A stretch of DNA of 31,714 bases, taken from positions 1-31,714 of IMG/VR virus record IMGVR_UViG_3300042914_005431, one strand, 5' to 3'. Below are positions 1-31,714 of the stretch, in pieces. Numbering within the stretch: the first letter of the stretch is position 1; each line of letters starts with the position of its first letter. The notes under the pieces are model-generated. The model worked only from the letters and a program-made list of their open reading frames with translations, had not been told where the DNA came from and ran no database searches. The position numbers were made by a program, and so were the translations under genes. The stretch is from a virus.

Positions 1-867
1 ATATTTATAATAAATTTTGTTATTTTTTGAAGAAAAACCAATTTTATTTTTTAAAATTGTATTTTTTCCAGCTGGCGTTTTTGTATTATTCCAAATAAAA
101 GTTTTTGGCATTTCAAAGTAATTAAACTGATTTAATGAACCGCCATCTATAGAAAAATAAATATAATTTCCTAAATTCGTTGCACTTAAAGTGAATGGAA
201 ATGGAGAATTAACGCCGCCTTCAGATTCATCAAATGCGCCAGAATCTAACTCTACAACCATCCTAGGAATTTCAACAATTGTTAAAAATAGACGCTCTTC
301 TGAAGAAGGTGCAGAATTAAACGCCCTCTCAACAGTTGAAATTAAATCAAATTTTTCACTTGTTTGTTTTACAAATTGATATAACGAAATGTCTGGGTGA
401 TATGAACGTATGTTTACTCCATTTGGAAATCTATCGTCTCCAATTGCTTTGAAATTCTGATCAGTAATTCCCTTGTAAAGGAAAGAATTATTAGGGATTA
501 TTTTAATATTATTTGCATCATCCGTTGCCCACAATTCTTTTATTTTTTCTTTAATTGTAGAAATAGATATTTTTTCAGTATTTATTTTTGATGTTTCTTT
601 GACTGCAACATCATTTAAATAAATGCCTTCAAAAATATTTTCATCGTATACTTTATTTCCATCTTTATTTACTAATCCTTCGATTGGTCCATCTGAAATA
701 AGATCAATCATTTCTGCATAAGAAAACGAAGTGATTTGATTTGTATCGCCAAGCAGTGGAGGGGTTAATACTGCAGGATATAAGGTAATTATTGGTGGCG
801 GCGGAGCTTTTGGTCCTCCGCCAGCGCCAAATATTGTTAATTTTCTTTTTTGTAAAAAATGTTTCAT
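1..867 (-). CDS. J: Tail tip / host-specificity protein J, N-terminal part (runs off window)
   Basis: Open frame of 289 codons without a stop to the left edge, so only the N-terminus is seen. It begins MKHFLQKRKLTIFGAGGG, then a proline-rich stretch (KAPPPP), then AEMIDLISDGPIEGLV, which is the conserved opening of lambda gpJ-type central tail fibre/tip proteins. It is last in the leftward order L-K-I-I-J, the lambda tail-tip order. The start ATG overlaps the stop of the upstream I gene (TAATG). J proteins bind the host receptor and contact gpI and gpL in the tip. Family call is confident from motif plus synteny; receptor and C-terminal domains lie outside the window. Confidence 0.88.
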   Translation of the reverse strand, partial: MKHFLQKRKLTIFGAGGGPKAPPPPIITLYPAVLTPPLLGDTNQITSFSYAEMIDLISDGPIEGLVNKDGNKVYDENIFEGIYLNDVAVKETSKINTEKISISTIKEKIKELWATDDANNIKIIPNNSFLYKGITDQNFKAIGDDRFPNGVNIRSYHPDISLYQFVKQTSEKFDLISTVERAFNSAPSSEERLFLTIVEIPRMVVELDSGAFDESEGGVNSPFPFTLSATNLGNYIYFSIDGGSLNQFNYFEMPKTFIWNNTKTPAGKNTILKNKIGFSSKNNKIYYKY

Positions 868-1562
868 TACGCTATTGAATTTGGAAAAATTAATGATGAC
901 GAATCAATATTAAATTGATTGACAAAAACTTCATTTGTTGGATAATTTTTCACTGTATTCCAAATGACTTTTGAGCTTACTTTTGTTTTTCCGTAACCAA
1001 AAGGAATGCTAGAACCTTGACTCGTGGAATTGATTGGATTAGAGAACACGTAACTTCTTTGTGCGCTTTCTATGCTAGCGTCAGATCCGCCAAAGGAAAT
1101 TCTTGATACTGGCGCTTGACCACTTTTTGTAAATACTCTAGCCAAAAGAGACACTCCAATTTGAATTGACGCTGATACTGCGGCATTGACCAAGACGGCT
1201 ACAATTTGTCCAGTTGTAGTCAAAACTGCTTGTCCAGCAGCATTTGTCGCCACCATTCCTATTTTTTGTGCTACCGCAGCGCCAATAGTACCTTCGGTTC
1301 CACCTGATCCGCAAATCATAGGTATAATATAAATATTATTAATTTTTCTTTTTTGTAAAAAAAGATCTTTTGAAGACACTATTTCTGAATCAGCAATTAT
1401 TTGATAATCAATTCCTAAATTGTGCAAATAATTAATTTTTTTAAAAAAATTTTTTTTATTTACATCTATGGCTTTAAGCGCTAAATAACAATTATTAACT
1501 TTAAATTTAAAAAAATCTCCAAATTCTTTAGCAAGAATTCCATATAAATATACATTAACCAT
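867..1562 (-). CDS. I: Tail assembly protein I, copy 1 (adjacent to J)
   Basis: 231 aa protein of the lambda gpI tail-tip assembly family. N-terminal about 85 residues (MVNVYLYGILAKEFG...) look like the compact beta-grasp-type domain of gpI; the middle is an Ala/Gly-rich hydrophobic stretch; the C-terminal part has RSYVF...SQGSSIPFGYGKTKV, the usual gpI ending around a YG motif. I chose the internal ATG at 1562 because it gives an 8-base ATGGTTAA overlap with the upstream gene, the junction type used repeatedly here; a longer frame to 1631 would add 23 Lys-rich residues without similarity. It is clearly paralogous to the next gene (1555-2256): same start motif, same order of segments, same C-terminal motif. 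Confidence 0.85.
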   Translation of the reverse strand: MVNVYLYGILAKEFGDFFKFKVNNCYLALKAIDVNKKNFFKKINYLHNLGIDYQIIADSEIVSSKDLFLQKRKINNIYIIPMICGSGGTEGTIGAAVAQKIGMVATNAAGQAVLTTTGQIVAVLVNAAVSASIQIGVSLLARVFTKSGQAPVSRISFGGSDASIESAQRSYVFSNPINSTSQGSSIPFGYGKTKVSSKVIWNTVKNYPTNEVFVNQFNIDSSSLIFPNSIA

Positions 1563-2256
1563 AAATGTAATTTTCGTTTGTAAATGAAGTTTCTTTTTCA
1601 AAAAAAGAATTTGTTTCAAAATTCCTAACATTGGTAGAAATTAAAAGAGATCCCACTTTCACTTTTCCGTATCCAAGGGTTACCAAGTTGCCCTGCTTGC
1701 TTAAATTTGCGAAAGAATCAAAAACATAACTTCTTCCTTTTATTTCTATTGCTGCGGAACCTCCTCCAGCAGATAGCCTTCTAGTTATATTATTATATTT
1801 TTCAGCTTTTTGTTCAGCTTCTAGGACAGATCCATACGCTTGTATTGCTGTCCCTATCGCTTGCAAAACAAAACCTGCACCAGGCACAAATATATTTAAG
1901 ATCATTCCTGCAACTTGAAACATAATACCTATAATTTTCCAAAACAAAGGTGATTTATACAAACCTGTTGCCCAAATTATCGCTCCACCAATTGCTCCAA
2001 ACATTAAAAACCCCAAAATAATTCCAAAATTTCTACCCGCACCAATCAAACTTGGAAAGATATGAATTTCTTTGATTTCTCTTTTTGTACAAAAAGAATA
2101 AAATTGATTTTCTTTTTGTTTTTCTTTTATAAAATTTAAAAAACCTACTTTGACGGCATCTATCGCAACAAATAAAAAATTTAAATTTCCTAGATGCAAT
2201 TTAACATGACTTCCAAATTTTTTAGCCAATAATCCATGAAAAATTACAGTCGTCAT
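1555..2256 (-). CDS. Tail assembly protein I, copy 2 (tandem paralogue)
   Basis: 233 aa. Begins MTTVIFHGLLAKKFGSHVKL, matching MVNVYLYGILAKEFGDFFKF of the neighbour; contains two hydrophobic Gly/Ala segments in the middle (about residues 72-125), and ends RRLSAGGGSAAIEIKGRSYVF...GNLVTLGYGKVKVGS, the same C-terminal motif as copy 1. Most lambda-like tail modules have a single I gene between K and J, so this is a tandem duplication that has diverged strongly. Its ATG overlaps the stop of the K-type gene by 4 bases (ATGA). Likely role: chaperone or structural part of the tail tip; whether both copies enter the virion cannot be told from sequence. Confidence 0.82.
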   Translation of the reverse strand: MTTVIFHGLLAKKFGSHVKLHLGNLNFLFVAIDAVKVGFLNFIKEKQKENQFYSFCTKREIKEIHIFPSLIGAGRNFGIILGFLMFGAIGGAIIWATGLYKSPLFWKIIGIMFQVAGMILNIFVPGAGFVLQAIGTAIQAYGSVLEAEQKAEKYNNITRRLSAGGGSAAIEIKGRSYVFDSFANLSKQGNLVTLGYGKVKVGSLLISTNVRNFETNSFFEKETSFTNENYIYG

Positions 2257-2651
2257 ATTAATTCCTTTAACCTTTGTATAATATTTACATCGTAATCTTT
2301 GTATTGGGGCTCATAAATTGAAAATTTTTCAGTTATTATAGAATAAATTAAAAATGGTAAACAGCAATTTTCAGAAGTTTTCACGTCAAAATCTGAAGGA
2401 TTTTCATCTCCACATAAATGACTATGAAAAATTAATAAAGTTTCATAATCTTTAATAAAATCTAAATGATCAAAAGGATCTATTATAAAATACGAATCTG
2501 GATCTTTAGATCTGTTTTGCATTTGCTTATATATGATTTTTTCATTTTTTTTTCCCACAAATCCACATATTTCCGTTAAAAGATTCATTTCTGCGCATGT
2601 TTTTAATTCTTTCAACAAATCTTCTATTGTTTCAAATTCTTTTTTATTCAT
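2253..2651 (-). CDS. JAMM/MPN peptidase-like tail assembly protein (lambda K N-terminal domain type)
   Basis: 132 aa. Carries a complete JAMM zinc motif: E27, then H76-S-H78, seven residues, S86-x-x-D89 (HSHLCGDENPSDFD). Lambda gpK has a JAMM domain followed by an NlpC/P60 cysteine peptidase domain; this protein stops after the JAMM domain, so the NlpC/P60 half is missing, as in several other phage groups. Placement between L and I is the K position. Start chosen at 2651 because it makes an 8-base ATGAATAA overlap with the end of the L gene; an in-frame extension to 2684 lies wholly inside L. Likely role: tail-tip maturation or cell-wall/protein processing during assembly or entry. Confidence 0.85.
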   Translation of the reverse strand: MNKKEFETIEDLLKELKTCAEMNLLTEICGFVGKKNEKIIYKQMQNRSKDPDSYFIIDPFDHLDFIKDYETLLIFHSHLCGDENPSDFDVKTSENCCLPFLIYSIITEKFSIYEPQYKDYDVNIIQRLKELI

Positions 2652-3690
2652 ATCTAAATCTATCAGTTCCAGGGAATCCGCCAAACGGCAAATTTTTATT
2701 CACTGCATCAGAATCATTGTAAGCCGTATAAGTTCCTCCGTCATCTGGTAAATCAAAAGAATAATTTGAATCAGAAAATCTTTTTTTGCAAGCTTGGATG
2801 GTTTTTGAGCACCCGTCTTTTTCCCAAAGATTCGAATCTTTTTTTAATCCAGGTCTGTTTCCATTAACTGAAGAATGTTCTTGCAAACAAACATACCACG
2901 TTCTACTAGGGTCTTTAAAACCATTTAAATCTTTATTTTCCATGTAAACAATATCTCCTTTAAGATAAGTGAGATTTTCTTTCCATTTATATGCACTTAA
3001 AACTTCACTAAAACTACCTCCAATAAATTTTCCAGCAACGTCTTTAATGTGCTTAGTGGGCAAAACAGAAAAATTTTTATCATCTTCTTTGCAAATTAAA
3101 TCTCCTTGATAATTGCAACCGATTCCCCTATACTGCCAATAGCAATACCTTCCATAAATTGCTCTCGCTGCAACTTGAACACTTTCTAAATCAAATGGAG
3201 TAATTAATTCAAATTGAACTAAATGTTTATTTTCAATTAATTTCTGAGATACGTGATATTTTTCTTGACTTAAATAAGCATTTGGGTCAGGCATACCAAA
3301 CGGATTTTGATTTTCGTCAAAATTAGCACTGTCTAAATTCTTTAAAAAAAGTCTATACCTTATAAATTTGCCATTCCTAAAGTCCGCAAATTCCCTTAAA
3401 ATATTAGAAATTACAAAATCTTGATTAGACACTGTAACTTTTGGTCTTGGTAATCTTCCCATTGTATTAGCTTCAAAACCTTCAACTTCAATAGCTGTCG
3501 CATAATAAGAATTATTTCTCCAAATTACGTCTTTTGTAATTCCATTTGTTCCAGAATGAAATCGGAATGGAGGAAAATCAATATCAAAATATAATTCGTA
3601 CAGTTCTACAATAGCAGAAGGCTCCGCCTCCAATAGGTCTCTACCCAAAGACCTTCTTAATTTCCTGTTTTCGTCCACATTAAAACTCAT
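2644..3690 (-). CDS. L: Minor tail protein L with inserted carbohydrate-binding-like segment
   Basis: 348 aa tail-tip protein of the lambda gpL family. The four cysteines expected to hold the iron-sulfur cluster of gpL are present: C183 and C192 (YCYWQYRGIGC), then C294 and C301 (CSKTIQACKKRF). The family ending NLPFGGFPGTDRFRYE is intact. Between the two cysteine pairs, about residues 226-292, sits a long insertion with W236, Y242-x2-GD, W265-YVC and W289, the spacing of aromatic residues seen in chitin/cellulose-binding CBM5/12 modules. First gene of the leftward operon; a TATAAT (3701-3696, minus) lies just before its ATG, with no Shine-Dalgarno, so this operon may also be nearly leaderless. 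Confidence 0.88.
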   Translation of the reverse strand: MSFNVDENRKLRRSLGRDLLEAEPSAIVELYELYFDIDFPPFRFHSGTNGITKDVIWRNNSYYATAIEVEGFEANTMGRLPRPKVTVSNQDFVISNILREFADFRNGKFIRYRLFLKNLDSANFDENQNPFGMPDPNAYLSQEKYHVSQKLIENKHLVQFELITPFDLESVQVAARAIYGRYCYWQYRGIGCNYQGDLICKEDDKNFSVLPTKHIKDVAGKFIGGSFSEVLSAYKWKENLTYLKGDIVYMENKDLNGFKDPSRTWYVCLQEHSSVNGNRPGLKKDSNLWEKDGCSKTIQACKKRFSDSNYSFDLPDDGGTYTAYNDSDAVNKNLPFGGFPGTDRFRYE

Positions 3691-3708
3691 ATTTTATTAT
3701 AATTGCGA

Positions 3709-3736
3709 TTGACTTTTAATCTAAAAAGATTACATT
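3709..3736 (+). promoter_or_regulatory. Sigma70-like promoter, predicted leaderless (nuclease gene)
   Basis: TTGACT (3709-3714), 16-base spacer, TACATT (3731-3736). The expected transcription start, 7 bases after the -10, is the A of the ATG at 3743. It overlaps the promoter region of the leftward tail operon (minus-strand TATAAT at 3701-3696), so the 52-base gap 3691-3742 serves as a divergent promoter. Confidence 0.65.
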
Positions 3737-3742
3737 TGATAT

Positions 3743-4255
3743 ATGACTTATAGAAATAAGTTCGATTACAGCGGTCAAAACCAAAGAGACGGAGAGTTTG
3801 CGGAAAAAACTTTTAAAAATTTAGCCGAATCTAGAGGCTTCTTAGTAAAAGATGCAACAAAAAAACAACAATTGTCACATATTGACCTCTTGGTAGAGGA
3901 CAAAGACAAAAAAATTTATACTTTTGATATTAAAGCAAGAAAAAAAATTAATAGGGCAGATTTTGCCGCAAAAGATGATTTAATTTGGGTCGAATTTAAA
4001 AATGTGGCTGGATCAAATGGTTGGCTCTATGGTGCTGCAGATTACATCGCATTTGAAAGAGAGTCTGATTTTCTTATCATAAATAGAGCAAATCTTGTTA
4101 CTTTATGCGAAAGAGTAGTACAAAATAAAAAAGTTTATTCCGCTAAAGACGCTCTTTATGCAAAATACACTAGAGTGGGAAGAAAAGATGAAATTTCCCT
4201 TATTAAAATGGAAGATATCTGTAATAGTATGAAAACATACATATGGACAAAATGA
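3743..4255 (+). CDS. PD-(D/E)XK nuclease-like protein (Holliday-junction-resolvase-like)
   Basis: 170 aa. An N-terminal GEFAEKTFKNLAESRGF helix (E18) is followed by HIDLLVEDKDKKIYTFDIKARK, giving D48, then D62-I-K64, the catalytic core of PD-(D/E)XK nucleases; WVEFKN and GWLYGAADYIAFE follow, as in phage resolvase/endonuclease-like proteins. It would cleave DNA with a divalent metal, perhaps at branched intermediates or in host DNA breakdown. First gene of the rightward run, driven by the promoter at 3709, with no ribosome-binding site upstream. Exact substrate is not visible; the fold call is motif based. Confidence 0.65.
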   Translation: MTYRNKFDYSGQNQRDGEFAEKTFKNLAESRGFLVKDATKKQQLSHIDLLVEDKDKKIYTFDIKARKKINRADFAAKDDLIWVEFKNVAGSNGWLYGAADYIAFERESDFLIINRANLVTLCERVVQNKKVYSAKDALYAKYTRVGRKDEISLIKMEDICNSMKTYIWTK

Positions 4256-4500
4256 GAGTATCTATAAAAATCATCGGAGCAAATAACATTTTTGGAGAAT
4301 ATTTAGATCAAGAATACGTCAATGTTTTAATGGAGGCGGCTGCAGGAGCTTTTATCTTTAAGATAAAAGAAAATGAAGAAATTTTTATGAATATGAATCC
4401 CAAAGTAAAATGCACGGAAAAAGGAATTTTGCTGGAGGGATACTGTATAATTGGTAATTCTCTTGGAAATTTGTCTATTTTAATAACTAAATTATCATGA
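4252..4500 (+). CDS. Hypothetical protein, 82 aa
   Basis: Not recognised. Short beta-rich sequence (MRVSIKIIGANNIFGEYLDQ...), mildly acidic, no membrane segment, no cysteine motif. The start at 4252 is preferred because it gives the ATGA overlap with the preceding stop; an in-frame ATG at 4243 would add three residues. Its own stop overlaps the GMP reductase start by 4 bases, so it is translationally coupled on both sides. Confidence 0.6.
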   Translation: MRVSIKIIGANNIFGEYLDQEYVNVLMEAAAGAFIFKIKENEEIFMNMNPKVKCTEKGILLEGYCIIGNSLGNLSILITKLS

Positions 4501-5492
4501 AGCTCGCCCTATCTTATAAAGATGTAGTTCTAGTTCCAAATTACTCTGAAGTTGTTTCGAGAGATCGGCTTTCGACAAAAATTAAATTGCCGCTGTCTAG
4601 TCCATATTCTAATTGGATTTTTGATAATCCAATTCTTCCGTCGAATATGGCTTGCACCATTTCTTTTGAAAAGGCTGAAGAATTAGCGAAAGCTGGATAT
4701 TTTTATATTCTTCATAGATTTTATGAATACGAAGATATTTTAAATTGGATTGTAAAAGTCAATAATCAATTTTTGGTAAGTATTAGTGTTGGGGTAAAAG
4801 ATAAAGACTATGAGTTCCTTGAAGACCTTGCGGACTCTGGAGCTTTTGTTCATTTTGTCACAATTGATGTTGCCCACGGTCACAATTTAAACGTCAAAAA
4901 AATTTGTAAATATTTTCATTCTTTGCCTTGGAAAATTAAACCTGTTTTAATTGTTGGAAATGTAGGATCAATAGAAGGAGCAAAAGATTTAGTTGATTGG
5001 GGCGCGGACATTATTAAGGTTGGATTATCAATGGGGTACGCTTGTACAACTTACAATACAACTGGAGTTGGAACTCCAATGTACTCCATTGTAAAAGAAA
5101 TTTCTGAAGCTATGAATAATTCAGTAATTGCAAAAAAAGTTCCAATTATTGCAGATGGGCAAATTAGAGAGGTTGGTGACGCTTGCAAAGCTTTACATGC
5201 TGGAGCTTCTTTAGTAATGGTGGGATCTTTATTTGCAAGTTGTCACGACAGTCCAGCTCCGTTTTCTGACGAAAAGAAAGATTATAAACTATTTTATGGT
5301 TCAGCTTCTGTCCAAAATAAAGGCGAAGCCAAATACGTAGAAGGAAAACAGACGGTATTATTCATTTCGGAGGATTCGATGATTGATTTAATGAAAAAAT
5401 TTGAACAAGGAATTAGATCAGCAATGTCTTATGCGGGAACAACAGATCCATATAAATTGTGTAAAATGGATTTGAGGATAAGATATGTCTAA
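4497..5492 (+). CDS. guaC: GMP reductase (IMPDH/GMPR family)
   Basis: 331 aa, the length of GuaC (about 325-350) and without the CBS pair of IMP dehydrogenase. The (beta/alpha)8 barrel motifs are present: LSYKDVVLVPNYS near the N-terminus, GNVGS at 154-158, the catalytic loop KVGLSMGYACTTYNTTGVGTP with C183 followed by T-T, IADGQIREVGDACKALHAGASLVMVGSLFA for the phosphate site, and a flap with KYVEGKQ. GMP reductase makes IMP from GMP with NADPH; IMPDH would run IMP to XMP, and the two are hard to separate by eye, but the TGVG after the catalytic Cys favours GMPR. Tight overlaps (4 and 8 bases) place it in an operon with the endolysin. Likely role: steering purine pools during infection. Confidence 0.8.
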   Translation: MKLALSYKDVVLVPNYSEVVSRDRLSTKIKLPLSSPYSNWIFDNPILPSNMACTISFEKAEELAKAGYFYILHRFYEYEDILNWIVKVNNQFLVSISVGVKDKDYEFLEDLADSGAFVHFVTIDVAHGHNLNVKKICKYFHSLPWKIKPVLIVGNVGSIEGAKDLVDWGADIIKVGLSMGYACTTYNTTGVGTPMYSIVKEISEAMNNSVIAKKVPIIADGQIREVGDACKALHAGASLVMVGSLFASCHDSPAPFSDEKKDYKLFYGSASVQNKGEAKYVEGKQTVLFISEDSMIDLMKKFEQGIRSAMSYAGTTDPYKLCKMDLRIRYV

Positions 5493-6153
5493 CGAAATTA
5501 AAAATAAAATTCAAAAAATAGTAAACGTCTTTGAAAGTGGTTCCCCAGAAGGAGATTATGGGTGTATTTCTTTATATGAAGACGGCCCAAACGGAATCAG
5601 GCAAATCACCTACGGCAAAAGCCAAACAACTGAATGGGGCAATCTTAACGCGCTTATTAATTTGTATATTAAAAATGAAGGCGCTATTGCCGAAAAATTT
5701 GAACCATATAAAGAAAAAATCGGATATCGCTCTTTTGTTTCTGACAAAGCTTTCATTGCTCTTTTAAAAGAAGCCGCAAAAGACCCCATAATGCAGAAAA
5801 CACAAGATCAATTTTTTGATATTCATTATTGGGAGCCAGCAAAAACTTGGTTCACTAAAAATGGATTTAAATTAAATTTATCTATGTTGGTAATTTACGA
5901 TTCTTTTATTCACTCTGGATCTATCTTAAAATTTCTTAGAAATAGATTTTCTGAAGTTACTCCCGCATTAGGTGGAGACGAAAAAGAATGGATTAAAGCT
6001 TACGTTAAAACAAGACACGGTTGGTTGAAAGACCACTCAAATGAAATTCTTACAAAAACAATTTACAGAACACAAAACTTCCTAGATGCAATCAAGAAAG
6101 ATGATTGGGATTTGTCGCAAGTTTTCGTAGCAAATGGCACGAAAGTCGGTTGA
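5485..6153 (+). CDS. Endolysin, GH46 chitosanase-like glycoside hydrolase
   Basis: 222 aa. VNVFESGSPEGDYGCISLYEDGPNGIRQITYGKSQT matches the start of GH46 chitosanase-like domains: E17 is the likely general acid, followed by the YGK-x-QT strand. In phages this domain takes the place of a lysozyme and cuts the peptidoglycan glycan chain. No signal peptide, so release to the periplasm would need a holin (candidates at 14994 and 15763). Overlaps GMP reductase by ATGTCTAA. The last codons overlap the -35 of the next promoter (TTGACA contains its TGA stop). Confidence 0.75.
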   Translation: MSNEIKNKIQKIVNVFESGSPEGDYGCISLYEDGPNGIRQITYGKSQTTEWGNLNALINLYIKNEGAIAEKFEPYKEKIGYRSFVSDKAFIALLKEAAKDPIMQKTQDQFFDIHYWEPAKTWFTKNGFKLNLSMLVIYDSFIHSGSILKFLRNRFSEVTPALGGDEKEWIKAYVKTRHGWLKDHSNEILTKTIYRTQNFLDAIKKDDWDLSQVFVANGTKVG

Positions 6154-6177
6154 CATTTGTCTCTTTTCTGTTAGTAT
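6150..6177 (+). promoter_or_regulatory. Sigma70-like promoter, predicted leaderless (gene 6184)
   Basis: TTGACA (6150-6155), 16-base spacer, TAGTAT (6172-6177); six bases later comes the ATG at 6184, which is the predicted +1. The -35 contains the stop codon of the endolysin gene. Likely also drives the tRNA cluster, since no other promoter is evident before 6686. Confidence 0.75.
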
Positions 6178-6183
6178 TCCCAT

Positions 6184-6450
6184 ATGCAAACATCAACTGA
6201 AATCCCCACGCTTACAGAAGCAATTAAAAACGCAAACATGGCTCAGATCGATTGTCTTTGGGCCATTCTCAAGTACAAAGAAATTGGTATTCTGAGAAAA
6301 GTAAAGTGCATGGCCGAAGTTTTTGGTCCGCAATTTGATTTGGATCAAGCACTGCGCGAATGCCCCGTTGATGATAAGGGACGAATTGTAGATTACAAGA
6401 CTCGTCATCTTATTCACGACGTACTTTTGGAATGCTCTCGTAGAAAGTAA
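6184..6450 (+). CDS. Hypothetical protein, 88 aa
   Basis: Not recognised. Helical, soluble, mixed charge (TEAIKNANMAQIDCLWAILKYKEIGILRKVKCMAEVFG...). Start fixed by the leaderless promoter geometry at 6150-6177. Codon use looks less A/T-biased than the neighbours, consistent with a well expressed early gene. The mRNA has a nested pairing GGCCA (6261-6265)/TGGCC (6311-6315) around TTCTCA (6266-6271)/TGAGAA (6293-6298). Confidence 0.7.
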   Translation: MQTSTEIPTLTEAIKNANMAQIDCLWAILKYKEIGILRKVKCMAEVFGPQFDLDQALRECPVDDKGRIVDYKTRHLIHDVLLECSRRK

Positions 6451-6452
6451 AA

Positions 6453-6680
6453 ATGGAAAAAGAACAATTTGTCCAACCCTTACAACGAGAAGTTGTAAGT
6501 TACGAAATCATCGATTCAAAAGGAGAATACGTTACTGCATATAGTGCGCATCTCTTTAAGAATACGAATGGTAGACTTGATGGTCTTCAATTGGCTAAAG
6601 ACGCTATTCGTTGTAAGCCTGATTATAAGATCGTAGAAGTTTACGAAAACGGTCATAGACAAATTATTATGGATTTTTAA
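6453..6680 (+). CDS. Hypothetical protein, 75 aa
   Basis: Not recognised. Small soluble protein with an alternating beta pattern (REVVSYEIIDSKGEYVTAYSAHLF; YKIVEVYENGHRQIIMDF). Two bases after the previous stop, so same transcript. Ends 5 bases before the first tRNA, implying that the tRNAs are processed from the same RNA. Confidence 0.68.
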   Translation: MEKEQFVQPLQREVVSYEIIDSKGEYVTAYSAHLFKNTNGRLDGLQLAKDAIRCKPDYKIVEVYENGHRQIIMDF

Positions 6681-6685
6681 TTAAA

Positions 6686-6761
6686 CGCGGGGTCGTCAAG
6701 AGGTTAAGACATCAGTCTCATAAGCTGACACGCGCGGGTTCGAATCCCGCCCCTGCAACCA
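6686..6761 (+). tRNA. tRNA-Met(CAU), initiator-like acceptor stem
   Basis: 76 bases with encoded CCA. Acceptor CGCGGGG pairs with CCCTGCA except for position 1:72, which is C-A, the mismatch diagnostic of bacterial initiator tRNA. Anticodon stem TCAGT/GCTGA with loop CTCATAA gives CAU; T-arm GCGGG-TTCGAAT-CCCGC is canonical; D-stem G10-C25, U11-A24, C12-G23. It lacks the three G-C pairs (29-31/39-41) at the base of the initiator anticodon stem and the purine11-pyrimidine24 pair, so it mixes initiator and elongator traits. CAU could also be elongator Met or lysidine-modified Ile, but C1:A72 argues for initiation. Confidence 0.9.
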
Positions 6762-6764
6762 CTC

Positions 6765-7185
6765 ATATAGGCAATAATATGACGGGAAAGAACTGGAGCA
6801 AGCCGAGCTGATATATAGGTTGTGAGTATGACAACTTATATAGGTATTCTTTTCCGATAGAGTCGCGGGTAAACTCTATATGTTTTCTAGCAACCACAAA
6901 CCCACTGGTAATAGGCTTCGTTGTAATTGGAATGTAGCAACGAGTAAAACCCTGCTAGAAATACTTGAGTGTGGAGGTAGAGTACTGTAACCGAGATTCT
7001 TTAATCACTCTGACAAAAACCTTCAAATTCCTCTAATAAAGGAGCGACACATGCCTCTTCTGGGAGAACTCGGAGGAGTAAGGACTGGGAATTCTCAGTC
7101 GATATAAGTTGTGTGACAGATCGGAGAGACGAGTATCGAGGTGACACCTGCCAAAGTGGTGTGACACTGGGAGAGACTAGGAAAT
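6765..7185 (+). ncRNA. Candidate large structured non-coding RNA between tRNAs (ROOL/GOLLD-like position)
   Basis: About 420 bases between tRNA-Met and tRNA-Asn with no credible ORF and clearly higher G+C than the surrounding genes (28 of 60 bases in 7081-7140). It contains several strong helices: TATATAGGTTGT (6812-6823) with ACAACTTATATA (6831-6842); ATAGAGT (6857-6863) with ACTCTAT (6873-6879); a perfect 9-bp TTTCTAGCA (6884-6892) with TGCTAGAAA (6953-6961) enclosing TCGTTG/CAACGA (6918-6923/6938-6943); GAGTG/CACTC (6967-6971/7006-7010); CCTCTTCT/AGAA..GAGG (7054-7076); GACTG/CAGTC (7083-7087/7096-7100); ACACC/GGTGT (7144-7148/7158-7162). A GTGTGACA..GGAGAGAC module occurs twice (about 7111-7130 and 7159-7176). 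Large ornate phage RNAs such as ROOL and GOLLD are known to sit beside phage tRNAs; I cannot assign it to either by eye. Confidence 0.55.
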
Positions 7186-7214
7186 TTTATAGTTCTTTTT
7201 ATAATTTAAAAAAA

Positions 7215-7297
7215 TCCTTGGTAGGGGAATGGTAAACCCAGAAAGCTGTTAACTTTCCGCGAAAGCACTGTACGTTCAAGTCGTACCCAAGGAGCCA
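7215..7297 (+). tRNA. tRNA-Asn(GUU) with enlarged variable arm
   Basis: 83 bases, CCA encoded. Acceptor TCCTTGG/CCAAGGA with discriminator G, as in bacterial tRNA-Asn; D-stem GGG/CCC; anticodon stem GAAAG/CTTTC with loop CTGTTAA, anticodon GUU; T-arm GTACG-TTCAAGT-CGTAC. Between the anticodon and T stems lie 12 bases (CGCGAAAGCACT) able to form a GC-GAAA-GC mini-hairpin, instead of the normal 4-5 bases for an Asn tRNA. Confidence 0.88.
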
Positions 7298-7301
7298 CTT
7301 T

Positions 7302-7389
7302 GGGTAGTTATACTGCTAAGGACGCAGCTCTGACTGTAAATCAGATATCTTAAATGATTGGCTAGGATCGTTACCTAGACTACCCACCA
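7302..7389 (+). tRNA. tRNA-Tyr(GUA), class II, with unusual T-loop
   Basis: 88 bases, CCA encoded. Acceptor GGGTAGT/ACTACCC, discriminator A; anticodon stem TCTGA/TCAGA with loop CTGTAAA gives GUA; long variable arm (16 bases, ATC/GAT stem) as expected for bacterial Tyr. T-stem CTAGG/CCTAG closes ATCGTTA, so positions 54 and 58 are A and U rather than the near-universal U and A. The linker between acceptor and D-stem (CTGC/GCAG) has 4 bases rather than 2. Confidence 0.85.
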
Positions 7390-7409
7390 TTTGTGTAATA
7401 ACACATATT

Positions 7410-7481
7410 CCTCCGTTACCCAAATGGCCAAGGGAGCAGTCTGCAAAACTGCGAATGTTGGTTCGATTCCAACACGGAGGT
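7410..7481 (+). tRNA. tRNA-Cys(GCA)
   Basis: 72 bases, CCA not encoded. Acceptor CCTCCGT/ACGGAGG with discriminator U, the Cys identity base; anticodon stem GCAGT/ACTGC, loop CTGCAAA, anticodon GCA; T-arm GTTGG-TTCGATT-CCAAC canonical. Unlike the three preceding tRNAs it needs CCA addition by the host enzyme. A GTGTAATAACAC inverted repeat (7393-7404) separates it from tRNA-Tyr. Confidence 0.92.
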
Positions 7482-7504
7482 CTTTTTGTGTAAATATAAT
7501 TGTT

Positions 7505-7705
7505 ATGGGCCTCGAAAAAGCAATTCTTCACAACAAGGAACATAGAAAACCATACAAGGATTCAAGGAGATTTGATCACAGCTGCAGAAATCATGGAAGC
7601 TGCGATTATTGTTTTGATAATCGAACTTTCTTCCATAAGAAGCGGGAAGCCTTTTCAATACAAGATTTAAAAGAATACAAAAATGAACTGCGGCAAACAT
7701 CCTAA
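7505..7705 (+). CDS. Small Cys/His-rich protein (zinc-knuckle-like), 66 aa
   Basis: The sequence KEHRKPYKDSRRFDHSCRNH followed by GSCDYCFDNR resembles a small conserved protein found in many phage genomes; H25, C27, H30, C33 and C36 could bind one zinc. Function unknown. Start at 7505 is chosen because the frame upstream of it runs through the tRNA-Cys gene, and because TATAAT (7495-7500) lies five bases before the ATG. It overlaps the DUF1501 gene by 23 bases. Confidence 0.7.
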   Translation: MGLEKAILHNKEHRKPYKDSRRFDHSCRNHGSCDYCFDNRTFFHKKREAFSIQDLKEYKNELRQTS

Positions 7706-9035
7706 ATTTTCCAATAGAAGAGAGTTTTTAACTACATTTGGCAATGGGATCGGAGGGCTAGCTTTAGCTTCTTTGTATGGATTGAATCCATATACTGCAA
7801 AAGCAATTTCTCCAACTCTTCCCAAGGAGTCTCACTTTCCAACAAAAACAAAAGCAATTATTCATTTATTTGCTGGCGGCGCTCCATCGAGCGTCGATAC
7901 TTTTGATTATAAACCATTCCTTCAAAAAAATAATGGATTAAAAATGGGACATGGAGAACTTTTAGCTTCTCCTTTTGAATTTAAAAAAAGCGGCAAATCT
8001 GGTATAGAAATTTCAGAAGTGTGGTCAGAATTAAGTGCTCATGCGGATGATATAGCAATCATAAATTCTATGTTTGCAGAAATCCCCGATCACGGGATTG
8101 CTGCCAAAGTTATTCATACGGGCAGCGCTCAACTTCCAAAACCTTCATTAGGAAGTTGGGTAGTTTATGGATTGGGGACGGCAAATCAAAACATGCCAGG
8201 CTTTATAAGCTTGAACGGATCATCCGTTTCAAGACAGAGTGCTTTTTTGCCTGGCATGTATCAAGGAAGTAATATTGATTATAGAGCTGGAGCTACCGCA
8301 GAACAATTAATTAATAATATTAAAAGTCAATTTTCCTCCTTAGAGCGACAAAGGAGGCAGTTAGATTTTGCGAAATTTTTAAACTTAAACCATATGAGCA
8401 ATCAATATGATGCTCAATTCGAAGCTCGCATTGAAACATTTGAAACTGCATTCAAAATGCAGGCGGAGGCAACTGACGTTTTCGATATTAGTAAAGAGTC
8501 AGAAAATATTAAAGAAATGTATGGGGTAAATGCAAGCGGCTCCAAACTTTTAATTGCAAGAAGACTCGTGGAACGCGGAGTACGTTTTGTACAAGTGAAC
8601 ATTGGGGGCTATGATCATCACGAAAACATTAAAGAAGCAATGCCTCGCACAACCAAGACGCACGATCAAGCCATTGCTGCTTTGATTAAAGATCTTAAAC
8701 AAAGAGGTCTTTTTGATTCAACATTAATTATTTGGGGAGGTGAATTTGGTCGCACCGTAACTGCTGGTGGAGCTGCAGGGGCTCCAGGTAGGGATCACAA
8801 CGGTAGAGCTTTTTCCACTTGGTTGGCTGGAGGCGGAATTAAAGGTGGACAACGCTATGGTGAAACAGATGAAACTGGAGGAAGTGCAGAAAAAGACAAG
8901 GTTCACGTTCACGATTTGCATGCAACTATTCTGCATGCAATGGGTTTAGATCATACAAAATTAACTTATACATATAATGGAAGACCATTTCGTTTGACAG
9001 ATGTCTACGGAAATGTAATTAAAGAGTTGTTTTAA
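7683..9035 (+). CDS. DUF1501 protein 1 with Tat signal (sulfatase/alkaline-phosphatase-like)
   Basis: 450 aa. Twin-arginine signal near the start (N11-R-R-E-F-L, then hydrophobic GNGIGGLALASLYGL). Mature part opens with KAIIHLFAGGAPSSVDTFDYKP, and later shows GGYDHH, WGGEFGRT, PGRDHN and FSTWLAGGGIKGGQRYG, the hallmark segments of DUF1501 (PF07394), a branch of the alkaline phosphatase/sulfatase superfamily whose Asp and His residues should bind two metals. The family is abundant in Planctomycetota and Verrucomicrobiota and rare in phages. Expected to be folded in the cytoplasm and exported by Tat. Substrate unknown; hydrolysis of sulfate or phosphate esters is only inferred from the fold. 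Followed by dCMP deaminase with a TAATG overlap. Confidence 0.85.
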   Translation: MNCGKHPKFSNRREFLTTFGNGIGGLALASLYGLNPYTAKAISPTLPKESHFPTKTKAIIHLFAGGAPSSVDTFDYKPFLQKNNGLKMGHGELLASPFEFKKSGKSGIEISEVWSELSAHADDIAIINSMFAEIPDHGIAAKVIHTGSAQLPKPSLGSWVVYGLGTANQNMPGFISLNGSSVSRQSAFLPGMYQGSNIDYRAGATAEQLINNIKSQFSSLERQRRQLDFAKFLNLNHMSNQYDAQFEARIETFETAFKMQAEATDVFDISKESENIKEMYGVNASGSKLLIARRLVERGVRFVQVNIGGYDHHENIKEAMPRTTKTHDQAIAALIKDLKQRGLFDSTLIIWGGEFGRTVTAGGAAGAPGRDHNGRAFSTWLAGGGIKGGQRYGETDETGGSAEKDKVHVHDLHATILHAMGLDHTKLTYTYNGRPFRLTDVYGNVIKELF

Positions 9036-9442
9036 TGAATAGAATCGAAAAACTTGAATGGTGGCTGCAGCTTGCAGAAGTTGCAGCCAAGAGAAGTGAA
9101 GATCCATATTGTAAAGTTGGAGCGGTAGCAATTAGAGAAGACGGATCAATTGCCGCAGTTAGCTACAATGGCGCGCCGCCTAAAATAGAAATTGATTGGT
9201 CAGATCGAGATAAAAGAAGACAATTTGTTATTCATGCGGAAACAAATTTATTAAGGTACATTAAACCTCATGAATGCCCCGATGTTGCAATAACGCTCGC
9301 TCCTTGTTATGATTGTCTAAAAAATCTTGCTTCTTATGGAGTAAAAAGAATTAATTTTATTAATTATTACGATCAATGCGACAAAGCCATTCTTGTAAAG
9401 ATGGCTAAAATGTACAAAATGGAATTATATCATTGTGCTTAA
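9035..9442 (+). CDS. dCMP/cytidine deaminase family enzyme
   Basis: 135 aa, a usual size for phage dCMP deaminases. Zinc motifs are intact: H67-A-E69 (HAETNLL) and P90-C91-x-x-C94 (LAPCYDC). N-terminal WLQLAEVAAKRSEDPYCKVGAVAI matches ComEB/dCMP deaminase. It would turn dCMP into dUMP, the substrate of the thymidylate synthase encoded at 14286, so the phage can make dTMP from dCMP. Starts in the stop of the DUF1501 gene (TAATG) and ends in a TAATG overlap with the next small gene. Confidence 0.88.
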   Translation: MNRIEKLEWWLQLAEVAAKRSEDPYCKVGAVAIREDGSIAAVSYNGAPPKIEIDWSDRDKRRQFVIHAETNLLRYIKPHECPDVAITLAPCYDCLKNLASYGVKRINFINYYDQCDKAILVKMAKMYKMELYHCA

Positions 9443-9600
9443 TGAATAAATTTATTTATTTATGGTTTAAAGCTTTGGGCGAAAAGGCGCACCAAGATCC
9501 AATCATTGCGGATAGAGTAGCAATAATTAGAAGTATAATTTTATTAATTTATTTAATTACAAATTTTGTAATTATAGCTGGCGTCATACGCCATTGGTAA
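9442..9600 (+). CDS. Small membrane protein, 52 aa
   Basis: Short frame beginning MNKFIYLWFKALGEKAHQDP, then a single hydrophobic helix SIILLIYLITNFVIIAGVI and the end RHW. The ATG overlaps the dCMP deaminase stop (TAATG), which supports that it is translated. Ends one base before the oppositely directed DUF1501 gene; the end contains a TGGCGT/ACGCCA hairpin (9579-9593) but no clear U-tract. Function unknown; holin- or immunity-type small membrane proteins are possible but nothing specific shows it. Confidence 0.6.
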   Translation: MNKFIYLWFKALGEKAHQDPIIADRVAIIRSIILLIYLITNFVIIAGVIRHW

Positions 9601-9601
9601 A

Positions 9602-10879
9602 TTAAGATAAAATTTCTTTTACTATTTTTCCATTATAAACAATAGAAGCTGGACGACCTCCAGGTGCAATTAAATGTTTTTCTGGATCTATTCCAACTTG
9701 ACTCAGCATGGTCGCCGCCATATTTTCAACAGTAAATGGATTGTCTTCTACGTCGCTACCAGTTGCATCTGAAGATCCATACACCATTCCTTGCTTAAAG
9801 CCTCCTCCAGCAAATACAATAGAAAATACTCTTGGCCAGTGATCGCGCCCCGCATCTTTATTAATTTTTGGAGTACGACCAAATTCAGAACTAACTAAAA
9901 CTATTGTGGAATCCAACAAGCCTCTTTGTTCCAAATCTTGAATAAGTGCTGCATAAGCTTGATCGAAAGAAGGAAGTTGCTTTGCGATTCCGCCACCAAT
10001 ATTAGTGTGCATGTCCCATCCTCCGTAAGTTACAGACACAAAGCGGACGCCAGCTTCAACTAAACGACGAGCCATCAGCAATCTTTGTCCCGCTTGACCC
10101 ATTCCATAAAAGTCTTTTATTTTTTCAGTTTCTTTTTGTAAATTAAAGGCTTCCCTCGCTTCTTGAGACGATATCATTGCATAAGCTTTTTGATAAAATT
10201 CATCCATTGCTGCAACAGAATCTGAAGTTTCCAAATATTTAAAATGACTATCGACAGTTTCTAAAATTGACCTTCTTCTTTCAAATCTTTCCGCAGAAAC
10301 ATTTTCGGGCAAAGCCAAATCACGAACTTTAAAATTTTCTTGTGCTGGATCGGAGCCCAAGCTAAAAGGTCCAAAAGCTTGAGACAAATAGCCAGTTCCA
10401 GCAGGATCGTTTCCATTATTCGCTATTTTTGTTGGAATAAAAACATAAGCTGGTAAATTGTTTCTGTCCTTCAATTCGTGAGAAACAATAGAGCCAAAAG
10501 ACGGGTATTGTAAAGCTGGAGATGGACGGTAGCCAGTAAACATGCTAGTTGTGCCCCTCTCATGTGCAGCTTCACCATGAGTCATTGAGCGAACGACAGT
10601 TAATTTATTTGCAATTTTTGCCGTTTTAGAAAGGTGTTCTGAAAAATGAACTCCAGGTATAGAAGTTTTAATTGATTTTAATGGCCCTCTATATTCTGTT
10701 GGAGCGTTGGGATGAGGGTCAAAAGTTTCTTGGGCCGCAAAACCACCTGGTAGATAAATATGAATAATGGATCGAGCTTTAGGAGAAATAGAAGATTGAG
10801 CTTGCAGTCTCAAAATATCCCCCATTGATAATCCTAAACCGCCGATAAATCCAGTGTATAAAAAATCTCTCCTATTCAT
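9602..10879 (-). CDS. DUF1501 protein 2 with Tat signal (sulfatase/alkaline-phosphatase-like)
   Basis: 425 aa. Tat signal right at the N-terminus (MNRRDFLYTGFIGGLGLSMG). Family segments: RSIIHIYLPGGFAAQETFDPHP, HGEAAHERGTTSMFTGYRPSP, VTYGGWDMH, SSEFGRTP, AGRDHWPRVFSIVFAGGGFKQGMVYG. Same family as 7683-9035 but clearly diverged: the two share the motif skeleton (RLVE.GVRFV.V, EFGRT, GRDH, AGGG.K.G..YG) with different inserts, so they are ancient paralogues or separate acquisitions rather than a recent duplication. This one is closer to typical planctomycete DUF1501 proteins (GGWDMH, GRDHWP). Convergent with the upstream plus-strand operon, divergent from the 11151 operon. Confidence 0.85.
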   Translation of the reverse strand: MNRRDFLYTGFIGGLGLSMGDILRLQAQSSISPKARSIIHIYLPGGFAAQETFDPHPNAPTEYRGPLKSIKTSIPGVHFSEHLSKTAKIANKLTVVRSMTHGEAAHERGTTSMFTGYRPSPALQYPSFGSIVSHELKDRNNLPAYVFIPTKIANNGNDPAGTGYLSQAFGPFSLGSDPAQENFKVRDLALPENVSAERFERRRSILETVDSHFKYLETSDSVAAMDEFYQKAYAMISSQEAREAFNLQKETEKIKDFYGMGQAGQRLLMARRLVEAGVRFVSVTYGGWDMHTNIGGGIAKQLPSFDQAYAALIQDLEQRGLLDSTIVLVSSEFGRTPKINKDAGRDHWPRVFSIVFAGGGFKQGMVYGSSDATGSDVEDNPFTVENMAATMLSQVGIDPEKHLIAPGGRPASIVYNGKIVKEILS

Positions 10880-10884
10880 ATATA

Positions 10885-11100
10885 TTAAATTAATCCTATT
10901 GCTCCATCTTTGCTAACATCGGACCACTTAACCTCCTCAGACGCATCAGATTTTTTATCTTTTCTTACTCTAAATTGTCGGTAACAAACCGCAGCTCTTT
11001 GCTTTTGGTCTTTAAAATCTTTGTTCATTGTGGGATCACTCATGCAATCTTGCATAAACGAATCTTCTTCTTGATTTTTTTGGGGGGTTGGAAGGGGCAT
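10885..11100 (-). CDS. Hypothetical protein, 71 aa (phage Cys-motif tail)
   Basis: Hydrophilic small protein. FMQDCMSDPTMNKDFKDQ followed by KQRAAVCYRQF resembles the short motif (F..C.......F.D..QR.AVC...F/W) found at the ends of many phage head/protease-related proteins and as stand-alone small proteins; role unknown. Precedes DUF1501 protein 2 by 5 bases and is probably co-transcribed with it. The 50-base gap to 11151 is a divergent promoter region. Confidence 0.6.
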   Translation of the reverse strand: MPLPTPQKNQEEDSFMQDCMSDPTMNKDFKDQKQRAAVCYRQFRVRKDKKSDASEEVKWSDVSKDGAIGLI

Positions 11101-11116
11101 ACGAATATATTTACAC

Positions 11117-11144
11117 TTGACTTTTTGAAAAGTTGATGTATATT
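11117..11144 (+). promoter_or_regulatory. Sigma70-like promoter, predicted leaderless (gene 11151)
   Basis: TTGACT (11117-11122), 16-base spacer, TATATT (11139-11144), six T residues, then ATG at 11151, which is the predicted +1. This decides the start of the next gene: the in-frame upstream ATGs at 11133-11138 lie inside the promoter. Confidence 0.72.
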
Positions 11145-11150
11145 TTTTTT

Positions 11151-12074
11151 ATGAAAACCTTGATTATTGACTCTCACAAGGGAAGCTCAAAGCTTTCAAA
11201 TAATTTACACCTTCTTAACGCCAAAACGCTTGCGGATTATATCGGAGCGGATTTGATTTGGTCTTATCCAAATGTCAATGACAATATTAAATCTGGATAT
11301 GACGCAATTATTTTTAATCACGCATCGCATTATTCTTTTGTAGATTACGCTTGGTTGGAAGCTAATCCCGAAGCTAAACTATTTTATATTACTAATGAAT
11401 ATAATTTAGGTGAACCACGCGCACTTTGGATGGCAGTAAAACGCGGGCGAAAATACGATGTAATCGCAAACCACTCTCACGAACCAAGTAAAGTGGTAAT
11501 GAAGTACGTTAATAATTGGAACATTCTTAATCTAAATACGTTAATTTACGCACCAGTAAACATTCCACTTTCCAGTAAAAATGATATTATTTATTATGGG
11601 TCATTTAGATCTGACAGGACAAAGTACTTTGCTAAATATCTTAACAATGACGTTATTGTTAGTACTCATCAAAAAAATCGCGAAAAATTTTTAAACGCAG
11701 GAGTTAAAACAGAAAAATTTATTGACCGCATTAAGTGGGATAAAGATGGGTTAACTCCATATCTTTGCTCTCTTTATATAGAAGACGAGAAAACCCACAC
11801 TTACTACAATCATCTTGCAAATAGATTTTACGAGTCTTTAAGTTATAATGTAGTACCAATATTTTCTGAAGAGTGCTTGAATACCATTGAACTTTCAAAG
11901 TATCCAATCACAACTGATTTTATTTTTTCAAATTCACAACAAATGAAAAAAGTTTATGAAATGGTAAAAAATAATCAAAATTACGGTTTACAACTATTGA
12001 ATAGTTGTAAAACAATGGCCCATGCAGAAAAAGCTGAAACTCTTCATAAATTTAAACAAATTATTTATGGATGA
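11151..12074 (+). CDS. Glycosyltransferase-like protein (GT-B type, tentative)
   Basis: 307 aa from MKTLIIDSHKGSSKL. Two-domain alpha/beta pattern: N-terminal Rossmann-like half, a central DIIYYGSFRSDRTKYFAKYL segment, and a C-terminal NHLANRFYESLSYNVVPIFSEE, similar to the sugar-nucleotide-binding region of GT-B transferases (small/aromatic residues before a VPI strand). Related proteins occur in large phages near tail or DNA-modification genes. Whether it modifies DNA, virion or host surface cannot be told. First gene of an operon running to the terminator at 15225. Confidence 0.5.
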   Translation: MKTLIIDSHKGSSKLSNNLHLLNAKTLADYIGADLIWSYPNVNDNIKSGYDAIIFNHASHYSFVDYAWLEANPEAKLFYITNEYNLGEPRALWMAVKRGRKYDVIANHSHEPSKVVMKYVNNWNILNLNTLIYAPVNIPLSSKNDIIYYGSFRSDRTKYFAKYLNNDVIVSTHQKNREKFLNAGVKTEKFIDRIKWDKDGLTPYLCSLYIEDEKTHTYYNHLANRFYESLSYNVVPIFSEECLNTIELSKYPITTDFIFSNSQQMKKVYEMVKNNQNYGLQLLNSCKTMAHAEKAETLHKFKQIIYG

Positions 12075-12261
12075 TCAGCCACTTTTTACAAAAGAAGAAA
12101 TAGATCTCATTAAAGAAGCGCTTTGGAATTACAAATTTGAAGTAAATAAATCTTCGGCTAAATTTCATTTTAGATATTTGGACGGCGCAAATAAGAGTTT
12201 TAAAGATAAATCCACGTTAATCTCAAACCTTTTAGAAAAATTAAAAAATGGGAATGTTTGA
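12067..12261 (+). CDS. Hypothetical protein, 64 aa
   Basis: Not recognised. MDDQPLFTKEEIDLIKEALW opens an amphipathic helix; the end (STLISNLLEKLKNGNV) is helical too. Start at 12067 gives an ATGGATGA 8-base overlap with the preceding gene; an upstream in-frame start would sit deep inside that gene. Confidence 0.6.
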   Translation: MDDQPLFTKEEIDLIKEALWNYKFEVNKSSAKFHFRYLDGANKSFKDKSTLISNLLEKLKNGNV

Positions 12262-12868
12262 TACTGTTTTAGTAAAAAAAGAGTTGATTGCTCCTCTTGT
12301 AGAGCCCGATATCCTTGAAGCTATTCAAAAAGATATTGAAGACGGCTTTTTGAATTTTCAAACAAAAGATCTAGAAAATGCTTTATTTACCTACAAAATT
12401 GAAGAAGATAAAAAATTAATGGTCCAAAAATATGATTGGGTAAAAGATCCAGATTCAAAATTTGGCATAAAGGGAGAGGATCGAGCATACGAATGGGATA
12501 CTCGAACGATCGAAATTCAGATTTACGATTGGCTTGGAGAAGTAGGAGAAGATGATATTTTTATTACATTTTTATTAATCTTCATAAAAGGCGAAGTTGA
12601 AGAAATTAAAGTTCATAAAATTGAAAGAACTCCAATTTCTCTTATTAAGAAAAGAGCTAAATTTTACGAAGAAAGAAGAAAAAAAATTGAAGCCACTTTT
12701 GAATGGAAGCTTTGGAGATTTTTAGGAGATGCAGAGTGGAAAATTAGAAAATTTTTCTTGCCACTGACTAAAAAATACGATAATTTTAAAACTTTGCTAA
12801 GAAAAAGATTCGAAGAAAAATATCCAGATGAAATGTTTAATAGTTGGGGACATCCACCAAAAGATTAA
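12248..12868 (+). CDS. Hypothetical protein, 206 aa
   Basis: Not recognised beyond the opening MGMFDTVLVKKEL, which is typical of conserved phage proteins of unknown role. Middle part is beta-rich and acidic (YEWDTRTIEIQIYDWLGEVGEDDIFITFLLIF); residues about 145-205 are strongly basic and helical (RRKKIEATFEWKLWRFLGDAEWKIRKFF). Overlaps its neighbours by 14 and 41 bases. Confidence 0.62.
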   Translation: MGMFDTVLVKKELIAPLVEPDILEAIQKDIEDGFLNFQTKDLENALFTYKIEEDKKLMVQKYDWVKDPDSKFGIKGEDRAYEWDTRTIEIQIYDWLGEVGEDDIFITFLLIFIKGEVEEIKVHKIERTPISLIKKRAKFYEERRKKIEATFEWKLWRFLGDAEWKIRKFFLPLTKKYDNFKTLLRKRFEEKYPDEMFNSWGHPPKD

Positions 12869-13550
12869 ATTTGCCAATAGACATATTGATGGTTGGACGG
12901 ATCAAATTATTTTTCTTGGAGATTATTTTGATGACTTTGGAGATACGCCAGAACAAGCTAAGGAAACAGCTCTTTGGTTAAAGGATTCTCTAAAGCACAA
13001 AAATAGAATCCACTTAATGGGCAATCATGATTATTATTATAGAGTGCCAATGGGAAAATCTGGAGTTTGTAGCGGCTTTACTTCAAAAAAATACGAAGCA
13101 GTTAATTCTGTACTAGACATTTCTGATTGGAATTTGATTAAATATTTTCATCATGAAAAACACGAAAATATCACCTATTGGTTTTCTCACGCTGGGATTA
13201 GCACTCATTGGTTTAGGCATCCTGTACTTGGACTCTCAACGGAAATAGTGTTAAAAAAAGTCAAAGAAGCCGAAGAAGCTATTAATGATAGAAGATACCA
13301 TTCCGATCAAGCTTCACCAATTAATGCGGTAGATTGGTATAGAGGGGGCGAATACCCAAGAGGAGGCTTACTTTGGAACGATTGGAGAAACGCAGAGTTA
13401 TTTGATGGAGTGATTCAAGTACTCGGTCATACAACTGTTCCTAAAGTTAAAATTAAAACAAGGCTAGAATCTAAAACAATTAATATCGATACAAATTTAT
13501 CTGAAGCGTTAATTATTGACGACGGCAATTTAATTATTAAAAAAATATGA
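12828..13550 (+). CDS. Calcineurin-like metallophosphatase
   Basis: 240 aa with the full metallophosphatase set: G7-D-I-H10, G31-D-Y-F-D35-D, G65-N-H-D68, SHAG and GHT near the C-terminus. These bind two metals; substrates in phages range from phosphoproteins to 2',3'-cyclic ends and nucleotides, so the role is open (a T4 Pnkp-partner or lambda phosphatase-like activity are possible). The start at 12828 is required because the first motif begins at residue 7; it makes a long 41-base overlap with the previous gene. Confidence 0.82.
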   Translation: MKCLIVGDIHQKIKFANRHIDGWTDQIIFLGDYFDDFGDTPEQAKETALWLKDSLKHKNRIHLMGNHDYYYRVPMGKSGVCSGFTSKKYEAVNSVLDISDWNLIKYFHHEKHENITYWFSHAGISTHWFRHPVLGLSTEIVLKKVKEAEEAINDRRYHSDQASPINAVDWYRGGEYPRGGLLWNDWRNAELFDGVIQVLGHTTVPKVKIKTRLESKTINIDTNLSEALIIDDGNLIIKKI

Positions 13551-13930
13551 GCAAATACATAGAAGAAGACTTTCAACATAACAAGACTCATCATTTTGTT
13601 CCGAAAGGGTGGGGTTATGAATTATGGATCACTAATAATCACAGATACTGTGGAAAACTTTTAAAAATTATTAAGGGCAAAAAGTTGTCTTGGCATTATC
13701 ATGTCATAAAAGATGAAGTTATGTTTTGTCAAAGTGGCGAAGTCAAAATTACTTATGGCTGGGACAACGATATTTCGCGGGCCCAAGAGGTCTTTTTGAA
13801 AAAAGGCGAAAGTTTTCATATTCCAAGGAAACTCGTTCATAGAATTGAAGCTATTGAAGATTCAGAAATTTTTGAATTTTCCACTCAACATTTTGATGAG
13901 GATTCTTATCGAGTAGAAAAAGGCGATTAA
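13547..13930 (+). CDS. Cupin protein (mannose-6-phosphate isomerase type II-like)
   Basis: 127 aa single-cupin protein. KGWGYELWITNN..YCGKLLKIIKGKKLSWHYHVIKDEVMFCQSGEVKITYG matches the cupin of ManC/PMI type II; metal ligands H50, H52, E57 and H98 (LVHRIEA) are present. Could isomerise a sugar phosphate or simply bind a sugar; it fits with the glycosyltransferase-like gene upstream. ATGA overlap with the phosphatase. Confidence 0.75.
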   Translation: MSKYIEEDFQHNKTHHFVPKGWGYELWITNNHRYCGKLLKIIKGKKLSWHYHVIKDEVMFCQSGEVKITYGWDNDISRAQEVFLKKGESFHIPRKLVHRIEAIEDSEIFEFSTQHFDEDSYRVEKGD

Positions 13931-13931
13931 C

Positions 13932-14189
13932 ATGTTGAATTTATTAATCAGCTTCCTAAAAGCCATAACGCTTTATTTAGAACTAAAAAATAAATCTTTT
14001 TATTATGATATTCTCGAAAAATCACGAAAAAAATGTTTTGAACTTGCCGAAGAAATCGAACAATTACGCTCTGAAGGTTCTCAGCATTCTACTGATCGCG
14101 CTGATATCCTCCTGTTGCAACTTAAATCAGAAAAAAAATATGCCGAACATCTCACAGCCCAATATTCTAAAATTGACGAAAGGAACTAA
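13932..14189 (+). CDS. Inner-membrane spanin (Rz-like)
   Basis: 85 aa. N-terminal hydrophobic stretch MLNLLISFLKAITLYLEL is a weak membrane anchor, followed by a charged, helical, coiled-coil-like region (DILEKSRKKCFELAEEIEQL). The downstream out-of-frame gene at 14005 encodes a lipoprotein within it, the embedded Rz/Rz1 arrangement of diderm phages. Together they would bridge inner and outer membrane and fuse them at lysis. Call depends mainly on this pairing. Confidence 0.62.
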   Translation: MLNLLISFLKAITLYLELKNKSFYYDILEKSRKKCFELAEEIEQLRSEGSQHSTDRADILLLQLKSEKKYAEHLTAQYSKIDERN

Positions 14190-14289
14190 AGTAGAAACAG
14201 CAGATGGAAATTATGTTGCGCAATTTGATGAAGTGTGGCATAGTGATAAGCGATTTAGAGACTTAGAAAGAATATTTCTTTACAAATGA
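14005..14289 (+). CDS. Outer-membrane lipoprotein spanin (Rz1-like), overlapping frame
   Basis: 94 aa, in the +1 frame relative to 13932-14189 and overlapping it by 185 bases. Signal LKVLSILLIALISSC ends in lipobox I34-S-S-C37; mature part is short (CCNLNQKK...), then TADGNYVAQFDEVWHSDKRFRDLE. Long N-terminal n-region (24 residues) suggests a TTG start at 14038 or 14044 is also possible. The out-of-frame overlap plus lipobox is the classical Rz1 signature. Its last 4 bases overlap thyX (ATGA). Confidence 0.68.
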   Translation: MIFSKNHEKNVLNLPKKSNNYALKVLSILLIALISSCCNLNQKKNMPNISQPNILKLTKGTKVETADGNYVAQFDEVWHSDKRFRDLERIFLYK

Positions 14290-14990
14290 AAGTAGATTAT
14301 GTCGATCATATGGGCAGCGATTTGACAGTGGTCAATGCTGCAAGAGTTAGCTTTTCCAAACATTCTCACTGGGAGGTTATTGGTTACAATAAAGAACAAG
14401 TAGACAATAGGGAATATGTCGAACGTCCAATTCTAAAACTGGGAGAAAAAGATAAAAAATTAATTAAATTTCTTGCCAGAGAAAAGCATTGGACTCCATT
14501 TGGTCACTGCTTTCTTCAATTAAGAATTAAAGCTCCAATTTTTGTTGCTCGACAGTTAGCAAAGCATCAGATTGGTCTTACTTGGAATGAAATTTCTCGT
14601 CGTTACGTTGATAGCGAACCAGAGTTTTTCTTTCCAGAAAATTGGAGGAAAAAAAATCCAGATAAAAAACAAGGCAGTTACGAAAATGAATTTGTTGATT
14701 TAAAATTTACAGAGGAGTTCAACGTAAAAAGCCTTATTGAAATTTGCAAAAATACATACAATGCAATGCTTGAAATGGGGGTGTGCGCAGAACAAGCAAG
14801 AATGATTTTGCCACAAAACATGTACACAGAATGGTATTGGAGTGGATCTCTATATGCTTTTGCCCGCATTTGCAGTCTTAGGTTGAAGCCTGATACACAA
14901 AAAGAAACTAGAGACATTGCAAAACAGATAGCAGAAATAGCAGAAAAAGAATTTCCAGTTTCTTGGAGCGCTCTTATGTGTAAAGATTAA
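14286..14990 (+). CDS. thyX: Flavin-dependent thymidylate synthase ThyX
   Basis: 234 aa, the usual ThyX size. FAD/dUMP motif K93-H-Q-I-G-L-T-W-N-E-I-S-R-R-Y107 is the RHQ-x-G type variant of RHRxxSxNExSxRY, common in phages; HWTPFGHCFLQLRIKAPIFVARQ and EQARMILPQNMYTEWYWSGSLYAFARI match the rest of the fold. Makes dTMP from dUMP with methylene-THF, FAD and NADPH. Works with the dCMP deaminase at 9035. ATGA overlap with the spanin gene. Confidence 0.93.
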   Translation: MKVDYVDHMGSDLTVVNAARVSFSKHSHWEVIGYNKEQVDNREYVERPILKLGEKDKKLIKFLAREKHWTPFGHCFLQLRIKAPIFVARQLAKHQIGLTWNEISRRYVDSEPEFFFPENWRKKNPDKKQGSYENEFVDLKFTEEFNVKSLIEICKNTYNAMLEMGVCAEQARMILPQNMYTEWYWSGSLYAFARICSLRLKPDTQKETRDIAKQIAEIAEKEFPVSWSALMCKD

Positions 14991-14993
14991 TGT

Positions 14994-15191
14994 ATGAAAG
15001 CATTATTATGGTTATCTGCACACGCAGATCAGATTATCGCAGCCTTAACTTCTATTGTTACTGGGGCTTCTGCTATTGCTGCTCTTACGCCAACACCTAA
15101 AGATGACACTTTTGTTGGGAAATTATATAAAATTATTGATTTTTTAGCTTTAAATATAGGCAAAGCCAAAGATAAGGGAGATAAAAAATAA
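14994..15191 (+). CDS. Holin candidate, 65 aa
   Basis: One membrane helix (ADQIIAALTSIVTGASAIAALTP) followed by TPKDDTFVGKLYKIIDFLALNIGKAKDKGDKK, the layout of small phage holin-like proteins with a charged C-terminus. Follows ThyX by 3 bases and ends the operon before the terminator at 15225, close to the spanins. Alternative: accessory lysis protein; a second holin candidate lies at 15763. Confidence 0.55.
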   Translation: MKALLWLSAHADQIIAALTSIVTGASAIAALTPTPKDDTFVGKLYKIIDFLALNIGKAKDKGDKK

Positions 15192-15224
15192 ATTAATTTA
15201 TTTTTACTGAAGCGGTAGTAAATT

Positions 15225-15257
15225 AAATCCTGATTCGAAAGAATCAGGGTTTTTTTT
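15225..15257 (+). terminator. Intrinsic terminator
   Basis: CCTGATTC (15229-15236), GAAA loop, GAATCAGG (15241-15248), extended outward by A-T pairs and followed by a run of eight T (15250-15257). GNRA loop plus U-tract makes this the clearest terminator of the window; it closes the 11151-15191 operon. Confidence 0.92.
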
Positions 15258-15275
15258 GTGTAATTATATATAATT

Positions 15276-15758
15276 ATGAGCCTTATAGAACAGCTTTATG
15301 ATGAAAAATCAGTCGAGCTGATTAGAGCCATCTATTCTGAAGATTTATCTTCTAGACAGCTCTTGTTTAAAGCTTTCGGACAAAAAATTATAGAAAAACA
15401 AGAAACTTTTTTAATTGCAAAACCTCTAGACTTGTTAAGTTTGATGTGCATGACGGCTTCCTTTGCTGACTCTCCAGACGAATGCCAAGAAGTTGCAATT
15501 ATTTTTTTTAAAAGATTAAATGATTCAAGTCCATTGCCATACATTTCTGATGACCAAGGTATTCTTTTGGCCGAAAAAACATTAGTATCTTTATCTTTGT
15601 ATGCAAAAGCGATGGAAAAAAGATGGAAATATAAAGGAGCACCATCTCCAAATTTTTACAGAGAAGCTTCTAAATTAATTTTTAAAAAAAACAATCAAAA
15701 ATCTATAGCCGATCATCATGAAAAGTGGGAGTGTTTTTTTTCTGAAATATTTATATAA
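15276..15758 (+). CDS. Hypothetical protein, 160 aa
   Basis: Not recognised. All-helical soluble protein (MSLIEQLYDEKSVELIRAIY...) with no motif I can name. First gene after the terminator; a TATATAATT stretch (15265-15273) immediately before the ATG may be its promoter -10, which again would leave almost no leader. Confidence 0.62.
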   Translation: MSLIEQLYDEKSVELIRAIYSEDLSSRQLLFKAFGQKIIEKQETFLIAKPLDLLSLMCMTASFADSPDECQEVAIIFFKRLNDSSPLPYISDDQGILLAEKTLVSLSLYAKAMEKRWKYKGAPSPNFYREASKLIFKKNNQKSIADHHEKWECFFSEIFI

Positions 15759-15762
15759 TTAA

Positions 15763-16182
15763 ATGGAAAGTAATCCCAACGGCGCTCATAAATTATTAGA
15801 ATCCTTTAGAGATGGAGGATGGCTCGTACTTTGCATTGGTAGCGCAGCCATGCTTGCAAGACTTAGTTTGGGTGGTGAAAAAATGACCACAGGTGAATGC
15901 TTAAAAAGAATTTTTGCAGCTACAATTTGCGGGTTGATCACATGGATGATTTTAGAAAACATAAATATACCTTACGTTTATAAGGTAATTTTATATTCGC
16001 TTTCTGGTTTAAATGCACCAGAAGTACTGAAAGGCGTTACTAAAATAATGAAGGGTTTTGGCGAAGACCCCGTTGAATTCGTAAAAGAATTAAGAAGAGG
16101 GAGATTATATGACACCGAAAAAGAAACAAGGGAAAACAAAATTAGAAAAATCCAAAAGCGCAGAAGAAGAAAACCTCAATAA
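15763..16182 (+). CDS. Holin candidate, three-helix type, 139 aa
   Basis: Three hydrophobic segments: GGWLVLCIGSAAMLARLSLG, IFAATICGLITWMIL, and VYKVILYSLSGLNAPEVLKG, followed by a highly basic tail (RKIQKRRRRKPQ). The layout and the GLNAPEVL segment recall LydA/superfamily III phage holins. Would release the endolysin encoded at 5485. Overlaps the next gene by 74 bases, which lies in another frame across the basic tail. Confidence 0.58.
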   Translation: MESNPNGAHKLLESFRDGGWLVLCIGSAAMLARLSLGGEKMTTGECLKRIFAATICGLITWMILENINIPYVYKVILYSLSGLNAPEVLKGVTKIMKGFGEDPVEFVKELRRGRLYDTEKETRENKIRKIQKRRRRKPQ

Positions 16183-16876
16183 TAAAATTTTTGTTATTAT
16201 TTTGGGGTTTATTATTCTTGGATTAGCTCTTTTTGGCAAAATCGTAAACGATAATGTAATTAATTCTTATCAAAGAATTAAAGCTAATTTTAGTTTATCA
16301 AATGATAACTTATCATACGTATACAACACTTATGCAGTTACTACGGTCGATGGAATAGTAAAAGTCAATCACGGATTAAAAACTCCAGAAGAATTAGTTT
16401 TTGAGCTGCATGAAAAATCCACAATTTCAAACGAAAAAATTAAAGAATATTTTGAAAAAACCGATTGTCACAAACAAAAAACTTTGGACTCTTTAAAGGA
16501 AAATATTGAAAAATCCAATATTTATTGGTTTGAGTTGATTGAAAAATTTAAAAATAAAGAAAATGCCAATAAATTTTGCAGTGAAACTTTAAAAAGCGGA
16601 GAATTATATGAAATTACAGATCCGATTTTAAAAGACCTTTCGGTGATTACGAATTGTCACCTTGAAAGAGTTGGCGATCAAATAATGGAATCAAGAAATC
16701 TTTTGGAAAATTTCAAAAAGGTTTGCATTACAAGTTGTGCAATTGGTTTACTTTTAGTCAGTATAGTTATATATGATTTTATAAAAGATGAAATTCAAAA
16801 AAGGAGTCTCAACAGTTTTGGTGGAAAAGCAGTGGATAAGCCAAAAAGAATTGTTCGTCGTAAAAAAAGTCCTTAA
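16109..16876 (+). CDS. Two-TM membrane protein with extracytoplasmic domain, 255 aa
   Basis: Basic N-terminus, TM1 about residues 27-43 (IFVIILGFIILGLALFG), a roughly 160-residue mostly helical domain with three Cys, TM2 about 205-223 (VCITSCAIGLLLVSIVIYDF), and a basic cytoplasmic tail (RIVRRKKSP). This is a sensor-like topology without any signalling domain; not recognised. Start supported by one of the few clear Shine-Dalgarno sequences here (GGGAG, 16098-16102). Lies next to the holin candidate, so a lysis-timing role (antiholin-like) is possible but unproven. Confidence 0.62.
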   Translation: MTPKKKQGKTKLEKSKSAEEENLNNKIFVIILGFIILGLALFGKIVNDNVINSYQRIKANFSLSNDNLSYVYNTYAVTTVDGIVKVNHGLKTPEELVFELHEKSTISNEKIKEYFEKTDCHKQKTLDSLKENIEKSNIYWFELIEKFKNKENANKFCSETLKSGELYEITDPILKDLSVITNCHLERVGDQIMESRNLLENFKKVCITSCAIGLLLVSIVIYDFIKDEIQKRSLNSFGGKAVDKPKRIVRRKKSP

Positions 16877-17225
16877 AACTTGGAACAAATACAAAAAAGA
16901 AAGAGACTTTTATCTTTTTACGGGTCATTTGCTCGATTTCGTGCCAAAACTTTTTAAATTTGAAGATGAAACAAAGACGATTTGGACTGAGTATTGTGGA
17001 ATTTCATTAAATTTAAAATATCCACCCAAAGAAAGATATAGGTTTAAACCAGAGATCAGAAAGATTGCTTGGCAACTTGAAGCTTTAGGGTTGTACCACA
17101 ATGACATTCGTTGGAAAAATATTGTAGAATCTGACTCAGGTTCTCTTTTTTTGATTGATTTTGAATGCGTCTCAGAGGATAATAGAGAGAGAGATCCAGA
17201 ATACATTTTAAGAAATAAAATATGA
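16788..17225 (+). CDS. Minimal protein-kinase-like protein, 145 aa
   Basis: GLYHNDIRWKNIVESDSGSL followed by FLIDFE contains the catalytic-loop pattern H104-x-D106-x4-N111 and the metal-binding D124-F-E (in place of DFG), as in kinase-like families (RIO, Kdo/lipopolysaccharide kinases). Only 145 residues, so the N-lobe is very short; LVEKQWISQKELFVVKKV may supply a strand and Lys. No glycine-rich loop is seen. May phosphorylate a small molecule, glycan or protein, or be an inactive relic. Overlaps the previous gene by 89 bases; a GTG at 16821 is an alternative start. Confidence 0.6.
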   Translation: MKFKKGVSTVLVEKQWISQKELFVVKKVLKTWNKYKKERDFYLFTGHLLDFVPKLFKFEDETKTIWTEYCGISLNLKYPPKERYRFKPEIRKIAWQLEALGLYHNDIRWKNIVESDSGSLFLIDFECVSEDNRERDPEYILRNKI

Positions 17226-17635
17226 AAAATATTCCTACTATTTACGAACTACGAAAACAAGGATACAAGGTCAGAGTAACCCACGTTAGAAATTTTTACA
17301 GATTTGACCCCCAGACGGGAAAAAAATCTCAATTTTTTGCAGCTTTTCAATCTACTAAATATTATAAAAAACATGGCTTACCTAAACCAACAGACGAAGA
17401 AAAAAAGAGTGAATTTTTCTTAAATTGCAAAGGCGGAGAAACAATTATTGAAATTGCTTCCTCGGCTGGCAAAGAACTAGGCAAGGGAATTGCAGTATGC
17501 TCAGAAGAAGACGCATACGTGAAGAAAGTTGGAATTCGCAAAGCTACGGCTTTAGCTCTTAGAGATGCCGAACTAAAAAAAGACCCTTATTCTCAAATTA
17601 GGCAGTTTTTTTCTAGAAAATGCCAGCCAAGATAA
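17222..17635 (+). CDS. Conserved phage hypothetical protein, 137 aa
   Basis: IYELRKQGYKVRVTHVRNF at the start and GGETIIEIASSAGKELGKG then IAVCSEEDAYVKKVG resemble a family of small proteins with unknown role that occurs in many large phages. Basic C-terminus. ATGA overlap with the kinase-like gene. Ends an operon. Confidence 0.62.
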   Translation: MKNIPTIYELRKQGYKVRVTHVRNFYRFDPQTGKKSQFFAAFQSTKYYKKHGLPKPTDEEKKSEFFLNCKGGETIIEIASSAGKELGKGIAVCSEEDAYVKKVGIRKATALALRDAELKKDPYSQIRQFFSRKCQPR

Positions 17636-17684
17636 TTTGTTTATTTTTTTTCTATTTGGGTGATTTTTTTTGCAGGATAGATGA

Positions 17685-17739
17685 CCATGCAGCATATATT
17701 TGCTGCATGGATATCTCCGTTGCTCTTGAAGAGAGATAT
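17685..17739 (+). other. Two tandem hairpins in the intergenic gap
   Basis: The 17636-17795 gap holds a perfect 10-bp hairpin CCATGCAGCA (17685-17694)/TGCTGCATGG (17701-17710), loop TATATT, directly followed by ATATCTC (17711-17717)/GAGATAT (17733-17739). No U-tract follows, so a standard intrinsic terminator is not obvious; T-rich runs lie on the 5' side. Could be a transcript 3'-end stabiliser or processing site for the upstream operon. Confidence 0.5.
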
Positions 17740-17761
17740 AACCTTGGCGTTTGGAAATTAG

Positions 17762-17789
17762 TTGACAATTTGGACTAATATGCTAATGT
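17762..17789 (+). promoter_or_regulatory. Sigma70-like promoter, predicted leaderless (UvdE gene)
   Basis: TTGACA (17762-17767), 16-base spacer, TAATGT (17784-17789), then CTACTC and ATG at 17796 = predicted +1. The -10 is weak (3 of 6), but the -35 is perfect and the geometry equals that of the other copies. Confidence 0.65.
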
Positions 17790-17795
17790 CTACTC

Positions 17796-18671
17796 ATGAA
17801 TTCAAACCGTCTCGGCGTTTGTTGCCTAACTTTAGGCGATTACAAAAGTCAATTTAAAACTTTACAACTCAATCGTACAAAAGACCTTTCCGACATTCGC
17901 GGAAAGGTCTTTTCAGTTTGGCAACATAACTTGCAAGAACTAAATAATGTTCTCGCTTACCTTCTCTCTAAAAATATTCTTCATTACAGAATATCCTCTA
18001 ATATGTTCCCGCTTGCTGATCACGTTGACTTTGCAAAGTACTGGGAAGAGTTCTGCTCTAAAGATTATTTGTGGGTAGTTTCTCGCATTGCCGTTCAAGG
18101 TTATCTCCAAGCTGGCGGACGTTTGTCTACGCATCCCGACCAGTTTTGCATCATTTCATCCAACCGTGACGAAGTTAATGACAATGGTATTCGGAATCTA
18201 GAATACCATGCAAAAATGTTTGATATGCTTGATATACCGCAGTCTTATTTTTGCCCCATCAATATCCATGTTTCCAATGGCTCTTCACCAGAAACGGCTA
18301 TTCAGTCAACACTTAAGAATTTGACTCGCCTTTCTTCTAGTGTAATGTCCCGCCTTGTCTTTGAGACAGAAGACAAATCTTTCTGGACTTATCAAAATCT
18401 CAACAAGTTTTTTCCTAATGTGCCAATCACTTTAGATTACCATCACAGACTCATTAATAACCAAGGAGAATCAGAACAGCAAGCTCACGACGCTTGCGTT
18501 TCTACATGGGGCGGCGTTAAACCCTTATTTCATTATAGCGAAGGCAAAAATTCTAAGCTTGACCGAGCCCATTCCGATTATGTATGCTCCTTACCTCTTT
18601 GTTCAACGCTTGTTGACATAGAAATAGAAGCAAAGCAAAAAGATTTAGCAGTACTACAATTAACCAAATAA
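17796..18671 (+). CDS. uvsE: UV damage endonuclease (UvdE/UvsE family)
   Basis: 291 aa TIM-barrel repair enzyme. Family segments: RLGVCCLTL at the N-terminus, HYRISSNMFPLADH, GGRLSTHPDQF, RNLEYHAKMFDMLDI, INIHVSNG, RLVFETEDKSFW and ITLDYHHRLIN. His, Glu and Asp residues in these strands hold the metal cluster. It nicks 5' of UV photoproducts and some other lesions, starting light-independent repair; a useful function for phages of sunlit waters. Start set by the promoter at 17762. Codons 28-40 contain a 13-bp inverted repeat (see separate entry). Confidence 0.9.
   Translation: MNSNRLGVCCLTLGDYKSQFKTLQLNRTKDLSDIRGKVFSVWQHNLQELNNVLAYLLSKNILHYRISSNMFPLADHVDFAKYWEEFCSKDYLWVVSRIAVQGYLQAGGRLSTHPDQFCIISSNRDEVNDNGIRNLEYHAKMFDMLDIPQSYFCPINIHVSNGSSPETAIQSTLKNLTRLSSSVMSRLVFETEDKSFWTYQNLNKFFPNVPITLDYHHRLINNQGESEQQAHDACVSTWGGVKPLFHYSEGKNSKLDRAHSDYVCSLPLCSTLVDIEIEAKQKDLAVLQLTK
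17879..17913 (+). other. Intragenic 13-bp inverted repeat in the UvdE gene
   Basis: AAAAGACCTTTCC (17879-17891) and GGAAAGGTCTTTT (17901-17913) form a perfect 13-bp stem with a 9-base loop, ending in TTTT. Located 83-117 bases after the predicted transcript start. Possible attenuator or RNA stability element. Confidence 0.7.
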
Positions 18672-18672
18672 C

Positions 18673-19029
18673 ATGAAAAAACTAACGCTTATTATTGTTT
18701 CAACCATTTCTTGCGCAAGCTTAATTCTTGGAACTTATATTGGCTCCTTGATTGGCATTGACGTTGAAAACAAAAAATTCAAACAGTATTTGCTTGACGA
18801 AGGGTACGCGGAATACAATAAAAAAACTGCCGAGTGGCAGTTACTAGAAGCCAGCGAAATTCAAGGAAATTTAATTCCGCAAAAAGAAAAACAAAACTTT
18901 GTCAATATTGATGATCAAATTCGCTTCTTGGAAGACGAGTTAATTTTATTACGAAAGCAAAAAGCTTCAGTGAAAAACAAAAGCTCTAACCAAAAATTGG
19001 ACCCAAAAGTATTAGTAAGCTTAAAATAA
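18673..19029 (+). CDS. Membrane-anchored or secreted coiled-coil protein, 118 aa
   Basis: N-terminal signal or anchor (MKKLTLIIVSTISCASLILG) followed by a hydrophilic helical domain with a probable coiled coil near residues 75-97 (NIDDQIRFLEDELILLRKQK). Not recognised. One base after the UvdE stop. A spanin-like or envelope role is conceivable, but a spanin pair is already present at 13932. Confidence 0.6.
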   Translation: MKKLTLIIVSTISCASLILGTYIGSLIGIDVENKKFKQYLLDEGYAEYNKKTAEWQLLEASEIQGNLIPQKEKQNFVNIDDQIRFLEDELILLRKQKASVKNKSSNQKLDPKVLVSLK

Positions 19030-19034
19030 ATAAT

Positions 19035-19307
19035 ATGAACGATACTTTAATTGAAGTGGATTCAGATAAATTTAATTGCTTTTTAGTTGAAGTGATACCG
19101 CATCATCACAAAGATGCGGATAATTTTGTGGCCTATTTAAGGGCTAGACAATTGCACAAATTAGATTCTTTTCAAAAAGCTTACGTTAATGAAGTTTTAG
19201 AAAACTATTATGGTCTGCATTATATGGCACAAAATAAAAAAAATTATATTTTAAGTGTAACTAATAAAAAGCTATGTGCTTTTTTTAAACTTAAGTATGG
19301 TTTATGA
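19035..19307 (+). CDS. Hypothetical protein, 90 aa
   Basis: Not recognised. Contains PHHHKDADNF and ends CAFFKLKYGL; a protein at 25267 ends LFFKLKYDL, hinting at a shared C-terminal motif. No membrane segment. Overlaps the next gene by ATGA. Confidence 0.55.
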   Translation: MNDTLIEVDSDKFNCFLVEVIPHHHKDADNFVAYLRARQLHKLDSFQKAYVNEVLENYYGLHYMAQNKKNYILSVTNKKLCAFFKLKYGL

Positions 19308-19606
19308 CGAATAGCCAATTTTTTAAAATGAACTCTTTCCATTACATGGAAGAGTATCATTGTTGGCTCTTTGAAAGAAAGCTAGATCCCGAAGAGCTGG
19401 AAAACGACAAATTAGAAAAATTAATTTATGAATTTGACAAGCAATTGGGTCTAAAATGGATAGCTAATAAAAATGATATTGGAGGCTTGTCAACATACGA
19501 TATTTTTAAAATAGAAAGCAAAACAAAATTTTTTTTGGCAACTTTAAAGTATGAACTTTTTGATTTTGTAGAATTCATCAATGAAGATGATGTTTCTATA
19601 TGCTAG
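19304..19606 (+). CDS. Hypothetical protein, 100 aa
   Basis: Not recognised. Acidic helical protein (DPEELENDKLEKLIYEFDKQ) with LKYELFDFVEF near the end. Coupled on both sides by short overlaps (4 and 7 bases). Confidence 0.55.
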   Translation: MTNSQFFKMNSFHYMEEYHCWLFERKLDPEELENDKLEKLIYEFDKQLGLKWIANKNDIGGLSTYDIFKIESKTKFFLATLKYELFDFVEFINEDDVSIC

Positions 19607-20103
19607 ACGAACAACTTTCATCTCAAGAAAAGTATGAAAGAATGTCCGTTTTTTATTTTCTAAAAAACGGGAAGCCGTTAATTAGAAAAGGTTTGGCTAA
19701 AAGAATTTTATTTTTAGCATTAAATAAAAAATGCACAACAATAAGATCTCAAACAGTAAGCGTTGAAAATTTTAATCGATATAGTTTATTGAAAGTTAGA
19801 CTGAATGACTTTGAATTTAAAAGGCTTGAATCTTATTGTTTGAAGTATTTAACAACGTACTTGCTTAAAAGGGAAAATTCTGCCACGGGAAATTTAATAG
19901 GTCTCTATTACAAAAGAGAGTGTGTTAGATGGGATTTGCTTGACCACGATTTAATATCATTGTATCCTGACAATATCGTTATTAGAAACAACATCCCCTA
20001 CATACTTAATTACAATGTCTATATTCATCCCGATTATCGCATCAACGCTTCTCCCAATTTCCCTGAAGGAGGAGAAGAGAACTCCCCCAGTAACAGAACT
20101 TAG
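19600..20103 (+). CDS. Hypothetical protein, 167 aa
   Basis: Not recognised. Basic, with RKGLAKRILFLALNKKCTT near the N-terminus and YPDNIVIRNNIPYILNYNVYIHPDYR near the C-terminus. Its last 89 bases overlap the next gene, whose signal peptide is encoded in another frame of this region. Confidence 0.55.
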   Translation: MLDEQLSSQEKYERMSVFYFLKNGKPLIRKGLAKRILFLALNKKCTTIRSQTVSVENFNRYSLLKVRLNDFEFKRLESYCLKYLTTYLLKRENSATGNLIGLYYKRECVRWDLLDHDLISLYPDNIVIRNNIPYILNYNVYIHPDYRINASPNFPEGGEENSPSNRT

Positions 20104-20437
20104 AATTGATCAAGAAATTTATTGCACAGATAAAATTGGAGTTGCCAATCCATATGCAATTATTAATTTGAGAGTGGGGCAAAATATAAAAATTTATTTA
20201 CCCACAGGAGAATATTTTTCGGGACATGTGACTTTTGAAGAGTTTCAAGAGAAACAAGAGGTCGTAAAAATTGTCGGCCAATTAAATTCACATAAAAATG
20301 CAGGATTTGGCTTCCTTTTGTCTAAAAAGGACGGGGCCTTTAAAGGATCAATTGTTTTCATGGACGAAAAGAAAATTTATGATCTTGAATATAATTTAAT
20401 TTTAAAAGGCTTTGTTTTTCAACTTCGAAAAGATTAG
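20015..20437 (+). CDS. Probable secreted or membrane-anchored beta-rich protein, 140 aa
   Basis: Hydrophobic N-terminus MSIFIPIIASTLLPISL looks like a signal peptide or anchor. The rest is beta-rich: INLRVGQNIKIYLPTGEYFSG, and VVKIVGQLNSHKNAGFGFLL then GSIVFMDEKKIYDLEY, a pattern seen in small beta domains preceding secreted peptidases. Not firmly recognised. Begins inside the preceding gene (89-base overlap); no ribosome-binding site. Confidence 0.55.
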   Translation: MSIFIPIIASTLLPISLKEEKRTPPVTELRIDQEIYCTDKIGVANPYAIINLRVGQNIKIYLPTGEYFSGHVTFEEFQEKQEVVKIVGQLNSHKNAGFGFLLSKKDGAFKGSIVFMDEKKIYDLEYNLILKGFVFQLRKD

Positions 20438-20438
20438 C

Positions 20439-20466
20439 TTGACTCAGTTCAATTACTTGCTAATAT
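20439..20466 (+). promoter_or_regulatory. Sigma70-like promoter, predicted leaderless (sigma-factor operon)
   Basis: TTGACT (20439-20444), 16-base spacer, TAATAT (20461-20466), seven bases, ATG at 20474. Predicted +1 at 20473-20474. Confidence 0.72.
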
Positions 20467-20473
20467 ACACCTC

Positions 20474-21016
20474 ATGAAACAAGAGACTGCAAGTTCACTA
20501 GAGGAAGCTCACGAGCTTTATTTCGACAGGGTCGTTGCATTTGTTTACAAATTCTGCAAAAATAAAAACATTGCAGAAGATTGTGCTCAAGAAGCATTTA
20601 AAGTTCTATCTAGAAAAAAAGTGATGGAACTCGAAAATGTATTAAGCTGGCTTTTTTTATGCAGCAAGCATAGATATTTTAAATTTAAAAAGAAACAAGA
20701 TCGGTATACTTTTCTTGAAGATTATTCTTCATACGAGGAAGAATTAAAAACAAATGAAAGCCCAGAATCAATTTTGACGGAATCGGAGTCCTTTGATTTG
20801 AAGTCGAAAATGATTACAAATCTTCTTGAAAAGCTTTCGGAAAAACAAAGGAAAGCCATCCAATTAAGATATTATAAAAATCTTTCTTATGAAGAGATTG
20901 CTAAAAAAATGAATACCAATGTAAACAATGTAGGATTTAGCATTTGCACTGGAATTAAAAATTTAAGAAAACATTTTTTTAAGCATAAAACAAATCAAGA
21001 AATTTTAGCAAATTAA
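20474..21016 (+). CDS. ECF-type RNA polymerase sigma factor
   Basis: 180 aa, the size of group IV sigma factors. Sigma-2: HELYFDRVVAFVYKFCKNKN followed by IAEDCAQEAFKVL and VLSWLFLCSKHRYFK, residues about 12-75. Sigma-4: LSEKQRKAIQLRYYKNLSYE then EIAKKMNTNVNNVG (helix-turn-helix), about 118-165. An acidic linker separates them. It should bind core polymerase (the host's) and redirect it to -35/-10 elements recognised by its own domains. Heads an operon with the MoxR and VWA genes. Target promoters are unknown. Confidence 0.85.
   Translation: MKQETASSLEEAHELYFDRVVAFVYKFCKNKNIAEDCAQEAFKVLSRKKVMELENVLSWLFLCSKHRYFKFKKKQDRYTFLEDYSSYEEELKTNESPESILTESESFDLKSKMITNLLEKLSEKQRKAIQLRYYKNLSYEEIAKKMNTNVNNVGFSICTGIKNLRKHFFKHKTNQEILAN
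20552..20578 (+). other. Intragenic 8-bp inverted repeat in the sigma-factor gene
   Basis: TTCTGCAA (20552-20559) and TTGCAGAA (20571-20578), perfect 8-bp stem with an A-rich 11-base loop, 78-104 bases after the predicted transcript start; same distance as the longer stems in two other leaderless genes. Confidence 0.5.
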
Positions 21017-21020
21017 TTTT

Positions 21021-22127
21021 ATGAGCACCACAAAAACAAAAGATCAAAACGAATTGCCATCGAGAAATATTATTCTAAAGCCTTCTGAACTTCGTAATGC
21101 TATTTTAGCTTCTTTGGAAGTTCGTCGCCCAGTAATGATTTGGGGCCCTCCAGGCATTGGCAAATCTGAAATTGTGCAATCAATTGGAGACGAATTAAAC
21201 AGACGGGTAATTGATATTCGATTAGCTCTATGGGAACCAACTGATATTCGAGGCATTCCTTATTATGATTCAGCTCATAAAGAAATGCGCTGGTCTCCCC
21301 CCTCAGAATTTCCAAAAGAAATTGGAGACAATTCTTTGATTTTCTTTGATGAACTTCCAAGTGCAGTACCCTCGGTGCAAGCCGCATCTTATCAACTTAT
21401 TCATAATCGTAAAGTTGGAGAGTATAAGCTTCCCGATGGGGTCGATGTAATTTCAGCTGGTAATCGCGAAAATGATAGGGGAGTTACATATAAAATGCCC
21501 AGTCCCCTTCTTAATAGATTTATTCACCTTGAATTAAAATCAGATTTTACTGATTGGTTGAATGATTGGGCAATTCCTAAAAAGGCAGATAACTCTATTG
21601 TTTCTTTCTTGTCTTGGAGCAAAAAAGATTTATTTGACTTTGATCCAAAATCCGCATCAAAAGCTTTTGCCACTCCAAGGAGCTGGAGTTTCGTCAATGA
21701 CATTTTGCGCAGCGAAAAAGCAAAAAATTCAGAAAATTTATTGACGGCTTTGATTGCTGGTTGCGTAGGAGAAGGATTGGCAATTAGTTTTATGGCTCAT
21801 AGAAAATTGACTGTAAAATTACCCAAAGTCGAAGAAATTCTCAGTGGAAAATTAAAGAAATTTAAATACGGAAAAGACATTTCCATATTGTACGCTTTGG
21901 TCACAAATTGTTGCAGGGAGCTAAAAGAACAAATTGGAGTTAAGAATTGGCAAGCTCAAGTGGACAATTTCTTCTGCTTCATGCTTGAAAATTTCCCACA
22001 AGAAATTATTGTAATGGGGTCCAAAATGGCATTGAGAAATTATAAATTGCCAATCGATCCAGAAAAACTGTCTTGTTATAACGACTTTATTGAAAAAGTA
22101 GAAAAATTTATCTTTGTCCAAGACTAA
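21021..22127 (+). CDS. MoxR-family AAA+ ATPase
   Basis: 368 aa. Walker A G42-P-P-G-I-G-K-S49, Walker B LIFFDE (106-111), followed by LPSAVPSVQAASYQLIHNRKVGEYKLP and ISAGNRENDRGVTYKMPSPLLNRF (sensor 1 and arginine finger region). MoxR ATPases act as chaperones or metal inserters together with VWA proteins, and the next gene is exactly such a partner, joined by a TAATG overlap. In the phage the pair may remodel a virion or host complex. Four bases after the sigma gene, so same operon. Confidence 0.88.
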   Translation: MSTTKTKDQNELPSRNIILKPSELRNAILASLEVRRPVMIWGPPGIGKSEIVQSIGDELNRRVIDIRLALWEPTDIRGIPYYDSAHKEMRWSPPSEFPKEIGDNSLIFFDELPSAVPSVQAASYQLIHNRKVGEYKLPDGVDVISAGNRENDRGVTYKMPSPLLNRFIHLELKSDFTDWLNDWAIPKKADNSIVSFLSWSKKDLFDFDPKSASKAFATPRSWSFVNDILRSEKAKNSENLLTALIAGCVGEGLAISFMAHRKLTVKLPKVEEILSGKLKKFKYGKDISILYALVTNCCRELKEQIGVKNWQAQVDNFFCFMLENFPQEIIVMGSKMALRNYKLPIDPEKLSCYNDFIEKVEKFIFVQD

Positions 22128-23293
22128 TGAAATCGCTAACAAGTTCTTCTCTAACAGTAGAAGAAAAATTAATTGCCGCTAAAGTTAAAATGCTAATGCA
22201 GTTGCCCTTTTTTGGGAATTTGGCTCCCAGATTAGAACTTATTGCGACTGAAAAATTTCCATTTGGAGCTACAGATGGAGTAAAATTGTACTATAATCCT
22301 GTAGCAATCAACAAACTCACTATTTCAGAAATAGTATTTTTTTACGCGCACGAAATTTTGCATATTTGCTTTGAACATTTTCTGCGCAGAGAAGAAAGAA
22401 ATCCAACTATTTGGAACATAGCTACTGACTATGCAATTAATGCAATTTTAAACAAAAATAGAATTGGCACCCAAATTAAAAACACTTTGTATGATAAAAA
22501 ATATGAAAATTGGCCCGCCGAAAGAATTTACGATGACATTTATAAAAATGCTAAAAAAATAAATTTAGAAGAGCTGTCTCAAATGGTTCTTGACAGTCAT
22601 TTAGAGAATTATAAAAATCCCGATGGATCTCCTAAATCGCAAGAAGAAATAGACCAAATTAAAAATGAAATTAAAAAAGCAATTGTTGAAGCTGCGCAAG
22701 CTTCGCAGGAAGCTGGACAAATTCCAGCTGGCTTAGAAAGGCTTATTGGGTCTATTACGAAGCCCCAATTGCCTTGGAGGGACTTATTAAGAGAAAGCAT
22801 TAAGTCAAAAATTAAATCCGATTTTACTTTTATTAAACCTAATCGTCGAAGTTACAGTTCGGGAATTTATTTTCCCAGTTTGTTGGACGAAGAAGAAATT
22901 GACATCTGCATAGCTTATGACATGTCGGGTTCGATTGGCCAAGAAGCTATAAAAAATTTTATTGGCGAAGTTAATGGAATTATTTCAGATTTTAAATCTT
23001 GGAAAATAAAAATTTGGAGTTTTGATACGGAAGTTTATAATATTAAAGACTACTCTTCATATGAAGAGTCTGATATTTTAAATTACGAATTAAAAGGTGG
23101 CGGAGGCACTGATTTTGAATGCAATTGGAAGTACATGAAACAACTTGACATTGCCCCAAAATTATTCATAATGTTCACGGACATGTGTCCATATGGGAGT
23201 TGGGGAGACCCAAACTATTGCGATACATTATTCGTCAGTTACGGAAATCCTGGAGTTGTAGCCCCTTTTGGAGAAACAATAGAAATTAATTAA
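22127..23293 (+). CDS. VWA-like/putative metallopeptidase partner of MoxR (DUF2201 type)
   Basis: 388 aa with two parts. N-terminal half: FFYAHEILHICFEHFLRREE, with H75-E-x-x-H79 and H84, the zinc-peptidase-like motif of the family, followed by NIATDYAINAIL. C-terminal third: IDICIAYDMSGSIGQEAIKN, where D265-M-S-G-S269 is the MIDAS metal site of VWA domains, and GGGGTDF (324-330). This two-domain protein is the standard partner of a MoxR ATPase. Between them a helical Gln/Ala-rich linker. Likely the substrate-binding subunit of the pair. Confidence 0.83.
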   Translation: MKSLTSSSLTVEEKLIAAKVKMLMQLPFFGNLAPRLELIATEKFPFGATDGVKLYYNPVAINKLTISEIVFFYAHEILHICFEHFLRREERNPTIWNIATDYAINAILNKNRIGTQIKNTLYDKKYENWPAERIYDDIYKNAKKINLEELSQMVLDSHLENYKNPDGSPKSQEEIDQIKNEIKKAIVEAAQASQEAGQIPAGLERLIGSITKPQLPWRDLLRESIKSKIKSDFTFIKPNRRSYSSGIYFPSLLDEEEIDICIAYDMSGSIGQEAIKNFIGEVNGIISDFKSWKIKIWSFDTEVYNIKDYSSYEESDILNYELKGGGGTDFECNWKYMKQLDIAPKLFIMFTDMCPYGSWGDPNYCDTLFVSYGNPGVVAPFGETIEIN

Positions 23294-23294
23294 A

Positions 23295-23660
23295 ATGCCC
23301 ACTTTGTATAAAAAAATTGGCCGTAGATACGTTCCTGTTTCAGATACTGAAGCTTATGAAGGTTTGCCAAATGGCTGCTGGCTTGTTAAAGTTGCCAAAG
23401 GTAGCGTGCAGACAAAACAGAGCATTGAACCAGCTAATGCCGCTCTTGAGTTTGCAGCTATATTAAAAACACAAAAAATTGTTGATTATCTATTTGAAGT
23501 CTCAAAAGCTAGACCACCAAGCGTCGAATTAACAAAAAAACAAAAGCAGCTTTTTAAGCAAATACAAAAACTTCCCCCCAAGGATCAATTGTTGCACTGG
23601 CAATACGATTCATTGCACACAATGGCTGAAAAAATACTTGACAAAATTCTTGAAAAATGA
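23295..23660 (+). CDS. Hypothetical protein, 121 aa, in MoxR-VWA operon
   Basis: Not recognised by name. MPTLYKKIGRRYVPVSDTEA is followed by a beta hairpin (GCWLVKVAKGSVQT) and a helical basic C-terminus. Starts one base after the VWA stop, so it is part of the sigma-MoxR-VWA operon and may be a third component. Confidence 0.6.
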   Translation: MPTLYKKIGRRYVPVSDTEAYEGLPNGCWLVKVAKGSVQTKQSIEPANAALEFAAILKTQKIVDYLFEVSKARPPSVELTKKQKQLFKQIQKLPPKDQLLHWQYDSLHTMAEKILDKILEK

Positions 23661-23724
23661 TATTAATTAATATATTAATAGTATACCTTATCGCATTTCA
23701 TACACCACCAATTTTCAAATAAAA

Positions 23725-23922
23725 ATGATGACAAAAGAACAAATACTATCTTCTTTAAAAGAAACTAAATCTTCAGAATTAGAGCGAATGAGTTTTGTGT
23801 ACATTAGATTGGTTGAACATTTAACTTTGGCGGGACCAAAAGAAACAAGAGAAAGAGAGAAAGCTCGAATTAAGATAGCATTAAAACTTATTAATAAATG
23901 GTTCAATGAATATGACAACTGA
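23725..23922 (+). CDS. Hypothetical protein, 65 aa
   Basis: Helical, charged protein ([34 protein letters not shown]-like basic helix). A second ATG at 23728 is equally possible. The 64-base gap before it (23661-23724) is AT-rich with a TTAATATATTAA palindrome and no recognisable -35. Overlaps the acyl carrier protein gene. Confidence 0.55.
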
Positions 23923-24184
23923 AACAGACTACGAAAAAATAATAATTACTTCTTTGAATGAGTACCTTAAAGAAGTAAAAAAGAAAGAGATAATTGCAAC
24001 AATTGATTCTCATTTAATCAACGATTTAAATATTGATTCTTTGGATACGATTGAATTGGCTTTTATTGTCGAAGAAAAATTTGGAATTGATGTCTCAATT
24101 GACCACATGATGACAATGCAATTAACGACTGTAAAAGATATTATTGAGTTTTTTAAAACAAATAAAAATGTTACGGAAAATTAA
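23906..24184 (+). CDS. Acyl carrier protein
   Basis: 92 aa (90 if the ATG at 23912 is used). [20 protein letters not shown] holds the DSL motif whose Ser (residue 45 from the first ATG) receives 4'-phosphopantetheine; the EEKFGIDVS.. and TVKDIIEFF segments are the remaining helices of the four-helix ACP fold. No synthase, ligase or acyltransferase is encoded nearby except possibly outside the window. May load a fatty acid or feed host lipid or glycan acylation. The next small gene overlaps its end. Confidence 0.85.
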
Positions 24185-24326
24185 TAATTTTTTAAATGCC
24201 GTTGAAAGATTTTATAAAAGACTGTTCATCGCCGTGATGGCGACTTTGCTTTATCCCTTTTTAGTAATCTTATTTATTTTTGGATTTTTAGGATTAAACA
24301 TTCAGCAACAAGACGATGAAGAATGA
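24168..24326 (+). CDS. Small membrane protein, 52 aa
   Basis: [20 protein letters not shown] is followed by a long hydrophobic helix ([23 protein letters not shown]) and an acidic tail (QQQDDEE). Start at 24168 chosen as the only ATG in frame; it overlaps the ACP gene by 17 bases. Function unknown. Confidence 0.55.
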
Positions 24327-24462
24327 ATTGACAATAAATCTACAAGATTATTCTAAAGAATTATTAATAGAATTAATTCTTTATGCGCATCAAAACGAAC
24401 TTACTTTTAATGAAGCGATAGTTTCTTTACTTAAAAAATTTCTAGAAGAGGCGCAAGATTAA
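24316..24462 (+). CDS. Hypothetical protein, 48 aa
   Basis: Very small frame starting in the end of the previous gene (11-base overlap): [20 protein letters not shown] continuing into YAHQNELTFNEAIVSLLKKF. A beta strand followed by two helices is compatible with small ribbon-helix-helix-like proteins common in phages. No own promoter seen. Confidence 0.55.
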   Translation: MKNELTINLQDYSKELLIELILYAHQNELTFNEAIVSLLKKFLEEAQD

Positions 24463-24465
24463 TTT

Positions 24466-24690
24466 ATGCAAACAGCACCCACAACCCCACAAGTAACTAA
24501 CTACAACGCAACAATGCCCTTGATTGCCTTTTTGAGGCAATCAAATGACTCAATGCCTAAGACCTCTTTGCCCACAGAGGTTCCAGGCACTTTGCAGGAA
24601 AACACAAATTCACTTCCTCAAGTGACTTTGTACAACGCCCACGGAATTATAAACCCTAAAACACCTAATGCCTTGATCGGTTACGCTTAA
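24466..24690 (+). CDS. Thr/Pro/Asn-rich repeat protein, 74 aa
   Basis: Contains a repeated segment PQVTNYNATMPLI (residues 8-20) and PQVTLYNAHGIIN (about 51-63), otherwise T/P/N/S-rich and uncharged, unlike its neighbours. Codon choice is richer in C at third positions. The DNA also contains a perfect 9-bp stem TTGATTGCC (24520-24528)/GGCAATCAA (24536-24544) and a 6-bp stem ACCTCT/AGAGGT near 24560-24580. Could be a small structural or secreted protein; the strong RNA folding leaves some doubt that protein is the only product. Confidence 0.5.
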   Translation: MQTAPTTPQVTNYNATMPLIAFLRQSNDSMPKTSLPTEVPGTLQENTNSLPQVTLYNAHGIINPKTPNALIGYA

Positions 24691-24706
24691 TTTCTTCAGA
24701 AATTTG

Positions 24707-24735
24707 TTGACAATTTTTCGCACATGAGCTATATG
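24707..24735 (+). promoter_or_regulatory. Sigma70-like promoter, predicted leaderless (gene 24743)
   Basis: TTGACA (24707-24712), 17-base spacer, TATATG (24730-24735), seven bases, ATG at 24743; predicted +1 at 24742-24743. Confidence 0.65.
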
Positions 24736-24742
24736 TTTATGT

Positions 24743-25051
24743 ATGAAAATTGCCAATATTTCTTATGATGACTTTAACGATTCGGCTTTAGCTGCGTTTG
24801 CGGTCTATAACGCTTCTTTAAAAAGCATTTCAAGCGTCACTGACGACGAAATTCTCAGTGACGCTTGTTTAATTTTTTCGACATTTGCTGTAAATAACAG
24901 TCAAATTCATACAAAATTTTTAGAAAGTGAAAATAAAACTGTTCCCGTTATGCAGGACGAATACGGTAGAAAGTTTATTCGGCCAACAGATATCAACGGC
25001 GAACAGCATGATATTTATTTCTTAAATCCATCTATAACCTACGGAATTTAA
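24743..25051 (+). CDS. Hypothetical protein, 102 aa
   Basis: Not recognised. Soluble, N-terminal half helical (FNDSALAAFAVYNASLKS), C-terminal part beta-rich (VPVMQDEYGRKFIRPTDING). Start fixed by the promoter at 24707-24735. Codons 30-42 carry a 13-bp inverted repeat followed by a T-rich run (separate entry). Confidence 0.62.
   Translation: MKIANISYDDFNDSALAAFAVYNASLKSISSVTDDEILSDACLIFSTFAVNNSQIHTKFLESENKTVPVMQDEYGRKFIRPTDINGEQHDIYFLNPSITYGI
24831..24867 (+). other. Intragenic 13-bp inverted repeat with U-rich tail (attenuator candidate)
   Basis: CAAGCGTCACTGA (24831-24843), 11-base loop, TCAGTGACGCTTG (24855-24867), then TTTAATTTTTT. Shape of an intrinsic terminator but inside the coding region, 88 bases after the predicted transcript start. 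Confidence 0.72.
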
Positions 25052-25064
25052 TTTTATTATAAGT

Positions 25065-25274
25065 ATGATCCCAGAAATAGGAAAAAAATATTTTTTATGG
25101 TATGAGCCTCATCTTTATTTTTTTAAATCTGAAAGTCGAAAATATAGAGGCGTTGGGATCTATTCAGGAGATTCCATTTTAGAGTCTGATGGCAAAATTT
25201 TATATTTATTCAATGATATAAACAACAAAATAATTGGATGGTTTTCCACAGACGATATTTTCTTTTATGACTAA
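25065..25274 (+). CDS. Hypothetical protein, 69 aa
   Basis: Not recognised. Aromatic-rich beta protein (KKYFLWYEPHLYFFKSESRK, GVGIYSGDSILESDGKILYLF) resembling a small SH3-like or barrel fold. Ends in an ATGACTAA overlap with the next gene. Confidence 0.55.
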   Translation: MIPEIGKKYFLWYEPHLYFFKSESRKYRGVGIYSGDSILESDGKILYLFNDINNKIIGWFSTDDIFFYD

Positions 25275-25539
25275 AGAAAGAGAACATTTTTATGTCTCAC
25301 GGAGAGATTTAAATAAATATTTTAAAGCTGGCAGACAAGAGCTAACTTTCCTTCTTAAGGAAGAAAGATTTCAATTTGTAAAAGATGCGAATCCATTTTT
25401 TAAAAAACATCTTGGATTTATTTACCTTTTTGACAAAAAGGTTGATTACGTGTTTGCTGATCACGAAATTAAAGCCTATAAAATTGAAATTTATAACAAA
25501 ATAAAATTTCTTTTTTTTAAATTAAAATATGACCTATGA
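25267..25539 (+). CDS. Hypothetical protein, 90 aa
   Basis: Not recognised. Basic and aromatic; ends IKFLFFKLKYDL, similar to the end of the 19035 protein (CAFFKLKYGL). The ATG at 25267 is preferred over an upstream TTG because it gives the 8-base overlap seen elsewhere. Confidence 0.55.
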   Translation: MTKEREHFYVSRRDLNKYFKAGRQELTFLLKEERFQFVKDANPFFKKHLGFIYLFDKKVDYVFADHEIKAYKIEIYNKIKFLFFKLKYDL

Positions 25540-25748
25540 TAAGAAAACAAACATGGTGGCATAAAACAAAAAAAAGAATTTTAATTCACCTTAAAACTCT
25601 AAAGGCAAGAATTTTTTCTTTACTCTCTACTGTTTTTGCAGGCTTAATTATTCAATTTTTTTGGAATAAGACTATGGATTTTTTTTCAATTAAAGGTTAT
25701 GATATTCATTTGTTTGAAGCTGCCATTCTGTGGATGATCTGTTTATAA
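25536..25748 (+). CDS. Small membrane protein, 70 aa
   Basis: Basic N-terminus (RKQTWWHKTKKRILIHLKTLK), then hydrophobic segments IFSLLSTVFAGLIIQFFW and a short hydrophobic C-terminus (LFEAAILWMICL). Possibly one or two TM helices, N-in. Not recognised. ATGA overlap upstream. Confidence 0.55.
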   Translation: MIRKQTWWHKTKKRILIHLKTLKARIFSLLSTVFAGLIIQFFWNKTMDFFSIKGYDIHLFEAAILWMICL

Positions 25749-25751
25749 TTT

Positions 25752-26540
25752 ATGTACTACCCAACTTTTATTAAAAATAATTTTATTTTAACTTCTAGTG
25801 ATCATGGTCCACTAATTGTGAATAGAAATGATTTTTCTATTCAAGGTGATGCACCTGTTGGAATTGGACATGATATTTTAAATTATTCTCAATTTGGATT
25901 TAAGGAAATTCAAATGGGAATAGACTTGCTAGCTAAGTCTAGAAAAAGAAATGGAGAAGGTGTATTGGCTCTCGATTGTGGGGCAAATATAGGCGTTCTA
26001 TCAATTGAATGGGCTAGATTCATGCAAAATTGGGGATCAGTACTTTGCTTCGAGCCTCAAGAAAAAATTTATTATGCTTTATGTGGCAATTTAATCTTAA
26101 ATAATTGCATGAATACAAAAGCATTAAACGTGGCAGTTGGAGCAAAGACAGAAATAATTAAAATCCCCTTTCTTGATCACTCTAAAAGTGCAAATTTCGG
26201 AGGATTTGAATTAAAAAATAAAAATCACGAAGACATTGGTCAAGAAATTGATTTTGAAAAAAATGTTGTTGATATTCAACAAATTCGAATTGACGATCTA
26301 AATCTTCAAAGACTGGACCTTCTGAAAATAGACGTAGAAGGCATGGAGATGGAAGTTTTAGAGGGAGCTAAAGACACTATTAAGCAATATAGACCGTTTT
26401 TAATTGTTGAAATCTTTAAGTCAGACATTTCCAAAATTAAAAATTTCTTTGAATTAATTAATTACGATATCTATTACAAAGAAAAAGAAATTAATATAAT
26501 TGCATGTCCATCCGAAATCAAATTGTTTGAAAATTCTTGA
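25752..26540 (+). CDS. FkbM-family SAM-dependent methyltransferase
   Basis: 262 aa. SAM motif I VLALDCGANIGVLSIEWAR (about residues 71-89), FEPQEKIYYALCGNLILNN for the acidic ribose-binding strand, and the FkbM signature RLDLLKIDVEGMEMEVLEGA followed by RPFLIVEIF. FkbM enzymes methylate sugar hydroxyls of glycans or small molecules; in phages they may decorate virion glycans or host surface. The TGA stop is embedded in the -35 of the next promoter. Confidence 0.88.
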   Translation: MYYPTFIKNNFILTSSDHGPLIVNRNDFSIQGDAPVGIGHDILNYSQFGFKEIQMGIDLLAKSRKRNGEGVLALDCGANIGVLSIEWARFMQNWGSVLCFEPQEKIYYALCGNLILNNCMNTKALNVAVGAKTEIIKIPFLDHSKSANFGGFELKNKNHEDIGQEIDFEKNVVDIQQIRIDDLNLQRLDLLKIDVEGMEMEVLEGAKDTIKQYRPFLIVEIFKSDISKIKNFFELINYDIYYKEKEINIIACPSEIKLFENS

Positions 26541-26564
26541 CTTTTTTAGGAAAAACGCATATTC
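26537..26564 (+). promoter_or_regulatory. Sigma70-like promoter, probably leaderless (gene 26572)
   Basis: TTGACT (26537-26542), 16-base spacer, ATATTC (26559-26564) or CATATT one base earlier; ATG at 26572, 35 bases from the -35. Weakest -10 of the set. It excludes the longer frame starting at 26500. Confidence 0.55.
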
Positions 26565-26571
26565 TTTGCAT

Positions 26572-26889
26572 ATGAAAAAATACATCAAACTCGCAGCATT
26601 GACGCTTGTAACTTCTGCAATTACTTTTTTAATTTTTGAAAAAGTCTTAGCAAATAAAAATGATATTAAAATTCAGCCCGCTTTCGAGGCAACAAAAAAA
26701 TATAATAATTTTGTCCAAAATGGATTGTCATGCCCGAGGACAATTTCTCCTGATGAGCCGTTGTCAACCGTCAATGAACAATCTGAATCTTCAGAGTATG
26801 AACATTGCAGCAGTTGCAAAATGGGAGTCTTCTTTAAGAGCGAAGAAGGCGGTTTAGCTTGCTCATATTGCTCTTTAACTAAAAATTAA
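26572..26889 (+). CDS. Membrane-anchored protein with C-terminal CxxC pairs, 105 aa
   Basis: MKKYIKLAALTLVTSAITFLIF is a signal anchor; the middle is low-complexity and acidic (STVNEQSESSEYE); the end has C-S-S-C (residues about 81-84) and C-S-Y-C (about 98-101), able to bind one zinc or form disulfides. Not recognised. Start from promoter geometry. Confidence 0.58.
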   Translation: MKKYIKLAALTLVTSAITFLIFEKVLANKNDIKIQPAFEATKKYNNFVQNGLSCPRTISPDEPLSTVNEQSESSEYEHCSSCKMGVFFKSEEGGLACSYCSLTKN

Positions 26890-26895
26890 TTTTAT

Positions 26896-27567
26896 ATGTT
26901 AATATATCAAGCAGCACCTGGAAGGTTGTATCCTTCAATTATTAACAAAATTACCAATAAAAGAAAAGACGCCTTGCAGTTTCACTATCCATTTCTTTTA
27001 AAAAATGAAAATGATTGGTTAACAAAAAATAATATTTTATTTGCAATTCCAGAAACTGCCAAGCACATAAGGACCGATAAATTTTTGTATGGGGTTTTTG
27101 GAAATTCCCACTTAAATTTACAACAAGATGATTTTGTATTTACAATTATAAATCATCCAGTTGATCAAGTTTACGAATGTTTTTCTTATTTAAAAAATGT
27201 TTCAAAAAACATTAAAACCATTCTTCAAGCAAACCAAGTAGAAGTTTTAAAACAATTTACCGACGTTACTATAGAAGAATTTGTTGATCTAGTGCTGGAA
27301 GACTCTGAATTTTATTTTGAATATTTAAATATTTGGTATAAACCATGTAAAGATGCAATTTATACTTTTGAAAGTTTTCAACACTTTAATTATGTTGGAA
27401 AATACAATAATTTAAAAAACGTCTTCGAAAGACTTAGTGAAATTTTTAATGAAAAAATTGATGAACCAGAAGATAAAAAAGATTTATCTTATGATGGAAA
27501 CCATTACAGAAGAAGCGATTTAGAAACAAAATTTAAAGATAAGATTGATTGCTATAATAGCATTTAA
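26896..27567 (+). CDS. Sulfotransferase-like protein (tentative)
   Basis: 223 aa. DFVFTIINHPVDQVYECFSY resembles the 3'-phosphate binding strand and helix of sulfotransferase-family proteins (F..iLR.P.dR..S.y.Y), and FNYVGKYNNLKNVFERLSEIF matches the conserved YvGk.E.l...f..L near their C-terminus. The usual N-terminal PAPS P-loop (K.GsTsl) is not evident, so it may be divergent or inactive. Next to an FkbM methyltransferase, consistent with glycan modification. Confidence 0.55.
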   Translation: MLIYQAAPGRLYPSIINKITNKRKDALQFHYPFLLKNENDWLTKNNILFAIPETAKHIRTDKFLYGVFGNSHLNLQQDDFVFTIINHPVDQVYECFSYLKNVSKNIKTILQANQVEVLKQFTDVTIEEFVDLVLEDSEFYFEYLNIWYKPCKDAIYTFESFQHFNYVGKYNNLKNVFERLSEIFNEKIDEPEDKKDLSYDGNHYRRSDLETKFKDKIDCYNSI

Positions 27568-27570
27568 TAA

Positions 27571-27783
27571 ATGAAAATTAATTTCAACAACGAAAGACTT
27601 GTGTCAAAAAATTGCCAATTTGAGGGCGAAACTGAAGACGGTAGAAGTTTTCTAGTGTTTGCCAATTGGAATGAGGGAGATGATAATTGGGCCGTAGATT
27701 CAGTTTATTGGTTAGAGGAGGAAGGCTCCGAAGAAGAGAATGAAGAAATTATTGAAATGTTTCTTTCTGAAATAAACGAATGA
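27571..27783 (+). CDS. Acidic hypothetical protein, 70 aa
   Basis: Very acidic C-terminal half (LEEEGSEEENEEIIEMFLSE) after a small beta sheet (RSFLVFANWNEGDDNWAVDS). Could be a DNA-mimic-like or protein-binding small phage protein, but only the charge suggests it. ATGA overlap to the next gene. Confidence 0.6.
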   Translation: MKINFNNERLVSKNCQFEGETEDGRSFLVFANWNEGDDNWAVDSVYWLEEEGSEEENEEIIEMFLSEINE

Positions 27784-28214
27784 AAATCTTTTTAAAAAAT
27801 ACACAACAGTTTGAGAAAAAGTTTAAATTTAAATTTGCCAAACCGTTGGCACAACTCCATTCAAATGGATTTATTTCCGTGACTGTAGATTGGGTAAACA
27901 AAGATTGTGGCAATTTTTTTAAATTTAAATATCCAAATTTAATACATCGTTGTTATGGTGGCGACGTAATGTATTCCAAAAAAAGATATTTGAATATCCA
28001 AACGGCTTCTTTTGAATTTCCAGAATTAAGCAAAGAAGATGTGGAGGGTCTTTGTCCCTCTTGGTTCGATATTGTTCTTGGCGCAGAAAACGAAGAAGAT
28101 GAAAAGGTAAATGAATATAATTATCTTTTCTTTGAACAAACCAAATATGGAGTAGTTTGTTGGTTTGCCCCACGCGGATGGGAAGATTGGACAAATACAA
28201 TTCAATTAACTTGA
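27780..28214 (+). CDS. Hypothetical protein, 144 aa
   Basis: Not recognised. Basic N-terminus (QFEKKFKFKFAKPLAQLHSN) and aromatic-rich acidic C-terminal half (YNYLFFEQTKYGVVCWFAPR). Last gene before a 215-base gap. Confidence 0.58.
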   Translation: MKIFLKNTQQFEKKFKFKFAKPLAQLHSNGFISVTVDWVNKDCGNFFKFKYPNLIHRCYGGDVMYSKKRYLNIQTASFEFPELSKEDVEGLCPSWFDIVLGAENEEDEKVNEYNYLFFEQTKYGVVCWFAPRGWEDWTNTIQLT

Positions 28215-28215
28215 G

Positions 28216-28309
28216 ATGAAACAAGATTTAGAGCTACAACTGCAAAAAAAAATACCCTAAGATCTTGTGCGATCTTTATGGTAATGAGATGAAAACATGC
28301 ATGTGTTAA
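28216..28309 (+). pseudogene. Frameshifted remnant of a small conserved phage gene
   Basis: Starts MKQDLELQLQKK, then hits a run of nine A (28244-28252) and stops at 28258-28260. Removing one A opens YPKILCDLYGNEMKTCMC before a stop at 28307-28309. This resembles the N-terminus of the same protein family as the intact gene at 29080 (ELKENYPLLFYK..). The rest of the 28215-28429 gap holds no ORF, so this looks like a broken leftover; programmed slippage would give only a 30-residue peptide. Confidence 0.5.
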
Positions 28310-28345
28310 ATGTCCTTATAATAATCCCTAACAAATAAAATAAAT

Positions 28346-28366
28346 AATTAAGTATAGTGCTTAATT
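28346..28366. promoter_or_regulatory. Operator-like inverted repeat
   Basis: AATTAAG (28346-28352), seven-base spacer TATAGTG, CTTAATT (28360-28366), perfect 7-bp arms, in the gap ahead of the gene at 28430. Could be a repressor site or a weak RNA hairpin; AT-richness makes chance possible. Confidence 0.35.
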
Positions 28367-28429
28367 GGTACTACCATGTTTTTTTTCAAAAAAACTAATA
28401 AAATTATTTGAAAAGGATAGTCAATCTAT

Positions 28430-28819
28430 ATGGGACTAAACATGTATGCTTACGAAGTAAGTCCACTCATGGTAGTGGATGATTTTAAATTCAATGAGGA
28501 TAAATTCACAAAAGTTGTTGAATTAAAGTATTGGCGAAAGCATCGCCATCTCCATAATTGGATGGAAATGCTTTATCGTGAAAAGGGAGGAACAGAAAAA
28601 GATTTTAATTGTATTCCTCTTCGTCTTACATTAGAAGATTTAAATAATTTGGAAAAAGAAATAATGAGTGGTAAAATCTTTTTTCGAGGAAAGAGTGGTT
28701 TCTTTTTTGGAAGTGGGGAATATGATGATTATGCTAGAAACGATGATCTAAATTTTGTATATGATGCAAAAAGAGCTATTGCATCTGGTAATGCAGTGTA
28801 TTATAATAGTTGGTGGTGA
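28430..28819 (+). CDS. Conserved phage hypothetical protein, 129 aa
   Basis: Begins MGLNMYAYEVSP, has VELKYWRKHRHLHNWMEMLY, FNCIPLRLTLEDLNNLEKEI, GFFFGSGEYDD and ends VYYNSWW: a widespread phage protein family of unknown function (MGLDMYAY...Y.SWW). Starts a new gene block after the remnant at 28216; AAGGA 12 bases upstream may be a weak ribosome-binding site. Confidence 0.72.
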   Translation: MGLNMYAYEVSPLMVVDDFKFNEDKFTKVVELKYWRKHRHLHNWMEMLYREKGGTEKDFNCIPLRLTLEDLNNLEKEIMSGKIFFRGKSGFFFGSGEYDDYARNDDLNFVYDAKRAIASGNAVYYNSWW

Positions 28820-28825
28820 AATTTT

Positions 28826-29083
28826 ATGACAAAAAATATCTACAGTGAAAAAAAATTGTCTGTTCTTAATATTCTTGATAATCCTATTTCAGAGATTATT
28901 AAACAGCTTCATGATTTGGAAAATCAAGGATACAGTCATTTGAAAGTATCTGATTGCTGGGGGGGAACTATAACTCCTTATTCAGTTCGTTCTATGGTGA
29001 CTGTTGATAAAACAAAAGAAGATCTACTATCATTATTCAAACAAGTTGAAGATTTTAAAAATAAGTTAAATACTGGTTTATGA
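28826..29083 (+). CDS. Hypothetical protein, 85 aa
   Basis: Not recognised. Helical protein with ISEIIKQLHDLENQGYSHLK and VDKTKEDLLSLFKQVEDFKN. Six bases after the previous stop and ATGA overlap with the next gene. Confidence 0.58.
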   Translation: MTKNIYSEKKLSVLNILDNPISEIIKQLHDLENQGYSHLKVSDCWGGTITPYSVRSMVTVDKTKEDLLSLFKQVEDFKNKLNTGL

Positions 29084-29580
29084 AAACATTATTAGATGAA
29101 TTAAAAGAAAATTACCCTCTTCTTTTTTACAAAGAAGAGGGAGAAGCCATGCAACCTATTAATTTATTTGGCTTAGAAACAGATGCTGGATGGGATCACA
29201 TTATTGAAGCTATGTGTCATTTAATGTATAGAAGATATAAAAATATTAAACGTAATTGTGATTACTGGCTTAAGAAAGCTACAGATGAAGGTAATACAGA
29301 AGAGATACAAAAGTGCAAAGATCTTTTAGAAAAAGAAGAGCAAGAGGTTCCTAAGATTTGTCAAATTAAAGAAAAGTTTGGTACTCTTCGTGTTTATGTT
29401 GATAATCTTACACCTTATGTAGATGGTATAATTGATATGGCAGAAAGTATGTCAGAAATTACTTGTGAGAAATGTGGTAATTTGGGAAAAACCTATACTA
29501 TTGGCTGGCATAAGACTTTGTGTTATGAACATGCTAAAGAAAGATATGGAAAAGTGATTGACAATCCAGAAAGAAAATGA
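29080..29580 (+). CDS. Conserved phage protein with C-terminal zinc-ribbon-like motif, 166 aa
   Basis: LLDELKENYPLLFYK at the start, GLETDAGWDHIIEAMCHLM, then ICQIKEKFGTLRVYVD and DMAESMSEITCEKCG, ending GWHKTLCYEHA. This order (KYP..; gdGW; KEKFGtLR.Y; CE.CG; lC..H) marks a family common in phages, function unknown; C-x-x-C plus C/H may bind zinc. Compare the truncated relative at 28216. Confidence 0.72.
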   Translation: MKTLLDELKENYPLLFYKEEGEAMQPINLFGLETDAGWDHIIEAMCHLMYRRYKNIKRNCDYWLKKATDEGNTEEIQKCKDLLEKEEQEVPKICQIKEKFGTLRVYVDNLTPYVDGIIDMAESMSEITCEKCGNLGKTYTIGWHKTLCYEHAKERYGKVIDNPERK

Positions 29581-29581
29581 G

Positions 29582-29809
29582 ATGATATCGATCATGCAAA
29601 AGACAGTTGATATACAAAGTTTATACAAACAAATTGATAATTGTGAAACTCTAAGAAAAGAGTTAGCACATATTAAAACACCATATAGTATTCATAAAAT
29701 TATTGATCTATATGTTAGTGGTAATTACAATTCTGAATTGTTGCTCCAACATTCTTTGTATTATTTATTGAATCACTTAGTAGTGTTAAAAGCTACAGAA
29801 ACTATTTAA
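29582..29809 (+). CDS. Hypothetical protein, 75 aa
   Basis: Not recognised; helical. ATGs at 29558 (inside the previous gene), 29582 and 29594 are all in frame; 29582, one base after the previous stop, is the most natural. Confidence 0.5.
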   Translation: MISIMQKTVDIQSLYKQIDNCETLRKELAHIKTPYSIHKIIDLYVSGNYNSELLLQHSLYYLLNHLVVLKATETI

Positions 29810-29811
29810 TT

Positions 29812-30015
29812 ATGGAAATACCTCTAGACGCAATTCTCCTTCCCAAAGGAGCAGATCATTTTAATGAAGATTGGGCTATCTTTTTGGATAGAGGTTATTT
29901 AGTGTTTCAATCTCTCAAAGGAGAACATCATTGTATTTATTTAAAAGAAAATCTTTTGCCAGATTTGGTTGATGCTTTGATTGAATTGCAAAATAAAGAA
30001 AAAGATTTACCTTAA
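29812..30015 (+). CDS. Hypothetical protein, 67 aa
   Basis: Not recognised. Small alpha/beta protein (DWAIFLDRGYLVFQSLKGEH, then helix LLPDLVDALIELQNKEK). Two bases after the previous stop. Confidence 0.58.
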   Translation: MEIPLDAILLPKGADHFNEDWAIFLDRGYLVFQSLKGEHHCIYLKENLLPDLVDALIELQNKEKDLP

Positions 30016-30027
30016 GCTTTTTTGATT

Positions 30028-30264
30028 ATGACACCAACTCTTGAAGAAAAAGTAGAACAATACGAACAGTTCTTGCACAACATCAACATGATGCTCATTG
30101 CAAGTAATACAGAAGGTATTCAGAAATTGATTGACAATGCTGATCGTTGGAGCTACATGCATAGAGTTTCCAATGGAGAACTATCAGAGGAAGAGCAGCA
30201 GAAATTAATTGACAAAGCTTTTTGGAATTTAAACAAATTTTATACTTCACAGGAAACCAAATAA
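30028..30264 (+). CDS. Hypothetical protein, 78 aa
   Basis: Not recognised. All-helical, acidic (TLEEKVEQYEQFLHNINMML; EEEQQKLIDKAFWNLNKF). Start at ATG 30028; the frame is open to a TTG at 30022. Confidence 0.57.
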   Translation: MTPTLEEKVEQYEQFLHNINMMLIASNTEGIQKLIDNADRWSYMHRVSNGELSEEEQQKLIDKAFWNLNKFYTSQETK

Positions 30265-30265
30265 T

Positions 30266-30466
30266 ATGGGGCACTCAAACTATCAGCTCTCTGAGGAGCA
30301 AAAGAAGCAACTAGATAAACTCGCTAAGATCTTCATTGACAAAATTGAAGATGCATTGGCTAATGATGTTGGAGGTATTCTAGATCCATATGAAGGAAGA
30401 GTGTTGGACAATAACAAACTCACTGCAATGGTATGGTACATTGGTGATTATATTTCTGCTTCTTAA
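30266..30466 (+). CDS. Hypothetical protein, 66 aa
   Basis: Not recognised. MGHSNYQLSEEQKKQLDKLA followed by a short helix and AMVWYIGDYISAS. Co-transcribed with neighbours (1-base gaps on both sides). Confidence 0.57.
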   Translation: MGHSNYQLSEEQKKQLDKLAKIFIDKIEDALANDVGGILDPYEGRVLDNNKLTAMVWYIGDYISAS

Positions 30467-30467
30467 T

Positions 30468-30821
30468 ATGAAAAAAATAACTAAACCAGCTAGTAAAGAA
30501 GAAGCTGTCTATTATTCAGATTTTTCTGGTAAATGTTTTGATCAATATGAAGCTCCCGCAGAAATGTCTTTTAGCTTTAACTATGGATCAAAATATGATA
30601 CTAGTAAAGTTACTTTGCACTTAACTGATGAAGAAGCAGAAGAGGTTCTTAATTTTATTAAACAAAAATTGTCTGTAGATCGTATCGAACAATTGAAAAA
30701 GGCGTTAGATATTGAACAATTAAAATATGATGAATCTATAGAGTTTAGAGATTGGAGTAGTTGTGACCGTATTGTTTGCAATATGAATTTGCTGAAGAAA
30801 TTAACAGAAGATGGAGAATAA
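30468..30821 (+). CDS. Hypothetical protein, 117 aa
   Basis: Not recognised. N-terminal beta part (EEAVYYSDFSGKCF; MSFSFNYGSKYDTSKVTLHL) resembles small proteins that carry a DEEAEEVLNFIKQKL helix; the C-terminal half is a long charged helix. Start at 30468 immediately after the previous stop; a longer frame to 30390 lies inside the previous gene. Confidence 0.57.
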   Translation: MKKITKPASKEEAVYYSDFSGKCFDQYEAPAEMSFSFNYGSKYDTSKVTLHLTDEEAEEVLNFIKQKLSVDRIEQLKKALDIEQLKYDESIEFRDWSSCDRIVCNMNLLKKLTEDGE

Positions 30822-31143
30822 AAATAAATCAAAACAACAAACTGTAAAATATTTGGTGGGCCATTATATTATTTTTCTCCCACCAAGGGAAAAAGAATTT
30901 CATGTAGATTACATACATGACAATCTAGAATCAGCTATGAAAGATTTTCAGCATCTGTGTAGTGAATTGCCTAAAGAAACAGGTGTAGAGATTAGAAAAC
31001 AAACAACAGAATTTGCAGTTGGACGTATTTATGAACCAAATAATTTTGATAATATGAGTGAGGATGTAGCAAAATTTACATCAGTGATTGATGAAAATGT
31101 AGAAAAATTTGCATCTATATTTGACCAAGAAGGATTAATATGA
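30811..31143 (+). CDS. Hypothetical protein, 110 aa
   Basis: Not recognised. YLVGHYIIFLPPREKEFHVD forms a beta pair, followed by helices and an acidic C-terminus. 11-base overlap with the previous gene, 4-base overlap with the next. Confidence 0.55.
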   Translation: MENKNKSKQQTVKYLVGHYIIFLPPREKEFHVDYIHDNLESAMKDFQHLCSELPKETGVEIRKQTTEFAVGRIYEPNNFDNMSEDVAKFTSVIDENVEKFASIFDQEGLI

Positions 31144-31400
31144 ATCTGCTAAAACTAACAGTAGCTAATGGATCAGAAAAGGGTGGTTCTCTTTATGTCA
31201 ATAAAGACAAAATTTGTGGGTTTGTTCCGACCATAAGTCGATTTGGAGATGATTACGGCAAAGAAATAGGTTCTAATATTTTATTAGAGACTGGTTTTGC
31301 GTACATGGTTAAAGAAAGCGTTAAAGATATTTGTGAAATGTTGGAAAGTAGTAACGGGTATATTCAAATAACTTCCATGCCCAAAAAAACTGAAATTTAA
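31140..31400 (+). CDS. Hypothetical protein, 86 aa
   Basis: Not recognised. MNLLKLTVANGSEKGGSLYV followed by NKDKICGFVP and later VKDICEMLESSNGYIQI; the strand-helix pattern recalls small phage proteins with a flagellar FlbD-like or LytTR-like half fold, but no specific call is justified. Confidence 0.55.
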   Translation: MNLLKLTVANGSEKGGSLYVNKDKICGFVPTISRFGDDYGKEIGSNILLETGFAYMVKESVKDICEMLESSNGYIQITSMPKKTEI

Positions 31401-31404
31401 TTTG

Positions 31405-31629
31405 ATGAGTTCTAAAGTTTATCCAGAAGACTATACAGGACCAAGGGCTGGAAAATCTACAGACGAAGAATGGCTTGCAGTAAGACCCATTCAAGCCATG
31501 AGATGGATTGTAGATGGCACATGGACGTACAGTGATTTTGACTGTTATCTATATGCTTATTGTGAAGACGCTTATAAAATAGGTAGGAAAGATGGCATGA
31601 ATAGTGCAACAAATTATGAAATTCAATAG
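31405..31629 (+). CDS. Hypothetical protein, 74 aa
   Basis: Not recognised. Trp/Tyr-rich and acidic (DEEWLAVRPIQAMRWIVDGT, FDCYLYAYCEDAYKIGRKDG). Start at ATG 31405. After its stop another frame continues ENLEELTLQKIEEINDEA to 31685 without an ATG, possibly a degraded gene end. Confidence 0.55.
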   Translation: MSSKVYPEDYTGPRAGKSTDEEWLAVRPIQAMRWIVDGTWTYSDFDCYLYAYCEDAYKIGRKDGMNSATNYEIQ

Positions 31630-31681
31630 AAAACCTTGAAGAACTAACTCTTCAAAAAATCGAAGAAATTAATGATGAAGC

Positions 31682-31710
31682 TTGACATTCCACAAGAAAC
31701 CTGATAACAT
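31682..31710 (+). promoter_or_regulatory. Sigma70-like promoter at the right edge, gene lies outside
   Basis: TTGACA (31682-31687), 17-base spacer, TAACAT (31705-31710). By the spacing of the other copies (ATG 34-36 bases from the -35) the next gene should begin at 31716-31718, just past the window end. Confidence 0.55.
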
Positions 31711-31714
31711 TATA

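Follow-up and report, generated by a model that had tools for sequence, protein, structure and literature searches.

The stretch of DNA analysed here, called the window throughout, is a fragment from an uncultured phage (an IMG/VR record of 31,714 bases) that carries a tail gene of the minor tail protein L family. ARAGORN places a tRNA-Met (CAT) at 6686-6761 and a tRNA-Asn (GTT) at 7215-7297, both on the + strand (Rfam tRNA scores of 56.1 and 52.0 bits, respectively), and a tRNA-Cys at 7410-7482. Inspection by eye points to a tRNA-Tyr (GTA) with a long variable arm at about 7301-7389, which is reported by neither ARAGORN nor Rfam. Two full-length DUF1501 genes lie on opposite strands at 7683-9035 (+) and 9602-10879 (-), in a phage with lambda-like tail genes. 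A preliminary description made from the letters of the DNA had placed a structured noncoding RNA, possibly of a new class, at 6765-7185 inside a tRNA cluster. The setting is borne out by tRNA-Met as the immediate 5' neighbor and tRNA-Asn as the immediate 3' neighbor, and a structured RNA does lie at these coordinates, but its natural span is larger and takes up the whole gap between the two tRNAs (6762-7214). The lack of coding capacity and the locally raised G+C that had been pointed out likewise hold, as there is no ORF of at least 50 amino acids on either strand of 6681-7315, and the G+C content is 0.41-0.45 at the RNA locus versus 0.33 for the window. The + strand of 6762-7200 is predicted to fold with -126.6 kcal/mol (z = -2.73 relative to dinucleotide shuffles). 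The corresponding z for the - strand is -0.84, and better-than-shuffled folding is thus confined to the + strand. No promoter- or terminator-like sites were found in 6400-7700.

The RNA is assembled from several modules, all read from the + strand. Module D forms the 5' part (6762-6882); it is about 120 nt long, has a fold of its own (z = -3.05), and is present only in this phage and in an identical fragment (L012), whereas in other relatives domain A directly follows the tRNA. Domain A (6883-6963) comprises an outer helix (6884-6892 with 6953-6961), a small ACCA/TGGT hairpin and an inner stem-loop with the invariant sequence ATTGGAANGTAG. The outer helix is the perfect 9-bp helix of the preliminary description, and its pairs covary in 23 homologues. 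An insert of about 80 nt, module C (6962-7043), precedes two copies of a two-hairpin unit. Unit 1 (7044-7138), which is backed by covariation in alignment A5, has a closing helix ACACA/TGTGT, two inserted hairpins (about 7055-7078 and 7083-7100) and a GAGAGA-loop hairpin (about 7119-7135). Unit 2 (7141-7185) is a minimal form, GTGACACCTGCCAAAGTGGTGTGAC then CTG-GGAGAGAC-TAG, that folds as two hairpins. The units score 43.7 and 48.5 bits, respectively, with model R1, whose training set included the window's own units. An A/T-rich 3' tail (7186-7214) reaches tRNA-Asn, and positions 7191-7198 can pair with 6787-6794 over 8 bp (inverted repeat I3). Positions 6831-6841 and 7102-7112 form a perfect 11-nt complement, 260 nt apart. 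The second of these arms shares positions with the 3' strand of unit 1's closing helix, so the RNA might also fold in another way.

The internal repeat that had been noticed, GTGTGACA followed by GGAGAGAC, is present in two copies (GTGTGACA at 7111 and 7159, GGAGAGAC at 7123 and 7170, with spacings of 48 and 47 nt). Since syntenic relatives keep the repeat and its helices covary, it is more than a chance resemblance. What the preliminary description overlooked is that the repeat is an autonomous unit whose spread is far wider than that of tRNA clusters.

Syntenic phages were reached via the neighboring proteins. In three of them (L002, L004 and L017), the RNA is likewise located between tRNA-Met and the tRNA that follows, but it is shorter (319 nt in full in L004). 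Relatives lack the counterpart of window positions 6762-6882 and mostly also that of 6962-7043, in which case unit 1 directly follows domain A. Thus, domain A and the units constitute the core of the RNA, and the remainder is optional. In an alignment of 23 distinct domain A sequences (A4), double-sided changes are seen at 8 pairs of the predicted consensus, and none of the sequences breaks the outer-helix pairs (5-10 with 77-82). Covariation reaches 0.333, versus 0.120 for shuffled and at most 0.092 for slid versions. The corresponding model (R2) scores 94.8 bits on the window, which was part of its training set. In two cases (L011:21128-21208 and L025:599-679), a lone domain A tips a long perfect hairpin in intergenic DNA, with T-rich sequence after it and no unit nearby. 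In L002 (6830-7105), a tRNA-Asn is split in its anticodon loop (CTGT^TAAC) by an insert of about 240 nt containing the group-I-intron-like words GTAGAGACT and AAGACAAAGTCC, which went unreported by ARAGORN and by Rfam at the gathering threshold.

The unit consists of a closing helix, GACACM/KGTGTGAC, around an insert of about 4 to 65 nt, followed by a GAGAGA-loop hairpin with a stem of 3-5 bp. A scan with the pattern GTGTGACN{3,6}GGAGAGACKA recovered it from at least 119 viral stretches. The gap, for which the pattern allows 3 to 6, is 4 or 5 in 145 of the 146 matches listed, which is not expected by chance. The stem of the GAGAGA hairpin was left free by the search pattern, and among 67 distinct hairpins its covariation is 0.666, versus 0.198 for shuffled and at most 0.133 for slid versions; 83.6% of cells are paired versus 57.0% after shuffling, and double-sided changes number 102 versus 41. 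Within the closing helix, the sole pair not fixed by the pattern switches from C-G to A-U in concert. In the second inserted hairpin of the large form of the unit, every cell (100%) is paired and double-sided changes occur. A GC 5' of the closing helix and an AGT 3' of the insert, neither fixed by the pattern, are conserved in at least 90% of units. Part of the invariance of GACAC, TGTGAC and GGAGAGAC stems from the search patterns themselves, and the window's units were among the sequences used to train the models. Covariation among collected homologues, which the preliminary description had proposed as a check, is therefore found in domain A and in the units alike, and the folds of both are established. 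With covariation, many homologues and no Rfam match (see below), the feature in the window is almost certainly a structured RNA, as had been proposed.

The unit is the only part common to the whole class. Counted with the strict pattern, an array has between one and five units (L060 has four, and L032 packs five into about 480 nt), and a phage usually carries one array. Modules that lie between units recur among phages. Module C is shared with L024 (local alignment score of 69 versus a shuffled maximum of 31), where it lies between units 1 and 2 rather than between domain A and unit 1 as in the window, and two further modules recur between other phages (scores of 62 versus 31 and 47 versus 28 for shuffled sequences). 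The different placement of the same module in two RNAs is direct evidence of shuffling. Tandem multiplication of units has been accompanied by shuffling of modules between phages. Six MAGs assigned to Gammaproteobacteria (L137, L140, L141, L144, L153 and L155) have a conserved, structured-looking sequence of about 120 nt (CGGCCCGGCACCGGGCC...) ahead of the unit, which is perhaps another module.

In addition to more than 100 viral contigs, which is a lower bound, the unit is present in isolate phages of Gordonia (phage Sour), Marinobacter (PS3), Sinorhizobium (phiM9) and Microcystis, in plasmids of Microbulbifer, Sedimenticola, Agarilytica, Marinobacter and Vibrio alginolyticus, and in bacterial genomes. 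Single 45-nt units occur in plasmids and phages. A stricter two-part pattern yielded 31 loci in 84,980 bacterial and archaeal species genomes, mostly from Gammaproteobacteria but also from Alphaproteobacteria, Cyanobacteria, a Chloroflexota isolate (Bellilinea) and a Bacilli MAG; many of the 31 are MAGs, whose taxonomy can mislead for mobile DNA. One further genome among 273 sampled Gammaproteobacteria carries the unit, as expected for a mobile element and not for a core gene. No consistent gene type was found downstream of the unit, and three of ten downstream genes tested have mobile functions (primase, phage Mu Gp36 and the conjugal transfer protein CagX). In L038, L047 and L060, units follow a phage gene that we take, on reading the sequence by eye, to encode a capsid protein. 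When the window was compared by blast with named phages, the matches listed were tRNAs only, and a short-query blast was needed for the unit. A weak unit-like hairpin at L170:2993-3027, which is also hit in about 60 related Vibrio phage records, was not counted as a unit, as it scores 17 bits, has a GGAAAGAC loop and is antisense to the neighboring genes and to a tRNA-Gly.

The preliminary description had allowed for membership in an ordinary family such as group I introns. Among 4,227 Rfam families, the window matches none but tRNAs, even at E≤10, and no family matches in the loci of the phage relatives or in the bacterial and isolate loci. Group I intron models were among those without a match at E≤10, and neither flanking tRNA is interrupted. 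OLE, HEARO and the other Rfam families are also without a match, and there is no tmRNA in the window, although relatives do carry tmRNAs. A likeness to 5S rRNA, suggested by words in common (CACCTG, CCATGCCG and GAGAG), was dropped when cmscan of the array loci gave no 5S match. A literature search for the motif or for a matching class found none described; an earlier description outside Rfam is possible. The RNA very probably represents a new family with respect to Rfam 15.

Two large phage RNAs invite comparison. The ROOL model (RF03087) gives no match at E≤1 in the window or in ten related phages, and the same model recovers the ROOL RNA of L. salivarius pMP118 with 130.4 bits as a positive control; the unit model finds no unit in pMP118. 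The GOLLD model (RF02032), which covers the conserved 3' part, also gives no match at E≤1 in these 11 phages, the positive control having been for ROOL only. The new RNA resembles GOLLD in being a large structured phage RNA near tRNAs, with a conserved 3' and a variable 5' part (PMC12286853), and GOLLD env-38 was discovered downstream of a Met-tRNA (PMC12286853). In contrast to GOLLD, with which it has no sequence or structure match, the new RNA is shorter and is built of a repeated 45-100-nt unit that also stands alone in plasmids and mRNA gaps. With ROOL it shares an ornate fold and an occurrence in phages and mobile elements, often near tRNA islands, the window RNA lying between tRNA-Met and tRNA-Asn. 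However, the ROOL model spans 574 positions and contains no chain of units. The two abundant tRNA-adjacent lncRNAs of phage K (PMC9241854) are likewise long RNAs beside phage tRNAs, but the unit model finds nothing in phage K.

The arrays are oriented with their surroundings. Of 97 arrays with two called neighbors, 61 run in the sense direction relative to both neighbors, 26 relative to the downstream one alone and 9 relative to the upstream one alone, and a single array is antisense to both, whereas background gaps in bacterial loci are spread over the same four classes as 97, 84, 72 and 97 (28% antisense to both). Each of the 169 tRNAs located up to 2 kb from an array shares its strand. A tRNA or tmRNA begins no more than 100 nt downstream of 32 of 88 arrays, and in 29 of these 32 its mature 5' end is 8-14 nt past GGAGAGAC; in the window this distance is 37 nt. 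The short spacing, together with the lack of a promoter- or terminator-like site, fits an RNA cut from a tRNA precursor. Compact phage spacing alone would also yield short gaps, but we consider excision by tRNA processing within tRNA clusters to be probable. The window RNA would then be cotranscribed with the tRNA cluster and released by tRNA maturation, with 3' processing of tRNA-Met presumably generating its 5' end and RNase P cleavage at tRNA-Asn its 3' end. Phage tmRNAs adjoin arrays in L020, L023, L105, L129 and L135, and in the last four the unit ends 13-22 nt upstream of the tmRNA 5' end. Arrays may open a tRNA cluster, close it or lie within it, and they are not regularly located behind promoters. 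The units of Marinobacter PS3, a Sedimenticola plasmid and a Marinobacter salarius plasmid are the last element before a convergent gene.

We favor, with a probability of roughly 0.4, the interpretation that these RNAs form a modular class of phages and mobile elements in which the unit is a putative cis docking element. The unit is autonomous, indifferent to gene type, limited to mobile DNA as far as seen, in sense orientation and present in phages whose hosts belong to multiple phyla, and these properties favor either a cis element read by a universal machine or an RNA-only activity. The conserved unpaired nucleotides of each unit (the TGC/AGT internal loop, the GAC linker and the GAGAGA hexaloop) might form a binding surface. 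Its partner would be a part of the host gene-expression machinery that is shared by all bacteria in much the same form; RNA polymerase is the likeliest candidate, followed by the ribosome. The unit could act in cis on its own transcript, for example by keeping the polymerase going through untranslated tRNA stretches, and might do the same for long mobile-element operons, as does put RNA in phage HK022. Tandem copies would add avidity.

The put RNA of HK022 is an element of about 70 nt with two hairpins that acts in cis and needs no protein partner to bind RNA polymerase (PMC9378689), and it serves as the model for the proposed mode of action. The new units share with it the two hairpins, the phage context and the sense orientation, but put RNA occurs once per early operon, whereas the units are repeated and inflated by inserts. 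Although put RNA lies ahead of the genes that it serves, some units end an operon, and those before a convergent gene would give antitermination little to act on. In addition, arrays have no regular place behind promoters, and the unit model finds nothing in HK022 (NC_002166), such that put was not retained as a homologue. A put-like action in cis is an analogy that we hold to be possible but doubtful. We are equally tentative about the fuller proposal, that this is a widespread class with hosts of several phyla whose 45-nt unit is a protein-independent docking or antitermination element, and that tRNA-rich phages multiplied the units and added swappable domains.

Large multi-module arrays look more like a trans-acting RNA than like a cis element. 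The main rival for these arrays is accordingly a trans-acting scaffold, an analogue and not a homologue of ROOL and GOLLD, that would be excised, would be abundant late in infection and might oligomerize or bind ribosomes or tRNAs; the units would be its building blocks. The tandem arrangement of units and the shuffling of modules would suit such a role, the location near phage tRNAs is the same as that of GOLLD and ROOL (in 18 of 29 arrays, the first tRNA upstream is tRNA-Met), and the tRNA-adjacent lncRNAs of phage K are abundant (PMC9241854). Nonetheless, there is no sequence relation to ROOL or GOLLD, and solitary 45-nt units in plasmids and in phage gaps away from tRNAs cannot be cages. 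We regard a scaffold as somewhat unlikely.

Other functions fare less well. An element that shields neighboring RNA from exonucleases, or that marks a cleavage site between cotranscribed genes, would agree with the occurrence of units between co-oriented genes, directly 5' of tRNAs, tmRNAs and start codons, and also at operon ends. However, protection needs no conserved loops, yet the pattern-free GC and AGT are highly conserved, which makes this role unlikely. Less likely still is a small self-cleaving ribozyme, even though the compact two-helix core, the conserved unpaired nucleotides, the tolerance of large inserts in one loop, the proximity to gene starts and the occurrence in phages and mobile elements would all be appropriate for one. 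The unit resembles no Rfam ribozyme family, and tandem arrays with shared folding would fall apart if each unit cleaved. DNA hairpins can covary too, and a recombination, packaging or replication element would be at home in mobile elements, but the sense orientation to genes and tRNAs and the many G-U pairs in the covarying GAGAGA hairpin stem make a DNA-level function very improbable. Finally, a divergent ROOL or GOLLD RNA, as the preliminary description had suggested, is favored by position beside tRNAs only and is scarcely tenable given that neither model matches the 11 phages, the idea being refuted for ROOL at the sensitivity used.

The structured RNA class described here is absent from the libraries and the literature searched, and in this sense is undescribed. 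To our knowledge, few large structured phage RNAs are known, and most of them have no assigned function. The exchange of whole RNA modules between phages is unusual in itself. Moreover, the conserved core is small and autonomous and stands alone in culturable phages and plasmids, which makes functional tests feasible on 45 nt instead of 400. Its presence across unrelated mobile elements in hosts of several phyla points to an activity of the RNA alone or to a partner that is conserved in all bacteria.
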